Positions 1 through 64,000 of a stretch of 64,000 bases of DNA are shown one piece after another (within the stretch, counting starts at the first letter, position 1; every line of letters starts with the position of its first letter). Under the pieces are notes generated by a model. It was given only the letters and a program-made list of their open reading frames with translations. It was not told where the DNA came from and searched no databases. The DNA comes from a virus, in the IMG/VR virus record IMGVR_UViG_3300049489_000400, positions 34,718 through 98,717 of that record; one strand, 5' to 3'. The position numbers and the translations under genes were made by a program.

Positions 1-117
1 TATCAGAGTAGATTTTCCAGAACCGTTACTATCTGCACCAGGGTCTGATTCATTAACCCCGAATATCATAGTACAACTATTTCTTGAGAACTCGTACTCT
101 GTTTCTGAGTGCGTCAT
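1..117 (-). CDS. SbcC/gp46-like recombination ATPase, N-terminal fragment
   Basis: The gene enters at the left edge, so only its N-terminus is visible. The reading frame gives a hydrophobic strand (TMIFGVN) followed by a P-loop, SNGSGKSTLI, as in Rad50/SbcC/T4 gp46 ATPases. It lies directly downstream of an SbcD/gp47-like nuclease, the usual partner. In that family the two subunits form a Mn-dependent nuclease that processes ends for recombination and degrades host DNA. An ATG at 117 leaves room for the two strands that normally precede the P-loop. ATGs at 129, 153 and 69 are also in frame. The start at 117 overlaps the preceding gene by about 40 bases. Eight residues (ESDPGADS) sit between the usual G-x-N and the NGSGKS. 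Family assignment is inference from the P-loop plus context. Confidence 0.65.
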   Translation of the reverse strand, partial: MTHSETEYEFSRNSCTMIFGVNESDPGADSNGSGKSTLI

Positions 118-511
118 CAAGGCTGTCATCTTTATTGACTTTGCTTGCCACATACTTTACTTTATTTGGATTTTGTACAAATTTAAAATTAGGTGGTAAA
201 TAAATATCACCTACCTTTTTATGAATCGCTTTCACTAAATCTAACTTTGATTTAGAAGACATTACGTCATTTGCTGATTTAATCGCTTTTGATAATTTGG
301 TAAAGTAAGGTGTCAATCTTGCTCCAGTAACCGCTTCTGTTACACACCAAACAATTAATTTACCCTTTAATTTCTTATAAAGGAAAAAATCAAAATTTTC
401 AAACTCTTTGATTTTCAAAGGTTTTCCGTCAACCTTCTTGAAATAATTGCCACATCTTATATAGCAATCTTCAGAATGTCTCTTATACTTTCTTGCTATG
501 ACTTTATTCAT
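77..511 (-). CDS. Hypothetical protein between gp47-like and gp46-like genes
   Basis: A 144-residue basic, Lys-rich protein with no family I recognise. It has no signal peptide or membrane segment. Two cysteines lie near the N-terminus (CYIRC), too few for a zinc site. Its ATG overlaps the stop of the gp47-like gene by 4 bases, so it is probably translationally coupled. Its 3' end overlaps the start of the gp46-like gene. T4 also has a small gene (46.1) between 46 and 47, but I see no basis for claiming homology. It is real by packing and frame, with function unknown. Confidence 0.7.
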   Translation of the reverse strand: MNKVIARKYKRHSEDCYIRCGNYFKKVDGKPLKIKEFENFDFFLYKKLKGKLIVWCVTEAVTGARLTPYFTKLSKAIKSANDVMSSKSKLDLVKAIHKKVGDIYLPPNFKFVQNPNKVKYVASKVNKDDSLDDALRNRVRVLKK

Positions 512-1539
512 AACTTCAGATATTTCAGACCTTGTTTTCTATTATCTGAGCTGATTCCTTGAATCTTGCAATATTCTAAGAAATGTTTTGTTATTTTCTT
601 AGAATCCATCTGCTCAAAATCCCCCTCCTCAACCTTCAATATTTCACCGTTGATTTCTTCAGACTCAAATTTACAATCAATACCCTCATCGGTAAATTTT
701 GACAAATTTATCTTTTCGATATCAGTTTTAGTTCCTTGGAAAATGAATCTGACATTATCATCAGTTCCTTTATGAAATTCTAATTCATTTTCTATTGAAG
801 AAATATCAGATGCATCAAGTTTTACCTTTATGTATTTTTTGAACTTACTAGGAACAAATTCCAAACTACCATCCGATTTTATAAGGGTGAATCCCTTATC
901 AGAAATATCCTCTCCATAGTTTGCTTGATAAGCAGAACCTACATAGTGTATGTTTTTACCTATTATAGAAGAGTCGTGATAATGTCCTACAAGTACTTTA
1001 TCCCAATATTTCATTCTTTTAGTAGGAATACCATCTTCAACGATGCTACCGTCATTATTCCTAACTCCATTAAATGATTTATGAGTTATTAGTATATTTA
1101 CAGCTTTGTCCTTGCTCCTAGATATTTTTTCTAATTCATCTAGTCTTTTTGAGTAAGAACTGGTAAAATACGGTAGAAAACCGATAAATACATCTCCCTT
1201 GATTACAAATCCCTTATCTCTTATTAGATTAAAGGATTTGTAATCAGAGAAAACATCTAAATAACTAGATTCGCTGTCTTGGTCTGTCTTATCGTGATTG
1301 CCAGGAATCCCTACAATTTCTAAACCATACGAATCAACAATATTGAAAATTTTCTTCATTCTTAATAAAGTCTGAAGATTCTGACCTATCCTGTTTGTAA
1401 ACCAATCACCAGCGTGAGTAATAGTTTTACAATTTTCTTCTACACACAGCTCACAAGCCTGAACAAAAATATCCTCAACTAAATCAAGATTATCCTTTTT
1501 CAAATGTGTGTCAGTAAGTAGAACGGAAACTGTTTTCAT
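508..1539 (-). CDS. SbcD/gp47-like recombination endonuclease (metallophosphoesterase)
   Basis: A 343-residue calcineurin-like phosphoesterase. The metal-binding motifs occur in family order: D10-T-H12, GDW at about residue 44, GNHD at about 80-83, a conserved His in THKSFNG at about 153, and GHYH at about 185. These match SbcD/Mre11/T4 gp47, the nuclease subunit that pairs with SbcC/gp46. The length is close to T4 gp47. In T4 the complex resects DNA ends to feed UvsX-dependent recombination and breaks down host DNA. The recA-like gene lies immediately upstream and the SbcC-like gene downstream, which supports this role. All diagnostic residues appear intact. Confidence 0.92.
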   Translation of the reverse strand: MKTVSVLLTDTHLKKDNLDLVEDIFVQACELCVEENCKTITHAGDWFTNRIGQNLQTLLRMKKIFNIVDSYGLEIVGIPGNHDKTDQDSESSYLDVFSDYKSFNLIRDKGFVIKGDVFIGFLPYFTSSYSKRLDELEKISRSKDKAVNILITHKSFNGVRNNDGSIVEDGIPTKRMKYWDKVLVGHYHDSSIIGKNIHYVGSAYQANYGEDISDKGFTLIKSDGSLEFVPSKFKKYIKVKLDASDISSIENELEFHKGTDDNVRFIFQGTKTDIEKINLSKFTDEGIDCKFESEEINGEILKVEEGDFEQMDSKKITKHFLEYCKIQGISSDNRKQGLKYLKL

Positions 1540-1555
1540 ATAACGACTTTTATTT

Positions 1556-2644
1556 CTATAACTTTGGATATCTCTCCTCCATTACATCGTCATGTCTAGC
1601 TTCTGTTATTTTTTTAGTTAAAACGTCTAACAACTTGTTTCTTTCATAATACAAATCAAAGAATGTTCTTTTGCTCTTCCATTGCATTTTACCCATGAAG
1701 TCAAAAACAGTTGCAGATTTCTTTTTCACTATACCTTTTTCTACAGCATACTGTATATCTTCATCAGATAAAATGATACCATATCCTAACAATATAGTTA
1801 TCTTAGTTTTTCTGCGGCTTCCAAAGTCATTTTTCACTGTCTTAATTTCAGTATATTGAGCAACCTCAACATCATCTATTTTCTCATGACCTATCAAAGT
1901 TGTTCTCAATCTAATTGTAGGAAAAAACTGTATCCATTCTCCACCTCCAGATTTTTTCTCCTTAGACATACCTCCAATCTGATCATGTACGTGATTCAAT
2001 ATTACAAAATGAACAATAGAATCGTACATCTCACCAGTTAGATATTTAGCGAACATCTTGGCAGATTTTGCAAATGAAGCCATTTGAGCATGCTTCAGTT
2101 CAGACATATCCTTACCTTTTTCCAATGCTTTCTCCATTGTTTTAGTATTATCGTCTAAAGTATCCAATTCTGCCTTAGATAGCGTAGCGCCAAGAGAATC
2201 CCACATGAAATAGAACTTAGGTGTCTCACCAATCTCTTCTTCAATGAATATTTTCTTTGAGTCTTCAATCAGTTTCTTAACTTTCATGAACATCTCTTCT
2301 ACATATCTAATTTTAATGATAAGCACTTTGTCTGGATCAATACCTATCTTTATGGCGTAATCTTTATTATCCCTGTTCTCTGAGGATAGGATGACAGCAA
2401 TTCCATTCTTTTGTTTCTTCAAGAAATGTTTCATTCCTTGTAAAGCAAGAGTTGTCTTACCTGACCTGGATAGACCAGCTATTTCTATCATACCAGTAGG
2501 GAAACCTAATATTCCAAGGTTATAATCTAGTTCAGGACTTCCTGTTGGAACCCAGCTTTTATTATCCTTGAAATTATCTTTGTCGGTAAATTTCACAACA
2601 TCTTCACTGTTAAATCTCTTAACAAGTTTATCTACTATGCTCAT
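1556..2644 (-). CDS. RecA/UvsX-type strand-exchange recombinase
   Basis: A 362-residue RecA-family ATPase. It has the family entry motif TGSPELDYNLG, a Walker A GLSRSGKTT at residues 57-65, and a Walker B strand FYFMWDSLG. In the family the protein forms a filament on single-stranded DNA and drives strand invasion. Its neighbours (gp32-like SSB and UvsY-like candidate upstream, gp47/gp46 pair downstream) reproduce the T4 recombination set, so UvsX-like function is likely. Whether it is closer to RecA or UvsX needs a phylogeny. It starts 57 bases after the SSB gene, separated by a terminator hairpin, so its expression may depend on read-through or its own promoter. Confidence 0.92.
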   Translation of the reverse strand: MSIVDKLVKRFNSEDVVKFTDKDNFKDNKSWVPTGSPELDYNLGILGFPTGMIEIAGLSRSGKTTLALQGMKHFLKKQKNGIAVILSSENRDNKDYAIKIGIDPDKVLIIKIRYVEEMFMKVKKLIEDSKKIFIEEEIGETPKFYFMWDSLGATLSKAELDTLDDNTKTMEKALEKGKDMSELKHAQMASFAKSAKMFAKYLTGEMYDSIVHFVILNHVHDQIGGMSKEKKSGGGEWIQFFPTIRLRTTLIGHEKIDDVEVAQYTEIKTVKNDFGSRRKTKITILLGYGIILSDEDIQYAVEKGIVKKKSATVFDFMGKMQWKSKRTFFDLYYERNKLLDVLTKKITEARHDDVMEERYPKL

Positions 2645-2660
2645 AATTTATTGTATTAAA

Positions 2661-2682
2661 AAAGGGGCACTATGACCCCTTT
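2661..2682 (-). terminator. Intrinsic terminator after the SSB gene
   Basis: A perfect 7-bp stem (AAAGGGG/CCCCTTT) with an 8-base loop is followed on the minus strand by a run of T residues. It sits between the stop of the gp32-like gene and the start of the recA-like gene. It would limit read-through from the strongly needed SSB gene into recA. Seen directly in the sequence; termination activity is inferred. Confidence 0.8.
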
Positions 2683-2701
2683 CTATGTTAAATGAAAATT
2701 A

Positions 2702-3868
2702 TTATTTCTTTCCTTTTTTGAGTCTAGCACGAATATCATCCATACTCATTTTACCTTTCTTCTTGGCAGGCTTTTCTTCCTCCTCATCGTCGTCATCGGA
2801 ATCATCTTCATCGTCGTCTGAGTCTTCGTCCTCATCTTCCTCATCTTCCTCAACTACTTTTTTCTTAGAAGATGATTTTTTCTTTGGAGTTTCTTCCTCT
2901 TCTTCATCGTCATCGTCTGAATCGTCTTCATCCTCGTCCTCATCTTCCTCTTCAACTACTTTTTTAGCAGCTTTCTTTTTAGGTTCAGGTTTTTTAGATG
3001 ATTTCTTTTTAGGTTTTTCATCCTCTTCTTCATCGTCATCATCGTCAGAATCCTCATATTGAGATTTAACTTTTTCTACGATTTCCAACCAATCTTCATC
3101 TTCAAAGAAGTCGATTTCATTTTCAGTATCAAAAAATCTCAAACCTTCTAATGCTAGTTCAAAATCCTTCAATCCGTAAACATTCAAATAAAGTTCTTGT
3201 AAAGATTTAGCCTTGTCGAATTTCTCAAGATTTTCATCTGAGATTGGAGTAGCTTTCTTACCAACAGACACTTCGTAATAATCTTCACCTTTCTTCTTGT
3301 TAGGCTTTGAATTATACTTGATCAATAATGGTAAACCGTCATCTGGGTCAGTGAATGGGTCAACTTCGATAGGCTCATCATCATCCTCTACAAAAGTAGC
3401 TTTGTTGATAGCATCACGAACAGTCTTTTTGAATGAGATCAATCCAAATTCTCTTTCTTCTTTTGAAATCTTCTCAGCGTAAGCAATCCAAGAATGTTCA
3501 GCACCTAAACCGCCTTTCCAATCAGTAACTTTAGAAAGTTTTTCCTTATCAGACAGATTCTTTTGACAAAAAGAAACATATTCTTCAATAATATCCTTTT
3601 TAGTTCCTCCGTGCTGTCTTGAATTCAAAACTGTTCTTTTTACAGGGTCTCCATTTTCACCCTCAATTGTAAGCCAGTGTCTTTTTCTTAATACGAAAAA
3701 ATCTACTCCTTCATGAGCAGGGAAAAGTCTAAATTTGTTAGTTTTTCCTTCCTCAATTTCAAGAAATTCGCTTCTGGAGTGAGCTCCAATAAGTTCATTC
3801 TCTTTGTCTACTTTTTGTTTAAGTAAATCGACCTTGGCTGGCTTATACTTACTTCTTAAATTTGCCAT
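2702..3868 (-). CDS. gp32-like single-stranded DNA-binding protein
   Basis: A 388-residue protein whose N-terminal basic segment (SKYKPAKVDLLKQK) and following core resemble the gp32 family of T4-type phages. Residues from about 275 to the end are a low-complexity tail of Asp/Glu blocks alternating with Lys blocks, ending in a short basic segment. gp32 coats ssDNA and uses an acidic tail to recruit replication and recombination partners. Here the tail is far longer than in T4, where the whole protein is about 300 residues. Adjacent recombination genes support the call. I cannot confirm the zinc site of T4 gp32, and no clear Cys/His cluster is visible. A terminator follows the gene. Confidence 0.75.
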   Translation of the reverse strand: MANLRSKYKPAKVDLLKQKVDKENELIGAHSRSEFLEIEEGKTNKFRLFPAHEGVDFFVLRKRHWLTIEGENGDPVKRTVLNSRQHGGTKKDIIEEYVSFCQKNLSDKEKLSKVTDWKGGLGAEHSWIAYAEKISKEEREFGLISFKKTVRDAINKATFVEDDDEPIEVDPFTDPDDGLPLLIKYNSKPNKKKGEDYYEVSVGKKATPISDENLEKFDKAKSLQELYLNVYGLKDFELALEGLRFFDTENEIDFFEDEDWLEIVEKVKSQYEDSDDDDDEEEDEKPKKKSSKKPEPKKKAAKKVVEEEDEDEDEDDSDDDDEEEEETPKKKSSSKKKVVEEDEEDEDEDSDDDEDDSDDDDEEEEKPAKKKGKMSMDDIRARLKKGKK

Positions 3869-3899
3869 TAGATTTCTTTTTTATTTTTAATTAACGTTG

Positions 3900-4433
3900 T
3901 TACTTAATCCTACCTTCTTTTATCTTAAAATAGATATTGTTCATTTGTTTTTGAATTATATCTAAATCAACATCTCCAGGTCTAAGCGTCATGCTCAATT
4001 TATCTAGCTTAGTTGACTTGTCTCTAGCAGCCTGATAAATAGAATACATATATTCTTTTTCTTTTTGTATTCTATGCATTTTAGTCCTTTTGACCTTCCA
4101 AATCTTGTCGCACAAAAGTGCACTTTCTACTTCATCGACAGTGGCTCTTTTAACTTTACCCTTCTCATCTGAAGTTTCTAATTCCTCTCTTAACTGATTT
4201 TTTCGTTTTGCCTCATAAATAGACAAATCTAATTTTGCCTGCTGAAACTCATTATCCATATCAGCTGCTAACAAACCTAGTTTATTTACAACTACTGGGA
4301 AGGTTATCAATTCAGCCATAAGATTAGAATAATCAATCTTCAAGATTTTGTCGATGTCTATGTCATTAAAGTCACCAACTTCAAATTTGACTACCTTTTC
4401 GCCAATATTGAATATTAATTCTCTTTGTTTCAT
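3900..4433 (-). CDS. Candidate UvsY-like recombination mediator
   Basis: A 177-residue, mostly helical, charged protein. The middle (NKLGLLAADMDNEFQQAKL, then TVDEVESALLCDK) has the helical Lys/Glu pattern with a conserved-looking VDEVE that I associate with UvsY-like mediators in phages. Mediators load UvsX onto gp32-coated ssDNA. It lies immediately upstream of the SSB and recA-like genes, where such a mediator would be expected. The sequence resemblance is weak, so the call rests mostly on context and helical character. It could be an unrelated small replication protein. Its start overlaps the stop of the preceding gene by 4 bases. Confidence 0.4.
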   Translation of the reverse strand: MKQRELIFNIGEKVVKFEVGDFNDIDIDKILKIDYSNLMAELITFPVVVNKLGLLAADMDNEFQQAKLDLSIYEAKRKNQLREELETSDEKGKVKRATVDEVESALLCDKIWKVKRTKMHRIQKEKEYMYSIYQAARDKSTKLDKLSMTLRPGDVDLDIIQKQMNNIYFKIKEGRIK

Positions 4434-4696
4434 TCTATGACTTCTTTCTTGTTAGTATTAAGATTTTCATGAACTTCAATCATTCTATTCAAATAATCTC
4501 TAGCTTTCAATAAATCTGTTAAATTCTTAGCTTTTGTAGAACCAGGTCTTGTAAACCTGTCTAAATATCGCTTTACATTTTCTGAAGCCCAGATGTCTCC
4601 ATAATCAGTACCTTTTCTGTAGTTCAGGGAAATTTGATCAAATTCCTTATCTCCATACTTGGCTCTGTTAGATTTCTCTAATTCATTTACGTCCAT
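4430..4696 (-). CDS. Small DUF3310-like protein
   Basis: An 88-residue protein. Its second half reads ENVKRYLDRF, then DLLKARDYLNRMI. This matches the general pattern of the DUF3310 family of small phage proteins (a NxxKYLxR segment followed by DLxKAxxYLxxxI). Function in that family is not established; some members are annotated as nucleotide-kinase-related. It is coupled by short overlaps to the HD nucleotidase upstream and the UvsY-like candidate downstream. It lacks a P-loop, so no kinase activity can be claimed. Confidence 0.5.
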   Translation of the reverse strand: MDVNELEKSNRAKYGDKEFDQISLNYRKGTDYGDIWASENVKRYLDRFTRPGSTKAKNLTDLLKARDYLNRMIEVHENLNTNKKEVIE

Positions 4697-5283
4697 AACT
4701 CTTTATCTATTATTTCTTGTAAAATCGAAGTGTCCTTACCTTCTAAATAAGGAATCAATTCTTTACAAGAAAGTTTAACTTTCTCTACACAATAAAATTG
4801 TTGATTCAATAATGATGTATTGCCAAGATTTAATTCCTTCTTTAGGTAAAATAACATAGACAACCAGTCAGCCACCTTAACTATTTTCTTAACTAGGAAT
4901 GGGACTGAAGTCATTATGTCAGATAACAATTTTTCAGATTCTCTGTCCTTATTGAATTTAGCATTAACCTTATCTTTTATAATTAAGTCAAGCAAATTTC
5001 TCATTTCTTCACCGTAAGCATTTCCGTATTTCACTCCATGAACTATGTCTCCTGTGAACATCTCATCAAAATCGTGAAATATAGCATAAGTTGTTATTTG
5101 AAGCTTCAAATTTATGTCATCTTCATTCAGGATTTCCTCAGCAAGTAATCTGCTTACCATAGCCACAAAGAATGAATGATGAGCAACAGTTTCGTCTTTG
5201 ATTCTATTCAAACCATTCCATCTGACCATATTGTTAAGTTGGTCAAAATCTGGATCATGAAAAATCTTATCAATTATATTCAT
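4687..5283 (-). CDS. HD-domain 5'-deoxynucleotidase-like phosphohydrolase (YfbR type)
   Basis: A 198-residue HD-superfamily protein. The metal ligands are visible: H35/H36 in AHHS, H70-D71 in FHDFDE, and a late Asp in KVADWLS. RWNG near the N-terminus and the AHHS motif are typical of YfbR-type nucleotidases. These remove the 5' phosphate from deoxynucleoside monophosphates; related phage HD enzymes such as DatZ hydrolyse a specific dNTP. Its position between the polymerase and recombination genes, with a ThyA-family enzyme nearby, suggests nucleotide-pool control. This fits a phage that replaces one of its bases. Substrate cannot be read from the sequence. Confidence 0.8.
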   Translation of the reverse strand: MNIIDKIFHDPDFDQLNNMVRWNGLNRIKDETVAHHSFFVAMVSRLLAEEILNEDDINLKLQITTYAIFHDFDEMFTGDIVHGVKYGNAYGEEMRNLLDLIIKDKVNAKFNKDRESEKLLSDIMTSVPFLVKKIVKVADWLSMLFYLKKELNLGNTSLLNQQFYCVEKVKLSCKELIPYLEGKDTSILQEIIDKELWT

Positions 5284-5599
5284 TTGCTAAAATTTCTTGT
5301 TCAATTATACTTAACTCTGCTTCATTAAATTCCTCTAATTCAGCTTCTTGTCTTTTTTCAAATCTCCAAGTAGCAAAAGCTGGTTCTTGCTTTCTGCCTA
5401 TCAATTTTATGAATACAATTGGATTTGAAATTTCTTCCAACAATATACCGACTACAATATCATCGTTATGTAATATTTCTCTGATTGTGTAAATTCTGCC
5501 CTTCTTAACCCAATTTACATACATATTGATAACTGGGAATAGCATCTCCACCTTTATAGAATCATCTACACATAAAACCTTATCACCTACTTCTAACAT
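5270..5599 (-). CDS. Hypothetical small protein, possible SH3-like fold
   Basis: A 109-residue protein beginning LEVGDKVLCVDD and containing KKGRIYTIREI. This pattern recurs in small phage proteins with a predicted SH3-like barrel of unknown role. The C-terminus is Glu-rich. It lies between the DNA polymerase (5 bases downstream of the polymerase stop) and the HD nucleotidase, overlapping the latter by 14 bases. No catalytic motif is visible. Function unknown. Confidence 0.65.
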   Translation of the reverse strand: MLEVGDKVLCVDDSIKVEMLFPVINMYVNWVKKGRIYTIREILHNDDIVVGILLEEISNPIVFIKLIGRKQEPAFATWRFEKRQEAELEEFNEAELSIIEQEILANEYN

Positions 5600-5603
5600 A
5601 GAA

Positions 5604-8600
5604 TCAATTTATAACTAAGAACTCTGTCCTATTCCTAGTAGAACCTCTTCTTTCACTAATGCTATTCAAAGATTTTCCATATTCCTTTTGATAATTTATC
5701 TCACAATTAACTGCTATCAAAGATTTTTTAGCTTCAAGTTTTTCCATCTTTTCTAAAACACGCTCGTAGCAATCATTCCAAACAGTCAAAATCATAACTA
5801 CATTGTTAGATTCTATAGAAACTCTAGCATAGGGTAATTTGGATTGTTTGTACTTCAAGTGTTTGATATACATTATTCTCCCCACTATTGTAGCTTCTTT
5901 AGGTGATTTTAATTCCTTATAAGATTTCTTATCATATTCCTCAGCAGAAACATAATTCTTGACAAGATTTTTAATCTTGCTTTTCTTTTCATATTTCTGT
6001 AAAAGTGACAGAAAGTTTATATCTCCAAATCCCGTCAATGCCTTTTGTTCTGTTACCCAATACCAGTTTGAATTACTATTCTCGTTTAAAACTTCTGGAT
6101 ATGGCTCCGATTTGGTTAAATTAGCATGAAATTCTAAAAGTGATTTTCTCACTTTCTCTTCATCGATTTTTAGACCATATTGTCCTCCTATATTATCAAA
6201 AGCACCAGCTATAATCAAAGCCTTTACAACTCTTTTGTTTACTTTGTTTTTAGGAACTCTATTTATAAAATCTTCCAAGTCAGAAAAGTCACCATTCTGA
6301 TTTCTTTCGTTCAGTATCACTCTGGCTGCGACATCGCCTACATTTTTGATTTTAGTAAGAGACCAATAAATGCTATTGTCGTCAGGGAAACCAACGAAAA
6401 ATAGGTCAGATTTATTGACACAAGGTGGCTTAATCTGAATATCCGAACCAATCTTTCTTATCTCAGAAATTCTGTTAGGTACTTCCTCTTCATAGTTTGC
6501 AAAATTCAAACTTGCTGTCCAGAACTCTAAAGGATATTTCACCTTCAAATATTGACACCAATATCCCATTAGAGCATAAGCGGCAGCATGAGACCTGTTG
6601 AACCCGTAGCTAGAAAACGCATTCATCTTATCCCATATTTTTACAGCATCTTCCTCTTTATCCCCACCTAGTAAATTATTGTAATATTCAACAAATCTGC
6701 TCTTAAATAAATTAAGATTTTCCTTGTCGAATTTTTTCATATAAGTCCTTACTTGATCAGATTCTGCAAGTGACAAACCTCCAGCGACCACCATCGCCTG
6801 CATAATCTGTTCTTGATAAACATAAAGACCAAATGTATTCTTAGTAACTTCTTTTAAGAATGGATCATAAACAGGCTTTTTCTTTCCATGTTTAATTTCA
6901 GCAAAATCCTTATGTGCATTGGAATCCATTGGGCCAGGTCTAAATAAGGCATTCATTGAAATTAAATCTTCAACACCATCAGGTTTCACTTGTTTAGAAT
7001 ACGTTTTCAATCCTGACGTTCCGAACTGAAAAACATCTTCATTCCATCCGTTTTTGAAAAATTCCATCACGCTTGGAATATCAATTTTTATCTTGTTTAG
7101 ATTTACCTTTTTGCCTCTATTTTTCTTTATCAAATCTAATGTGTTCCTGAACTTATCCAGCTGAGCAATTCCTAATATATCAGCCTTCAAAAATCCAGCA
7201 GCATCGATGAACTTACCTTCCCATTCAGAAACTAATTGGTCATCTATCTTTTTAACAGGCATCCAATCATATATAGTCATAGGATTCCCTGATTTATCCT
7301 GCTTAGGAACAATCAGTACCGCAGACGCATGTATGGAAGATGTTTTAGGTTGATTGATAGAAATTCTAACTAAATCACAAACTTCAGCATTATTCTGAAC
7401 GAACTTTTTCAGCACAGGTTTTTCAACTGCATTTTCAAATATATCACCCCAAGAACTTTTACCGATAACATCAGGTATTTCCTTAGTGGCAAAATTTGCA
7501 TCTTGAAAAGAAACTCCAGAAACCCTAGAAAAATCTTTCAAAGCTGACTTGACTTTCATTCTAGCATAAGTACCAATAGAACAAACATTGTTATAAGTAT
7601 ATTTTTCTTCAATATATCTTTTAACATCACCTCTTCTCAACCCTTCAAAATCTATATCAATATCAGGCAATGCATCCGCTGACTTAGCACGCTCTCCTGA
7701 AACCCTCGTCTTGTTCAAAAAACGCTCAAATAGTAGATTGTATTGAATAGGGTCTATTTCTATAATCCCCAGAAGATAGGCTACCAAAGAACCTCCTGCC
7801 GAACCCCTACCAGGACCAACTAGAATATCTTTTGTTTTGCACCATTCAACAATATCCCATAATATCAAGAAATAATCAACGAATCCCGCACCTACAATTA
7901 CACTATTTTCTTCTTCAAGTCTTTCGTAATATTGTATTATTTTATCCTCATCATCTGGGAACTTGTCAATGACCTTTCTTTGAAAACCTTTTTCTAATAA
8001 TTCATGATATAAAGACTCTGAATCTGGATGTTCAAACTTAGGCAATTTATGATTACCAGTATCTATCATATAGTCGCACTTTTCGGCAATTTCTACAGTA
8101 TTTGAAACAGATTCTAGTATTAAATCAAACTTATCAGGATTCTTTGAAAAATGAGGCATTAATTTATCTAAAGTCTCATCTATTGTTTTGTAATATTGAT
8201 CACTAGATGACAATTGAGTTTTCTTATCTACCTTATTAAGAACAGATTTGATTTTGTAATCAGATTTTTCGATGTAATAAGAATCGTTAATCAAAACAGG
8301 CTTCAATACATCACTATAATTATCCATATAGTATCTGATATTTCTAAGATTTTGTATATCAACAGAATCGTCATCGAACTCAACAGAATCTATCTGATAA
8401 TACAAATCTCCTTTAAAAATCTTTTTGTATTTTTTAATCATTTTTCTACCAATGTCATTTTTGATATTGGAATTAAAATAACTATCTGTAGGTATGACAC
8501 ATATCAATCCTTCAGAATGATTCAAGAAGTCCTCTTCAGAAACAAATTTGTCATTGTCTACATTTATGAATTTACCAATTCTTAATAGGTTTTTCCAACC

Positions 8601-9203
8601 TATTTCATTTTTTACAAATAGCTTTATATCGAATAAAGAATGGTGTTCATCATCCTGATTATATTCGTAAGCTACTGATATTGTTTCTCCAAGGATAGAT
8701 TTTACACCCTTCTTTTTACAAGCTAATTGAAAAGGTAAAGTTGCAGCTAATGTATTTTTATCAGACAGACCTAAAATCTTCTGACCTAAGAAAACTGTTT
8801 TAGCTACCCACTGTTCTGGTTCTGCTGAGCCGTTTAATAACTCGTATCCAGTATGGACTCCTAAGTGGATAAAATCTATTTCCAAATCTGAATCGTACGA
8901 ACCAACATTTATGAATTCTTTGAACTCTGGGATAAAAATATCTTCATTGTATTCATCCTTCTTTGTCTTTTTAGAAGAATAATAGAACTTGTCTCCCCAC
9001 TTAAATAATATGTGAGTAATATCTTCCTCATAGATTCTGTAGAACTCTTCTTCAGTAAGAATGAAGGAAAAATCATTCGATATGACCTTTCCTTCTTTCT
9101 CTTCTACAAAAACTAATTTCCCAAGTCCTTCTATTTCTACAATATTCCCTTCAATATTGCATTTTATAGATTTTTGTTCAATCCAGTTTTTTAATTCTTT
9201 CAT
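5604..9203 (-). CDS. Family C DNA polymerase (DnaE-like alpha subunit)
   Basis: A 1199-residue bacterial-type replicative polymerase. The N-terminal PHP region has HLGVHTGYE at about residues 113-121. The catalytic core shows GPGRGSAGGSLVAYLLG, then LPDIDIDF with the active-site aspartates at about 512-518, and RPGPMDSNAHKDF. It also has YVYQEQIMQAMV and YGFNRSHAAAYALMGYW. A C-terminal OB-type strand pattern follows (ATIVGRIMYIKHLKYKQSK). All core motifs look intact, so it should be an active polymerase. Whether the PHP domain still proofreads is not decidable here; no separate exonuclease domain is obvious. T4-type phages use a family B polymerase, so this is a mosaic feature. It overlaps the ThyA-like gene by one base. 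Confidence 0.95.
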   Translation of the reverse strand: MKELKNWIEQKSIKCNIEGNIVEIEGLGKLVFVEEKEGKVISNDFSFILTEEEFYRIYEEDITHILFKWGDKFYYSSKKTKKDEYNEDIFIPEFKEFINVGSYDSDLEIDFIHLGVHTGYELLNGSAEPEQWVAKTVFLGQKILGLSDKNTLAATLPFQLACKKKGVKSILGETISVAYEYNQDDEHHSLFDIKLFVKNEIGWKNLLRIGKFINVDNDKFVSEEDFLNHSEGLICVIPTDSYFNSNIKNDIGRKMIKKYKKIFKGDLYYQIDSVEFDDDSVDIQNLRNIRYYMDNYSDVLKPVLINDSYYIEKSDYKIKSVLNKVDKKTQLSSSDQYYKTIDETLDKLMPHFSKNPDKFDLILESVSNTVEIAEKCDYMIDTGNHKLPKFEHPDSESLYHELLEKGFQRKVIDKFPDDEDKIIQYYERLEEENSVIVGAGFVDYFLILWDIVEWCKTKDILVGPGRGSAGGSLVAYLLGIIEIDPIQYNLLFERFLNKTRVSGERAKSADALPDIDIDFEGLRRGDVKRYIEEKYTYNNVCSIGTYARMKVKSALKDFSRVSGVSFQDANFATKEIPDVIGKSSWGDIFENAVEKPVLKKFVQNNAEVCDLVRISINQPKTSSIHASAVLIVPKQDKSGNPMTIYDWMPVKKIDDQLVSEWEGKFIDAAGFLKADILGIAQLDKFRNTLDLIKKNRGKKVNLNKIKIDIPSVMEFFKNGWNEDVFQFGTSGLKTYSKQVKPDGVEDLISMNALFRPGPMDSNAHKDFAEIKHGKKKPVYDPFLKEVTKNTFGLYVYQEQIMQAMVVAGGLSLAESDQVRTYMKKFDKENLNLFKSRFVEYYNNLLGGDKEEDAVKIWDKMNAFSSYGFNRSHAAAYALMGYWCQYLKVKYPLEFWTASLNFANYEEEVPNRISEIRKIGSDIQIKPPCVNKSDLFFVGFPDDNSIYWSLTKIKNVGDVAARVILNERNQNGDFSDLEDFINRVPKNKVNKRVVKALIIAGAFDNIGGQYGLKIDEEKVRKSLLEFHANLTKSEPYPEVLNENSNSNWYWVTEQKALTGFGDINFLSLLQKYEKKSKIKNLVKNYVSAEEYDKKSYKELKSPKEATIVGRIMYIKHLKYKQSKLPYARVSIESNNVVMILTVWNDCYERVLEKMEKLEAKKSLIAVNCEINYQKEYGKSLNSISERRGSTRNRTEFLVIN

Positions 9204-10393
9204 TACATTTTTCCAATTGGAGAAGTCAAATTAACAGAAACTATCTCTTTGTCTTTAACCTTAGAAGCAAAGAAATTAACAGCTAATGCTATTATATCTA
9301 ACGATGGGTAAAAGTTAGAAAGATTAGATATTTTGTCAATCGTTTTCCACTTGTCTGAGTCAGTTCTCGAAGTCGATTTGTATTCTACATACATCATCAA
9401 AAGATCATAAACCAAATGAAGATATTTTGAGAAATGCATCAATGTTTGCTCTTCTGTTTCTGTTATTCTTTTTCCAGACTTTATTGAGTCTATGATCATG
9501 CTAAGGAAATAATCTACCTCTGCTAATCTAGGTTCAATTGATTCTGAATCGAAATTCATATCCATTCTTGCTGGAACAAATACATCGTACAAATCTTCAA
9601 ACTGACCATTACTCAACTGAACCTCATCATACATTTTCCAAGCAATAGGATTATCATTATATATATGAAGACTTTGAGAATTGTGAGTTTGAGTGCCTAA
9701 CTCAATACCTAAAATGTTAGCCATAATTTCAGTCAAGAAACTGAATTGGAAAACATTAGTGGGTAAACCCCAATGTAAATCATTACTTCTGTTAGAAATA
9801 GTCGTTCTCAATTTTCCATTTCTGATTTTCAAGAATACCATATCGTTACAAGGCAAATCCTTAGATTTAGTTCCTAAGTCCAAATCTGCATTCCAAATCT
9901 GCATAACTGCTCTTCTGGTTTCAGAATCTTTATGAAGGTCTTTTAGGGTCTGAAGAATCTGATCAACACCTTTATTCATTTGCTCTACTGCGTGACCATT
10001 ATTCTCTGGTGAGGTAGGTAAAGTCCTATCGAAAGAGGAAACACCATGTTTTCTCAGTCTAAACCCATATGGAGCATGGAAATTAACCCCATCGTCAGAA
10101 TAATTCTTCATATTAGAATTGAAGATATCAAGAAATGCTACATCTTTCTCTCCTTTGAAAATCCAAATAGCTTCAGCAAGAAGGAAAAATATGTTTATAT
10201 CTCTACCATTGTTTCCTACACAACGTCTGTACGGATTAGTGATTGTTGTCTTGAAGTCTATAATTTCTTTAGTATCCCCATTTCTGCTCTCTACAGAATC
10301 TCCATTCTCAATAACGTACTTGTTTATGAAAGGATAAGTTGAAGAGAAATTACTTGTCACAACAGAATCATTAATAATATTTTTCAAAGTCAT
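9203..10393 (-). CDS. Thymidylate synthase-family enzyme; possible dUMP hydroxymethylase
   Basis: A 396-residue ThyA-family protein, much longer than bacterial ThyA (about 264). Family features are EAIWIFKG at about 74, the phosphate-binding pair RR at 160-161, the catalytic Cys182 in LPCND, RSNDLHWGLPTN ending in the uracil-reading Asn213, and SLHIYNDN at 241-248. Asn213 rather than Asp argues for dUMP rather than dCMP as substrate. The residue after the catalytic Cys is Asn where canonical ThyA has His. The long form and a hypermodification-type gene elsewhere in the window make a 5-hydroxymethyl-dUMP synthase plausible. Ordinary dTMP synthesis remains possible. The gene directly precedes the DNA polymerase. 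Confidence 0.85.
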   Translation of the reverse strand: MTLKNIINDSVVTSNFSSTYPFINKYVIENGDSVESRNGDTKEIIDFKTTITNPYRRCVGNNGRDINIFFLLAEAIWIFKGEKDVAFLDIFNSNMKNYSDDGVNFHAPYGFRLRKHGVSSFDRTLPTSPENNGHAVEQMNKGVDQILQTLKDLHKDSETRRAVMQIWNADLDLGTKSKDLPCNDMVFLKIRNGKLRTTISNRSNDLHWGLPTNVFQFSFLTEIMANILGIELGTQTHNSQSLHIYNDNPIAWKMYDEVQLSNGQFEDLYDVFVPARMDMNFDSESIEPRLAEVDYFLSMIIDSIKSGKRITETEEQTLMHFSKYLHLVYDLLMMYVEYKSTSRTDSDKWKTIDKISNLSNFYPSLDIIALAVNFFASKVKDKEIVSVNLTSPIGKM

Positions 10394-10425
10394 AATAAAG
10401 ATTTTTATTTTTAGTAACTATGCGA

Positions 10426-10451
10426 AAAAGGCACCCAATCGAGTGCCTTTT
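10426..10451 (-). terminator. Intrinsic terminator between acidic-protein gene and thyA-like gene
   Basis: A perfect 9-bp stem (AAAAGGCAC/GTGCCTTTT) with an 8-base loop is followed by T residues on the minus strand. It ends the transcript of the acidic protein gene before the thyA-polymerase group. The minus-strand loop contains CGATTG, as does the loop of the terminator at 18020-18043. Confidence 0.85.
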
Positions 10452-10470
10452 ACAAATCTTAAAAGTATTA

Positions 10471-11484
10471 TTACTTCTTAGCTTTCTTTTTCGCAGGAGC
10501 AGCTGGCGCTTCTTCTTTCTTTGAAGATTTAACTTTCTCAGCTTTTTTCGCATTTGAAGATTTCAAATCTTTCTCCATCTTCTCACGATTTTTCCCAAGC
10601 TTGTCATCTTTCTTAGAAAGGTTAGCTACAACTTCATCGAAACCATCTTTGTTTTCTTTGATACATTCTACCAACTCATCTAATGAGATTCCCATCACAA
10701 GCATGTTACCAGACCATGATTTTTTGATTTCAAAATCTTCTCCGAACAAATCACGTAAAACATTCTCGTCACGTACTGAAGACATGTAAACACGTCCGAT
10801 GATTTCTCCATCTTTCGTAACTTTAGGTGAATCGAAAGACATGAATACTTTCTTGTTATTCTTACCTAAGAATTTAACAGAAACACCTCCGTTAGCAATA
10901 AAGTTGTATTCAAAATCTTTTCCTAATGCTTTCTTCAACGCATCGAATTTTTTCGCATCCTCTTCTGACTGTAAAGGATTCAAACGCTTAGAAACTTTCG
11001 GCTCAGCTTTTGCTTTCTCCTTTTTTGTAGTTTCTTTTTTAGCTTTCTTATCAGCTGATTTTTGAACTTTGTCGTTCTTTTTCTCAACTTCTACACTTTT
11101 CTTAGAAGATGATTTTTTCTTTGGAGCAGGCTCTTCATCTTCCTCTTCTTCATCCTCGTCCTCATCTTCCTCTTCTTCATCCTCGTCGTCTGAATCATCC
11201 TCATCCTCATCCTCGTCATCAGAATCTTCGTCTTCATCTTCTGAATCCTCGTCCTCAACTTCGTCAGCTAAATCGTCATTAGCTTGTTCGCTATCTTCAT
11301 ACATAGCATCTACCATTTCGAACAAATCTTCATACGAATCATCGTCCACGTCTTCGATATCATTCTCATTCAAGAATTCAATCATTTGCTTTCTCGCTTC
11401 TTCAACGGTACTAACACCTTTGATTCCTACGCCAGCAAGTTCCTTAACTTGTTCCTTGCTCAACTTTACTTCTTTCTTTGCCAT
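10471..11484 (-). CDS. Hypothetical protein with long acidic and Lys-rich linker
   Basis: A 337-residue protein in three parts. An N-terminal helical domain (about 1-70) is followed by an almost pure Asp/Glu/Ser stretch and then a Lys-rich stretch (about 70-175). A folded-looking domain (about 178-285) contains YNFIANGGVSVKFLGKNNK. The C-terminus is Lys/Ala-rich. I do not recognise the family. The mix of acidic and basic tracts resembles the tail of the gp32-like protein in this window, suggesting a DNA-metabolism partner. It has its own putative promoter element (11567-11623) and its own terminator (10426-10451), so it is probably a monocistronic, well-expressed unit. Confidence 0.75.
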   Translation of the reverse strand: MAKKEVKLSKEQVKELAGVGIKGVSTVEEARKQMIEFLNENDIEDVDDDSYEDLFEMVDAMYEDSEQANDDLADEVEDEDSEDEDEDSDDEDEDEDDSDDEDEEEEDEDEDEEEEDEEPAPKKKSSSKKSVEVEKKNDKVQKSADKKAKKETTKKEKAKAEPKVSKRLNPLQSEEDAKKFDALKKALGKDFEYNFIANGGVSVKFLGKNNKKVFMSFDSPKVTKDGEIIGRVYMSSVRDENVLRDLFGEDFEIKKSWSGNMLVMGISLDELVECIKENKDGFDEVVANLSKKDDKLGKNREKMEKDLKSSNAKKAEKVKSSKKEEAPAAPAKKKAKK

Positions 11485-11566
11485 AGCACTTTACAATTTA
11501 AAAATTAAAAATTATTCCTTGTTATTTGTTCTATTTAACTTTGTTAGAAACAATTATACAGCTAAA

Positions 11567-11623
11567 TTAGAAACTATTTTTTACTCTACAAAATTTTTTC
11601 CAAATTATTTTTGAAAAATTTTA
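11567..11623 (-). promoter_or_regulatory. Duplicated A/T-rich intergenic element, copy A (candidate promoter)
   Basis: This 57-base segment is nearly identical to 12507-12564. The shared core on the minus strand includes AATAATTTGGAAAAAATTTT and AAAAAATAGTTT. Each copy begins at the stop of one gene and lies 45-85 bases upstream of the next start. Conservation outside coding sequence indicates a regulatory role, most likely a promoter. It does not perfectly fit the Bacteroidota TTTG/TAnnTTTG consensus. The AAAAAATA segment is reminiscent of the TATAAATA box read by T4 gp55, but that is speculation. Confidence 0.55.
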
Positions 11624-12205
11624 ATCTTCTTGATAACTTACTGAAAACTCTCTAACTTCTGTATTGTTATTCAGTAAATAATCTTTAAGTATTTTCAAAT
11701 TTATTTTATTCGTTTCAGTTGGGTCTAATTTACTATTTTTGAAAATCTTCTCAATCTTAGTTTTATCAGCACCCTTTAGATGGAATTTTATCATCTTTCT
11801 TTCTTGACCTTTAAATAGGCTCAATACATCGAAACCGTCAATTACAAATTCCATATTTTCCGCATCAAGAATTTCTTTATGCTCTCTTCCATAATCAAAG
11901 TTAATTTGAGACATAGGAATCATTTTAACTTTATTTATGTCTTTGATGAAGTCTCTTGATTTATTCAATAATGCGCTTCTAAGATAGGCTTCCATCGGAA
12001 CTGGCTTACAACGTCCTGTTTTCTTGTACTCTGCCCATTTCTTAGCGTACATCTTAATAGAAGTGAACAATTTCTCCTTTAATTCTTGAACAATATCTTG
12101 TTTCTCCATTCCGATATTGTTTTCAGACCAAATCTTGTCTGCATAATACTTCGCTAAATGCTCGAACTTGAAGTAGTATCTTTCTGTTAAAGTCATCTTA
12201 TTCAT
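11621..12205 (-). CDS. Sigma-factor-like protein (gp55-type candidate)
   Basis: A 194-residue protein. A sigma region 2-like segment reads KQDIVQELKEKLFTSIKMY, then MEAYLRSALLNKSRDFIKDI, as in ECF and phage sigma factors. The C-terminal part (KGADKTKIEKIF, then NLKILKDYL) could be a short region 4-like helix-turn-helix. T4 gp55, the late sigma factor, is of similar size and likewise sits in the replication/recombination region. If correct, it would direct host RNA polymerase to phage promoters, perhaps for the virion genes. It overlaps the next gene upstream by 4 bases. Sequence signal is moderate; assignment is inference. Confidence 0.55.
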   Translation of the reverse strand: MNKMTLTERYYFKFEHLAKYYADKIWSENNIGMEKQDIVQELKEKLFTSIKMYAKKWAEYKKTGRCKPVPMEAYLRSALLNKSRDFIKDINKVKMIPMSQINFDYGREHKEILDAENMEFVIDGFDVLSLFKGQERKMIKFHLKGADKTKIEKIFKNSKLDPTETNKINLKILKDYLLNNNTEVREFSVSYQED

Positions 12206-12462
12206 GCTTCGAATGTTTCAGCGTTATCAAATAATTCCATTAACAATTCTCTCAAATCATCAATCTTCATCCAACCCACTAAATCATCGTTAACATAAAT
12301 ATCCCCTGATACAGGATTAGCATCGTCTTCATTCCATTTATAGAAATTGACTTTAATTTCATCACCCTCTTTTATTTGAATAGCGTTACCATCGATAATG
12401 GTTTGGGTGTTTCTTTCTGACTTTCTCGTTCTGATGAACTCAGTCGTACCAACTTTTGACAT
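12202..12462 (-). CDS. Hypothetical small acidic protein
   Basis: An 86-residue acidic protein with strand-rich pattern (DEIKVNFYKW, GDIYVNDDLVGWMKIDDL) and no recognised motif. It has a leader of about 45 bases downstream of the duplicated intergenic element (12507-12564), so it is likely the first gene of the unit that also contains the sigma-like gene. Function unknown; possibly a regulator given the company. Confidence 0.65.
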   Translation of the reverse strand: MSKVGTTEFIRTRKSERNTQTIIDGNAIQIKEGDEIKVNFYKWNEDDANPVSGDIYVNDDLVGWMKIDDLRELLMELFDNAETFEA

Positions 12463-12506
12463 AATTTACAGTTTAATAGTTTACAATAATAAAATTCTAA
12501 AGCGAA

Positions 12507-12564
12507 TTTCTAAACTATTTTTTAATAGGCAAAATTTTTTCCAAATTATTTTTAAAAAATTCTA
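12507..12564 (-). promoter_or_regulatory. Duplicated A/T-rich intergenic element, copy B (candidate promoter)
   Basis: Second copy of the element described at 11567-11623, matching it over about 57 bases with only scattered differences. It overlaps the last codons of the gene ending at 12552 and precedes the gene starting at 12462. In copy A, A-rich and T-rich arms form an imperfect inverted repeat (AAAATTTTTTC/GAAAAATTTT), which is weaker here. Confidence 0.55.
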
Positions 12565-12977
12565 CGAATCTGTATTAAACCTACAGAAATATTTTCTGAA
12601 TTTTTTTCTATAATAGCTGTACTATCAAATAAATCGTAACTTATCAATCGACATCCTTGACCGTTATAAGAAAAATCTGACCCAATAAAGTAGTAGAAGT
12701 ATTTGTCTCTTTTGTTAAAACCTTCAGGCATATTTTCTGAACCGAAAAGTTGCTCAGTCATATCTCTTTTCAATTCTTCATCATCGAAAATAGAAATTAA
12801 CATATTCTTTTTAGATATGTCATTTATTTTGTCTTTTTTGAATTGTAGAACCTTTTTGAACTTAGCCTTATCATCTGACGATGGGTAAATCTTTGTTCTT
12901 AGTTCATACAATAAATATTCCAATTGCAATCTATTGAAATATTCAAGAATCGAAATATGTCTGTCTTTCGGCTTCAT
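12552..12977 (-). CDS. Hypothetical protein downstream of primase
   Basis: A 141-residue protein without a recognisable motif. The N-terminal half is helical and basic. The C-terminal half is strand-rich (YFYYFIGSDFSYNGQGCRLISY). It overlaps the primase gene by 4 bases and so is co-translated with it. Location suggests a replication-associated role, but nothing in the sequence defines one. Confidence 0.65.
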   Translation of the reverse strand: MKPKDRHISILEYFNRLQLEYLLYELRTKIYPSSDDKAKFKKVLQFKKDKINDISKKNMLISIFDDEELKRDMTEQLFGSENMPEGFNKRDKYFYYFIGSDFSYNGQGCRLISYDLFDSTAIIEKNSENISVGLIQIRRIF

Positions 12978-13960
12978 AACTTGATCTTTACAGCTCTTCT
13001 ATTAAATTTTTCCACTGACATTAATCTATCAAACATATTAATAACATCCTCTTCTGAAGAGTCATTTATATCCTTACCAATAGTATAAGTCATTTCAACT
13101 TGGAAGAAATTTGACAATATGCTACCATACTTTTTCATTTCTGGTATTGCATCATCATCGAAAATCAGAATGATTTTCTTCAAATTCTTACTCAACATTT
13201 TTAATATCTGAAATTGGCTGATCTTTTTGCCGAATGTAGCACAACATTTTATTTCGTCTTGTTCGTCAAGACACAATATGTTATCTAATGTTATCTTATC
13301 AATTAGACCTTCTACTAATATCAAAGTATTTGTATTTTCATTGATTTCGTCATAACCAAAAAGAAGATTTGAAAATTTAGCACCTTTGTCATTTCTGTAT
13401 CTCGGCTTCTTGATTCCTGTCTCTTTCTCGTATTTCTTTATCTTTTCCTTGCTCCAATTCAACCTGGCTACATAACCTTTAACTTCAGATTCCTCCTTAA
13501 TAAGGAATATGACATAGTCTTTTAATGAAGGTTTTAAATCTGTATAACCAATATCGAATTTATGGAAATTATCAGAATTTATTTTTCGATTTTCAAGATA
13601 TTTATCTGAATAGACTCTCTTGAAACCAACAGGTTTTTTCCTTTCAGGTGTTTCTACATCAATTTCTTCTTCAAATTCTGAAATCTCAGTAAGTAAGGTT
13701 ATTTTGTTTCTATCAATAGATTTGTATTCTCCTAATAGAAATAACTTATTTACAGCTACAAGTAACTTTATTATGTTACCCTCTTCACCGCATTTTTTAC
13801 AATCCCAAAGTTGAGTATCTCTTTGAATATAAAAGTGACCATTCTTTCCACATAATGGACAATCTGAAATGTAGTGATTCCTAGAACCAAGTTTAACCTT
13901 ACCAAGTATTGATTTTAAATCCTCATCCGATATTTTTGAGTTATTCCTCATCGTCCTCAA
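12974..13960 (-). CDS. DNA primase (CHC2 zinc finger plus TOPRIM)
   Basis: A 328-residue DnaG/gp61-type primase. The zinc-binding CHC2 region has C34-P-L-C37 and C54-K-K-C57. The TOPRIM domain shows LILVEGLIDK at about 213-222 and IFDDDA at 266-271, carrying the metal-binding Glu and Asp residues. It lays down RNA primers for lagging-strand synthesis and probably works with the DnaB-type helicase encoded just upstream, with which it overlaps by 20 bases. It is shorter than bacterial DnaG because the C-terminal helicase-binding domain is missing, as is common in phages. Confidence 0.92.
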   Translation of the reverse strand: MRTMRNNSKISDEDLKSILGKVKLGSRNHYISDCPLCGKNGHFYIQRDTQLWDCKKCGEEGNIIKLLVAVNKLFLLGEYKSIDRNKITLLTEISEFEEEIDVETPERKKPVGFKRVYSDKYLENRKINSDNFHKFDIGYTDLKPSLKDYVIFLIKEESEVKGYVARLNWSKEKIKKYEKETGIKKPRYRNDKGAKFSNLLFGYDEINENTNTLILVEGLIDKITLDNILCLDEQDEIKCCATFGKKISQFQILKMLSKNLKKIILIFDDDAIPEMKKYGSILSNFFQVEMTYTIGKDINDSSEEDVINMFDRLMSVEKFNRRAVKIKL

Positions 13961-15305
13961 AATCTAAGATATATTCGATTGTTTTCTTTCTGTCGTAGAA
14001 TCTCGACCTTGAATAATTTGTAATCAATTTAACAGTTTGACCTGAAGCATATTCACGCATCTTATCTATGAATATCCTAACTCTAGGACAGCTATCTCCA
14101 TTTTTGTCTACGAATTTCATTTCATCATAAGACTGATTAAGAGTGAAGAAAAAGTCAAATGGTCTAATTTTACCCTTATCTTCAGACAAATATTCCCTAG
14201 TCATAACAAAATTTATATCCTTCTTCAACTCTGAAGGTAGGCTTGATGCTTGTGTTACAGTAGCTACAACTACATCGAACTCCATAGCAATCTCTTTTAG
14301 ATGACGACCTATTTTCTGTTGTCGGTGACGTTCATTCGTTGGCCCATATACTATTCCATCTCCTAACTCAATCAACTCTAAATAGTCAATACAAACCAAA
14401 TCTAACTCATCTCCGTAAATCTTTTTTAAGTCCTTTACGTTTTTACGAATATCATTGATTGTAGCACCTCCGAATTTTTCATATGCTTCTACAAAAATTT
14501 CACCTCTCATCTTTTTCAAGACAGCTTTTACTTTTTTGTATCGGTCATCTTCAATCTCACCTCTTTTTATATCATGGTATAATGCTCCTGTCCAAGCAGC
14601 ATCTAATCTATTCATGACTTGTTTTTCAGTACCTTCTATTTGAAATAAAGCAACTTTAGAACCTCTTCTTGAAGTTTGAACAGCATAATGGACAAGGAAC
14701 TGAGATTTACCCATCCCTGATTCTGCCATTAATAAAACTGTTTCACCTGTCTCTGGACCACCTTTAGAAACATCGTCCATCTGTTCTATACAGAATGGTA
14801 CTTTCCTTCTAGGTGATTCATTCAACATCCTTTCAATCTGACGACTTTCAAAATCGCCATATACTTTGTTGAAATACTTCTCTTTGATTGAAAATTTTGA
14901 AAGTTCTTCAGCACCTTTTATAAAAGTAGAATAAGCCTTGCTTTGCTCACCTCTATTGTATAATTCTCCAGAAGATTGAAACAACTCTACAAATTTACTT
15001 TCTTTTATAAAATCCTGAAATGATTCAATAACAGTATTCTGGTCTACATTGTCAACTACCTTTATCTCATAAATTAAATCCCTTACCTTTTCATCTTTTC
15101 TAAACTCAATTTGAAGAACCCCGAGTGAAGGAATCTTGCCATTTAATGTATAAAGTTGTAAAGCCTTTTTCCACAACTTCTTTTCGTGCTCGTGAGTGAG
15201 ATATGAATATTTTAAATGCTCTGTTAAAACCTCGAAAAAATTATTATTTCTAAATGCACAGTTGAATAGCTCAATCACATATTCATCAGTCAAATTATTC
15301 TCCAT
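13941..15305 (-). CDS. DnaB-like replicative DNA helicase
   Basis: A 454-residue RecA-fold hexameric helicase. Walker A is AESGMGKS at residues 194-201, Walker B LDLVCIDYLEL at about 296-306, followed by RHRQQKIGRHLKEIAMEF and VVVATVTQAS, the family's H3/H4 motifs. The helical N-terminal 150 residues would be the primase-interacting domain. It unwinds the fork ahead of the DnaE-type polymerase. The primase gene follows with overlap, and a KilAC-like gene precedes with an 11-base overlap. The C-terminus is acidic. Confidence 0.93.
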   Translation of the reverse strand: MENNLTDEYVIELFNCAFRNNNFFEVLTEHLKYSYLTHEHEKKLWKKALQLYTLNGKIPSLGVLQIEFRKDEKVRDLIYEIKVVDNVDQNTVIESFQDFIKESKFVELFQSSGELYNRGEQSKAYSTFIKGAEELSKFSIKEKYFNKVYGDFESRQIERMLNESPRRKVPFCIEQMDDVSKGGPETGETVLLMAESGMGKSQFLVHYAVQTSRRGSKVALFQIEGTEKQVMNRLDAAWTGALYHDIKRGEIEDDRYKKVKAVLKKMRGEIFVEAYEKFGGATINDIRKNVKDLKKIYGDELDLVCIDYLELIELGDGIVYGPTNERHRQQKIGRHLKEIAMEFDVVVATVTQASSLPSELKKDINFVMTREYLSEDKGKIRPFDFFFTLNQSYDEMKFVDKNGDSCPRVRIFIDKMREYASGQTVKLITNYSRSRFYDRKKTIEYILDFEDDEE

Positions 15306-15639
15306 GTAATATCTTCTTAATTTCCGTATATCCTAACGGTGTTACGGTTACTTTTTGCACCAAACCTCTAAAACCTTTACGGTCAACCATCTCACCTCTT
15401 TGTATGAACCATTGAAGTCCTAGATACTTTTGAAATGGTAAATATCTACCTTGAACAGATTTTCCAAGAATCTGCTTTGAAGTTAAAACAGACAAAAATT
15501 TCTTATAAGAAACACCGCAATACTTAGCAGCTTGTTGCATGGTTATTTCCTTTAAAACCTTATTATTTATAGGTGTTACGTCTGGAAATGGAATCTCAGG
15601 ATGCTTTTCTTTATCGAAATCAAATCTTAATTGACTCAT
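15295..15639 (-). CDS. KilAC/ANT-domain-like protein
   Basis: A 114-residue protein. Its core reads ITMQQAAKYCGVSYKKFLSVL, followed by RYLPFQKYLGLQWF and VQKVTVTPLGYTEIKKIL. This matches the layout of the KilAC (phage antirepressor C-terminal) domain: a winged-helix-like start, the nLPyQeYid segment and a VTpkGxxyI end. KilAC proteins are usually fused to other domains; here the domain is almost alone. Being sandwiched between helicase and replication genes, it could be a DNA-binding regulator or a helicase-loading accessory. The latter is speculation. Confidence 0.6.
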   Translation of the reverse strand: MSQLRFDFDKEKHPEIPFPDVTPINNKVLKEITMQQAAKYCGVSYKKFLSVLTSKQILGKSVQGRYLPFQKYLGLQWFIQRGEMVDRKGFRGLVQKVTVTPLGYTEIKKILHGE

Positions 15640-15644
15640 AAGTT

Positions 15645-16259
15645 TTAATTTTTATAGTAACCTCTAAGTTTGTACACTTTATTGTAATTTTCTTCTAAAT
15701 ACTTCTTACATTCAGAAGACTTGTTACAAATACTGCAATACTTCGATTTATGATTATATAACGATGTACTTATAAGGCAATAACCAAATCCCTTAGAAGT
15801 GTTATGAAATCTAGCCTTTTCTTGCTCTTCGTGATCAGATACCTCTAAAAGTATCTTTTTGTATTCATTCGATGATTGATTGTCTCTCTCTTCAAATTTA
15901 ACATCCTTCTTCAGATTTTTACGAATGATAAAATCAGTCTTTTTCTTTTGCTTGTCAGTTCTTGAATTCCAACGCTCAATAGCTTTAGAACCAATAATCC
16001 ACTCTATCTGGATAGAAGTTCCTTTGCCATATTTAGCGTCATGCTTATACCAATAATTGAATTGATACTCCATGAACTTCTTCAAGTTATCCTCAGCTAC
16101 AAAATCAGAATTAGTTATTGATTTGAATAATTCTATGAAATTAAGAATCATAGTATTCCTAGTTGGAGTCATCTTGAATTTATAAGATTTATTTTTTGTA
16201 ATTTGTATAGTGTAATACTTATACAAATCTACCACAAGTCTTAAATCTTTATTCATCAA
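15645..16259 (-). CDS. Hypothetical replication-region protein with C-terminal Cys cluster
   Basis: A 204-residue basic protein, mostly helical, with a C-terminal cysteine cluster (KYCSICNKSSECKKYL) that could bind zinc or an iron-sulfur cluster. I do not recognise the family. It overlaps the UvsW-like helicase gene by 11 bases and precedes the KilAC-like and DnaB-like genes. A replication-accessory role (for example loader or nuclease) is a guess from context only. Confidence 0.65.
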   Translation of the reverse strand: MMNKDLRLVVDLYKYYTIQITKNKSYKFKMTPTRNTMILNFIELFKSITNSDFVAEDNLKKFMEYQFNYWYKHDAKYGKGTSIQIEWIIGSKAIERWNSRTDKQKKKTDFIIRKNLKKDVKFEERDNQSSNEYKKILLEVSDHEEQEKARFHNTSKGFGYCLISTSLYNHKSKYCSICNKSSECKKYLEENYNKVYKLRGYYKN

Positions 16260-17724
16260 ACCATTCTTTAATTGATTGTTCTACATCTAATAAGTCTGTT
16301 TCATCATAAACCTCTATTCTATCAGAACCTACACTATCAGAATAAACCTCCAACCTATTCAAGCTATGGTCTGAAAAATAGTCTTCCTGAATATCCATAA
16401 TGTCAAGTATCACAGCACGACTTTTGTTTTCCACAGCACCTAATACACGACCTTTCTTTTGCATTATAGAACTTCCTTCCAAACCTCCATCAGCAATTAT
16501 AAGTATCTCCACCTCTGGAAGAGTTATACCCTTCTTGTAGATATTACTAGCTAACAAGACTTTACCACGACCTCTTAGGAATTTTTCTTTCTCTTCATTT
16601 CGCTTTTCTGTTTTATCATCACCACAAATGAATATACATTCTGACAGTTCACTGATTAAATATCCATGTTGTTTTGAATTGAAAATCATCAAAGTCTTCC
16701 ACTTATTCTTTTTACACATCTGTATCAGCTGTAATAGAATCATATTTCTGTCTTTGTTTTCATGTATCAGTTTCTTCAAATATTGCTGATACTTAGATTC
16801 ATCTTCAGATACTCTAACTCTTTTTGTATGTTGATGAGATATTAGAATAACTTTATCTGTAGATAACCACCCCTCATCTTGAAGTCTTTCGATTGGGACT
16901 TCATATACAATTCCTCCGAAAAATTCTTTGATTTGCAAGTTACCTATTAAATTGCCCTGTTTGAATGGCGTAGCTGACAAACCTAGCAAGAAATTAACGT
17001 TCTTGCATTTCTTCATAAGTTTCATCCGATTATCAGACATGAACTCTTGAATTTCATCAACTATCAAACAATTCAAATTTCTAAAATACTTATCAAGTAT
17101 TTTTGTCTCAGGTTTTTTTCTGCTATATATAGAAGTCACTGTTTGTATCATAGCAACAGTGACTTGCCTTATATTTACTCCGAAAGAATCTATTGTTCCT
17201 ATTGATTTTTCCTGTATGTTCAAGAATTTAGCTAGTTCTTCTACAGTTTGACTAAACAAATCCGTAGTATCTACATAAAACAAAAAATCTGACTTAGGAT
17301 TGCTAGCAATTATCTGTCTTATTATTTCTCCAGAAACGAATGTTTTCCCACCTCTTGTAGGAATTTTTATTATTCCAATATTTGCTTTGAAAAATGCATT
17401 AACTGCTTCTCCTTGATGTGGTCTGAGCGAATCCTTTAGAACAAAATTATCAACAATCTCATTTCTATAATCGCTTTCTATAATTTTGTATGTAACTTTG
17501 CTTTTATTTAGAAAATACAATAGTTCATCCAACAAACCGACTTCAAATTCAAGTGCTGGCGTAAAAAATTTTTTATAACCATCCCATTTTCCTTCTTTGA
17601 ATAGGTCTGAATATTGACAACCTTCAATCCAAACTTTTAAAGCCTTTTTACATATTGCTAGTTCTCTGGGAATGTTAGAACTGAATCTGTATTTACGAAA
17701 ATTAATTCTGGTAATAGTAACCAT
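16249..17724 (-). CDS. UvsW-like superfamily 2 DNA helicase
   Basis: A 491-residue SF2 helicase. The N-terminal segment LFKEGKWDGY at about 41-50 is characteristic of UvsW-type proteins. Helicase motifs follow: LRPHQ (Q-motif-like), Walker A IPTRGGKT at 121-128, the DEIQ box at 223-226, SATP at about 250-253, and a C-terminal motif VI region (QKKGRVLG). T4 UvsW resolves recombination intermediates and R-loops, switching replication to the recombination-dependent mode. It is the first gene of the replication block. A perfect 17-base palindrome lies just upstream of its start. Confidence 0.88.
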   Translation of the reverse strand: MVTITRINFRKYRFSSNIPRELAICKKALKVWIEGCQYSDLFKEGKWDGYKKFFTPALEFEVGLLDELLYFLNKSKVTYKIIESDYRNEIVDNFVLKDSLRPHQGEAVNAFFKANIGIIKIPTRGGKTFVSGEIIRQIIASNPKSDFLFYVDTTDLFSQTVEELAKFLNIQEKSIGTIDSFGVNIRQVTVAMIQTVTSIYSRKKPETKILDKYFRNLNCLIVDEIQEFMSDNRMKLMKKCKNVNFLLGLSATPFKQGNLIGNLQIKEFFGGIVYEVPIERLQDEGWLSTDKVILISHQHTKRVRVSEDESKYQQYLKKLIHENKDRNMILLQLIQMCKKNKWKTLMIFNSKQHGYLISELSECIFICGDDKTEKRNEEKEKFLRGRGKVLLASNIYKKGITLPEVEILIIADGGLEGSSIMQKKGRVLGAVENKSRAVILDIMDIQEDYFSDHSLNRLEVYSDSVGSDRIEVYDETDLLDVEQSIKEWFDE

Positions 17725-17743
17725 GTCTGTGCGATATTAATAA

Positions 17744-17760
17744 TTTTACTCAGAGTAAAA
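17744..17760. promoter_or_regulatory. 17-base perfect palindrome, operator candidate
   Basis: TTTTACTC-A-GAGTAAAA reads the same on both strands around one central base and ends 20 bases before the ATG of the UvsW-like gene. It falls in the spacer and -7 part of the candidate promoter, the classic place for a repressor. The half-site TTTACTC recurs at 17803-17809, and a TTTAACTC variant occurs at 17861-17868. Confidence 0.6.
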
Positions 17761-17861
17761 GGTCTCAAAGACAAAACCCCCTTACCCCCTTAATGAAAAG
17801 TATTTACTCATCATAATTAGGTTGACGCAACTGACAAACCCCGAAAAACAATATGCGTCAT

Positions 17862-17899
17862 TTAACTCAATACCGAATAACTTTGGCGTAATGAGTTAA
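17862..17899. repeat. Inverted repeat TTAACTCA/TGAGTTAA
   Basis: Two perfect 8-base arms at 17862-17869 and 17892-17899 are separated by 22 bases, with similar flanks (CATTT/AAATG). The arms resemble the TTTACTC half-sites of the palindrome nearer the gene. This suggests several binding sites for one dimeric regulator; the long spacer makes an RNA hairpin less likely than a protein site. Confidence 0.5.
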
Positions 17900-17935
17900 T
17901 AAATGAAACTTTTTTTAAAAAACATAGGATTTAAG

Positions 17936-17975
17936 CCACTTTCGACCACCCTCACACCCGTAGTCCACTTTCGAC
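17936..17975. repeat. Direct repeat of CCACTTTCGAC
   Basis: The 11-mer CCACTTTCGAC occurs at 17936-17946 and 17965-17975, a 29-base period (nearly three helical turns). The spacing would place both copies on the same DNA face. A protein-binding role is inferred; the segment is noticeably richer in G/C than its surroundings. Confidence 0.5.
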
Positions 17976-18019
17976 TTTTCCAATTTGGATTTATTGGTCT
18001 AAATTCTGTTTACAAATAA

Positions 18020-18043
18020 AAATGCCCTCAATCGAAGGCATTT
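18020..18043 (-). terminator. Intrinsic terminator at the end of the fibre/baseplate block
   Basis: A 7-bp stem (AAATGCC/GGCATTT) with a 10-base loop, followed on the minus strand by TTTTTATTT. It lies about 26 bases past the stop at 18070 and closes the long virion-gene transcript before the replication block. The loop includes CGATTG, as in the 10426-10451 terminator. Confidence 0.85.
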
Positions 18044-18069
18044 AAAATTGGAGGCTGCTATGGCAAGCC

Positions 18070-18876
18070 TTAATCGTAGGAAAATATTACCTCCAATGTC
18101 TCTTTGGTATTTGTTTTACAAGAAATATCTTCACATTCCTCATTTTCACAAGAATCATTTTTTATGATTTCTCTTTTTATCCAAAATGCTATTGCCTTTT
18201 TAGGTTTTAATTCCTCTATTATTAAAGTAGTACCATCTTCAAATCCTGACAAATTAGAATCGAATAGTTCAGCTGTTCCTGGCGTTACCAATTCTACTAA
18301 TTCATTAGTTTCTTGATTGTCTCTTCTCTGTATCAGAAATGATTCAGTAGAAGTTTTTTCAACAAAGAAATTTTCATTATTCTTGAAAGCCTTAACTATA
18401 TCGTCAACCAAACTCTCCTTAGTATTCCCAGATAATTCAAATTCAACATCGAATAGACTAACAGCGTCGCCAATAGAACCACCTAATTTCACCTTACAAT
18501 TACTGTATTCTCTAGTCGTTGTAGGTTGGAACCATTCTACATTAAAAGGCTCTTCCTTTCTGCTATTTATTTTTTCTATTTGTATAGCATCTCCTTCTGT
18601 AGGTGAAACTGCTCCCCAATAGAAGTCGCAATCAGAATTAGTTTGAATGATTTGTTCTAATTTAAGATTTACTATATTCTCATTAGTATCGTTATATAAG
18701 AAAATAGCCATACATTCTTTAGAACCAACCATCTTTCCGTATATAGAAATATCTCCAAACAAGAAATTCATTCTAGCATTAGGAACTGGAGTGGAAGACA
18801 TGAATCCTCCTGTGCTGCTAATAGGTGACTTTTGTTCACCCATAAAAAATGTTGCTCCTGATAAAAGTAGTTTCAT
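18070..18876 (-). CDS. Putative tail-fibre-region structural protein
   Basis: A 268-residue protein, last gene of the virion block. It is strand-rich with no transmembrane segment; a C-terminal Cys-rich patch (SCENEECEDISCK) is notable. I do not recognise the family. Its place after the collar-domain fibre suggests a fibre accessory, tip or assembly protein. The start is preceded by ACGATTAATC, a leader almost identical to that of the fibre gene starting at 21858. Confidence 0.6.
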   Translation of the reverse strand: MKLLLSGATFFMGEQKSPISSTGGFMSSTPVPNARMNFLFGDISIYGKMVGSKECMAIFLYNDTNENIVNLKLEQIIQTNSDCDFYWGAVSPTEGDAIQIEKINSRKEEPFNVEWFQPTTTREYSNCKVKLGGSIGDAVSLFDVEFELSGNTKESLVDDIVKAFKNNENFFVEKTSTESFLIQRRDNQETNELVELVTPGTAELFDSNLSGFEDGTTLIIEELKPKKAIAFWIKREIIKNDSCENEECEDISCKTNTKETLEVIFSYD

Positions 18877-18878
18877 GA

Positions 18879-19361
18879 TTAATCGTTTACTGCTATTATA
18901 ATTACTAGAGTTGCCTTAGATTCATCTGGAACTACAATGTTTGATATTCTTATATCCGTAGATAAATTCTTAACATTAGTCAAAGAAAATTCAGACATAT
19001 TTCCAAGAGACATCTCAACATCTTCCAAATACACATCAAATCTTATTGGAGTTCTAAAGGAATTTATAGAATTTGATTCATAGCAGAAAACATGCAAACT
19101 AGCTATATTGTCTATAGAATCACATCTAATAACATCTTGTTGTAAAAGAACATCAAATGTATTACCAGGCTTTAATTCATAAACGAATTTATTTGCATTT
19201 GTTAATTTGAAATCATTGGTTGCTAACCCATCTTCGGAATTATCAATAATTTCTTCTGAGTCACCTATGCAAGTCCAATCAAATGAACCTGTATTCCCAT
19301 CCTTTCTCATGTCTGAGGATGAGTCTTTGAACTCTATTCTATTTGATACTTTGATTATCAT
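18879..19361 (-). CDS. Hypothetical fibre-region protein
   Basis: A 160-residue, probably all-beta protein (for example FVYELKPGNTFDVLLQ and KATLVIIIAVND at the end). No family recognised. It is tightly packed between the collar-domain fibre protein (1 base away) and the next structural gene, so it likely belongs to the distal tail. Role unknown. Confidence 0.6.
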   Translation of the reverse strand: MIIKVSNRIEFKDSSSDMRKDGNTGSFDWTCIGDSEEIIDNSEDGLATNDFKLTNANKFVYELKPGNTFDVLLQQDVIRCDSIDNIASLHVFCYESNSINSFRTPIRFDVYLEDVEMSLGNMSEFSLTNVKNLSTDIRISNIVVPDESKATLVIIIAVND

Positions 19362-19362
19362 C

Positions 19363-21858
19363 TTAAACCATTTTTTGTATGTATAATAAACCTTTATAAC
19401 TAGGTCTGTTGTCTATTGCATTAGGTGTGGTTACACCACCAGCATTAGAAGTCGTTCCTGAAAAAGTGTGATTGTGAGAACCACCACTAAGAACTCCAGA
19501 TGCTTCACCATTAGGATAATTTACAGTTCCTTGATTAGAATTTCTACCTACAAGACCAGGTATACCAGAAGTACCCCCATCTCTAACATTCAATTGTAAA
19601 GTATGAGTGTGTGCTCCATCTGTCGTAGTCGTGCCTGAAAAGGTGTGATTATGTTCAGGCATTTGTGAAGCACTTAAAGTATATGAGTTTTGACCTCCTG
19701 AAGAACCAGTTGATGATGGAGTAGCAACTCCCATAGGGAATGAATTTATCATATCTAATGAACCATTTTGCCCATTACATATTTGCCAACCCCAAACGCC
19801 TTTCTTTATTCCTGCTCCTAAAGCATCAAAATATGAGTTAGCAACCCCATGCAACATTCTAACTGTTCCTTTAGGAGTAATGTCAGATTCAAACTGTACA
19901 ATCCAATGATTCAATTCATTAAATGTACATCTTATCATTAAGCCACGCTTTTCTGATTGAGTAGCATTATCAATTGTTTGATTTCTAATGTAGAAAGTCT
20001 CATTACTGGTTATTTCAGACAGCAAAGTGAAACTCGTAGGATTGACGTAGTCTTCTACTATTCTCAATCTAAAAGTATCTAATGTTATCCATTGTTCTAA
20101 GTGAAGTAGGAAAAAGTTACCTTCACGGAAATAAGCACCACTAGCATCAGTTCTTTTAAGATGAATGAACATATCTGCAGAAAGAACGAAAGAACCTTTA
20201 TAATGTTGATATTGTTTATCCACCCCAACTTCCAATTCAACTACAGGAATTGAGTTATCTAAAGCAGTAGTATTAACTCCAATTAAATCTCCTGTTTGTA
20301 CTTGCTCTTGGAAATTTTGAAAAGAGTCTGGAGCCTCACATATTTTAATAAATCCAAACTCTGCATGGCCAGTATAAGGAACTTGAACACGGTCTATCGG
20401 ATTAGGATTTATGTTACCATAATTATCGAATGACGTTTCATCGAAGTAACCTACTGAATCACTTGGGAAAACCAACCAATCAGTATATCCAAAGAAAGTC
20501 TTGTATCTGAACGTGACATTATATTTATAACATCCATCAAGAGTTTGAATAAGACACTTAGCTACTGGTGTATTTATGTTAAACTCGAATTTCTTTTCCA
20601 ATATAGGATATGGGAAAATTTCTGCGACGTCTGCATCACCATCAACATCACCAGTATCTATCAATAATCCATCTCTTCTGAATCTTAACTCGATACCCTC
20701 AAATGGAGGAGCAATGAATAAATCATCCGCATTTCCGTACTCATCAATATTTAGAACATCTAATGTTATTACTATTTGAGTTCCAGATTGTTGAGAATCT
20801 ATAATATTTTGGTAATTACCATTTTTAGAATACAATCTCCAACCAGTAAAATCTCCAGAACTAAAGAAAGATGTGTCTTTGAAAACACCGCCTTGACCTA
20901 TGAGTATAGATATTTTCTTTGAAGAAGTATCAATTGTATAACTTGAAAATCTAAATCCCCAAGCTAAATTAACCTCATTGGATTCTCTAGTTGAATTAGG
21001 ATGAGTATATTTAACTGATTCAACACCAATTAAAGGGTTGAAATGTGAAGTTCTATTTAAATAAGTAACTAGATTTTCTGCCTGAGTTCTCCACCAATCT
21101 TCTCTTTTGTCTTCCAACTGCAAAGTAAGTCCAGTATTTCTTACACGTGCAATATAAAACTCTTCGTCAGCAATTGCAGAAGGTCTAGTATTAAGTGTTG
21201 TTTCTTGTACAAGTGTTATTTCTACAGAATCATACTCAAATATCTTTTGATCAGCAACAGGAACTACATAGCCTGGAGTAAAAGTACCCACAACAGCAAA
21301 TTTTAAATTCGATTCTGTTATGAAATCTCCTTGTATAATAGCTTGAGTCTGACCAAGAACTCTTACAACTTCGTAATCGTTTCCGTTACCAGCAGTTGAA
21401 TTTAAAAATCTTATTTTTGTTGGGAAATTTGGTTGACCTCTGAATATATTTTCAAATTCTGTTCCTACCCCATTTAAATTTCCAAAAGTGTCTACTGATA
21501 CAGTTCCCTCTTCTTCATTTGAAAATGCATGTTTGATTTTTATCCAATACCAAATACCGTCATTAGGTATTTGTATATTTTGAAAATCTTTATTGAGAAT
21601 GAAATTTGCATTTATGTCTATTGCTAAACCTGGATACACCTTAACTTCATCAGTTGGTGTTCCAGCTTTTTCTACATAGAATGAATCTTCTTTATTTATA
21701 ACTCCAAGGTCTGGAAATGTACAATCTTTAACTATACCAAATTCTCTGGTATTAGCCAATCTTTGTCTTTTATAACCCCAATCTCCAAGAGTTTGTTTGA
21801 GTCTGTTTAACTCAGCAACTTCAAGGAATAAATTTGAACTTATCTTTACATTACTCAT
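19363..21858 (-). CDS. Tail fibre / receptor-binding protein with tail-collar-like tip
   Basis: An 831-residue protein. The N-terminal 650 residues are strand-rich and probably form the attachment and shaft. The C-terminal ~170 residues look like a phage tail-collar domain: WGWQICNGQNG, LSASQMPEHNHTFSG, GAHTHTLQL, GGSHNHTFSG, and a closing NRPSYKGLLYIQKM. The repeated His-x-His motifs resemble those that bind metal in T4 gp12 and gp37 tips. It probably contacts the host receptor. It follows the wedge protein genes, consistent with baseplate attachment. Confidence 0.8.
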   Translation of the reverse strand: MSNVKISSNLFLEVAELNRLKQTLGDWGYKRQRLANTREFGIVKDCTFPDLGVINKEDSFYVEKAGTPTDEVKVYPGLAIDINANFILNKDFQNIQIPNDGIWYWIKIKHAFSNEEEGTVSVDTFGNLNGVGTEFENIFRGQPNFPTKIRFLNSTAGNGNDYEVVRVLGQTQAIIQGDFITESNLKFAVVGTFTPGYVVPVADQKIFEYDSVEITLVQETTLNTRPSAIADEEFYIARVRNTGLTLQLEDKREDWWRTQAENLVTYLNRTSHFNPLIGVESVKYTHPNSTRESNEVNLAWGFRFSSYTIDTSSKKISILIGQGGVFKDTSFFSSGDFTGWRLYSKNGNYQNIIDSQQSGTQIVITLDVLNIDEYGNADDLFIAPPFEGIELRFRRDGLLIDTGDVDGDADVAEIFPYPILEKKFEFNINTPVAKCLIQTLDGCYKYNVTFRYKTFFGYTDWLVFPSDSVGYFDETSFDNYGNINPNPIDRVQVPYTGHAEFGFIKICEAPDSFQNFQEQVQTGDLIGVNTTALDNSIPVVELEVGVDKQYQHYKGSFVLSADMFIHLKRTDASGAYFREGNFFLLHLEQWITLDTFRLRIVEDYVNPTSFTLLSEITSNETFYIRNQTIDNATQSEKRGLMIRCTFNELNHWIVQFESDITPKGTVRMLHGVANSYFDALGAGIKKGVWGWQICNGQNGSLDMINSFPMGVATPSSTGSSGGQNSYTLSASQMPEHNHTFSGTTTTDGAHTHTLQLNVRDGGTSGIPGLVGRNSNQGTVNYPNGEASGVLSGGSHNHTFSGTTSNAGGVTTPNAIDNRPSYKGLLYIQKMV

Positions 21859-21869
21859 GATTAATCGTC

Positions 21870-23597
21870 TTAATTTATATCTAGTAATACCTGCCTATCA
21901 TTAATTTTAGGGGTCAAACTGTACTGTGTCAATCTGTTTTGATATGGTATCAAAAAGTCTTCTATGAAATTTTGAATCTCCCAATCAGCCATTCCGTTTG
22001 AATTATTTCTGAACCAATTTAAAATAAATCCGCTACCTTGTAAAAATTGTGGATTTTTAATATGTGGCTCTAAACCGCTTGTCAAAGGTCTTGAATTTTT
22101 ACCTCTTACAAGTGGTCTCATTTTGAAGTCATGAATTTTATAGACATCATTTGAATCATTAGAATCTAAATATAAAGATATTTTTATTTTTTCGACATCT
22201 TCATTAGAATTAAATCTCAAATTTATACCTTGATTTACATTCAATTTTCGCTCTGGTCCAGTTATAGGCTGACTATCAGCAGCATATATTATCGCTCTTA
22301 CAAAATACCATTCATTTTCTATTTTAGTTATAGATTGAGTATTATCTAACAAGAATGTATTTTCTGTAAGTAAGTTGTCTATTCTTTGGAATGACAAAGG
22401 CTTATATATGTTGTTTCTGTTATAACCTGTTACTCCAAATCGGATAGTTCCAGAAGTTCCTATATTCCTTTTTATTAAAAAAGTTATCTCGTAATCAATT
22501 TCTTTGTCTACGATTATTAACTGTTCTGGTAAAGTTATTGTCTCTGGATTATCTAAGTCAAATCCGAATCCTTGCAATCCTGCTCCACCTATTAACCCAG
22601 CTACAAATTTAGTTCCTTCATTAGTTATGAAGACATTATCTTCATTTATCAAATCATATTTAGAAAGATCAACAAAATCTTTTGTATTCTCTTCTGTTTT
22701 ATTAATTTGAGTTGAAAAATAAGTCCCATTATACATAGGTGAAGATTGTCCGATACACCAACCGTGTTTATGTTTTTCTACAACATCTACAAGAAATTCG
22801 TCATAGTGGTTTTTACAAATTAATCTTAACCATTCACCTCTAATCGGAACTTTAGAACCATTCAACAGATTTGAACCTTTCTCTTTGTAAATCATTTGAG
22901 TACCTCTCTTACGAATTTCGTCATAGAAATTGTTAGCTAGGAATTGTAAATCCATGAATGGTATTTGGTCTTCACAAAAAGCAATATTTCTCTGCTTCAT
23001 ATACTCTATCAAATATTTCCTTTTGTAAAGTATAGTATCAAATTCATGCATGAATGCAGAAATATAAGCAAGAAAGAAACAAACTGCTGACCATAAAGAT
23101 ACGAAATCAGTATCATCCACTCCTTCACCTCTTTCTATGAATTCTGGAAGTATCCCTGATTTGTAAATCTTCTTTAGAAGGTTATTTGCAGTCGCTGAAG
23201 TTAATGCATCATTACAAACCAAATCCTCAAATATGCTTTCAAGACTTACCGTATTATTGCATATTTGTATGATTATATTACCTATGAGTTGTAATCCTTG
23301 AAATTCTAGTATCCCAGTACCATCTGAACCTAATCTCTGGTATTTGAATTCAAAGAATATTAAACCAGGAACATTTCCTGTTATATTAGATAGATTAGCA
23401 TTTGTTAGAGACATCCAAGAACTGTAGTTCACCCCGTCAGTTGAGTATCTAAAACTTTTTGTAAAATATCTATTTGGAGTCTCACCTTGAATTGTATCTA
23501 CAAAACTTGTTATAGTTACATTCCCTGCAACTGCTCCTTGGGAGTATATAAATAAAACATCCCCAATTTCCGATACTGTATTTCCTACAACTGCCAT
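21870..23597 (-). CDS. Baseplate wedge protein (gp7-like by position)
   Basis: A 575-residue protein. Residues about 130-260 carry a helical segment (HEFDTILYKRKYLIEYMKQR, then FLANNFYDEIRKRGTQ) resembling wedge proteins of contractile tails, where yL...y....RGT is common. It directly follows the J/gp6-like gene (one small gene between) and overlaps that small gene by one base. T4 gp6, gp7 and gp25 form the core wedge bundle. The remainder is strand-rich, possibly fibre-attachment domains. Identification as gp7 analogue is inferred from order plus weak similarity. Confidence 0.5.
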   Translation of the reverse strand: MAVVGNTVSEIGDVLFIYSQGAVAGNVTITSFVDTIQGETPNRYFTKSFRYSTDGVNYSSWMSLTNANLSNITGNVPGLIFFEFKYQRLGSDGTGILEFQGLQLIGNIIIQICNNTVSLESIFEDLVCNDALTSATANNLLKKIYKSGILPEFIERGEGVDDTDFVSLWSAVCFFLAYISAFMHEFDTILYKRKYLIEYMKQRNIAFCEDQIPFMDLQFLANNFYDEIRKRGTQMIYKEKGSNLLNGSKVPIRGEWLRLICKNHYDEFLVDVVEKHKHGWCIGQSSPMYNGTYFSTQINKTEENTKDFVDLSKYDLINEDNVFITNEGTKFVAGLIGGAGLQGFGFDLDNPETITLPEQLIIVDKEIDYEITFLIKRNIGTSGTIRFGVTGYNRNNIYKPLSFQRIDNLLTENTFLLDNTQSITKIENEWYFVRAIIYAADSQPITGPERKLNVNQGINLRFNSNEDVEKIKISLYLDSNDSNDVYKIHDFKMRPLVRGKNSRPLTSGLEPHIKNPQFLQGSGFILNWFRNNSNGMADWEIQNFIEDFLIPYQNRLTQYSLTPKINDRQVLLDIN

Positions 23598-23941
23598 TAT
23601 TCGTAATTAAAATTCAATTGTGCAATATCATCTATGAAAAATTTCTCTGCTTCTTCATCGCTGACTATCAATTCACCAGTCACATCAACTTCTAGTATTA
23701 TATCAATATCTTGATTTACAAGTAATTCATTTTCAATACCTTCAGTTCCATTTTTCAATTTTCTTCTTTCTAACAACTCAACTTCCTCAGTCGGTGCGTC
23801 TTTGAAAGTTACTAATTCAGAATCAACATTTACTACCTTATCATCGAAATTAACGGACATGGTGAAGGAACCATTATCGCTAGATAAACTGGTAAGATTA
23901 TCAACCTGACTTTTAGTTCTTGTATTTAATACCTTATCCAT
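23597..23941 (-). CDS. Small baseplate-region protein of unknown function
   Basis: A 114-residue acidic protein with beta-type composition. No motif recognised. It lies between the J/gp6-like and gp7-like wedge genes, 1 base from the former and overlapping the latter by one base. A structural or assembly role in the baseplate wedge is likely from location alone. Confidence 0.6.
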   Translation of the reverse strand: MDKVLNTRTKSQVDNLTSLSSDNGSFTMSVNFDDKVVNVDSELVTFKDAPTEEVELLERRKLKNGTEGIENELLVNQDIDIILEVDVTGELIVSDEEAEKFFIDDIAQLNFNYE

Positions 23942-23942
23942 A

Positions 23943-25139
23943 TTACAAAGACTTTAAAACTGTAATCTGATAAGCGAAATCAGACTCAGCTGGGTAATAT
24001 ACTGGGTTCAGTGTTCCTGAAACATTTTCAAGAATATTGCCATTTATATTCATCATAAGGAAACCTCTGAATCTCGGCAAATAACCTCTCGGTATTGTGA
24101 AATTAGTATTTGGATAAAAATAGTTATCTAATACAAGATTTACTCCTGGTACAGATTTAACAGCGTTGATTAAATCAATCCATTCGATTACAGTATCTTG
24201 CTTCCAGAATCTCCAATCAACTACCTTACTTAAAGCTATTTGACACTGTTTTCTTATTTCATCTGTAGAGTACGAATTATCTATATCAACTCTACAGCTA
24301 ACATCTATTACAAAATAAGGAACATTCTTTATTTTTATTCCATAATTTTGAAGACCATCTGGCTTCAATTCACATAAACTCAAATATTGTTCTGCTTTAA
24401 CTAAAAAGTCAGCAAGTTCTGCATTCGTAAAATCCACTCCGTTTACAGAAGCAACTCCTATGCATAAATCACCAACATTGTCCAAGCCTTGATTAAATAC
24501 TCTTAAAACATTTGAATTGAATTTTCTGAATATCTGTTCCAAATATGAAATAGTAGTTCTTGCCAGTACATTTATCTCATCTTTTATTCTCATTCTGAAT
24601 AAATCGTCGTCTTCAAAATCACGACCTCCAGTCATAGAAAATTCATTTATGACATATTCGTGTCCAGAAGGAACTGGAGTAACAGAATTAACAGTGAGAG
24701 CATCCACATTTGTACTCACGCCAGTGTTTTGACTAGAAACCTTAACATAAGTATAGCCTTCAGCTGGTATAATTGCTATCTCTACTACATCAAATTTTTG
24801 ACCGCTTCCTGAAAAATAATTCGTTCCTGGAGTATAAGTTGTGCCTGGTGTTCCTACCACTCTAACAAAACCGCTGCTTTTTAATGCGCCTTGTCTTGGA
24901 GCAACACCTTTAAGTTCTGCGATGGTATCCAAGTATTGACCAGTCGCTGAATCTGGGAATAGATGAGCTTCAATAACAGCTACATCCTTTAGAGTTTTTT
25001 GTGCTAATTTTGCTGCTCCGTAAGCAATCCCATTAACAACCGACCCAGGTGATACTTTAGTTATCTTGTCGGTTTGATTGAGTAATGTTTCAGAAAAAAT
25101 CTGCTTTAACTCTTCTACCGTTGTTATCTTTGTAATCAT
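23943..25139 (-). CDS. Baseplate wedge protein J/gp6-like
   Basis: A 398-residue protein of the baseplate J family. Typical signs are the N-terminal segment with DSATGQYLDTIAELKGVAPR, the strand region GFVRVVGTPGTTYTPG, and the central GGRDFEDDDLFRMRIKDEIN. A C-terminal VEWID-like segment (TVIEWIDLINAVKSVPGV) also fits. T4 gp6 and Mu gp47 belong here and form the iris-like ring that triggers sheath contraction. The gp25-like gene directly upstream (4-base overlap) is the standard neighbour. Confidence 0.88.
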   Translation of the reverse strand: MITKITTVEELKQIFSETLLNQTDKITKVSPGSVVNGIAYGAAKLAQKTLKDVAVIEAHLFPDSATGQYLDTIAELKGVAPRQGALKSSGFVRVVGTPGTTYTPGTNYFSGSGQKFDVVEIAIIPAEGYTYVKVSSQNTGVSTNVDALTVNSVTPVPSGHEYVINEFSMTGGRDFEDDDLFRMRIKDEINVLARTTISYLEQIFRKFNSNVLRVFNQGLDNVGDLCIGVASVNGVDFTNAELADFLVKAEQYLSLCELKPDGLQNYGIKIKNVPYFVIDVSCRVDIDNSYSTDEIRKQCQIALSKVVDWRFWKQDTVIEWIDLINAVKSVPGVNLVLDNYFYPNTNFTIPRGYLPRFRGFLMMNINGNILENVSGTLNPVYYPAESDFAYQITVLKSL

Positions 25140-26068
25140 ATAACAGCTGTTTTAATGATCAATAAATTAAATTTTGTATTAACTTCAAAGTCCACAAACA
25201 GGTCTCCATTATCATGAGACAATGCTGTTACTTTAAAATCTTTAAATAAGTCATCCGAACCAAATGATTTTGTCATTTCTCTAACAATAGAAGGGTAATT
25301 CAATTGCGAATAATTTGAACCCTTGTAAATAGAACCATTCAATCCAAGACTAGGAAATTCAGGAATATCACCCTTTTCTAATTGAGACAGTATATCGACA
25401 CTTTGATATACAGTTTCTTTATAACCAAGTACAACCAAGTCCTCCTCAGTTGTGTCGAAAGTTAAGAGTTTTTTCAAATCCTTACCATATATTCTTTCTC
25501 CAATAGTATTATCTATCATAGAAGTAACAAGATTGTTTTGGAATGAATCGTTTCTTAACTCCAAATCTGTACCACCGTCAATGTCCCAATCGACTTCTCT
25601 CAAATCATTATCTAATGCTATATTTTGACCTGAATTTTGAAAATTAACATCTTTCAATACATTTCTAGCTACGTCTTCCATAGTCTCATTTGCAGACATC
25701 TGATATTGGAAGACAAAACCTCTACTTGTTTTTCCTTTTACGATGCTTGATCTCAGATATTTAGAAAGTTTCTGAGTTCTTTGTAATGATGTTTTAAGAA
25801 CTTCAGCCATATCTAGTAAATCCCAAAAATCAGCTGTAGTCATCAAATTCTTTTTCTCTTTAAAAATAGAAGTCAATCTGATAGATTCTCTTTCAAGATT
25901 GTCTAATCCTACAAAATATTTTTTATCTATAAATTTCAAATCACCATTATAGAATTTTTCAATCTGTGGATACCCTACTTCAAAAAATCTTTTTGTAGCA
26001 TAAAAAAAGTTGGTTATATCATAACCACTAATTTTATTAAATTTTTCTATTGTAGCTAAATCTGCCAT
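25136..26068 (-). CDS. Baseplate wedge protein with LysM-like segment and gp25-like C-terminus
   Basis: A 310-residue protein. The middle (MSANETMEDVARNVL, then SGQNIALDNDL) fits the LysM pattern of 'GDTLxxIA...N.L', which T4 gp53 also has. The C-terminal ~90 residues (TVYQSVDILSQLEKGDIPEFP, then SIVREMTKSF and DLFVDFEVN) resemble the gpW/gp25 fold, placed immediately before a J/gp6 gene as in most contractile systems. This would combine two T4 wedge functions in one chain. Both domain calls are pattern-level and need a profile search. Confidence 0.5.
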   Translation of the reverse strand: MADLATIEKFNKISGYDITNFFYATKRFFEVGYPQIEKFYNGDLKFIDKKYFVGLDNLERESIRLTSIFKEKKNLMTTADFWDLLDMAEVLKTSLQRTQKLSKYLRSSIVKGKTSRGFVFQYQMSANETMEDVARNVLKDVNFQNSGQNIALDNDLREVDWDIDGGTDLELRNDSFQNNLVTSMIDNTIGERIYGKDLKKLLTFDTTEEDLVVLGYKETVYQSVDILSQLEKGDIPEFPSLGLNGSIYKGSNYSQLNYPSIVREMTKSFGSDDLFKDFKVTALSHDNGDLFVDFEVNTKFNLLIIKTAVI

Positions 26069-26069
26069 A

Positions 26070-26810
26070 TTAAAAAAGAATCATATCATTAAGTAATTGC
26101 GCCTTAGTTCTGAATACACCGCCAGCAGTCAAATTATCAAAAACTGTATTTGCTTGCTTATTCAACTTAGCATTAGTAAGTAGATTTTTAAGTGATTTTT
26201 CGCTATCGAATCCTTGCAATTGTCTCACATCTCCTAATGCACGAATATCTAAACTGTAATTCCACATAGTGTTATTTTCCATGCTCTGATTGAACTGAAA
26301 ATTCATAACTTCTATAATGAATTGCTGATTAAAAGTAAGATTGTACAAAATCAAGAATTTATGATTGGTAGAACCTTTAGTATTTGATTCTGCAACCTCC
26401 TGACTTTGTAATATCATATCTTCTAACAGCTTAGTCGTTCCATAACCTGTCTTTACATTTAAATCATAATCTTTCAATCTTTTGTCACTTTCCTCTTTGT
26501 GAATCAAAAGTCTGAACTTCCTCCCGAAAGTTCCTTGAATTGAAAGATTATATGCTTGAAATGCATCTGTGTACTGAGTAAAGTATGCGTGTCCAGTCTT
26601 CTTTATATTCAATGGTGAAGTTCTTGAAATAGCAATAGCTGTAGGCATAACAGGGAAATGCATTATTTTCAGAGTGTTGAATTGACTATCAACTAACTCT
26701 AATGACATAGCATAATATTCAAAATCATTAGGATTTTTTGCATGTAGTGCTACCCTCCCCTCAGTTACGGCAAGTTCAGTCACTTTCCTTCTTACAGATT
26801 CTACAGACAT
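26070..26810 (-). CDS. Baseplate/tail protein (DUF6046-like candidate)
   Basis: A 246-residue protein with YYAMSLELVDSQ, MPTAIAISRTSPLNIKKTGH and NLSIQGTFGRKFRLL. This resembles proteins (DUF6046 type, from memory) found in tail-tip clusters of Bacteroidota phages and prophages. The short distance to the wedge and spike genes supports a baseplate or tail-hub location. A role like the LysM-type tube adaptor is conceivable. Family name should be treated as tentative. Confidence 0.5.
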   Translation of the reverse strand: MSVESVRRKVTELAVTEGRVALHAKNPNDFEYYAMSLELVDSQFNTLKIMHFPVMPTAIAISRTSPLNIKKTGHAYFTQYTDAFQAYNLSIQGTFGRKFRLLIHKEESDKRLKDYDLNVKTGYGTTKLLEDMILQSQEVAESNTKGSTNHKFLILYNLTFNQQFIIEVMNFQFNQSMENNTMWNYSLDIRALGDVRQLQGFDSEKSLKNLLTNAKLNKQANTVFDNLTAGGVFRTKAQLLNDMILF

Positions 26811-26811
26811 T

Positions 26812-27270
26812 TTAATTCCAATTAGTTACTATACCACTTGAATTATTAATAGCTGTACCTGTCCTGAACCAAACATCTATAATAGAAGATAACAAATCAG
26901 CTACTTCCTCGCTAGAACCACCAGATAATCCTAAAGAAAAGGCTGGAGTTAATACTACACTCGATGGTGGAATTACGCCAGTAAATGTAGGTTGCATTCC
27001 TGAAGCAAGCACTGTTGCATAAGATATTAACCCATTAACAAATCCTTGTTCTCCTAAAGTGGGAACGGTATTGAGATGAGCTTGTAATGATATAGTTGCT
27101 GCTTGAGAAGTTGAAGATAATGGAATAACAGAAGATGCATACGAATTTATAGCATTAGCCCATCTAACAGATGCTTCTGATAACGAACTAGGGAAACCTT
27201 CATGTATTGGACTTTTTGCATCTATAATTTTCGTTATTTCATTTTTTAGATTTTGCTTCAATAACGGCAT
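26812..27270 (-). CDS. Hypothetical baseplate-region protein
   Basis: A 152-residue protein rich in Ser, Ala, Thr and Val, helical in the first half, with a Gly/Pro-rich stretch around residues 95-125. No family recognised. It is 1 base from both neighbours, between the spike gene and a baseplate gene. It is probably a minor baseplate component. Confidence 0.55.
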   Translation of the reverse strand: MPLLKQNLKNEITKIIDAKSPIHEGFPSSLSEASVRWANAINSYASSVIPLSSTSQAATISLQAHLNTVPTLGEQGFVNGLISYATVLASGMQPTFTGVIPPSSVVLTPAFSLGLSGGSSEEVADLLSSIIDVWFRTGTAINNSSGIVTNWN

Positions 27271-27271
27271 A

Positions 27272-28207
27272 TCAATCTGTATTAGTTAATTTTGACAAGA
27301 AGTTATCAAACTGTTCTTTAACAGCAGTAAATTCACTAATATTTATAGGTGTTCCACTTGGACCAAATGCTGTAGGTACGGTTAATTTAGAAATAGCATC
27401 TACGATAGAATCTAAATGAGATTTCAATGTACTACCTAAAACAACTGGTTCTTTGCCTTCTCCAAATTTTATAACACTGGAATCGTCTGCTTTGATTTGT
27501 ATTTGGGATTTGTTTATCAATATCTTATTATTGAATTCGTCTTCATATAAGAATCTATCAATAGTTTCATCACTATTTCCATTCAAAACTGTTCTCACTG
27601 AAACTGTTCCGTCAGTTTTACAAGCTGCTGTTTCTATGGTTTTATCGGAAATACTAACTATTCTGCCAGAAGCATTAACTAATACATCTCCATTTACTTT
27701 CAGTTTAAACTTAGAATTATTGTTCCTTGAGTTTAATATGATTTCAATCTCACCTTGAGTATCTTTATCCAGACCACTAGCAGTAATGGTAATTTTACCA
27801 GACTTACCATCTAAATCTAGGTCAACCATATTACCATTCATCCCTCTAGTAATACGAACTCTTTGCTCACTTAAAGAATGATATTCATCTTCATATTTCA
27901 AACAAGCTATAATTACTGGTTCGTTATGCTTAGGAATATTAACCCAAACAACTGGCGTACCTTGCTGTCCTGGTCTATCTGGGAATTTCAATCTCTGCAA
28001 AACTTCTCTATCTACAAGTACGTTATGAAAATCTCCATACCCATAACCCCCATTCATAGAAATTCTACCGCTTCTGTAAACGTCTTCTTTGTATACATCT
28101 ATATCAACATTTTTAGGTACAATTATATACCCAACCCCTGCTGATAAATTACCACTCGGCAATCCCTTTATTCCTAAATTTTCTGCTTCTTCCATATCAA
28201 CATTCAT
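27272..28207 (-). CDS. Baseplate spike / puncturing protein (gpV-like)
   Basis: A 311-residue protein. The N-terminal part includes a likely OB-fold (LKFPDRPGQQGTPVVWVNIP, then EPVIIACLKYEDEYH). The middle is a repetitive strand region suggestive of a beta-prism. The C-terminus (EPVVLGSTLKSHLDSI, then AFGPSGTPIN) is the ending typical of phage spike proteins of the gpV/gp5 class. The spike caps the tube and pierces the outer membrane. It overlaps the hub-lysin gene by 11 bases, matching the gp27-gp5 association. Confidence 0.7.
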   Translation of the reverse strand: MNVDMEEAENLGIKGLPSGNLSAGVGYIIVPKNVDIDVYKEDVYRSGRISMNGGYGYGDFHNVLVDREVLQRLKFPDRPGQQGTPVVWVNIPKHNEPVIIACLKYEDEYHSLSEQRVRITRGMNGNMVDLDLDGKSGKITITASGLDKDTQGEIEIILNSRNNNSKFKLKVNGDVLVNASGRIVSISDKTIETAACKTDGTVSVRTVLNGNSDETIDRFLYEDEFNNKILINKSQIQIKADDSSVIKFGEGKEPVVLGSTLKSHLDSIVDAISKLTVPTAFGPSGTPINISEFTAVKEQFDNFLSKLTNTD

Positions 28208-30269
28208 TTTGTTGTTTTCTTCTTAAAAAGAATTGAAAAACAGGGTCATTAACTTTCCAACCAATACCTTCTTGCGGAACTGATTTTTTCTTAGTAACAT
28301 TATGTTCCTTAACTACAAATTCAGCGAATCTTTCTAATGCTTTGATTTTTAATTTGTCTTTGTTGTCAGTTCTTGCTATTTCTTCCTTACTTGGAACTTT
28401 CTCATTTGTCATCAAACCATCTGGATCATACTTCGTAAGTTTTGAACCTCTTATAGATATTTTCTTATCCAATTGTTCCCTAGTAAGAGTATTGAATATT
28501 TGTAAATGTCTTTCTATTACAGCTTTCTTTAAAGTTTTGGCTCTGTTTATAGCTAAAATAGGTGTTTTACCTCCTTTGTCAGAATCTACGTAACCGACAC
28601 ATTCAAAAGGTGCATTTGGATATTCATTTATCAAAGATGCAGCTTTGTCTATATTTATAACATTAGATTCATACAATTGTTGTCTAAGACCAGGAAAATC
28701 TCTAATCTGTCTCTCCATTTTCTTGTCCATTGTATCTTTAGAAGGTGGCCAAGATTCTTTTGGAATTATCAAGTAGCTTCTATCGTTATCGAAATAAACC
28801 TGAACTGATTTCTTAGATACTTTTTCTGGGTAATCTACCACTTTCGGTGGCGGGTCAGAATAAAGTATTAGATTCCAATAACTATTTGTGCTAGCATCTT
28901 CAGGAGCACTCATATATTTCATAACCATCCCTCTACTAACTCTTAGAGTTGTTAGAAAATTTGGACCATTATCAGTCATTTGATAAGAATGAGAAACTGA
29001 ATCTACATAAAATTCTTCACCAGTAGGTAAGTATTGTATTTTCTGACCTCTTCTATGTCTGTAATCGCCTTTTATGGTTATAGTTCCTTGTCTAGTGAAG
29101 GGTAAATAAACATTTGATTCAACCATATACCTTAAATCTTCTATGGCTTTTTCTAACATTATTTTTCCGTCACTTATTTTTATGAAATTTAAATAGTTAG
29201 AAACTACTGATAAAGGTTTTGAGCCCCAAACTTCGGCATATTCTTCAAAAAATACAGCAGCAACATGTTGAAATATCAAATCTTGTTCTCCAAGGAATGA
29301 CCCTTTAGGTATAATTTGAAACCAAGAATAAACTGGCCCATCATACCAAGACAAGTCATCTGACAAAACATCTTCAATACTTATCCTATCATACGTAATC
29401 ATACCACCATTCCAACCATTGTAATCGAATGGCTCTTTTCTCACTTGGAAATAATATTGGTCACCTACAGTATCCCCCCAAAATTGTAGCCAAGGCTCTT
29501 GAACTACCTTTTTAACAAAATTCAATAAACTTCCTTGATCGAATGCTATTGTTGCGTCATTTATATTTTGACTTAGAGAATATTGGTCTGCTACTAACTT
29601 AACAATCTGCCATATACCTACAGCATTTATCTGTTCTACATTAGTGATTACTTTAGGTTGTTGCTTCTTTCTTTCTTCAACTTTTTGTTCCGAACTAGAA
29701 ACACTTTGCTTCATTATTTCAGTTGAATATTCTTCAGTTAGCTTAGAAGAACTGGCAGGATTTACGGTGTTTATTTGGTCAAGTAAAACATATCCTGCAG
29801 TGTCAACCTTACCTTCTGCTTTCAATGCTCTTAATTTTACAACAAAACCTTTTGCTGGTACAATTCCATTATTGAATTCAAAATGATGTATCTCTGAGCC
29901 CATGGCTGAACCTAGCCAATATAATCCATGTTTTGCAGCAATAGGAACTAACTTTTGATACAAATCTTTATACTTAGCCCAAGTTCCTGTGCTTTTCCTT
30001 AATACATAAGTATCAATGGCAAAACCATAATTATGTAAAGACCAACCTGGTCTGGCTGCTGGAATAGTACTCTTCCCAGATTTGTAGTTGTTATATAGTT
30101 GTTGTTGTTTTGCAATTGATCTTAATGCAGAAAATATTTTCAAATCCAGATCAGCTGCTCTAGCATCTGCTTCAAATGCTGTAAATTTATCTCTCACTTT
30201 AGGATGTAGTTGAGCAATAAATTTCTTATTCTCCTTAGCAATTCTTTCTCTTTCCTGTTGAAGTCCCAT
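28197..30269 (-). CDS. Tail hub protein fused to M15 peptidase and OmpA-like domain
   Basis: A 690-residue multidomain protein. Residues 40-135 form an M15 (VanY-like) peptidase: SLHNYGFAID has zinc ligands H79 and D86, and EIHHFEF supplies the catalytic Glu126 and H129. Residues about 210-480 look like a tail-hub core ending in GDYRHRRGQKIQYLPTGEEF. Residues about 490-610 resemble an OmpA-type peptidoglycan-binding fold (YFDNDRSYLIIP, then ECVGYVDSDKGG and LAINRAKTLKKAV). It would bind and cut peptidoglycan during DNA entry. The OmpA-like part is the least certain. Confidence 0.7.
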   Translation of the reverse strand: MGLQQERERIAKENKKFIAQLHPKVRDKFTAFEADARAADLDLKIFSALRSIAKQQQLYNNYKSGKSTIPAARPGWSLHNYGFAIDTYVLRKSTGTWAKYKDLYQKLVPIAAKHGLYWLGSAMGSEIHHFEFNNGIVPAKGFVVKLRALKAEGKVDTAGYVLLDQINTVNPASSSKLTEEYSTEIMKQSVSSSEQKVEERKKQQPKVITNVEQINAVGIWQIVKLVADQYSLSQNINDATIAFDQGSLLNFVKKVVQEPWLQFWGDTVGDQYYFQVRKEPFDYNGWNGGMITYDRISIEDVLSDDLSWYDGPVYSWFQIIPKGSFLGEQDLIFQHVAAVFFEEYAEVWGSKPLSVVSNYLNFIKISDGKIMLEKAIEDLRYMVESNVYLPFTRQGTITIKGDYRHRRGQKIQYLPTGEEFYVDSVSHSYQMTDNGPNFLTTLRVSRGMVMKYMSAPEDASTNSYWNLILYSDPPPKVVDYPEKVSKKSVQVYFDNDRSYLIIPKESWPPSKDTMDKKMERQIRDFPGLRQQLYESNVINIDKAASLINEYPNAPFECVGYVDSDKGGKTPILAINRAKTLKKAVIERHLQIFNTLTREQLDKKISIRGSKLTKYDPDGLMTNEKVPSKEEIARTDNKDKLKIKALERFAEFVVKEHNVTKKKSVPQEGIGWKVNDPVFQFFLRRKQQNEC

Positions 30270-30271
30270 AA

Positions 30272-31918
30272 TTAATCTCCTGTTGTTTCGTCTATTTCTG
30301 TAGAAGGTTGATTTTCATCGACTTGTTCTTCTGTAACAATAGAGAATTGTGTTCTTCTAAAACCCCACGCTTCAAATAATTCACTAGGGCAAATTTCTAT
30401 ATTAGCCAATCTACTCATCAATAGATTCATTACAAAATCTACATTCCTAGCTTCTGGAATGAACAACATATCTAATATACCAGTAGTTATCAATCTGTTT
30501 GTTGCTCCAGGATTTTCCACAGCATTGTTAAATGCGTTATTAGAATCTCCTTGATTTGGTATATCAGTATTGTTGAATGCAGATACTGTTTCATCTGGGT
30601 TAGCGAAACTTTTAGCAAAAAAGTAAGAACCATCTTCTATTAATAGTTTCATGCAATCACGACCAGTTATGTTAACAGTAACGTCTTCATTTTCAGGTGA
30701 ATGAGAAATAGAATTTGTATCTATCAATCCTATCATTTCGTACTGACCTCCAGCTAAACTTAGGTGATCAATGAAAAAATCATCTACTCTTTTCAGTCCA
30801 GAATTTTCTTCAGTAGCGTTATAGCTATCATTCGCTTTTTGAAAAGGGTCTCCATAACTTATGAAAACAATATCATTCGCTGATATGACTTGTTCAAAAA
30901 ACATCTTAGTCCACTGCACAACTTTATCTGATAATTTCCAAGATTTAACATCAACAGTATTCAAATCATTAAGTGGCTCATTTTGAAATCTTTGACCATA
31001 AGTTCTTTTATCTCTCTCTGGAGAAGAACCTACAACCCACACATCTGAATACTTGGTTATCAAGGTTTTAAAATAATGTTCCTTTTCAACTATGTTAGGA
31101 CTACTTCCAGTTGGTGTGAAATTTATATATTGAGTCCTATCTACATTCCAAATACCTTCTGGTTTTCCATCAATTCCACAACTTATTAAACCCTCAACAG
31201 GCGCAAGCTGTATAGAAAAATTACCTCCTGTCTCTGCTACAGTCATATTCATACTTAAAATGAAAGGACTTAAATCAAAAACTGACGATGGACTGAATTT
31301 TCCTTCATTTAAAGATTTACACCATATATAAACATTTGGAACTATCCTTGATTTAGAATAATCCTTAGATTTGGGAAAAGTTTGAACATTTTGATTGCCA
31401 AACTCATCTCTAGTATCTAATGTTTTACTTGGTGAATTTAATCTACCGTCATATAGCCTATTGCTAGTTAATGCATCTTGTAAGTCCCAATAAAACTGTC
31501 TTGTACTTACACTAAATGCACTTTTATTGTCTTCTGTATCTTTATCGAATTCAGTTACTGAAAAGTTGTTGGTTAACAAATTACTCTGAGTAACAAGAAC
31601 ACTTTTTTCAAGATATTTAGAATCAATGTAGAATACCACAGGAACAGGACAAGGAGCATCTGGCGTGACTTTCTTAGAATCAGTAGGGTCTATGTTCAGT
31701 GCCTCTTCTTCTGTTGCAGCCAGTCCATAATTCAAATAAGTTCTAGGGTCATAAGATAACCAAATCTGATCTCTATTCTTTGTTTTATATCTAGGATGCT
31801 CAAAGTCCAGAAATTGTTCAACGGTCATATTTCGTATCTTCAGATACTCAAATACTTGTCTTATGGTCTTTTTGTAACCAACCTCACCGTTATATTTTAT
31901 TTCGATAATATTAGCCAT
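30272..31918 (-). CDS. Tail hub / baseplate protein
   Basis: A 548-residue structural protein. The central region SPFILSMNMTVAETGGNFSIQL and the later NDIVFISYGDPF resemble the tube-capping hub proteins (gp27/gpD-like), in which two tandem barrels continue the tail tube. It sits between tape measure and the hub-lysin gene, the usual place. No enzymatic motif is visible; the C-terminus is acidic. Together with the 28197-30269 product it may form the hub. Confidence 0.5.
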   Translation of the reverse strand: MANIIEIKYNGEVGYKKTIRQVFEYLKIRNMTVEQFLDFEHPRYKTKNRDQIWLSYDPRTYLNYGLAATEEEALNIDPTDSKKVTPDAPCPVPVVFYIDSKYLEKSVLVTQSNLLTNNFSVTEFDKDTEDNKSAFSVSTRQFYWDLQDALTSNRLYDGRLNSPSKTLDTRDEFGNQNVQTFPKSKDYSKSRIVPNVYIWCKSLNEGKFSPSSVFDLSPFILSMNMTVAETGGNFSIQLAPVEGLISCGIDGKPEGIWNVDRTQYINFTPTGSSPNIVEKEHYFKTLITKYSDVWVVGSSPERDKRTYGQRFQNEPLNDLNTVDVKSWKLSDKVVQWTKMFFEQVISANDIVFISYGDPFQKANDSYNATEENSGLKRVDDFFIDHLSLAGGQYEMIGLIDTNSISHSPENEDVTVNITGRDCMKLLIEDGSYFFAKSFANPDETVSAFNNTDIPNQGDSNNAFNNAVENPGATNRLITTGILDMLFIPEARNVDFVMNLLMSRLANIEICPSELFEAWGFRRTQFSIVTEEQVDENQPSTEIDETTGD

Positions 31919-33780
31919 TACTTACCACCTGTTTTTACAACATTGACGTTATGCTTAGGCATTTGAAGATTCCCTTTGATGTTAACATTTACAGATTTAC
32001 CCCCATTCCCTGTTATTTCACCTAAGAAGTTGTTCATTGTAACACCAAATTCTTCAAATATCTTTTTGATATAAGTCTCTGCATCTGTTAATAAACCAGT
32101 TGTAGCTTCTGCATCAGTCCTAATCTGTTCTGCTGATAAACTACCTCTCCATTGTTTATTTGGAGAACCTGTAAGAAGATTATTGAATCCTCCTTTGTTA
32201 TTCATTGCACCTTCCCACATCTCCATATCAAATTCAGAACTAGGATTAAACATAGTGTACATCAAATCATCTCTAGCCATAGCGTTATTATTAGTAATAT
32301 CGCCAAAGAATCCAAATGCTGACTTCATGTATTCAGGGTCATCTGAATGGAATTTAACAAACCTTCTTAATGCTGCAGGGTCGTTAGCTAAATCTGGTCT
32401 AGCACGCTTAGCAGCTTCATACTTTAAAAGCATAGCATTATCACCTCCACCTTCTCCAAGACCTGCAATTGTTTGAGATAAGAACTCACCACCCTTTTCT
32501 CCTTTCTGAGACAACCCTATTGCTTCAAAAGCAGACATTATTCTCAGAGTGTCATCTACATTTACCGCATCTCTTTTGCTCCTCTGGATATCCATCAAAT
32601 TTGTTTGAATACCCATCTTTTCTTGCAATGTTGCTAAATCACCTTCTTTAAGTGATGATTTGTCTATCCTAGCTAGGACATTTAACATGTCCATTGCTAT
32701 TACATTAGAAGTTTCCTGATTAGTAGTGAATCTCTCGAATTTGCTATAAACCGCTGGGTCAGCACCTGTAGACCTCCTTATGTACTCATCATTTATAGTT
32801 CTGAGTCTCAAATCGTCTGCATGACCAGATGTCTTAGCTTTATCAGCCATAGCATTAAATAAATCAACCTTACTTAATCCTAATGCTTGTAAATGTGAAT
32901 CATAACTCGTGTCATCAACGTGACCTTGTATAGTTTCAGCGCCAGTATAACCAGAACCTCTAAAAACACCAACTTTACCAGCTGCTTCTACGATTTCGTT
33001 GCCTTTCTCGATCAATTTATAAGATATGAGTGCTCCAGCAGCAACAGTAGCAGTAATGATATTAGAACCAGCTAATTGAATCAAGTCCGTCATTAAGCTA
33101 GTTCCTGCCTGTACCATCGGTCTAATTTCACCATTGGCAAAATTTGGAGTTTTAGCTATCATTCCTCCAACAGCTATGTCAGTTTTTCTAACAACACCTG
33201 GTTCGTCATCATCTTTTTCCTTCTCATCTGATGACCTAATGGCTCTCAATCTCCCATTTTCATCTCTCGACTCAAGCTGATCTTTTTCCTCCCTTTCTCT
33301 AATCTTATGCTCTTTATCATCTCTTTGAGCAATTTCACGTTCAAGCCTTCTTTGCATAACCATCTCACGAACAATAATTCGTAAGTGTTGGTTCATTTCC
33401 TTTTCGGTAGCAATTAACTCAGCTTGTTCGTCTTTATTTAGTTCTGTCTGAGATTGATCAAATTTCTTCTTTTCTAACTCAAAATCAGATGCCGACATTT
33501 TACCTTGAGCAAACCTAGACTCAGCTTGACTAAACTCATCAATATTTGCCTTTCTTGCAGCAGAGTATTCAGAACGAATGGAATCTTGTTTGGCTCTGAG
33601 AGTTTCTTTAGCCGTATTCTCTACAGCTAATCTTTGTTCAGTAGGTGTCATTTTAGACATTCCTGACTGATTAATATTCGAGACATCTCTACCTAATGCT
33701 TGAGCCTTTTCTCTCAAGGAATCAAGCGATGCTCCTAATCCGTCATCCCTACCTCGTATATTTACACTAACATCTGCCAT
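31918..33780 (-). CDS. Tape measure protein
   Basis: A 620-residue protein. The first 200 residues are a long charged coiled coil (many Glu/Lys/Arg/Gln). A hydrophobic segment (SNIITATVAAGALISYKLI) at about 240-258 follows, then an Ala/Gly-containing helical region. This layout, and the position directly after two overlapping chaperone-like genes, identifies the tape measure that sets tail length. At 620 residues it implies a short tail, on the order of 90-100 nm if 1.5 angstrom per helical residue applies. It overlaps the hub gene by one base. Confidence 0.75.
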   Translation of the reverse strand: MADVSVNIRGRDDGLGASLDSLREKAQALGRDVSNINQSGMSKMTPTEQRLAVENTAKETLRAKQDSIRSEYSAARKANIDEFSQAESRFAQGKMSASDFELEKKKFDQSQTELNKDEQAELIATEKEMNQHLRIIVREMVMQRRLEREIAQRDDKEHKIREREEKDQLESRDENGRLRAIRSSDEKEKDDDEPGVVRKTDIAVGGMIAKTPNFANGEIRPMVQAGTSLMTDLIQLAGSNIITATVAAGALISYKLIEKGNEIVEAAGKVGVFRGSGYTGAETIQGHVDDTSYDSHLQALGLSKVDLFNAMADKAKTSGHADDLRLRTINDEYIRRSTGADPAVYSKFERFTTNQETSNVIAMDMLNVLARIDKSSLKEGDLATLQEKMGIQTNLMDIQRSKRDAVNVDDTLRIMSAFEAIGLSQKGEKGGEFLSQTIAGLGEGGGDNAMLLKYEAAKRARPDLANDPAALRRFVKFHSDDPEYMKSAFGFFGDITNNNAMARDDLMYTMFNPSSEFDMEMWEGAMNNKGGFNNLLTGSPNKQWRGSLSAEQIRTDAEATTGLLTDAETYIKKIFEEFGVTMNNFLGEITGNGGKSVNVNIKGNLQMPKHNVNVVKTGGK

Positions 33781-33791
33781 AATTGATCATT

Positions 33792-34094
33792 TTAGAATTG
33801 AGATATATCCAGATTATCGAATGCATCATCTAATTCTTTCTTAGACATTTTCTTACCAACATTTAAATCAGCTTCTTTTTCTTCACTTTCTTCTGAAGAC
33901 ATCTTTTCTATTAATTTGTTCATGATTTTTTCTTCTTCATAATCATAAAACATATCAATTAGATTGGCTTCCCTATGAGCTGAGCTTCCAAAGGGTATGT
34001 TATACTTTTTCCTCCACCAATAATCTATCGGAAATTTACTATTCCAATTATTTATTTGTTGGCGTATTTCATCCCTGATTTTGTTCTGAGACAT
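33792..34094 (-). CDS. Tail assembly chaperone, second frame
   Basis: A 100-residue protein. DYWWRKKYNIPFGSSAHREAN, then MFYDYEEEKIM resembles the small acidic protein encoded between tail tube and tape measure in many long-tailed phages. Its ATG lies inside the 3' end of the preceding gene, with a 26-base overlap in the +1 frame. In many phages the second chaperone is made by programmed frameshifting. Here an ATG start makes coupled re-initiation equally likely. Confidence 0.65.
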   Translation of the reverse strand: MSQNKIRDEIRQQINNWNSKFPIDYWWRKKYNIPFGSSAHREANLIDMFYDYEEEKIMNKLIEKMSSEESEEKEADLNVGKKMSKKELDDAFDNLDISQF

Positions 34095-34449
34095 CGTCCG
34101 ATTCTTCTACATCATACTTACACAAATTATCAACCATAGGTTTAAACCAAGGCAAAAATTCACTCTTGTAAGCCTTAACTAATTTCTTAGCAGTTTCTGT
34201 ATCTAAATCTCTCCAATTTTTGATTTCTAAATTCTTTCTCAAATCAGGAATCAAAACGCTAAAATAAGATACAGCATCAGTTACGTCTAACATGAATTCA
34301 TGCATTTTCAAACCTGACAAAGCCATATCAATATACTTTCCATTTGTATAAGCTATCTTGAATGCTTCAATGTCTTGTAAACCCCCCATATTAGGAAAAT
34401 TAACTTGATAAGATTCTCCAAGAATGTTAATTAATTTAGTCTTTACCAT
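34069..34449 (-). CDS. Tail assembly chaperone, first frame
   Basis: A 126-residue protein placed between the tube region and the tape measure, as gpG of lambda. It is mainly helical with an acidic C-terminus (DVEESDDVSEQ). It presumably coats the tape measure before tube polymerisation. The overlapping second gene supports this. It lies downstream of a terminator that partly insulates it from the abundant tube genes. Confidence 0.65.
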   Translation of the reverse strand: MVKTKLINILGESYQVNFPNMGGLQDIEAFKIAYTNGKYIDMALSGLKMHEFMLDVTDAVSYFSVLIPDLRKNLEIKNWRDLDTETAKKLVKAYKSEFLPWFKPMVDNLCKYDVEESDDVSEQNQG

Positions 34450-34494
34450 AACAATAAATTTTTACATTTTAACTAAAATAATAACTGAATAAAA

Positions 34495-34518
34495 AATGCT
34501 GAGCGTAAACCCAGCATT
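34495..34518 (-). terminator. Intrinsic terminator after the tube-region genes
   Basis: A 7-bp stem (AATGCTG/CAGCATT) with a 10-base loop is followed on the minus strand by TTTTTTATT. It lies between the gene ending at 34541 and the chaperone gene starting at 34449. It would lower expression of chaperones and tape measure relative to sheath and tube. Confidence 0.8.
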
Positions 34519-34540
34519 CCTTATTTTTAGATAAAATCTA

Positions 34541-34915
34541 TTAGATCATCTCATTCAATCCTTCTCCGATAGTTACACGTCCAACGCTGAACTTGTATTC
34601 TTGAACTCGTACTCCATCGCTGAATTCTGGATCAGGGAAAGCACACAAAAGAATTACCGTGATAGCGCCAACAGGGAAATTTTTGCTTTCGTCACGTTCA
34701 ACAAAAACATTAACTTGATTGTTATTAGTACCGTCAACAGCCAAAGTTCCGTGATCAGTTTCAGGAACCAAAGCATATTTCTTTTGTTCGATATTATTAA
34801 CTTTCAAGATTGCCTTGATGTTAGTACAAACGCTAATATCTACAGCAGCACCTGCTTCGATAACTTGTACGCTAATTTTTTGGTCTTCACCTTGCTGAAA
34901 AGTTGTTGCAGCCAT
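34541..34915 (-). CDS. Small structural protein next to the tail tube
   Basis: A 124-residue, all-beta-looking protein with KISVQVIEAGAAVDIS and VNVFVERDESKNFPVGAITV. The sequence pattern suggests an immunoglobulin-like or BppU-like domain. It is cotranscribed with tube and sheath and precedes a terminator, so it is probably abundant in the virion (decoration of the tail or a second tube-like protein). No specific family identified. Confidence 0.55.
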   Translation of the reverse strand: MAATTFQQGEDQKISVQVIEAGAAVDISVCTNIKAILKVNNIEQKKYALVPETDHGTLAVDGTNNNQVNVFVERDESKNFPVGAITVILLCAFPDPEFSDGVRVQEYKFSVGRVTIGEGLNEMI

Positions 34916-34940
34916 TTTAATTCGTTTTTAGTTATTAATA

Positions 34941-35426
34941 TTACAATGGGAATAAGATTGGAGTAATATACTCAAAATCTACGTCACGACCTGAGATTTG
35001 ACCCTCAGAAATATCAAAACTTTCTTTCGTTGAAAAAGCACCTCTAATAGAAGCAAAAAGCTCAAATTGTGGATAAATGATTCCAGTAGCAGGGTCTTGA
35101 AAATCCTTAACTTTCTTCATTATATCAATCTGAATTCCATCTTCTTGTAAAAGAACTGTATCAACAAATTCTTGAAGGTTGTTCACATTTCTTAAAAGTG
35201 CAGTTTTAATCAACTGATCTTGATTGTTAAATGTGATAGAATAGAATCCAGCGTTCAATGAACCGCTCCATTCCAAAGCTGGAACTTCACTCGGTGTAAG
35301 TTCTCCAATTCCTTGAACTCGTCCACGTCTGATATTCTCATTAACTCGAATGCTCTTCATTTTACCGACAGCAATTCCGTCAACTTTTATTATAGCCAGA
35401 GGGGCTGTCATTACTTTAGTTGCCAT
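34941..35426 (-). CDS. Tail tube protein
   Basis: A 161-residue protein beginning with a strand-rich segment (APLAIIKVDGIAVGKMKSI) followed by GIGELTPSEVPALEWSGSL. This is the arrangement of gp19/XkdM-type tube proteins, with an IGE/P-containing loop. Size fits the family (about 140-170). It lies immediately downstream of the sheath gene, the standard order in contractile tails. It forms the inner conduit for DNA. Confidence 0.85.
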   Translation of the reverse strand: MATKVMTAPLAIIKVDGIAVGKMKSIRVNENIRRGRVQGIGELTPSEVPALEWSGSLNAGFYSITFNNQDQLIKTALLRNVNNLQEFVDTVLLQEDGIQIDIMKKVKDFQDPATGIIYPQFELFASIRGAFSTKESFDISEGQISGRDVDFEYITPILFPL

Positions 35427-35444
35427 GTCTTACTTATTTTTAAA

Positions 35445-38069
35445 TTACGCACTCAAGTTAGAATCTAACATGAATCCTGTTACAAACAATTTATTAATTG
35501 GACCATTAGGAACAAAACCGTACTTGATATCATAATAATCTTCAATCAAACGAACAGTAACATTTTTGAAACTAATAATCAGGTTATCCTGAGCTGAAGT
35601 AGCAGTTCTTGAAAGTAAATAACCTTCCACGAATGATTTTACATCTGCTGGAGATGCACTACCTACGTTGTTACCTACAAACAAAGGTCTCATATTTAAA
35701 ATCAACTCTTTGTTCAATTGAGCAGCAATCCTCATGATTGAAATCTCGAAAGAACTTCCATCAGGATTTATAAGTTGAGTATTTCTTTGCAATGAGTTAA
35801 TACCTTGATTGACAACGTTTCCTATGCCTGGCACTAATCTGTTGTGGACTACTCCAGCCTGAAGTGCTCTCTCACGCTCTCTCAATCCTAATTGGTGATT
35901 AAAATTAGTAATCTTAATACCTTTAAATGTAAGAGGTGTTTGAGGCTCTAAGCCACCTAATCTACCAGTGATGTTAGCAGCGTGATAAAAGGCAGATAAT
36001 TTCTCAAAACCTCCGCCAGTCACATTCGCTCTTTTGTGACCGCTATGAACTACGATAACTCGGTAGTCATTGTAATATTTTGCAGTTTCGATAGATGAGT
36101 TAGGAACACCAGCTTCAAACTTGGTTTCGTCTATACCTGCTCCAACAATCATAAATTTGTTCATTTCAGCATCTCTCTGAATATGATTCCAGATTTTATT
36201 GTTTTGAACACCCATTGCCTCATCTCCAAATCTATCACAAAGGAAGAAAGTATTATCCAACTCTCTGATGTCCTCAAGAACTCGGTCTAATGACGCTGGA
36301 GTATAATTAGTAACACCGTTTACAGCAAGATTTATGTCAGAATAGTTTGATAAATCCGATGCGGTAACTGCTCCTGTTCCTGTTACAAGGTAATTTTCAT
36401 CAAGTCTGAATCTTTTAGATAACAAGAAGTCATTCTTAGCCCACTCTATAAGTTCAGAAATATTGGAAAATTCGATGCTCGTAGCAATCAAATTAGGAGG
36501 ACAAAACTCTGGAGCAAGTCCGTTTATGTCGTTTCCGCCAGCTGTCTTTCCTCTGTAAGTACCTTCGTAAAATTCAATCATGAATTTAGTTGGATCATTA
36601 ACTCCAGCCATCATTTGCGCACCATAACCGATAGTCAACATTCCAGAATCACTACCTCCACTGAACGAACCTATCGTAAGGAATGGAACTGTTCCGAAAG
36701 GGGTTGTTAATACTACTGAATCACCATTTAAAGATGCTCCTGAACCTATTGGTGCAACGATTGTTACAACACTTAAAGCAACAGTAGCAGTAAATCCGTG
36801 ATTCAGACCAGCATTCGTATTAGCATTAACAAGTGCAGCGTAGTTAGCAGCTAAAGCATCCGTTGTTCCTGTTCCTGTTGAAGGCAAAGTTCCTAAATCA
36901 ATACCATCTACAGTTACAGTCATTGTAGAATTTTCTTCACCGATAGAAGTTACAGTAACATCTACAGTAGATAAGGTTTCATTCACACCTCCTGAAAAAG
37001 TTGTTGCAGGTGTTACAGCTACAGTACCAGTAGTTGCAGTTACAATAAGAGGGTCACCGTTCAAGGTTGCACCAGAACCTGCAAGGGCAGTTACTGTTAA
37101 TACGTCTAATGTTGCTGATGCTGTAAAACCATGAACTCCTGTATTAGAGTTAATCAAAGCGGCATAACCTGCAGCATTAGAATCATTTGTCGCTCCAGGT
37201 TGAACAGTGTAGTAACCGAAGAACACATAAGGTAAACCGTTATATGCTATACCTACCACATCCCCAGCGTTACCTGGAGTTGTAAATGTCAAAGAAGCAG
37301 TAGAATCTATACTGTCTACACCTCCAGTCATGGTAGCTGAGGATAAAGTTCCTTGAATAGGCAATTGCATAGTTGTTAAAACAACCAAGTTACCTGAAGA
37401 ACCTGTTCCTGTCGGAGCAGTAACGATAACATCCCCACCTTGCAAAGCAGCATGGTATCCTGAAGTTCCTGAATTTATAGCTTCCATAATTTGCTCAGCA
37501 AAATCTGACGTAGAAGTCGATGTAGCTGTGATCAATCCAGTAATTGAAGAACCTCCTAATATTTGAATATCGGCAGTATCTCCTACTAAAATTGGCCCAA
37601 TCACGGAAATAGAACATTTCGCTAAAGATTCAGCTACTCTACCATTTGCGCATTCACCCTCATTAAGAGTTAGTAATTTTATTTTACCACCTGCTGAACC
37701 ACCTCCTGAAAATTGAAATTCGATTTCTCCAGGTGTCGTTTCGGCTGCACGAACTATATGAACTGTTTCTGGACCAGACGCAGATACTTGAGGGTTAAAC
37801 AAGAAATCAGCGATGTCGAAAAGCAAACCTCCACGAACAAAATCCTGAAAGTCGGAAATATCTTGGAATGAATAGACAGAATTCAATCCTTGTCTATCTT
37901 CTCCATTTATTCCAGAACCTCCACCGAATCCCATTCCAGAACCTGTATCGATGATACAAACGTTGCCAGTAGAGAATGTGCTAGGCTTAACTGGTATACC
38001 ACTCTTGACCTGAGCATAAACTCCTGGTTCAATAATTTTTTTACCATTAAAATTTACTATTGTAGCCAT
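35445..38069 (-). CDS. Tail sheath protein with tandem inserted domains
   Basis: An 874-residue contractile sheath protein. The N-terminus has the sheath hallmark IIEPGVYAQVKSG. The C-terminal half (from about 480) includes LATSIEF-type segments, RVIVVHSGHKRANVT and ALQAGVVHNRLVPGIGN, as in gp18-type sheaths. Between about 139 and 475 lie three related beta-rich units of roughly 110 residues, two ending in FSGG and one in MTGG. They contain YAALINSNTGVHGFTASA and YAALVNANTNAGLNHGF. The inserts make it longer than T4 gp18 (about 660) and likely decorate the sheath surface. Confidence 0.9.
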   Translation of the reverse strand: MATIVNFNGKKIIEPGVYAQVKSGIPVKPSTFSTGNVCIIDTGSGMGFGGGSGINGEDRQGLNSVYSFQDISDFQDFVRGGLLFDIADFLFNPQVSASGPETVHIVRAAETTPGEIEFQFSGGGSAGGKIKLLTLNEGECANGRVAESLAKCSISVIGPILVGDTADIQILGGSSITGLITATSTSTSDFAEQIMEAINSGTSGYHAALQGGDVIVTAPTGTGSSGNLVVLTTMQLPIQGTLSSATMTGGVDSIDSTASLTFTTPGNAGDVVGIAYNGLPYVFFGYYTVQPGATNDSNAAGYAALINSNTGVHGFTASATLDVLTVTALAGSGATLNGDPLIVTATTGTVAVTPATTFSGGVNETLSTVDVTVTSIGEENSTMTVTVDGIDLGTLPSTGTGTTDALAANYAALVNANTNAGLNHGFTATVALSVVTIVAPIGSGASLNGDSVVLTTPFGTVPFLTIGSFSGGSDSGMLTIGYGAQMMAGVNDPTKFMIEFYEGTYRGKTAGGNDINGLAPEFCPPNLIATSIEFSNISELIEWAKNDFLLSKRFRLDENYLVTGTGAVTASDLSNYSDINLAVNGVTNYTPASLDRVLEDIRELDNTFFLCDRFGDEAMGVQNNKIWNHIQRDAEMNKFMIVGAGIDETKFEAGVPNSSIETAKYYNDYRVIVVHSGHKRANVTGGGFEKLSAFYHAANITGRLGGLEPQTPLTFKGIKITNFNHQLGLRERERALQAGVVHNRLVPGIGNVVNQGINSLQRNTQLINPDGSSFEISIMRIAAQLNKELILNMRPLFVGNNVGSASPADVKSFVEGYLLSRTATSAQDNLIISFKNVTVRLIEDYYDIKYGFVPNGPINKLFVTGFMLDSNLSA

Positions 38070-38074
38070 CCTTA

Positions 38075-38431
38075 TTATTTTTTATGTGACGTTTTGTTGG
38101 ATTTAATTTTAGCCAGCTTTTCCTCTTTGGATGTTAATGGCTTATCTTCTTTTTCAACTTCTTCTTCTGATTCTTCATCTTCAACATCTTCTGATTCGTC
38201 AGATTCAGTTGAATTATCAATTACAGTATTCGATTCTGTTTTCTTAGGAGCAGATTCACTAGCCTTTTTATCAGCAATTTCTACATATGAAGAAGAATCA
38301 AAAGCAAACTCACTTTTCAATTTTTCAATCCACTCTTTCTCTGTCATCTCTACAGATGCATAAACTCTCGATGCAATGTTTCTGTCATTGCTTTTGAAGT
38401 TATATTTATGCGAAAATTCTTGAATTGTCAT
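38075..38431 (-). CDS. Small acidic-tailed protein upstream of sheath
   Basis: A 118-residue protein. The first 55 residues form a helical, possibly winged-helix-like head (TEKEWIEKLKSEFAF). The rest is a low-complexity Glu/Asp/Ser/Lys tail. Unknown family. It lies between the neck gene and the sheath gene and may be an assembly factor. Confidence 0.55.
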   Translation of the reverse strand: MTIQEFSHKYNFKSNDRNIASRVYASVEMTEKEWIEKLKSEFAFDSSSYVEIADKKASESAPKKTESNTVIDNSTESDESEDVEDEESEEEVEKEDKPLTSKEEKLAKIKSNKTSHKK

Positions 38432-38433
38432 AA

Positions 38434-39132
38434 TTACCCATTTGTATTTGAAAGAGTAATACCTGTTACTGAGAACCCTCTGATAATACGTTTGCTGAAA
38501 AAATCTGGTACATAAACTTCGTACATAAAGGACAAATTGAATGACCTATGGAACACATGAGAAGGAACTAGGTCTGATTGAATCTGAACATCTCTTCCAG
38601 AAAATTTAGGCAATCTTAAACCGCTTAATTCAAGATGATAATGCAAAGCTATGAAACTAGCTTTTATGAAGTTATATATCAACAGAACTTCCAATGTATT
38701 TTCTGAAGTAATCATAAGATTATAATTAGCATCATACATCTTATTATATTGTGGGGTGAATTCAGAATGACCATCTGAAAAATTATTAACGACATTCGGT
38801 TGATAATTTTCATCAGCACCTATTCCAAAATCTCTCCCTGTCTCCTCAGGTAATAAAATATGTACAACTCCCATTCCAGAATTTTCCATATTATACCCTA
38901 AATTAACCTCTATATCTCTATTGATGAATAATTCTTTAGCTTGTTCGAAATAATCAAAAGTCTCCCAAGAAACTATATTGTTATTTTCATCTTTACCAAA
39001 GAAATTATACAATATCGTATCTTGTTCTGATGCGGCTTCTGCAAAATCATCCTTTACTATTTTGAATATTGATTTCAGAGTATTGTAAATTACAATTTCT
39101 GGCATCAAAACAGCTGAAACATTATTGTCCAT
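38434..39132 (-). CDS. Neck/tail completion protein candidate
   Basis: A 232-residue protein with mixed alpha/beta pattern (EIVIYNTLKSIFKIVKDDF; NYNLMITSENTLEVLLIYNF; a late RRSFNL-type strand block). No clear family. It lies between a gp10-like neck protein (11-base overlap) and the sheath gene, where tail-terminator or sheath-stabiliser proteins are normally encoded. Role inferred from order only. Confidence 0.5.
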   Translation of the reverse strand: MDNNVSAVLMPEIVIYNTLKSIFKIVKDDFAEAASEQDTILYNFFGKDENNNIVSWETFDYFEQAKELFINRDIEVNLGYNMENSGMGVVHILLPEETGRDFGIGADENYQPNVVNNFSDGHSEFTPQYNKMYDANYNLMITSENTLEVLLIYNFIKASFIALHYHLELSGLRLPKFSGRDVQIQSDLVPSHVFHRSFNLSFMYEVYVPDFFSKRIIRGFSVTGITLSNTNG

Positions 39133-39928
39133 ATCCTAAGTTTTTAAGTATCTTGTCTACATTATTCTCTGCTATTGTGTTAACATCTGTATTACTAACA
39201 GCTTTTTGCATTAAATTATGCGCTTTAATTCCTTTGTGTATCCAAGAATTAGGGTCTGAATTACCGCTGACTCTTCTGAATGTTTGATAGGTATTCTGAG
39301 TAGTTTTACCGTATGCTCCTGTCTTTTTAACCATACCTGCATAAATACTAGATTTATGAGTATATTCTGGAAAATTGATATTAGCTTCTGGTATAACTAT
39401 TGCTGCTCTACTCTGAGGAATGTCAAATGGAGATGGCACATTCTTTAATGGAGAATTAGCAGGTTTTTTCTTCATTATATCGTGAACCTCTTTAGGCATG
39501 ATACTGCTAAATGCAGAATTTTCACCTACAATCCCTGGAGTTCCTATTCTGAATGGTATTGTTAAATACCAAGAAAATGTAACCTTACCACCTTTAGAAG
39601 TCTTTACTGAATATTTTACTTTTCCACTCTTTTTGAAATTTTCTTTCATATCGAATGGGCCAATGCCTTTTTCTATCATGTTAGGTAACATTCCGTGTAA
39701 CATGATAGTTCTTGAAAATTGAGAGTTCCTGATTATATCTAAGTTGTTGATATACTCATCTCTTGATGATTTCAAATTGTTAGATGCCTCAACTCTCCAA
39801 TTTCGGTAAATTTCAGTAGTGATTTCTTCCACTGTAGATTCAACTATAAAATCTGCCGTGTTTCTAGGAAAATTAAATTCCTTAATCAGGTCATCTATGT
39901 CAATTTGTATTTTCATCTGTATTATCAA
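39122..39928 (-). CDS. Neck protein, HK97 gp10-like
   Basis: A 268-residue protein. The C-terminal region has QTFRRVSGNSDPNSWIHKG, a pattern typical of HK97-gp10-like and virion-morphogenesis neck proteins (fRtvs..s...w.hpg). It sits among connector genes between capsid and sheath. It is longer than the usual ~120-190 residues. It probably joins head-completion proteins to the tail. It overlaps the upstream gene by 29 bases. Confidence 0.6.
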   Translation of the reverse strand: MIIQMKIQIDIDDLIKEFNFPRNTADFIVESTVEEITTEIYRNWRVEASNNLKSSRDEYINNLDIIRNSQFSRTIMLHGMLPNMIEKGIGPFDMKENFKKSGKVKYSVKTSKGGKVTFSWYLTIPFRIGTPGIVGENSAFSSIMPKEVHDIMKKKPANSPLKNVPSPFDIPQSRAAIVIPEANINFPEYTHKSSIYAGMVKKTGAYGKTTQNTYQTFRRVSGNSDPNSWIHKGIKAHNLMQKAVSNTDVNTIAENNVDKILKNLGYGQ

Positions 39929-40697
39929 TTAATCTGGACGATTCTTCAAATTTCAAATTGTCAAATAAATAATGAGCTTTCCTAGCAGTACCATTAATAG
40001 GCATAGCTTGTAATTCCTCATTAGTAGCAGAACATCCTTCTTTTGTTCTTACTTTAGTGATATCCCTATTCATATCAATTATGTGATATGTTAAAAGATG
40101 TCTATATCTTATAGTAATAGTCAGGTCTTTTTGATTCATATACTTATTGTGAAGAATAATTCTTTCATTCTCAATAGTATAATCAGGTTCAGGTATTCTT
40201 TTCAGTGCGGTCTTGTCATTTTCAAACATTAAAATAGATTCTATTTCTAGTATCTCATATGTTGTGAAACATGTCATCTTACCTCTAAATTCTCTAGGTC
40301 TAAGAATTTCATTGAAATACCCTTCAGCTTCTCTTATGATTATTCTATCCATAAAAGCAAGTCTGTCTATGGCTCTAGCAGTCACTTTAGCCATACCAGT
40401 AGATAATTTAGACCAATCTTGATATTTAACATCTGCATTGATTCCTTGTATAGCCATTCTTGTGCTTATTCTATCCATGAAAATCCAACCAGTGCCTATA
40501 CAATTATCACAACTTATTAGTGCTTGTCCATTGCCTTTTACAGCACAAGGACATCTTAATGCCTTGTCTACATAAACTTCATAACCTTTATCGAATACAA
40601 GAGAATTGAATCTTTGCGGTTCAAATCTAACTTGGTGTTCTACTGACTCTGGACCAGTAGTAGATACAATCGCTTTTTTCTTTACTCCTGTCGACAT
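39900..40697 (-). CDS. Head-closure/neck protein with Cys cluster
   Basis: A 265-residue protein. A four-cysteine cluster (RCPCAVKG, then ISCDNCIGTGW) around residues 48-70 could bind zinc. The later half is strand-rich (DLTITIRYRHLLTYHII). This type occurs in the neck region of some large myophages, though I cannot name the family with certainty. Location between connector and gp10-like genes supports head closure. Function inferred. Confidence 0.5.
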   Translation of the reverse strand: MSTGVKKKAIVSTTGPESVEHQVRFEPQRFNSLVFDKGYEVYVDKALRCPCAVKGNGQALISCDNCIGTGWIFMDRISTRMAIQGINADVKYQDWSKLSTGMAKVTARAIDRLAFMDRIIIREAEGYFNEILRPREFRGKMTCFTTYEILEIESILMFENDKTALKRIPEPDYTIENERIILHNKYMNQKDLTITIRYRHLLTYHIIDMNRDITKVRTKEGCSATNEELQAMPINGTARKAHYLFDNLKFEESSRLIDNTDENTN

Positions 40698-40699
40698 GA

Positions 40700-41488
40700 T
40701 TACATATTTTTAAACATCAAACCTCTGTATTCAGCCTTCAACTCACCCCACTCTGTGTTGAATTCATCTATGTATTGTTTTATCCTACCAGCGAATGCAC
40801 CACCCTGTCCTTTTGTTGTAGAATAGGATTGGCTAATTCCATCTATTGAAATAGACTGATTACCCACGCCAGCGCCAAATATTAAATCTCCAGCAATCGC
40901 TAATAATGGTATAGCAGCTGCCTTACCCAGTGCTGATATTAATTCCATAGGAATGTTATCCCAACCTGTACAGTAATTTATTCTCCAATAATTAGGTATA
41001 AAATCAGTACCAAAGAACCCCATGTGAGGTGTTATTCCTGAAAACACAAACGCATTTTGAGTCATGACTGCACCACCTTCAGTATTTGGAATTAGATACA
41101 AATTTCTGAATTTTGTAGTATCAGTACCTCTCATACAACTTAACCACTGTTTAGGATAATGAACTTGTTGAACATTGTTTATATACCCGTCCAGAGAAAT
41201 TGGATTCATTATAGGGAATACAGTTTTTATATATCCCCATCTGAAGAACTCTTCTCTTATAAAATCGGCTGTTTCAAATATTCTTTGTTTAGCAAATTTT
41301 ATAGAAAGCACATTTTCAATCTGTTTTTGAGCAGAAAGAATCTTCTGTTTTATTGAATCAGGACTTATGCTGCCTCCGTCAGGATAGCACAAAGGAATCC
41401 CTGTTAAATACATGTCTATCAACTCCGAAGGACTGATTACCAGTCCTTCGTTTTTTGAGTATGATATGTCTAGCTTGAATTGAGGCAT
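40700..41488 (-). CDS. Head-tail connector (adaptor) protein
   Basis: A 262-residue protein. The N-terminal half has helical KQKILSAQKQIENVL. The C-terminal half has ISALGKAAAIPLLAIAGDLI, then SISIDGISQSYSTTKGQ and helices GRIKQYIDEFNTEW. The 'S-x-S-I-D-G' segment before a terminal helix pair is common in gp6/gp15-like adaptors that bind the portal. It is the first neck gene after the capsid genes, consistent with the role. Confidence 0.65.
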   Translation of the reverse strand: MPQFKLDISYSKNEGLVISPSELIDMYLTGIPLCYPDGGSISPDSIKQKILSAQKQIENVLSIKFAKQRIFETADFIREEFFRWGYIKTVFPIMNPISLDGYINNVQQVHYPKQWLSCMRGTDTTKFRNLYLIPNTEGGAVMTQNAFVFSGITPHMGFFGTDFIPNYWRINYCTGWDNIPMELISALGKAAAIPLLAIAGDLIFGAGVGNQSISIDGISQSYSTTKGQGGAFAGRIKQYIDEFNTEWGELKAEYRGLMFKNM

Positions 41489-41501
41489 GACAAATTATTT
41501 T

Positions 41502-41966
41502 TTATGAATTTTTTCTCAAGAATTGAATCATCATCTTTTCAGATTTCATGAACTTCTTGTATTTCTTTTCCTCGAAACTTTTAGAAGCAATTTCAATCAA
41601 TTCTTCAAGAGACAATTCATCAAGTCCGTCACCTTCCTCGTCTGAATCTTCGTCTGACTCTTCGTCTGACTCATTCCCTTCTGTATCTCCATCTGAATCG
41701 TCCTCATCAGAATCTTCGTTACCTTGGTCACCTTCGTCAGAATCCCCATCTGTATTACCAGAATCTGTTACCGTAGTTCCATTACCCTCAACTAGCTTGA
41801 ATCCGTTTCCAGAATTAAGTAATAGACTTGCTGTAACATCATCTATGGTGAATTTTCCTTCAGCATCGATTTCAACTGCTCCTGCGATAGGAACAATAAT
41901 AGTTTTACCATGTTGTTTAGCATCCTCTACTAATAGAACAACATCCTTGTTTTTTTGATTACTCAT
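41502..41966 (-). CDS. Capsid-associated protein with acidic middle region
   Basis: The ATG at 41966 gives 154 residues. A TTG eight codons upstream would also be open but lies against the capsid terminator, so the ATG is preferred. Residues 1-60 form a compact beta-type domain (TIIVPIAGAVEIDAEGKF; ASLLLNSGNGFKLVEG) resembling small decoration-type domains. About 60 acidic residues follow, then a helical tail (LDELSLEELIEIASKSFEE). It follows the major capsid gene and is probably a head decoration or completion protein. Inference from position and composition. Confidence 0.55.
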   Translation of the reverse strand: MSNQKNKDVVLLVEDAKQHGKTIIVPIAGAVEIDAEGKFTIDDVTASLLLNSGNGFKLVEGNGTTVTDSGNTDGDSDEGDQGNEDSDEDDSDGDTEGNESDEESDEDSDEEGDGLDELSLEELIEIASKSFEEKKYKKFMKSEKMMIQFLRKNS

Positions 41967-41992
41967 TATTTCAAAAATTAAATTTAACAAAA

Positions 41993-42022
41993 AAGGGCAG
42001 GCAGACTATTCCACCTACCCTT
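41993..42022 (-). terminator. Intrinsic terminator after the major capsid gene
   Basis: A stem of AAGGG-AGG paired with CCT-CCCTT, with one internal mismatch and a loop of about 12 bases, is followed on the minus strand by TTTTTTG. It lies just beyond the capsid stop and would keep capsid mRNA in excess over neck genes. Confidence 0.75.
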
Positions 42023-42046
42023 CATAGTTTCACTTTACAATACTAA

Positions 42047-43534
42047 TTAAGCACGTCCGATGTTGATGAAACGAACCATTTTCTTAGGTGCGTACAAGAA
42101 CGGTGTTCCGTACAATAAGATCATGAATCGGTACGCTGGACTCAACAACGCTAAATCCATTTTCATAAGTGGAGCAAGTTGAGCGAATTCAATCACTTCA
42201 TTGTCCATTTGGAAAAGGATAGCTTGATCCATATCAGGCATCATTCGGTTACGGTCACGAACCGCTCCAGCAGCAGCACCATCATATCCAGCTGTAAACT
42301 CTTGTGCAGACACAGTGAATACAGGATAGAAAGTAGCAGCAGCGAAAGAAGCAGCACCTGGATTAGAACGGTAAACTACATAAGAAGTAGCTGGTGTAGA
42401 ACCACCACCGTCAGTAAATGCTAAGTCGATAGCACCTCCAGCAACTACAGCCGCAGCAGCAGCACCGATTTGAACCAAAGTAGATTCACCATATCGGTTT
42501 ACAGAAGCAACAGCGTAGTAGTAAGTACCAGCATCAGTAGCAGCCCACTTAGAAGATGCATCAACAGCAACAGGAGTCAATGAAACAGAAACAACTGGTG
42601 CAGGTGCATTCGGTGATGTAGCTGGTGATACACTAGTACGACTAGGTTTTTTGTTGAAGAAAATATCCCAGTTCAATCCGATACGTCCAAATTGAGAATC
42701 GAATGATTGAACTCGTTGACCCATAATACCGTCAGAAGTTTGAGCAGTATTAGGTTGGATAAATTTGTTTCCGTAGAAACCTTTAACGAAGTCACTCAAT
42801 ACACGTGGTGGAGCGTACAATTGAGTACCTACACCAAAGTTTTGAATAATTCCGTTTGCCCCATCTTCGATAGCTTCTTCAGTCAAAGCAGAACCTCTAA
42901 GGTCAACTACAACTTCTGAGTTAAAGTAAGCATCCAAGTTGATCCAAGCATCATTTCGTTGATGCTGAGCAAGGAATCCGTTAAACTCTTGTGAAACCAA
43001 AGCCTCATCACCGAAATACAAAGAACGGTTCAATTGACGTAGAATCCACATCGTACCATTCTTAATCTCTCGCTCCATGATACTTCCGATGTGAGTGTTA
43101 ACCAATGTCATCGGGTGAGACACAGATTTAACAACCCCCATGAATTTCACTAACTGAGCACGTCTTACGTAAGTACTGTCCTCTTCATTCGGCAACTCTC
43201 CTTCATTGTAGAAACCTCCACGAAGCGCACCATAAGATGTCAACTGGTTGTATTCTTCAACGGTGTTGAATGCAGATTTTTTAGGCAAGTTCTTCCATAG
43301 AACGATTTCTGTTTCTTTGAAAGTCAAGTGTTTCAAAGTCTTATCAAGACTCTCAACTTTCAATGGAGCACCTCCAGCAGTCGTCAAATTGGCTGTTTCT
43401 CTACCAGTAATTTGACCTGCCTCAAGTGCTTTTTGCAACTGGTTCAATTCTTCACTAGAACTGCTACCAATCAAATTCGGCTGGCCATTATTGGCAGCAG
43501 CATTTGCGTAATCAGCTAAATTTAGTCCTTCCAT
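42047..43534 (-). CDS. Major capsid protein (HK97 fold) with inserted Ig-like domain
   Basis: A 495-residue capsid protein. The N-terminal arm is followed by LTFKETEIVLWKNLPK, GGFYNEGELP, and LVKFMGVVKSVSHPMTLVN. Later segments are FGDEALVSQEFNGFLAQ and PPRVLSDFVKGFYGN, and the C-terminal end of the core is FLYAPKKMVRFINI. This order is familiar from large-myophage capsids of the HK97 fold. Residues about 300-415 form a Pro/Ala/Val-rich segment with YYYAVASVNRYGES, like an Ig/FN3 insertion exposed on the shell. The upstream protease-scaffold gene and downstream terminator fit. Confidence 0.88.
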   Translation of the reverse strand: MEGLNLADYANAAANNGQPNLIGSSSSEELNQLQKALEAGQITGRETANLTTAGGAPLKVESLDKTLKHLTFKETEIVLWKNLPKKSAFNTVEEYNQLTSYGALRGGFYNEGELPNEEDSTYVRRAQLVKFMGVVKSVSHPMTLVNTHIGSIMEREIKNGTMWILRQLNRSLYFGDEALVSQEFNGFLAQHQRNDAWINLDAYFNSEVVVDLRGSALTEEAIEDGANGIIQNFGVGTQLYAPPRVLSDFVKGFYGNKFIQPNTAQTSDGIMGQRVQSFDSQFGRIGLNWDIFFNKKPSRTSVSPATSPNAPAPVVSVSLTPVAVDASSKWAATDAGTYYYAVASVNRYGESTLVQIGAAAAAVVAGGAIDLAFTDGGGSTPATSYVVYRSNPGAASFAAATFYPVFTVSAQEFTAGYDGAAAGAVRDRNRMMPDMDQAILFQMDNEVIEFAQLAPLMKMDLALLSPAYRFMILLYGTPFLYAPKKMVRFINIGRA

Positions 43535-43585
43535 TTTGTATTAGTTTTAAAATTTAAACTTCGTTTTCTTTGTAATACAACTAAC

Positions 43586-43597
43586 TAATATCTGTTA
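43586..43597 (-). promoter_or_regulatory. Intergenic motif TAACAGATATTA before the capsid gene
   Basis: On the minus strand the stop codon TAA of the protease gene is the first three bases of TAACAGATATTA. The same or a near-identical motif occurs at 45110-45120, 49295-49306 and 60642-60653, each at or just after a stop and 20-60 bases before the next virion gene. A regulatory or RNA-processing role is inferred. Confidence 0.45.
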
Positions 43598-45091
43598 GTC
43601 GACAATACTGATTTGTTTTTCCAATTTTAATCTGTGGATAACATTAATCGGTAATTGTTTCGTTGCTTCGAATGATGTAACAGCATCCCCAAATTCTGCA
43701 TCATAACCCTTCTCAAATGAAGCATTATCGATGATATTCAAGATTTTTGCAGCATCTTTAGATTTGCTCAATACCATAGTTCCGTCATTTGACTTTCTCT
43801 GACCATCTTCACCGAAATTACGCTCAGTAAAGCCTTTAGTGATAGATTTGCGTCCTTGAGTGGAACCTGCCATCTGTTCGATAGTTTCTTGAGCCTTACT
43901 CAATAGTCCTTTAGTCTCAGCTAATTCCTCTTGAGTAGATTTCAATAATCCTCCTTGCTCTTCAATCTTGCCTTTTAGAATTTCTGTCTGTTCCATTTGA
44001 GCTTTAATCAAAGTAGCTAATGCTTTAGATTCTTTAGATTGTTTTTCTACTGAATCATTGATAGCCTTAACAAGTGAATTTTCCTTTTTACCCTTTTCGA
44101 TTTTTGAAGGTGTTGCACCAGTAGCTGGAGAAGCATTGTTTGTAGACAAATCTTTTTTCATTTCGTCCTCATCTTCCTCATCTTCATTTTCTTCGTCCTC
44201 ATCCTCTTCAGGGTCTTCATCTTTTGATCCGAATTGTTGCTTTGTGACATTCTCTGCGATTTCTTCTGCAGACATTTCAGAAACATCTTTGGATTTTTTA
44301 GCCTTTTCGATAAACGGATTATCTTTAAGGTCTAAACCAAGAACATCGATTGCCTTTTCAATATCGGCATCTGTAATCGTTTTACCTATCATTTTCTCTT
44401 GTATTTGAGTGAATAAATTATTTAACTTATCAGCCTTTTCAATACTAATACCTGGATAAGTGTCAAATATTTTGTCGTATCTCTCGTTAGAATCCATCTT
44501 TTTGATTTTGTAACCACCTCTATCAACAGATTCTTTCTTCAAGGCTGAACCGCTTTCTGTAGTCAAAGATTTCTCTTCTTCATCATCTACTAGAACACGT
44601 CCTTTAATAATATCGGCAAATGTTTGAGCATTTTTAGGCATATGAGTTATAGCTAACCCAGTGATGATAGCTTTCTTAACTATCTTAGGATTTTCTTCAT
44701 CTCTTTCAACTACTGTTCCTTCAATTGAATATCCTAAACGTCTTGTTTTAGAATCCAAAGCCATAACTTGAGCAACCTCATATACTTCCTGAGCTAACTT
44801 GGAATTAGGATAAAGATCAGTTTCAACATAAAATCCGTCTTTTCTTATCTCAGCTTTATGAGGCTCACCTATAATAGCAGCAGGACTGTTTTTAGATTGA
44901 TGATGCCAATTAACAACTCCAGATTTTTTAAATTCTGTAATATCAAATCCAGTTGGGTCTAAGAACTCACCGTCAGAATCTTTATCCATTGTAGATGCGA
45001 TTCCTCCTAATCTCATGATCTCATTACCCTCTTTGTCTTTCGCTTTTTGAATGACACCTACAGGACAGAAAAATTTAAAATTGTTGTTCAT
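43595..45091 (-). CDS. Prohead protease fused to scaffold-like region
   Basis: A 498-residue protein. The N-terminal ~170 residues are a prohead protease: RLGGIASTMDKDSDGEFLDP, VVNWHHQSKNSPA with the catalytic His, RRLGYSIEG with the catalytic Ser, and LAITHMPKNAQTF. Residues ~170-490 contain an acidic stretch and a long coiled coil (STQEELAETKGLLSKAQETI), typical of a scaffold. In such fusions the protease removes the scaffold and capsid N-termini during maturation. It lies directly before the major capsid gene. Confidence 0.87.
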   Translation of the reverse strand: MNNNFKFFCPVGVIQKAKDKEGNEIMRLGGIASTMDKDSDGEFLDPTGFDITEFKKSGVVNWHHQSKNSPAAIIGEPHKAEIRKDGFYVETDLYPNSKLAQEVYEVAQVMALDSKTRRLGYSIEGTVVERDEENPKIVKKAIITGLAITHMPKNAQTFADIIKGRVLVDDEEEKSLTTESGSALKKESVDRGGYKIKKMDSNERYDKIFDTYPGISIEKADKLNNLFTQIQEKMIGKTITDADIEKAIDVLGLDLKDNPFIEKAKKSKDVSEMSAEEIAENVTKQQFGSKDEDPEEDEDEENEDEEDEDEMKKDLSTNNASPATGATPSKIEKGKKENSLVKAINDSVEKQSKESKALATLIKAQMEQTEILKGKIEEQGGLLKSTQEELAETKGLLSKAQETIEQMAGSTQGRKSITKGFTERNFGEDGQRKSNDGTMVLSKSKDAAKILNIIDNASFEKGYDAEFGDAVTSFEATKQLPINVIHRLKLEKQISIVD

Positions 45092-45109
45092 GTAAGATAT
45101 TTAGCTTGA

Positions 45110-45120
45110 TAATATCTGTA
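45110..45120 (-). promoter_or_regulatory. Intergenic motif TACAGATATTA before the prohead protease gene
   Basis: Member of the repeated set described at 43586-43597. Here the core begins 4 bases after the TAA stop of the gene ending at 45124, and lies about 20 bases upstream of the protease start at 45091. Confidence 0.4.
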
Positions 45121-45123
45121 AGA

Positions 45124-45534
45124 TTACAATTCTAATACTCCAATATCCATTTTGTTTAAGAATAGCCAATCGTATACAATATCAAGTTTATCTTTTTTAT
45201 CCTTTTCGATAAAATCTTTTTGAGATATACTTTTAGACATCAAATACTTTCTGAAGGATTCATTTAAGACATGAATCTGCTCAGCCTTCATAACTACAGA
45301 TTTAATTGACTTAGGTAAATCGTCAAAATAAAGTTCTTTGGAAATTTGCTTAGAGAATGAAGAATAGTCTAAGTCGCTAACCAGTGGAAATTCACCATTT
45401 TTAAATGGCAACAATCTATCTGCTTCTTTATCTGCTAAAGTCCTAGATATTTTACCTACTCTGACGTCTGCCAGCTTGTTTCGTTGTCTTTGAGATTCAA
45501 TACTCAAACCTTCTTCATTAACAAAATATTCCAT
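45124..45534 (-). CDS. Hypothetical head-region protein
   Basis: A 136-residue charged, helical protein with no recognised motif. It lies 3 bases after the ART/kinase gene and precedes the prohead protease. Candidates are a small internal head protein or an assembly factor. Nothing more can be read from the sequence. Confidence 0.6.
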   Translation of the reverse strand: MEYFVNEEGLSIESQRQRNKLADVRVGKISRTLADKEADRLLPFKNGEFPLVSDLDYSSFSKQISKELYFDDLPKSIKSVVMKAEQIHVLNESFRKYLMSKSISQKDFIEKDKKDKLDIVYDWLFLNKMDIGVLEL

Positions 45535-45537
45535 AAT

Positions 45538-47814
45538 TTATTTTTTACGAACAAGACACTTACTTCTATTTATAATTACGGCAAAATCTGTATTCCCACC
45601 CCAACCATTCTTTTGAATAATAGCATCATAACCCTTTATTGCAGCATAGAATCCTCTTGCTTCACCACCTGTCCTACTAGCTATATCAGCCATTATCTTA
45701 CTAACACTAGAACTTCCATTTGTTTTAACCTTATTGAGCTCATGTGTTATTTTGTCTAATATGTCTTTGTTTTCTTTGATTTCATTTTTGATATCAATCA
45801 TTTCTTTGCTAGACTTCTTATCAGATGTTATTCTCTCTTTAATTGTGTCGTTTATTTTAGCGAAATGATTTTGAACAAGATGTTCATTCAAATACTTATA
45901 GTGAAGATTGTAAGCTATGTGTTGAGAATTTTTCAATTTCATATCACTTCTTTGCGCTATACCTTCATTCAATATAAATTTCTCAGTAGTATGAGGCAAT
46001 GTTATTTCATAAGTTTGATTGTTTATTTTTTTAACATCTCCTGCTAATTTTTTAACTATTCCTGTGTAATATTCTACAGCTTTGCTAAATTTGTTCTTTT
46101 TCAAGTCAGCTAACTTTTCATAAGAATAATTCCCTGGTAAGCCTTGAACATTATTCAATTCATCGAAAGTGTCTTCATCCCATCCCATTTTCTCTTTAGT
46201 GGTTTGTTCGATTTTCTTTTCGATTTCATCTTGTTTCTTTTCTAAATCGTAAACTGTTTGTTTTGCGTCATCATATTTATTTTTGAGTTCCTTGAATTCA
46301 GAACCAAAAAATTCTTCAGACATCATAGAATCTAATTCGTCTGTATAGATAACCTTTGCATCTGAAGGTATGCATATATCCATAACGCCAGTATCTTTAT
46401 AACCAGCGTATTCGTATGCTATTTGGTAATCGTGATTTGGTGGTGGAGGATTTTTCTTAGGCTTGTTTACAGCGCCATAAATACCTGCACCATACATACC
46501 TACTCTACCATAAAAGCAGTCTTCATTTTCAGTAAAGTCCTTTAGAAGTTCTTGAGCTGTTCTTCCATTGAATCCTTGAACACCTCTATTAACCATAAAT
46601 GCCCCATCTTCAGAAATAGCCTTTTCAAAAGTCTGATCATCTACTTCAGTAGCAACTTTGTCAAAACCTCTTAATTTACAAATATTTGATAAGAAGTTCC
46701 AACCGTGAGTATTATCACTGTTCCACATACCTCCAGCGTCAGACAATGCCTTTTCCATCTCTTTTTCGCTTAATTCTCGGTATGGGTCTTTAGATTCGTC
46801 TAAATCCTCCAATCTGAGTTCTAAACTAGCGAATCTATTATGCATTTTCAAATTCAAATCATCATCCTCAATCATAGACAAAATAATGTCTTTCTTTTTA
46901 AGGATTTTTTTGATTTGTTTATTTATGTCTTTCTGAGTCAGTCCAGAAGTCATTTGTATGTTATTGGAAACCATAGATTCCAATTCATTAACCTCATCTT
47001 CAAAATGATTACCCTTATCTCTACCTTGAGCAGAAAACCTTAAAGAACCGCCATTATCTACACGATAAATTTTACCATCGTCCTTATTGATAAGTATATT
47101 GTCATTCTTGTATGCATCCCAATTAGCCAAAAGACAATCAGCTACGAAATTATTCAATATATCCTTACGAATATCATCTGTAAGATTTGAATTAGCAACC
47201 TCCGTATTAGGCATATACTCAGATAAGATGAGTGATCCAGATTTTGACTTGTAAAGTTTCATATTTGGAACACTTATTCCTAAGCAGGAATATATGGAAT
47301 TAGCAAGATATTCTTCTTCAACATGAGCTGCTGAAGCACCTTTTTTCATTACGTACTCCTTACCAGTATTCTTGTCTTTAACAAGTTGAGCACCAGTAGA
47401 ACCTCCTAAAGATTTAACTATCTCAATATCTGATAGACTCGGAAAATTTTCTGTATCAAAGAAGTCTTCTGGGCTTGCTGATTTACTGGATGAATCTTTC
47501 TTGTCCTTGTTTACAACTTTTCTCCAATCTAGTTTTCCAGAAGGGGTCATCTTAACAACATAAGTTATTCCGTTCTTAACTTTCGTTTGACCTAGTTGTA
47601 ATGCTTTCATTAATTCTTGATCAGGAATTAAACCGTTCAAGGAATCGTGAAAAGTTTTTGATTTGATAATTTCATAATTATCATCTGGAGAAAAGTTGAT
47701 TGCTTTCGAGAAATTATCAAAAGCATTAATCAACGTTTCGTCATCTACCTCTCCTTTGAAATTAGCTACCGCTACAACATTGAGAGACTTTTTCAATCTT
47801 TCAAAATTGTCCAT
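45538..47814 (-). CDS. Kinase-like plus ADP-ribosyltransferase virion protein (candidate packaged effector)
   Basis: A 758-residue protein. Residues 74-100 carry a motif (TKV..GIT...SGK.DWRKV) shared with the next upstream gene. Residues about 130-290 look like a HipA/PI-kinase-type fold: glycine-rich LGGSTGAQLV, then YVMKKG, EEEYLANSIY, NWDAYKNDNIL and RVDNGGSL. Residues about 400-500 fit an ADP-ribosyltransferase: VNRGV with Arg410, GAGIYGA, AYEYAGYKDTG. Its last strands are at 725-755 (FYAAIKGYDAII, then FAVIINRS). A long coiled coil lies between. T4 packages such transferases (Alt) in the head to modify host proteins on entry. Substrate and activity are unknown. Confidence 0.65.
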   Translation of the reverse strand: MDNFERLKKSLNVVAVANFKGEVDDETLINAFDNFSKAINFSPDDNYEIIKSKTFHDSLNGLIPDQELMKALQLGQTKVKNGITYVVKMTPSGKLDWRKVVNKDKKDSSSKSASPEDFFDTENFPSLSDIEIVKSLGGSTGAQLVKDKNTGKEYVMKKGASAAHVEEEYLANSIYSCLGISVPNMKLYKSKSGSLILSEYMPNTEVANSNLTDDIRKDILNNFVADCLLANWDAYKNDNILINKDDGKIYRVDNGGSLRFSAQGRDKGNHFEDEVNELESMVSNNIQMTSGLTQKDINKQIKKILKKKDIILSMIEDDDLNLKMHNRFASLELRLEDLDESKDPYRELSEKEMEKALSDAGGMWNSDNTHGWNFLSNICKLRGFDKVATEVDDQTFEKAISEDGAFMVNRGVQGFNGRTAQELLKDFTENEDCFYGRVGMYGAGIYGAVNKPKKNPPPPNHDYQIAYEYAGYKDTGVMDICIPSDAKVIYTDELDSMMSEEFFGSEFKELKNKYDDAKQTVYDLEKKQDEIEKKIEQTTKEKMGWDEDTFDELNNVQGLPGNYSYEKLADLKKNKFSKAVEYYTGIVKKLAGDVKKINNQTYEITLPHTTEKFILNEGIAQRSDMKLKNSQHIAYNLHYKYLNEHLVQNHFAKINDTIKERITSDKKSSKEMIDIKNEIKENKDILDKITHELNKVKTNGSSSVSKIMADIASRTGGEARGFYAAIKGYDAIIQKNGWGGNTDFAVIINRSKCLVRKK

Positions 47815-49259
47815 TATTTAAGCAAATCAAGTGTCTCTAAAGCCTTTTCTAAACTCATTCCAATCTCTGGTTTGATACCTTTCACTATGAATTTTTCAAC
47901 TTCTTTTTCCCAATCTTCTTCGTCACCGAAAAGCATTTTACCCATAACAGGGTCATCTTGAATCATCTTGTTAGCATTATCAATACTTCTCTTAGTTTCG
48001 ATAGCTTCTTTGAATGTTCTAGTGTTGAATTTTTGAGGGTCTATACTGTCAATATTATCGGCAAGTATCTTGAATACAGCATCTCTCTCTTTTATATCCT
48101 CCTGTTTGTCATCCAATCTAGGAACTCCAGTAAAGTTCATTTGATGCTTCAACTTGTCTACAAAATGAAGTTTTTCTCTTTTTGTAAATTGTATATCTTT
48201 TTTGATGGCTCTCGAATAGATTGCATTCATATGTTCATCTTTCGTAAAGTCGTCTTGATTCATGTTTGTAATCAAAAGAATCTGGCCAGTAAACTCAAAA
48301 GGATCAACATTTGAAGCTTTGTTTGTACTTTTCTTACCAACTATCCTTTTACCAGAAGACGCAGTTGCCTTCTTGAACAAACCTCTAATTTCAGGATTCT
48401 TTATAACCATATCCGAATCATCGAATACGATAGTTTTACCATTATGTTCTTGAAGTAATTTTGCAAACTGAGGAACTGAGTCAACTTCTGGAGCCTCAAA
48501 ATAGTCGTAATCGCCATCACCTGGTTGGTCTGTCTCTGGATCAAAAGGTTTTTTACCCATATACTTAGCCACAGCGTGGAAGTTATAAGACTTACCTACC
48601 CCAGCACCTCCAGAAGCAATCATCAATGGAGAACCTCCCTTTAAAAACTGCGCATACGTCTTATTCAAGACAGTAACCTCTTTTTCAGGTGGCTGGTAAT
48701 CAGGGTCATTTATTTTAAGATTATGTATATAATCATCCATTTCAATACGGTCTTTCTTAGTCTTTCCGTTATTGAATTTCTTTTTGATGTTATCTACATC
48801 TTGCCAGTTTTTAGCTTCATCCTCGTCAGAATCTGTATTCTTAGAAGTTGGTGCTGCAGGTGGTTTTTTACCATCTCCATCTCCAAACATTTCTTTTGCT
48901 TGTTTCATTTTTCCTGTATTCAGGTCAATGTCTGAAACATCTTCTCCACGCTCTTTCAACTCGTCATAAGCCATCTGTCTAAGACTTGGATCATTGTTTG
49001 GATTAGTTGCAAATGAAACTAATTTATCATTAGTTGTTTTCTTCAAATGTGCTTGAAGCTTCCCAGCTTTAGTAGTTGGAGTCTGTTCTTCATCGTCACC
49101 TCCTGAATCAGGCTTAGAATCTTTATTTGAAGAACCGGTTGATTTAACCTTTCGCCAGTCAAATTTACCACTAGAAAGTTGAGTCCACACTCTAGTTATA
49201 CCATCTTTACCGACTTTGGTTTCTCCAACCTGTCTAGCCTTCTCAATATTTTTGTTCAT
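47814..49259 (-). CDS. AAA+ ATPase encoded in the head module
   Basis: A 481-residue protein. Residues 8-38 share a motif with the kinase/ART protein (GETKVGKDGIT, then SGKFDWRKV). Residues 75-110 end in DELKERGEDVSD, which recurs at the C-terminus of the 60651-62369 product. The P-loop domain has Walker A GGAGVGKS at about 217-224, Walker B KTIVFDDSD at about 275-283, and a sensor strand ILLITNMN. It may be an assembly or disassembly motor, or a protein delivered with the DNA. It overlaps the kinase/ART gene by one base. An AAA+ protein here is unusual. Confidence 0.75.
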   Translation of the reverse strand: MNKNIEKARQVGETKVGKDGITRVWTQLSSGKFDWRKVKSTGSSNKDSKPDSGGDDEEQTPTTKAGKLQAHLKKTTNDKLVSFATNPNNDPSLRQMAYDELKERGEDVSDIDLNTGKMKQAKEMFGDGDGKKPPAAPTSKNTDSDEDEAKNWQDVDNIKKKFNNGKTKKDRIEMDDYIHNLKINDPDYQPPEKEVTVLNKTYAQFLKGGSPLMIASGGAGVGKSYNFHAVAKYMGKKPFDPETDQPGDGDYDYFEAPEVDSVPQFAKLLQEHNGKTIVFDDSDMVIKNPEIRGLFKKATASSGKRIVGKKSTNKASNVDPFEFTGQILLITNMNQDDFTKDEHMNAIYSRAIKKDIQFTKREKLHFVDKLKHQMNFTGVPRLDDKQEDIKERDAVFKILADNIDSIDPQKFNTRTFKEAIETKRSIDNANKMIQDDPVMGKMLFGDEEDWEKEVEKFIVKGIKPEIGMSLEKALETLDLLK

Positions 49260-49294
49260 ACTAATATGTTTAATTACTATATCGATGAATATTT

Positions 49295-49306
49295 TAATAT
49301 CTGTTA
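49295..49306 (-). promoter_or_regulatory. Intergenic motif TAACAGATATTA before the AAA+ gene
   Basis: Exact match to the motif at 43586-43597, again starting with the TAA stop of the preceding gene (glycosyltransferase), about 36 bases before the ATG of the AAA+ gene. Confidence 0.45.
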
Positions 49307-50734
49307 TTCAGTCCAATCTATTGGAAGTTCTACGTTGAAAAATTTAGTCATTACTTCTTCTGAATCTTTCAAAACCTTAGCTGAATTTTTACCCACTTCT
49401 AATTCTTTCAATCTGTTTTTATAGAATGCGATATCAATTACATCTTGCATATTATTTATTGGATCAAATAACATTTTAGCTAATCTGAAATTATGCTTAA
49501 CATCTTTTCTATATTGCTCATCTGACATTTTTTTAGCCTTATTCAAAGCCTCAGCGAATTGTTTAGGTGTTGCATCCCAAGGTATGAATATAGCTTTCAA
49601 TTCATCGTAAATTATGTCATCTATTTTACCCTTTTGTTTAACAAGACCTTTTGTGTCTCTCAAAACTGGATATGAACCGTTTATTATGGCTTCTATGGTG
49701 AAACCATTAAGGTGAGTATTTGAATATTGCGCATAATGTTTACTGAATGATGGGTCAATACAAAATTTAGAATTTTGCTGCATAAAATAAACATCGGAAC
49801 TTGACATGAATCCTTGATGCTCTAATCCGTACATTTCGGCTCTCTCCCAAAGACTCATACCTATATGCTCATCTAAACAATCAGGGTCAGTCTTTTTACT
49901 AACCATATATCTAGGTTTTTGTTTACCTCCTTCAGCGTCAGCCATCATATAATAAAGTTCTATCCCAGAACCAGCTGTAAATACAGTACTGCCCTTTTTC
50001 AAATGAGGAGTCATGGCTAATATGTCTTCCATCTTTTTCATAGATTTGAAAACATGAGCAGCGAAAAAATCAACTGGTCTTTCAGACATAGCCTTATAAG
50101 GTAATTTATCAGGCATATATCTTGAAGCGAAATTCAAGTATCTAGGAATAGCAATATTTTCACAACAATTATAGGCTGATGTATGTACACAGTCTAGGTA
50201 AGTTATTTTAGGTGCTAAATATCTAACCCAGCTTGTTCTAATGTCGTAATATCCGTCATGAACAGCAAAAACTTGTTTTATCCTTTTAGGTAAATCGAAA
50301 AATTTTGGCCAATCATGAAATCCTTTAGCTTCTTTAGTTTTAGTAGGCATAAAACTCCAAAACAATAAATCCGCATCCATTACAGCTTCATGCCATAATT
50401 CTAAAGCATTTTCTGCAAAAACAGGAATACGATTTGTATATGGAGGAAGAAACCAACCATAATAGGAATTTTTCCAGTAACCAGTAACTTCTGATTTCTC
50501 AAAACCTCCGTGTTGACTCTTATTGCTTTGTTTCGCTTGGAATACACCATCTTCAAATTCTTTTATTCTACGATGATATAAATCGACTGATATAGTCTTA
50601 TTATAAGTCAAAAATATAATGTCGACATCATGTCCCATTTCTTTAAAAGCCTTGACACGACCTTCAACATTTTGAACTATACCGCCATACTTTGCGACAT
50701 CAAAAGTACAAATTCTAATCTTTAACTTTTTCAT
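49304..50734 (-). CDS. GT-B type glycosyltransferase-like protein
   Basis: Starting at the ATG at 50734 gives 476 residues; an upstream start at 50776 would add a basic segment overlapping the previous gene and is less likely. The N-terminus KKLKIRICTFDVAKYGGIVQN, then VKAFKEMGHDVDIIFLTY has the Rossmann opening of GT4-type glycosyltransferases (G-G-I-x-x-x loop and GH-x-V). The C-terminal domain has FTIEAIINGSYPVLRDT, matching the donor-binding E-A-x-x-x-G-x-P-V region. Donor and acceptor are unknown; candidates are virion proteins or hydroxymethylated DNA bases. It is paired with a LmbE-like deacetylase just upstream. Confidence 0.7.
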   Translation of the reverse strand: MKKLKIRICTFDVAKYGGIVQNVEGRVKAFKEMGHDVDIIFLTYNKTISVDLYHRRIKEFEDGVFQAKQSNKSQHGGFEKSEVTGYWKNSYYGWFLPPYTNRIPVFAENALELWHEAVMDADLLFWSFMPTKTKEAKGFHDWPKFFDLPKRIKQVFAVHDGYYDIRTSWVRYLAPKITYLDCVHTSAYNCCENIAIPRYLNFASRYMPDKLPYKAMSERPVDFFAAHVFKSMKKMEDILAMTPHLKKGSTVFTAGSGIELYYMMADAEGGKQKPRYMVSKKTDPDCLDEHIGMSLWERAEMYGLEHQGFMSSSDVYFMQQNSKFCIDPSFSKHYAQYSNTHLNGFTIEAIINGSYPVLRDTKGLVKQKGKIDDIIYDELKAIFIPWDATPKQFAEALNKAKKMSDEQYRKDVKHNFRLAKMLFDPINNMQDVIDIAFYKNRLKELEVGKNSAKVLKDSEEVMTKFFNVELPIDWTE

Positions 50735-51401
50735 AATACTCTTCTGGTAACATCTTCTTAATATAACCCTGCTCAAAGAACAATAATGAACTTTGGGATT
50801 TATAGAAGTCCTTTACAAATTGAAATTTATTCGCTCCATCCTCTTCTTTGAGTCCTGTCAATTCATGAACTTGTTTCAACTTGAATTCAGAATTAGTTAA
50901 GCCTACAAAATACTCTTTATTTCTTCTTTTGTATGAATGAGGGAAATCACGGTAGAATAAGTGTGAGTGTTTTTCAGTTAAATTTCTAACTAACCAATGA
51001 AATGGATGACCTACTCCTAAACAAGTTACAATCAAGAATCCATCATCTGACAATACTTCAAGAATCCCATCTAATTCTGAAGCTAGTTTCAGCATTTTAT
51101 TTTCTCCTATTTTCATAAGGCAAAAACTCATAGCTGAATCATCCGACATCAGTTTTTTATCAGAATAGTATTCTTTATGAAAATTTTCAGAACTTACTTT
51201 AGTCCTAAGAGTGAAAAGCTCCATGTCGAACTCTTCGCAAAGTAATCTGTCTTCTTCAAGTCTTTTTTCGTTGTACTCTACGGTCAACATTATAACTTGA
51301 TCATATTTGTCTCTTTCTTTCAAGAAGTTAGCCGCACTAAAGATGATATCATCTGAATGGGGCTGAATCAAAAGCAAATTTCGCTTTTTATTTTTAGCCA
51401 T
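50715..51401 (-). CDS. LmbE/PIG-L-like deacetylase
   Basis: A 228-residue protein. The zinc-site motif IQPHSDDIIFSA (PHxDD at residues 14-18) and a later HPFHWLV are the hallmarks of LmbE/PIG-L N-acetylglucosaminide deacetylases. Spacing between the motifs fits the family. It sits next to a glycosyltransferase (20-base overlap), suggesting removal of an acetyl group from a sugar transferred by that enzyme. Both lie in the head module. The actual substrate is unknown. Confidence 0.75.
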   Translation of the reverse strand: MAKNKKRNLLLIQPHSDDIIFSAANFLKERDKYDQVIMLTVEYNEKRLEEDRLLCEEFDMELFTLRTKVSSENFHKEYYSDKKLMSDDSAMSFCLMKIGENKMLKLASELDGILEVLSDDGFLIVTCLGVGHPFHWLVRNLTEKHSHLFYRDFPHSYKRRNKEYFVGLTNSEFKLKQVHELTGLKEEDGANKFQFVKDFYKSQSSLLFFEQGYIKKMLPEEYYEKVKD

Positions 51402-51411
51402 ATGAAAAATT

Positions 51412-52314
51412 TTACGGTGTTATAGTAACTTTAACCTTGGAAGTTCTTTTTACTCCTTGAGTATTTCTTTTAATTACAAATCTCTTCAAGTCATCATCCC
51501 ATTCGCTATTTTCAGGAACCACATGAAGTATAGACCTTGCCCAAGGGTGAGCTGGGCCAACAACTGGTTCTTGATCTTTCTTTCCTATGTTATTACCATT
51601 AGCAATCAAGTCCTTTAATTTATATATTATCGGCTTTTCACCTGGAACCCCATAATTTTTTAAACACTGTTTGCAAACTCCTGGGAACGTCTGTTTGTAA
51701 ACTTGAGCGTCATCTCCATAATCTTCAAGTATTTGTTGCGCTCTTCCAAACCCATATGCTTCTTGAAGTATATAATTTGATATCCTGGAAAAATCTCTGG
51801 CCCAGTCTTCAGTAATTCTTTTCAATTCAGATGCTAGCCAAGCTTGACTTTTTCGGTCTTTGAAAGCCTTGATAGATTCTGTTTTGATTTTATCAGCAAT
51901 TTCCAATCTCTGCTTTTGATTAGCCATCAAAATTGTATTAGAAAAATTATTAGCAACTTTGTTTCCTAGACCAGATAAATCAATGAATGCTCTATTTTTT
52001 AAATGGTCTAGTCCAGCCTTTTGAGAAATACTCTTAGGTTGATTTAATCTTTTAGTAAACCATTTGTCGAATATCTTATTGTTTACTTTGTATGACTTAT
52101 TTCCACCTAAAGATTGAGCCATCATTCCGAAATAATAGGACTTGTCTATTTCAGACATAACATCTTCAAAATCTTCTGTATTTATACCTAATGCTTGCAA
52201 CATTATTATGTCTGAAGGAGACAAATACTCTAGTCCTAATTGACTACCGATAAATACAGCTTGATTTCTCTTGATAATGTCTATCATCTGCCATATTTGC
52301 TCCAATGTAAACAT
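51412..52314 (-). CDS. Minor head protein, Mu F-like / SPP1 gp7-like
   Basis: A 300-residue protein. The middle (IKAFKDRKSQAWLASEL, then RISNYILQEAYGFGRAQQI) and the end (FPGVCKQCLKNYG, then GPAHPWARSILHVVP) match the phage head-morphogenesis F-like domain. There the final HPxCRC is usual; here it is HPWARS, so the last cysteines are lost while the first pair (VCKQC) remains. These proteins bind the portal and may be ejected with DNA. The portal gene is about 7 kb upstream with fibre and lysis genes between. Confidence 0.75.
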   Translation of the reverse strand: MFTLEQIWQMIDIIKRNQAVFIGSQLGLEYLSPSDIIMLQALGINTEDFEDVMSEIDKSYYFGMMAQSLGGNKSYKVNNKIFDKWFTKRLNQPKSISQKAGLDHLKNRAFIDLSGLGNKVANNFSNTILMANQKQRLEIADKIKTESIKAFKDRKSQAWLASELKRITEDWARDFSRISNYILQEAYGFGRAQQILEDYGDDAQVYKQTFPGVCKQCLKNYGVPGEKPIIYKLKDLIANGNNIGKKDQEPVVGPAHPWARSILHVVPENSEWDDDLKRFVIKRNTQGVKRTSKVKVTITP

Positions 52315-52315
52315 A

Positions 52316-52540
52316 TCACTTATCCTTTAAGAATTTTACTAATTCAGTCATGCTTTTACCTACAACTTCTTTAGCGTACTTTGAGTTGAATGAATCTATA
52401 AAATCGTCCAACAATGGCTCATTCTCTTCTTTGACGTGTCTAGAATTAGTTGAATTGACATACTTGTTGACAAAATTAGCATTCAATTTCTCAACTTGTT
52501 TTTGTGCCTTCTCTATGTTCTCTACAGTATTTAGAATCAT
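52316..52540 (-). CDS. Small hypothetical protein
   Basis: A 74-residue charged helical protein (ENIEKAQKQVEKLNANFVN at the start). No family recognised and no membrane segment. It lies between the spanin-like gene (4-base overlap) and the minor head protein gene (1-base gap). Function unknown. Confidence 0.6.
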   Translation of the reverse strand: MILNTVENIEKAQKQVEKLNANFVNKYVNSTNSRHVKEENEPLLDDFIDSFNSKYAKEVVGKSMTELVKFLKDK

Positions 52541-53268
52541 TTTATTAAAAACATTGTAGCTGCTCCTAATATGAAACCGCTACCAAATTTAACTATGCCT
52601 TTTTGATACCATTTTTTCTTATCTATAACTTTAACATTGTTCATAGAAACAGTTCTGGTATAAGGATTCTCATTGAATAATTCTACGTAAGTTTCAGATG
52701 GCTTAAACAAAGATTTTCTCTTGGTTCCAACCGTTATCACATAAGAATTATAAATTGATAATGAATCCATCTCTAATCCTTGTTTTTCGATTGAACCTGA
52801 GAAATTAAACCACTTATCTGATTTATCAAATCTAGTTCCGAATGGAACACCTATGGTATCAACTTTTTCAATATAAACAGTATCTCCATTAGGTAGAATT
52901 GATATTTTTTTAATTCGTTCTGTCAAGTATTTAACATCTCTATAAAGTGCCTCCACCTTACCGATATTTGTTACAGACTCAAATTTTATCTGAGAATTCA
53001 ATCTTCTTAAATCAGAATTTTCCAACAACAATTTTTGCAAATCTTTGTCTTTATTTATAAGGACTTGCTTTTGATAAACAAGTTCTTGTCCTTGTTTGTT
53101 TATTTTAGATTTGAATTCTTGTTCTGATTTCAAATATTGAGAAACTTTTAATTCATGTTCCTCTGGCGAAATCATATCTCCACCTCTTAATAGAAGTATA
53201 AATATAACTACTGCCTGTAGGACTATAAGAATATTCCGTACAGGCAGATTTTTAAGTATTTTATTCAT
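52537..53268 (-). CDS. Spanin-like/lysis-associated membrane protein
   Basis: A 243-residue protein. A hydrophobic segment near the N-terminus (ILIVLQAVVIFILLL) is followed by a charged coiled coil and then a strand-rich domain (KWFNFSGSIEKQGLEMDSLS). A second hydrophobic segment lies at the C-terminus (FGSGFILGAATMFLI). It is immediately downstream of holin- and endolysin-like genes, so an inner-membrane spanin-type role is likely. Similar proteins occur in lysis cassettes of Bacteroidota phages, from memory. The C-terminal membrane helix is not typical of classical Rz. Confidence 0.55.
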   Translation of the reverse strand: MNKILKNLPVRNILIVLQAVVIFILLLRGGDMISPEEHELKVSQYLKSEQEFKSKINKQGQELVYQKQVLINKDKDLQKLLLENSDLRRLNSQIKFESVTNIGKVEALYRDVKYLTERIKKISILPNGDTVYIEKVDTIGVPFGTRFDKSDKWFNFSGSIEKQGLEMDSLSIYNSYVITVGTKRKSLFKPSETYVELFNENPYTRTVSMNNVKVIDKKKWYQKGIVKFGSGFILGAATMFLIK

Positions 53269-53786
53269 TACGCTTCGTTTTTACTAATAGCACCTTTTGC
53301 GTCTAAGAAAATCTTTCTAACATTAGCTGGTTGGGCAACCTTCCAAGCTGTTCTTCTAGCTTGGTAAAGTCTTGTTTTAGCTATTCTTGTAACATTCATA
53401 GCATTACCTTGATTACCACCTAAAACATGATAGCATACATCATCTTCGCCCACATATATCCCTACGTGACCTCCACCATCTCTTTTGAAAGTCAGTATGT
53501 CTCCCAACATAGGTTCATCTACTTGATTTCCGTACTTAGCCCAGCTCAAAGCCCAAAGAGGGCTACCTACAACTTGAACACCTGCCTTGAAAGCAGCGTA
53601 TCCTACAGCTAGTCCACACCAAGGAATCTCGTCTTTAGTGTAAACTTTTTCAAGCCCTAGTTCCTTCGCCCAACCTAAAGTTATAGGATTATGTTTAGTT
53701 CCTACAATCTCCTTAGTTCCAATCATCTTTACAGCTTCAACTAAAATTCTTGGAGACTTTTCTTGTTTTAAAAAATCGTAACTCAT
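53268..53786 (-). CDS. Endolysin, CHAP/NlpC-P60-type amidase or endopeptidase
   Basis: A 172-residue cell-wall hydrolase. The catalytic Cys57 is in IPWCGLAVGYAAFKAG and the catalytic His107 in GGGHVGIYVGE, followed by VLGGNQGNAM. This matches the papain-like TIGR02594/CHAP group common as phage endolysins. It has no signal peptide and so relies on the holin-like protein encoded just upstream (1-base overlap). Expected to cut peptidoglycan cross-links. Confidence 0.88.
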   Translation of the reverse strand: MSYDFLKQEKSPRILVEAVKMIGTKEIVGTKHNPITLGWAKELGLEKVYTKDEIPWCGLAVGYAAFKAGVQVVGSPLWALSWAKYGNQVDEPMLGDILTFKRDGGGHVGIYVGEDDVCYHVLGGNQGNAMNVTRIAKTRLYQARRTAWKVAQPANVRKIFLDAKGAISKNEA

Positions 53787-54028
53787 TACTCTTCGTTTTG
53801 ATTATTGTTTTCTTCTTTCTTTTTACCTGGTAGGAAATTCTTTATGAATAAAGTATCATCACTAAAAAGTAGCGACAAGCCTACCATTGCTATTGTTGTA
53901 CTTTCTGTAATGGTCGTTTTACCTAAATAGAGTAAGTGACCTACAACAACAAGGATAACAACTCCAACCAGAGTAGTTTTCCAACTTTTAGTTCTTTTTT
54001 TCAAGAATTTTAGAATTGCTTTTACCAT
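53786..54028 (-). CDS. Holin candidate
   Basis: An 80-residue protein with a basic N-terminus and two hydrophobic segments (TLVGVVILVVVGHLLYLG and TTIAMVGLSLLF). A charged Lys/Glu/Asn tail follows. Size and topology fit a class II holin. It directly precedes the endolysin gene with a one-base overlap. Assignment is by topology and context. Confidence 0.7.
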   Translation of the reverse strand: MVKAILKFLKKRTKSWKTTLVGVVILVVVGHLLYLGKTTITESTTIAMVGLSLLFSDDTLFIKNFLPGKKKEENNNQNEE

Positions 54029-54031
54029 GTT

Positions 54032-54448
54032 TTATCTTTTACCGATTAACTCTATTAAAGTTTTAAAATTGGAGTCCATATCCATTTTTCTTTCCTTAGC
54101 ATCTTTCTTTATCTCTTCTAAAGAAGTTTTTTGATAATTAATATGTAATTTTAAATTTTCAAAATTATTCAAACTGTCCGAAGCAAGTTTTTCAACATCT
54201 TTCTTCAATAAATCAATCTCACCTTTTCGTTTACCGATTTCATGATTTATATCAGCTATTTGTTCTTGGTTCTTCAACTCAATTTGTTTTATTTCTTCTC
54301 TATGGCTTTTAAGTTCATCTTTCAGCCCATCAGCTTCCTCCTTCACGGATTTCATCCAATTCTTAATAAAAAAACTAGCCACTAAAATTAGCAATCCATT
54401 TATGCTACTTAAAGCCCAAATCAAATCAGAGTTAAATTTTTCTTGCAT
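54032..54448 (-). CDS. Membrane-anchored coiled-coil protein of the lysis region
   Basis: A 138-residue protein with one hydrophobic segment near the N-terminus (ALSSINGLLILVASFFI) followed by ~110 residues of charged coiled coil. The topology is that of an i-spanin or a lysis regulator. It is 3 bases from the holin candidate. Without a lipoprotein partner in view, the spanin role cannot be assigned firmly. Confidence 0.55.
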   Translation of the reverse strand: MQEKFNSDLIWALSSINGLLILVASFFIKNWMKSVKEEADGLKDELKSHREEIKQIELKNQEQIADINHEIGKRKGEIDLLKKDVEKLASDSLNNFENLKLHINYQKTSLEEIKKDAKERKMDMDSNFKTLIELIGKR

Positions 54449-54510
54449 CGGTTTATTTCTTTTTTATGAAATAATACCTGTGGATGCTATCAAATCTAAC
54501 TTGTAGAATA

Positions 54511-54855
54511 TCAATCTTTTTGAGACATCTGAAGTAACATATTCAAAAAATTATCAATTTTGGACTGTTCTTCAAGAGACAATTCATCATATAATAATTC
54601 TAAAGATTCGGTTTTCACATCAGAATTTGTCATTCTATCTATACCTATCACACAAGGATGATTCAATATTGAAACAAAAGATTTCTTATTAGACAATAAA
54701 AAGAAATTATCATATATCAATTTATCATTTTCTGACAAATCCTTTCTATTGCAAAAAACTTGTTCAATCTCTTCAGTTGTATGGTCTATACAACCTATCG
54801 CCAATGTCTCTTCAATGCCTACAGCATCGCATTTAGTGTTGTTGATATTTATCAT
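54511..54855 (-). CDS. Hypothetical protein between fibre and lysis genes
   Basis: A 114-residue acidic helical protein with four cysteines, no membrane segment and no recognised motif. It follows the beta-helix fibre gene by 3 bases and is followed by a 62-base gap without a clear hairpin. It could be a fibre-assembly chaperone, but this is unsupported. Confidence 0.55.
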   Translation of the reverse strand: MININNTKCDAVGIEETLAIGCIDHTTEEIEQVFCNRKDLSENDKLIYDNFFLLSNKKSFVSILNHPCVIGIDRMTNSDVKTESLELLYDELSLEEQSKIDNFLNMLLQMSQKD

Positions 54856-54858
54856 ATT

Positions 54859-57474
54859 TTATTCTTTTGGAACTGTTAATGAAGAAATTACTTGGTAATC
54901 AGAAAAATCTGGCACTGCTGTTGCTCCAAGTGGTTTATTTCCGTAACTACCAACTAACGTAATTAACGAAGGAGGTGCTGCATTTTCCATAAATTCAGAT
55001 GATGCTCCATTAGCTTCTCCCAAGCAATTATAGAATTGAGCATTTTTACTTAGTGTTGGTTGATCATTTTGCCAAGATATATTAGGAGCAGTAGGATAAG
55101 TAACTCCGTCAGCGTAATTATAAAAACTACAATTCTTAAATGTGTGTTTTCTACTGACCCCAAGAATATTAGCGTACCCTTGAATTCTACCATTATTTAT
55201 ATCAATATTTGAATCGTATGGAGTTCCTGCAGTATTTCCTAAATATGTATTTATAGGACTTGTATTAGATATCAAATCACCATTTACTTTAAGATTCACA
55301 TACCATCCTACATATCCAGTCAAAATGCAATTCTGATCATTACCGTATAAATTTCCATTTATAACAATCTTTGTTTGAGCAGTATATTGATTAACTAAGT
55401 TTATCAAACCTCTGTAATCTCCAGACACACCTCCTGAGTGAACTATTCTGATATCAGGGCAATTTAATTCAACATAGCAAGCACCTGCTGGGCCAGTAGT
55501 CAATACACATTTATATATATTTCCGTATGTAGAAGTATAAGCTGGTAATACCCATAATCTTGGTGAATGAACTACTAATCTTCCAGCGAATGGTTGAACA
55601 GAACCATTTCTCAAGAAGAACATGACATGCTGAGAATATATGTACTCTCTTGCCGTCACAGTAACATCACATCTGTCTGTTATTCTGAAACCATATCCTC
55701 CACCATTCATTCCACTCAATCTTGCACGATTGAACTTAACTCTAACAATTGGTGTGAAGTTAAGATTCAACATACCTGCACAATCCGCTGAATCGAATTC
55801 AAGATCAACTTCTCCATCTGAACTCATATTGAATATCCAAGATTGAGATTGAAAATGAGCGAATCCATAAAATTTAGTATATTGACCAATGAGTATGTTA
55901 GAAGCATTTATTTGTCCAAAATATATAACTACTCCTGGCTCACAATAAATATGAACATCCGTTATTAAATTTATACTAGAAGTGTACAATCCTTTTCTTA
56001 GCACTACTAGACCAGGATTCAATGAAGATGCTGAACCAGTTACTGCTGATTGTGCGGCAGATATGGACTGGAATGGTTTGGTAAAATCACCTGCTAATCC
56101 TGTCGCATCTGAACCGTTATACAAATCAACAAAAGCTACATCAGAATAATTAACTCCTCCGCCTGCTGCATTAACAATAAAAGTTCTTTCACCGCCAATT
56201 ATAACTTCTTGAACAGTTACATTAGTTCCACCTATTACATTTCCTGCAGCTGTAGATTGCACTGTTCCATCTGAGAAGGTAATCTTGCAAGGTTCAGTTA
56301 CATCCACCTCTTGTCTAGTGTAAGCAAATCCTCCACCATTCGCCCCTTGAGTCCAAGAGGAAAATAAGAACTTATGATATTTATCTGTAGAAAGATCATG
56401 CATAATTAGTTCTAAACCTAATATGTTTAAACCAACAGCATTATTTAAAGCTGTGACAAAATCAGAATAAACTCTCGATTTTATGTCAAATAAATTTCCA
56501 AACCCATTCTTAACAGGGTCTGTAAAAACAGAATTCCATTCTGTATTAGCTGGCGAACCTAATTGGTATCCTAATTCTACTGCTGAATTGAATATACTTT
56601 GAGAAGTTCCTCTATTTATTTCAGTTTGTCCTGGCTCTATCGCATCCACTTCAGAACCATAATCAGTATGGGTGAAATTTATTTCTTCTCCTAATATCAA
56701 TTCTAATGGCTTCATTGTTATGTCGCAGTTGCAACCGCAATCACCATCTTCACAACAACTCTCTGGAGCCAGCCTGAAATTGAATATTCTGAAATCTATC
56801 ACTTCAGTACCTGAAGGTGATAAAGAATTTACAAGTCTTATAACCATAGTATGGCTAGAAACAGTTCCATTTACTGCTGTAACTGTAGCTTTGATCAGAC
56901 CTGAAATATCAGATTGATTATAAGATATTATTGTTGCACCTGTTCCATTACCAAAACTAATTTCTACACTTGAATTAGGATTAGTGAATAATGATGGGTC
57001 GAATTTAAGCTCAAAACAATAGTTTAAACCACTCTGAAGTAAGTTACCGTCAGAATCTTTAAAAAATGGTATTGTCATAATGTCTCCATTATAATTATTG
57101 ACTCCTTCAGCATCGTTTTGAAATGCTAATATCGAATCATTAGTAAATACGCCATTATTCCAAGTCCATCTGTTTCCTAATTCTGTTCTGTGATAATCAT
57201 ACCATTCACAACCTCCGCACCCGCAATCTTCTTCACACCCATAAGTCCACTCTGTAAAGTGAGTTGGGAATAAAGCACTATTTACGTCTAGTTCTATTGG
57301 TGAAACAAATATAGATTGATAACATCTTGTTATACCATCTATATTCCCACTATTGTCTTTGTCAATATATTTGGATATATTGGTTCCTTGGCTATCTGAT
57401 GCATATCTAACATAAGTGAAATTTCCACCTCCGTTACCTCCGCAATTACCTGTACAATTTCCTCCGCAACACAT
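54859..57474 (-). CDS. Fibre/tailspike-like protein with Cys-rich N-terminus and beta-helix
   Basis: An 871-residue protein. The N-terminus is Cys/Gly-rich (MCCGGNCTGNCGG). A domain follows with FTYVRYASDSQGTN, ITRCYQSIFVSP and TEWTYGCEEDCGCGGC, resembling domains in the adjacent fibre gene. From about residue 440 (VDLYNGSDATGLAGDFTKPF) the sequence looks like a right-handed beta-helix of the pectate-lyase type, with repeated short strands and Asn/Gly turns. Such domains form trimeric tailspikes that bind or cut polysaccharide. Catalytic residues cannot be assigned. Its location near the portal rather than the baseplate suggests a head or whisker fibre. Confidence 0.6.
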   Translation of the reverse strand: MCCGGNCTGNCGGNGGGNFTYVRYASDSQGTNISKYIDKDNSGNIDGITRCYQSIFVSPIELDVNSALFPTHFTEWTYGCEEDCGCGGCEWYDYHRTELGNRWTWNNGVFTNDSILAFQNDAEGVNNYNGDIMTIPFFKDSDGNLLQSGLNYCFELKFDPSLFTNPNSSVEISFGNGTGATIISYNQSDISGLIKATVTAVNGTVSSHTMVIRLVNSLSPSGTEVIDFRIFNFRLAPESCCEDGDCGCNCDITMKPLELILGEEINFTHTDYGSEVDAIEPGQTEINRGTSQSIFNSAVELGYQLGSPANTEWNSVFTDPVKNGFGNLFDIKSRVYSDFVTALNNAVGLNILGLELIMHDLSTDKYHKFLFSSWTQGANGGGFAYTRQEVDVTEPCKITFSDGTVQSTAAGNVIGGTNVTVQEVIIGGERTFIVNAAGGGVNYSDVAFVDLYNGSDATGLAGDFTKPFQSISAAQSAVTGSASSLNPGLVVLRKGLYTSSINLITDVHIYCEPGVVIYFGQINASNILIGQYTKFYGFAHFQSQSWIFNMSSDGEVDLEFDSADCAGMLNLNFTPIVRVKFNRARLSGMNGGGYGFRITDRCDVTVTAREYIYSQHVMFFLRNGSVQPFAGRLVVHSPRLWVLPAYTSTYGNIYKCVLTTGPAGACYVELNCPDIRIVHSGGVSGDYRGLINLVNQYTAQTKIVINGNLYGNDQNCILTGYVGWYVNLKVNGDLISNTSPINTYLGNTAGTPYDSNIDINNGRIQGYANILGVSRKHTFKNCSFYNYADGVTYPTAPNISWQNDQPTLSKNAQFYNCLGEANGASSEFMENAAPPSLITLVGSYGNKPLGATAVPDFSDYQVISSLTVPKE

Positions 57475-57485
57475 GTTTTAATTTA

Positions 57486-59015
57486 TTAAGGATTTTCTAA
57501 TGTTGTGATTCTTCTTTCGTGATCAACCACTTGTGTTCCTAAGTCGCTTATTCCTGAGTTCATAGGTACAAGTTGATCATCCACATATTTCCTGTTATCA
57601 GCAAGATTTGTATCTATATAATCGAGGTCAGCTACTCTGTCTGGATCATAAGTCTCAGATTTGAAATTCGATATTTCTTGTTGTGCTACTTTTCTCAAAC
57701 CTCCATCTATCCTTAGAAGGATAGCATCGGCAGAACTTTCTGATTCTAAATTACCAACCTGCTCATCGAGTATTACAGCTGTATTAGTTAAATTATCTAA
57801 AGATTCTTGGAAAGAATTTATAGCTTCATTTAACAATTTTTCTAAATTTCCTATTCTCAGGTTTGCATTTTCACAACACTCTACTAATTGAGATTGAAGA
57901 TTAGAAATTTCATTTGTTAAATTATTTATTTGCTGATTATAGATAGCAATTTGATCTTGAAGTAACTCATTAAGATTTGTAATCTGTTGTTCTAATAAAT
58001 CAAATTTGCCGTCGCAATCGCAACTAGAATTAGAATCACAACAAATCTTAATCCACTTGTTAGCGAACAACTCTGGAGTTAGAACTTCAATCGGTGTAGG
58101 TGAAGTTATTATTCCGAAATAACATCTACAAAGAAAACATTGACCTTCTATCTCCTCAGCGCAACATTCTTTAGTTCCTACTTGTATAGTCATAGTAGAA
58201 TTTATGAGTGCCTGGCCATTATTAGGAACGTTAATAATAAGTTGAGAACCTTGATTCTGAATAAGTTGCTCTGCACCAGTTGTTGGTCCATTAAGATTTA
58301 TTGTTTCAGTAGGAACTCCTAAACTGATTTCCATTTCTCCTGTAAATGAAGGTAAAGTATTCACTGAAACACAATAATCTATCAGGTCATTCAAAAGGAC
58401 AGAACCAGGCATGAAAACATTAAGAACAAGTTGTTGACCTGGTGCTACATTCACTAACTCAATTTCAACACCATTTCCAGTATTTGAAACTTGAAAACTA
58501 GAATTGCCACTATCAACTAAAAAGGTATCCGCATATTGACAAGCATTACAATCTACTTCGTATTGCATTTCTGTTCCGAAATTGGTTCCGTTACAATCAT
58601 CTGCAAAAGCAATATAAGTATAATTTCCAGAACCTTCTGTTCCACCACATTTACAAAACTTAGTCCATCTTTTTTCAAACAACTCTGGCAATAAATCCAT
58701 CGTAGGTATAGACATACTAGAAGTAATGACAGCCCAAAAACAATGATCATCTGGATCAAATGATAAGCTGAAATTTCCACCTTCACAAGTTGATGCAAAA
58801 GCTATATATGTATATATGCCGTTAATCGTAGCACCTGTTCCTAAAGGTAACCAATCAGCAGCAATTACATCATAGTAATAATGAACCTTAGCTGGTCCAG
58901 TAGTATAAGGATTTGTAGAATCATTATACCACAATATCTTAGTGTTTAAAGGTGGATTCACTCCTACATGAATCGCCTTTATTAAACCAAGATTTTTCGT
59001 TCCTATTGGAGGCAT
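57486..59015 (-). CDS. Fibre-like protein with repeated Cys-rich domain and coiled coil
   Basis: A 509-residue protein. At least two copies of a Cys-rich unit are visible. One has YTYIAFASTCEGGNFS and CFWAVITSS, then PELFEKRWTKFCKCGG. The other has YTYIAFADDCNGTNF and CYFGIITSPTPIEVLTPELF, then NKWIKICC. A long coiled coil (QITNLNELLQDQIAIYNQQ onward) fills the C-terminal third, likely a trimeric stalk. It lies right after the portal gene and before the beta-helix protein, with which it shares the Cys-rich domain. Probably a virion appendage; exact location unknown. Confidence 0.6.
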   Translation of the reverse strand: MPPIGTKNLGLIKAIHVGVNPPLNTKILWYNDSTNPYTTGPAKVHYYYDVIAADWLPLGTGATINGIYTYIAFASTCEGGNFSLSFDPDDHCFWAVITSSMSIPTMDLLPELFEKRWTKFCKCGGTEGSGNYTYIAFADDCNGTNFGTEMQYEVDCNACQYADTFLVDSGNSSFQVSNTGNGVEIELVNVAPGQQLVLNVFMPGSVLLNDLIDYCVSVNTLPSFTGEMEISLGVPTETINLNGPTTGAEQLIQNQGSQLIINVPNNGQALINSTMTIQVGTKECCAEEIEGQCFLCRCYFGIITSPTPIEVLTPELFANKWIKICCDSNSSCDCDGKFDLLEQQITNLNELLQDQIAIYNQQINNLTNEISNLQSQLVECCENANLRIGNLEKLLNEAINSFQESLDNLTNTAVILDEQVGNLESESSADAILLRIDGGLRKVAQQEISNFKSETYDPDRVADLDYIDTNLADNRKYVDDQLVPMNSGISDLGTQVVDHERRITTLENP

Positions 59016-59020
59016 ATCTT

Positions 59021-60616
59021 TTATTTAATTAAATTAGACATAAATGACTTAACAAATGGATTCTCTTCTTCTGAATCTGAGTCATCCCAATTCAAGAAAG
59101 GATTAGTTCCATCATCGTCATTGTTCGTTGGGATTCCGCCACCTGCTAATCCAGCTTCCTGCTGTGCTTGCATAGAAAGTTGTTGAGCGTAAGTAGGATT
59201 GAGTATTAAATCCCCACCTTTAACAGGGTCTAATCCGTATTTACTTCTTATCTCGTTAACTGTTTGGAAGTTAGACAATTTCTTGATTTCAATATCAAGT
59301 TCCTCTTGAATTGTCAATCCATTCAGACCAACAAAATGGAACTCATATTCAGGATCAATTTGAGTAACTACATACTTGTTCATTTTTCTCTGAATGAACT
59401 TCAATAGTGGATACAATCCTTTATCTTTAGAATGTTTTAATCTTTGTTCGTTACTACCTTCGAACATAGAAGAACTCCCCTGACCAGCACTAATGTTAAA
59501 TCCAATTTCGTTAGGGTCTATAGCATAAATAGCACAAGCAATTTTTATCAAGTATTCAGACCAGCTTCCATACTCCATATCTCGGTTTGATTTTTGTAAA
59601 TCAATCCAATCTATATCAGCATCTACAATCGGTGTTTTCCAAGATTGCTGCACGCCAGTAACCATAGACAACCACTCTTGTCTAAAAGCCTTTAATTGTT
59701 TCTCATTAACATTACCTTTTACTCTCAATAAACCTTTAGGAGCAGAACCCTGACTAAAGAATCTCTTGTTATATTCTTCAGCCCATAACATAGAAGTCAC
59801 AGTACTTACTAATTCCTCTAATTCAGAACAACCATAACCTACGTTATAAAGATTTGAAGATGGATTTCTAACACCAAAGCAAAGTTCCCAAGGGTAAAAA
59901 TCAGCAGTTACAGAACCTTGATAAATTTGAACAAATGATGGGTAATATCCTTTAACCATTTCTTTGTCTTCTTTATCGTACTCATCATCATCATATGAAT
60001 CGGCAACTCTATAAGTAGATGCATCTGTAGCAAAGAACTCAAACAATTTACCTCTTCTGTCCCTAACTACCTCAAATGTCATTTGATCATAAGTCAAACT
60101 GTCATCTACAATTTTTCTTATAAATGATTCAAAGTCGTCACCCTCCCAAGAGTTGTTAATACCGCAGTTTAAAACTATCTCTGTTATCTCTTCGATTCTA
60201 CGCCACTCTTCAGTAGTATTTTCCCTGTCCTTCTCACCTAATCTCTTTTTCTTACGAATAACGAATCCAGTTGAGTAACGGTCAGCCTGCGGCTCAGCAA
60301 AGTCAGCAATCTGATTCTTTCTAGTTTTTAAAATAGCATTAATAATCGGTGTTTTAGACATTCTTTTCAAAGTCTGATAAGACAGAGAAAATGGCTTATC
60401 CTTATAACCGAAACTATTTTGAAAATCTAAAGGGTCAATTATGTAACTCTTTTTGTTACCCTCTTTTCTTTCTTCTATATTCTCAAGAACTTTTTGAGCA
60501 CGTAAAATATCGTTGGGTGAATTAGACGACAAAGCCTTCTCCAGAACAAGACCTTTTTTTAGTTCAAGCTTGTTCTGAAGAAGTTCTAATTTGTCTATTT
60601 TATTTGCGTAACCCAT
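59021..60616 (-). CDS. Portal protein
   Basis: A 531-residue portal. Recognisable segments are NAILKTRKNQIADFAEP, YDQMTFEVVRDRRGKL, ELEELVSTVTSMLWAEEYN, FFSQGSAPKGLLRVKG and ACAIYAIDPNEIGFN. A C-terminal helix region with TVNEIRSKYGLDPVKGG follows. The order matches large-myophage portals of the HK97/T4 lineage. It forms the dodecameric DNA gate at the head vertex. The N-terminal 60 residues contain a short motif (NDILRAQKVL) that recurs in the gene just upstream. The C-terminus is acidic. Confidence 0.88.
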   Translation of the reverse strand: MGYANKIDKLELLQNKLELKKGLVLEKALSSNSPNDILRAQKVLENIEERKEGNKKSYIIDPLDFQNSFGYKDKPFSLSYQTLKRMSKTPIINAILKTRKNQIADFAEPQADRYSTGFVIRKKKRLGEKDRENTTEEWRRIEEITEIVLNCGINNSWEGDDFESFIRKIVDDSLTYDQMTFEVVRDRRGKLFEFFATDASTYRVADSYDDDEYDKEDKEMVKGYYPSFVQIYQGSVTADFYPWELCFGVRNPSSNLYNVGYGCSELEELVSTVTSMLWAEEYNKRFFSQGSAPKGLLRVKGNVNEKQLKAFRQEWLSMVTGVQQSWKTPIVDADIDWIDLQKSNRDMEYGSWSEYLIKIACAIYAIDPNEIGFNISAGQGSSSMFEGSNEQRLKHSKDKGLYPLLKFIQRKMNKYVVTQIDPEYEFHFVGLNGLTIQEELDIEIKKLSNFQTVNEIRSKYGLDPVKGGDLILNPTYAQQLSMQAQQEAGLAGGGIPTNNDDDGTNPFLNWDDSDSEEENPFVKSFMSNLIK

Positions 60617-60641
60617 TTAAATCGTCTTATTTTAATAAAGA

Positions 60642-60653
60642 TTATTTCTGTTA
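60642..60653 (-). promoter_or_regulatory. Intergenic motif TAACAGAAATAA before the portal gene
   Basis: Variant of the TAACAGATATTA motif, starting with the TAA stop of the upstream acidic-protein gene and lying about 25 bases before the portal ATG. Confidence 0.35.
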
Positions 60654-62369
60654 GATCACTTGTTCGTACTCTGAAACATCCTCTCCTCTTTCTTTTAACT
60701 CATCAATAGCTATTTGTCTTGAAGTGTGGGTTTTCATCTTAGCAATCGCCTTCAATGTTTGTACAGGAGCATTTTTAGCCATCTTTTTCAATTCATCTTG
60801 ACTAAATTTTGAATCCTTAGAATCAACAACTTCATCCTCATCATCTTCTCCAGATAAGAAATTTTCCATTTCATCTTTGAAATCAGAATCGGGATTCTCG
60901 TCAAGATATTTTTGAACTTGTTCTTTACTTAATTCTAAACCTCCACTGGCCCATTCTCCAATTTTATCCTCGTCTAAATCTTCAGAACTTGCACCATCCT
61001 CATCTTTCCCGTCACCATCGTCGTCATGACCATCGTTGTCTTGCTCCTTTTCTAAGTCTTTCAACTCTTTCTTTTGCTTGACTGCTTCCTCTTTGTCGTC
61101 TTCGTGAGAATCTGATTCTAAAGTATCAACTAAGTCTTTATGCTCATTAACTAAATCTTTGGTGTCTTCGGTGGTTTTTCCAGGCTCTTCTTCAGATTGA
61201 TCTTTCTCAGAACCTTCTGAATTAGATTCCTCCATATCAAAGAAAAATTCCTCTAATGCACTATCATTCTCATAGCTAACACTACTATTTTCATTTGTTA
61301 TTCCGTAGTTAACCTTTTTAACGAAATCATCAACATCATTCGCTGATTCGTACATTTGCATCAAGAAATCATTCCCGACTTCATTCCCATCTTCATCAAC
61401 AATTCCGTAACTATTTGTGTCTTCTGAAAAATCAGGCTTGCCCCTATCTTCAGAACCTTCATCAGATGATCCAGGATGACCTGTTTTCTCTTTCAATGCA
61501 TCTAAAGCAGCTTGAGCACCGTCAATAGCAGCGTGAGTTTCGGAATGATCAGTTTTGTTAGATTCATGCATCTTTAAGGCTTGAGCTGGAGTTATTCCGT
61601 TCTCAATTGCTGAATCAATAATAGCTTCTCTGTCTGGATGAGAAGCAAGTGCGTTCTTAACAGATTCTGGATCATTGAAATCAATTCCTCCTTCATCTTC
61701 AGAATCAAGTTCACCTCTTTTCTGCAATTCTGCTTTTGCTTCTGCTGCCCCAGGTGCGTTAGGATTCTTTTGTAGAAACGCTTTTAATTGCTCGCTATCC
61801 GTACCTGCCGCATGTGAAGCATATTCTTCAGTACTAAGTTCTCTGTTGATCAAAGATTCTTTTTGTCCTGAATCTTTTTCACTAGAAACTTCAGGATTTT
61901 TATCTTTCGACTCAGTTCCTTCCTCAGCCTTTGGAGTTTTGTCTTGCTTTTCGTCGTCCTTATTGGCTCTTACCCATTTAGTGGTATTTCGACCAGTCTT
62001 ATCGGTTATTTGTTTTTTAACCAACCCCTGCTTTCCTCCTCCACCTGATGAGCCATCAAAGTCCATATGTCCTTTTTCTACGTAAAAATACATATTCTGA
62101 ACATATCCGTTCTCATCAATAACTTCTCTACAAGACAAGCTATTTAGAACCTCTTTGGCTTTTTGTATATCATTCTCATTACCCTTAGTCAATACGTCTT
62201 TAGTGTATTTTTCAAGATTTTCAACTGTATACAAAGGCTCGTCACCTAATGATTTACGAAGGTCTTCAATAGGAAGTGGCGCCGTTCCCGACACCTCTTT
62301 AAATCCCTTTAGAATATTCAATCTTTGATTAAATTGAAATTCATGTATCTGTTCGATATTCTTACTCAT
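60651..62369 (-). CDS. Acidic portal-associated protein, modular
   Basis: A 572-residue, highly acidic, Ser/Glu/Asp/Lys-rich protein. Residues ~50-75 contain NDIQKAKEVL, echoing the portal N-terminus. Residues ~110-140 (GLVKKQITDKTG, then KWVRANKDD) loosely resemble the tag of the ART and AAA+ proteins. Short helical units with AELQKRGE and, at the end, RQIAIDELKERGEDVSEYE recur. The last is nearly identical to a segment of the AAA+ protein. I do not recognise a family. It may be an internal head or portal-vertex protein that organises packaged cargo. Confidence 0.6.
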   Translation of the reverse strand: MSKNIEQIHEFQFNQRLNILKGFKEVSGTAPLPIEDLRKSLGDEPLYTVENLEKYTKDVLTKGNENDIQKAKEVLNSLSCREVIDENGYVQNMYFYVEKGHMDFDGSSGGGGKQGLVKKQITDKTGRNTTKWVRANKDDEKQDKTPKAEEGTESKDKNPEVSSEKDSGQKESLINRELSTEEYASHAAGTDSEQLKAFLQKNPNAPGAAEAKAELQKRGELDSEDEGGIDFNDPESVKNALASHPDREAIIDSAIENGITPAQALKMHESNKTDHSETHAAIDGAQAALDALKEKTGHPGSSDEGSEDRGKPDFSEDTNSYGIVDEDGNEVGNDFLMQMYESANDVDDFVKKVNYGITNENSSVSYENDSALEEFFFDMEESNSEGSEKDQSEEEPGKTTEDTKDLVNEHKDLVDTLESDSHEDDKEEAVKQKKELKDLEKEQDNDGHDDDGDGKDEDGASSEDLDEDKIGEWASGGLELSKEQVQKYLDENPDSDFKDEMENFLSGEDDEDEVVDSKDSKFSQDELKKMAKNAPVQTLKAIAKMKTHTSRQIAIDELKERGEDVSEYEQVI

Positions 62370-62392
62370 ATCAGATTTTTTACTAAATAAGA

Positions 62393-62707
62393 TTAGGCTG
62401 CATCAAGAATAACGTCATCATTGAAAACATCAATAACAACATATAAACCTTCTCCAACCAAAGTGAAGTAATCAATCAAGTCTTTCTCTGTAAGAGTCAA
62501 ACCTATTTCGATAGGACAAGATGTTCCTGTTCCTGCTAATGCATTAATTTTGTTTGCAATAGCATTTGAAGAATCTTTAGTATCAAAATTTGAAACTACA
62601 AATTCTTTTTCTTTAGTACAAACAACTCTTATTTCCAATTCCGTTCCTGCGTCTGGTCCAGAGTTGATTTTCACCTTGTATAATCTAGTTCCTGAATTTG
62701 ATTTCAT
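62393..62707 (-). CDS. Hypothetical small protein
   Basis: A 104-residue, beta-rich protein (TRLYKVKINSGPDAGTELEI; GLYVVIDVFNDDVILDAA). No family recognised. It precedes the acidic portal-associated gene by 23 bases and follows the hypermodification-type gene by about 50 bases containing a 14-base palindrome. It could be a small structural protein; nothing is certain. Confidence 0.55.
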   Translation of the reverse strand: MKSNSGTRLYKVKINSGPDAGTELEIRVVCTKEKEFVVSNFDTKDSSNAIANKINALAGTGTSCPIEIGLTLTEKDLIDYFTLVGEGLYVVIDVFNDDVILDAA

Positions 62708-62722
62708 AACATTTAAATTTTA

Positions 62723-62736
62723 GTAAATATTTACTG
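62723..62736. promoter_or_regulatory. 14-base perfect palindrome upstream of a small gene
   Basis: AGTAAATATTTACT is self-complementary and ends 16 bases before the ATG at 62707. The half-site TTTACT also occurs in the palindrome at 17744-17760. A/T-rich palindromes arise by chance in such DNA, so this is a weak operator candidate. Confidence 0.3.
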
Positions 62737-62758
62737 TAATAATAGCTGTTTATTTAAA

Positions 62759-63775
62759 TCAAGAGTTTGGTTCAAACTTACTTCTCTGTTTGCCTAAACC
62801 TACCTTCATCTTCCAATACTTACTAAACTCACACAACCACATTTCTATCTGATGTAGCGTGAGTTCTCCAGATTTCTTAACTTCGTATCTACTCAAATTT
62901 TTATTCCAATGTAAATACTTAAAATCGCCATATTCCTTTAATTTCTTCTTTGCTATATCAGTTAAAATATGAATAGCATCTTCTTGCTCCTTACCTACTA
63001 ATGCTGGGAATATCAACCTAACTCCTAAACTCGCACCTGGGCCAACATTCGTATAATCGTTCTGATCAAACTTCATAATTTCGATTCCAGAATATCTAGG
63101 AGCATATGTAAAATCTTGATAAAATTCATGAGCAATAAATTGAGCAACGCCTGGTATAGTTCTAAAGAACGAAACTATTTGCTCTGGGTCTTCAGAATTT
63201 AAACACAATTTGTTTATCTTCTTAATGTTAGAATGTATCATAGGAACTGTAACGAAGCAATAACATTCATCCCTAGTTCCTTTTGCGAATGTAGAATTTA
63301 TGTAATAAGCATTCGTAAAAGGGCTTTCACCAGTACTTCTAAATTCTGATACTAAATCAAAAAATTCTTGTTTATCGAATTTGTAATATGAAGGCATTTT
63401 ACCTTTGAAGGATTTAGATTTAACTGAGCCTATAAAATCAAAAAGTTCAGGCTTGTTAAAAATCCTGAACAATAACAGCTTCCATATTATCTCTAATCGG
63501 TCTTTTTCTTTCAATAATACATTTTGTATTTGCCACTGAGAATGTCTGTCTAATTCTCTGTAAACATTCGTGAACTTATTTCTTTGGAAAATTTTATCTT
63601 TAGACCAAGGTTGATTTTCCTTCAATATGAATCTCTTATGCCAGACTTCTTGTCTGTCGAACATAGTCTCAAAGAATAAATCTAAATTTTCCTCACAAAT
63701 GTCTAAATCAGTTGAGGGCAAAAGATGCCCCCAACTCTTCTTATCTAATCTATTTTGCTTTTCGGAACTCATCAA
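62759..63775 (-). CDS. Thymine hypermodification protein (HMUDK-helical / aGPT-PPlase-like)
   Basis: A 338-residue protein. The segments RFILKENQPWSKDKI (48-62), KFTNVYRELDR (67-77) and LLFRIFNKPE (101-110) match the signature of the helical domain of 5-hmdU DNA kinases and alpha-glutamyl/putrescinyl-thymine pyrophosphorylases (PWTxDxIL, FTNVxRExDR, fRxFN). The later IPGVAQFIAHEFYQDF and NVGPGASLGVRLIF also fit that family's glycosylase-like second half. Known relatives help convert 5-hydroxymethyluracil in DNA into larger thymine derivatives. No P-loop kinase domain is fused here. It overlaps the glucosaminidase gene by 26 bases; ATG 63772 is an alternative start. Confidence 0.82.
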   Translation of the reverse strand: MMSSEKQNRLDKKSWGHLLPSTDLDICEENLDLFFETMFDRQEVWHKRFILKENQPWSKDKIFQRNKFTNVYRELDRHSQWQIQNVLLKEKDRLEIIWKLLLFRIFNKPELFDFIGSVKSKSFKGKMPSYYKFDKQEFFDLVSEFRSTGESPFTNAYYINSTFAKGTRDECYCFVTVPMIHSNIKKINKLCLNSEDPEQIVSFFRTIPGVAQFIAHEFYQDFTYAPRYSGIEIMKFDQNDYTNVGPGASLGVRLIFPALVGKEQEDAIHILTDIAKKKLKEYGDFKYLHWNKNLSRYEVKKSGELTLHQIEMWLCEFSKYWKMKVGLGKQRSKFEPNS

Positions 63776-64000
63776 TCAAACTGATTATTTTATTCCTATA
63801 ATTTTTGTCTGATGCATAAACTCTGGAGAGAAAGTCCAAATATTCGTCTTGGTTAGTACAACTTTTAGCAAACTTGGTTTGCCATATTGCGTAGTCTATT
63901 ATACATAATTTCCAATTATCAAAATCAGCATAACCATTCTTACTTCCATTACTTGCAGTCGCTCTTTGTCCTGGATGTTTCATACCAAGAAGGTTATTAT
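63750..64000 (-). CDS. Glucosaminidase-domain protein, C-terminal fragment
   Basis: The frame is open through the right edge of the window, so only the C-terminal ~82 residues are seen. They begin NNLLGMKHPGQR, then SKNGYADFDNWKLCIIDYA and DFLSRVYASDKNYRNKI. This matches the end of bacterial and phage N-acetylglucosaminidase (GH73-like) domains (NNlfGm, gYadYxsw, YAxDpxY). The Met at 63983 lies within this motif and is not the true start. It probably cleaves the glycan strand, as a second lysin or a virion-associated enzyme. Confidence 0.75.
   Translation of the reverse strand, partial: NNLLGMKHPGQRATASNGSKNGYADFDNWKLCIIDYAIWQTKFAKSCTNQDEYLDFLSRVYASDKNYRNKIISLIDEFRKAK

Follow-up and report, generated by a model that had tools for sequence, protein, structure and literature searches.

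We describe a phage genome that codes for a standalone protein of the HMUDK_hel family (PF18723), here called hel, and that lacks both a 5-hmdU DNA kinase and an amino acid:DNA transferase (ADDT). The window, that is the whole 64,000-nucleotide stretch analyzed (positions 34,718 to 98,717 of IMG/VR record IMGVR_UViG_3300049489_000400), is part of a virus record of 98,717 bp. In phages such as M6 and SP10 hel works with a 5-hmdU kinase, and the experimentally known thymine hypermodifications of M6, ViI and W-14 run via phosphorylated 5-hmdU. The protein is a true member of its family; of interest are the kinase-free setting, conserved within a phage lineage, and a testable sugar-based alternative to the kinase. 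We propose, seeing the balance as even, that hel acts on 5-hmdU in DNA together with glycosyltransferases rather than with a kinase, and that here a GT-B glycosyltransferase and a deacetylase would generate an amino-sugar thymine. A lineage having a hydroxymethylase and hel and lacking the kinase would show that hel is more than a domain of a kinase and would suggest that thymine hypermodification has a second branch, based on sugars.

The hel Protein

The hel gene is located on the minus strand (62759..63772) and encodes 337 amino acids from an ATG at 63772; the open reading frame (62759-63775) can also be read from a TTG at 63775 (338 amino acids), the ATG being the more likely start. Residues 30-325 match PF18723 with E = 4.1e-48 (164.6 bits versus a cut-off of 25), covering positions 3-276 of the 281 in the profile, and in PHROG the protein matches phrog_2396 (E = 2.9e-44). 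The preliminary description had placed the protein in the 5-hmdU kinase helical-domain group on the basis of the motifs PWSKDKI, KFTNVYRELDR, LLFRIFN and GPGA, each of which is found in the ORF, and the assignment is backed by both the PF18723 profile and the fold. The aGPT-PPlase family, named in the same description, gave no profile match: PF18724 (ADDT, the former aGPT-PPlase clade 2) does not match hel, PF18723 being the sole Pfam family at E ≤ 1. In an alignment of 21 relatives that are 40-60% identical, PW, FT, RELD, HEF-Y, D-ND, GPG and CEF-KY are invariant or nearly so and E216, D239 and N242 are kept throughout; the main motifs recur in the kinase-linked hel proteins of M6 and SP10-like phages. 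The ORF, its motifs and its family match are confirmed far beyond chance.

No solved structure related to hel by sequence was found. The AlphaFold model is confident (pLDDT 89.8), and in a Foldseek search of BFVD its best viral match is the SP10 5-hmdU DNA kinase (E = 1.6e-14), the helical domain of W-14 matching with E = 1.2e-7. The SP10-type kinases (F8WQ30; SBSphiC, Goe26) thus resemble hel in fold and motifs, and SP10-type phages have a dUMP hydroxymethylase and a dUTPase in the genome, as here; in these phages, however, a P-loop kinase precedes hel in one fused protein, whereas the protein in the window is standalone in a kinase-less genome and, as had been described, carries no fused kinase domain.

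After the helical-domain proteins an amino acid:DNA transferase appears among the fold matches (Foldseek E = 1.2e-3, prob 1.00). Alignment of hel with the ADDT profile by hhalign gave a weak, collinear match (P = 0.009, probability 4.4%) that was reached by 0/150 column permutations. In the PDB, Foldseek found no match to the model at E 1e-3 or better; the best folds are HhH 8-oxoguanine glycosylases (MjaOgg, prob 0.69, and AGOG), with E 0.5 or worse. These are the only PDB folds somewhat alike, and they could mean that hel is a DNA glycosylase and removes a base from the DNA of host or phage. We consider this very unlikely and rejected a plain glycosylase, the PDB matches being without significance: the conserved motifs are common to the kinase-fused hel of the SP10 type, and what co-occurs with hel is a hydroxymethylase and modifying enzymes.

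A match to phrog_800 would have made hel a "terminase small subunit." This name was rejected because phrog_800 is a misnamed kinase-hel fusion: M6 gp54, ViI gp61 and the N-terminus of Goe26_01450 all belong to it and are PF18748 5-hmdU DNA kinases. In the public records "terminase small subunit" is the name of the 5-hmdU DNA kinase in M6 (L039:16686-17249), ViI (L042:38203-38865) and phi W-14 (L102:31347-32132) as well as in phrog_800.

Between hel and a 572-aa pre-portal protein there is a gene for 104 amino acids (62393-62707) that is unmatched in the 8 relative genomes compared, in a stretch that is otherwise conserved among the relatives.

A Closed Genome Without the Kinase

A 9-bp sequence is common to the two ends of the record, and joining them continues the reading frame of a Glucosaminidase gene, the C-terminal piece of which lies at 63750..63983 on the minus strand. 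The genome is therefore circular and complete, and absences from it count; a fragmentary genome was for the same reason rejected as the explanation of the missing kinase. IMG/VR classes the record as linear, yet it closes (window 63750-64000 plus record positions 1-259, L002). The minus strand carries nearly all of the genes. Since the closest cultured relatives by terminase are Bacteroides phages (DAC19 and others, 35% identity), the host is probably a species of the Bacteroidota. The genome also codes for an RmlC-type dTDP-4-dehydrorhamnose 3,5-epimerase (L003:8276-8821) and for an acyl-carrier-protein-like gene product (L003:2252-2506).

The preliminary description had expected the kinase or the transfer partners to be encoded elsewhere in the genome or to be replaced by genes in the window. 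The first of these expectations was not borne out. In the closed circle Pfam found no match to PF18748 (the P-loop 5-hmdU DNA kinase), neither in hel nor elsewhere, and none to PF18724 (ADDT). Kinase HMMs built from four, eight and ten sequences, starting with known kinases to which the diverged kinases of relatives were then added, had the UvrD helicase as best match in the genome and gave nothing credible. The proteins found by a Walker-A scan are UvrD helicase, RecA, DnaB and two AAA ATPases. The genome is without a 5-hmdU DNA kinase and without an amino acid:DNA transferase. Replacement by genes in the window is the better alternative, the candidates being the GT-B and PIG-L-type genes described below.

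A 5-hmdU kinase that has diverged beyond recognition or is supplied by the host would leave the classical route of kinase, amino-acid transfer and trimming in place. There are precedents for an overlooked kinase: PF18748 misses the diverged kinases of four related records (G029, G014, G016 and G004), and in Microbacterium phage Lucky3 the gene adjoining hel codes for a P-loop kinase of another family, PF18751. We nevertheless think a hidden kinase unlikely, given that HMMs including the diverged kinases found nothing better than UvrD, that the Walker-A proteins found can all be assigned to helicases, RecA, DnaB or AAA ATPases, that ADDT is missing too, and that six further near-complete kinase-less records and G027 agree.

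Hydroxymethylase and Nucleotide Pool

A thymidylate synthase homologue of 396 amino acids (9203..10393, minus strand) is 39.5% identical over residues 14-259 to gp29 of SPO1, a dUMP hydroxymethylase. In a phylogenetic tree it groups with the hydroxymethylases, apart from the true thymidylate synthases, with a support of 100/100; the hydroxymethylase side comprises the SPO1, SP8, Goe26, M6 and ViI enzymes and six relatives, and a mis-framed sequence and long branches were left out. The alignment shows that the enzyme lacks the Trp of the thymidylate synthase IWD motif, which we take to belong to the active site of that enzyme, has the (F/Y)SDDG motif of the hydroxymethylases and retains the Asn that presumably recognizes uracil. 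It is an enzyme of the dUMP-hydroxymethylase type, predicted to make hmdUMP.

An HD-domain 5′-deoxynucleotidase, YfbR-like (4687..5283, minus strand; PF12917, E = 1.6e-19), is matched by phrog_6047 (E = 1.7e-5), the family of M6 gp59, which is of the same broad kind and adjoins the M6 hydroxymethylase. The window enzyme possibly clears dTMP/dTTP. Together with a dUTPase (record 12176-12640) it fits a replacement of thymine by hmdU. In cells infected with phi W-14, HmdUTP is present and dTTP is not, owing to a dTTPase (PMC5977210).

The suggestion of the preliminary description that the phage DNA carries modified thymines is strengthened by the dUMP-hydroxymethylase-type gene, which occurs here and in every near-complete relative.

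Like the genome described here, Pseudomonas phage M6 has a separate hel gene, a hydroxymethylase and an HD nucleotidase. The M6 set consists of gp51 (ADDT), gp52 (PLP), gp53 (radical SAM), gp54 (kinase), gp55 (hel), gp58 (hydroxymethylase) and gp59 (HD); here the kinase, ADDT, PLP and radical SAM partners are lacking, and GT-B and PIG-L are found instead.

Glycosyltransferase and Deacetylase Candidates

The candidate hmdU glycosyltransferase is encoded by a 490-aa ORF on the minus strand (49304..50776), in which an internal ATG near 50734 would give 477 amino acids. Its Pfam matches are all sub-threshold, and the assignment to a GT-B, GT4-like type comes from the predicted fold. The AlphaFold model, which is of low confidence (pLDDT 67.8), has in Foldseek 246 PDB matches at E ≤ 1e-3, the best being GT4 enzymes, including BshA and GtfA at the top (E 1e-9 to 1e-7); with the same low-confidence model T4 alpha-glucosyltransferase bound to hmU DNA is among the matches (E about 1e-7). 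Several of the best GT4 matches (TarM, SdgB, BshA, GtfA) use UDP-GlcNAc. T4 alpha-glucosyltransferase and the TAGT enzymes are glycosyltransferases for hydroxymethyl-pyrimidines in phage DNA, the role proposed here; in contrast to them, the window enzyme shows no detectable sequence similarity, would have hmdU as substrate and would work with a deacetylase.

The overlapping gene (50715..51401, minus strand) encodes a putative PIG-L-type (LmbE-like) zinc deacetylase of 228 amino acids, recognized by its zinc motifs PHSDD and HPxH (PHxDD ... HPxH), which are invariant in 10 relatives. The three best PDB matches of its profile are GlcNAc deacetylases of glycopeptide pathways, namely Dbv21 (E = 0.0036), 6iiy and Orf2*, the latter two with E-values of 0.33 and 0.46; PF02585 is matched in one relative only, with 0.086, which is below the Pfam cut-off. 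The overlapping GT-B/GT4-like and PIG-L-like genes resemble the pairs BshA/BshB and PIG-A/PIG-L, in which a GT4 N-acetylglucosaminyltransferase is combined with an LmbE-family deacetylase. The acceptors of these pairs are malate, inositol or a lipid, whereas the acceptor proposed here is DNA.

Glycosyl transfer to hmU in DNA is chemically sound: 5hmU can be glucosylated in vitro by T4 beta-glucosyltransferase (PMC4111573), and glycosylated derivatives of thymine occur in phage SP-15 (PMC5977210). Because the two genes are located 11-14 kb from hel, amid head genes, their products could however glycosylate virion proteins.

Gene Linkage in Related Phages

Ten related records exceed 85 kb (G000-G004, G008, G013, G017, G027 and G029). 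All ten contain hel together with the hydroxymethylase, and eight are without a kinase, kinase-like genes being present only in G029 (three) and G004 (one). A PIG-L-like protein is found in each of the 8 kinase-less records; it is adjoined by GT-B in 7 of them, and in G027 it is fused to a TAGT glycosyltransferase domain (PF20691, E = 3.5e-9). In G003, also kinase-less, a TAGT gene (E = 1.7e-14) overlaps hel by 4 bp.

In G029, ADDT and a DAO-type FAD enzyme are encoded directly upstream of hel, and in the partial record G014 the genes for the FAD enzyme, ADDT and hel are close together, a kinase-like gene being present as well. With these two records set against the rest, kinase/ADDT and GT/PIG-L at first appeared cleanly to exclude each other. 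This strict exclusion was given up, and we claim no statistic for it and use gene linkage instead, because two records break the pattern: G004 has GT and PIG-L besides its kinase-like gene, and the partial record G016 has one tight operon (L101:404-5342) for ADDT (PF18724, 28.2 bits versus a cut-off of 26.2), PIG-L, a radical-SAM/SPASM protein, TAGT, a 117-aa protein and hel, with the kinase gene just upstream. Since ADDT and PIG-L stand together in G016, one route does not exclude the other. The G016 operon is the richest hypermodification cluster seen in the lineage.

Outside the lineage, Brevibacterium phage LuckyBarnes has a hydroxymethylase homologue, two TAGT and hel in a row (gp38-gp41) and no kinase. 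Like the phage described here, this cultured phage combines hel with a thymidylate synthase-type hydroxymethylase homologue and glycosyltransferases in a kinase-less genome; it differs in that TAGT is contiguous with hel and PIG-L is absent, whereas here the glycosyltransferase is of the GT-B type and 12 kb from hel. In LuckyBarnes, being in culture, the link between hel and glycosyltransferase is directly testable. Where the upstream sequence of an M6-type locus is intact and long enough, the gene immediately upstream of hel is usually the kinase; a kinase, fused or adjacent, is the usual companion of the family but does not enter the definition of the PF18723 profile. Taken together, the neighbors in the relatives, in LuckyBarnes, in Lucky3 and in the M6-type loci indicate that hel travels with an enzyme modifying the hydroxymethyl group, either a kinase or a DNA glycosyltransferase.

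This linkage bears on the idea that hel acts alone on hmdU DNA, as a transferase or as a binder and protector, while GT and PIG-L have nothing to do with it and decorate the virion. The fold that hel may have in common with amino acid:DNA transferases and the position of the two genes amid head genes speak for such an arrangement. The informative neighbors of hel, however, are modifying enzymes, kinases or TAGT glycosyltransferases, and PIG-L belongs to the hel operon in G016 and, in G027, is joined in one protein to a member of a DNA-glycosyltransferase family, so that we regard hel acting alone as improbable.

That hel is the decaying relic of a lost hypermodification route, as the missing kinase and one in-frame TGA at the GPG motif of the G004 hel might suggest, is extremely unlikely: all 10 near-complete records have hel, 40-60% identical and with every motif intact, and it is about as conserved as the hydroxymethylase. 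The 52 aligned core genes contain no in-frame stop other than the TGA in the G004 hel (L007:6001-6987).

Proposed Route to an Amino-Sugar Thymine

In the route that we propose, the phage dUMP hydroxymethylase would form hydroxymethyl-dUMP while dUTPase and HD nucleotidase steer the pool, and 5-hydroxymethyluracil would, judging from the enzyme family and its residues, replace thymine in the phage DNA. The hel protein, with a fold that may resemble that of the amino acid:DNA transferases and, weakly, that of the HhH DNA glycosylases, would bind and present hmdU in DNA. Its likeliest partners here are the GT-B glycosyltransferase and the PIG-L-type deacetylase: from the gene association, GT-B may put an N-acetyl-hexosamine on the hydroxymethyl group, which PIG-L would then deacetylate to an amino-sugar thymine. 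Like the known hypermodified thymines, which typically have a free amine, the expected product would retain one. The modified base of the phage we infer from its genes.

This kinase-free reading is favored by the linkage of TAGT or PIG-L to hel in G003, G016 and LuckyBarnes and by the PIG-L-TAGT fusion in G027. It is weakened by the distance of GT and PIG-L from hel, by their head-gene setting and by their presence together with a kinase-like gene in G004, and also by the low confidence of the GT model and by both enzymes being below the Pfam cut-offs. More generally, HMUDK_hel could be an hmdU-handling module that serves kinases or DNA glycosyltransferases, this lineage making a previously unseen amino-sugar 5-hydroxymethyluracil via hydroxymethylase, glycosyltransferase and PIG-L deacetylase; we hold this tentatively, at somewhat less than an even chance.

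In a phage of another type (G031, L182:5922-10938) a hel of 416 amino acids occurs with a small nucleotidyltransferase-like protein, a dUTPase and a thymidylate synthase homologue of 230 amino acids. At its base-recognition site the latter has Asp, like the dCMP hydroxymethylases, and the hel of this phage may act on hmC.
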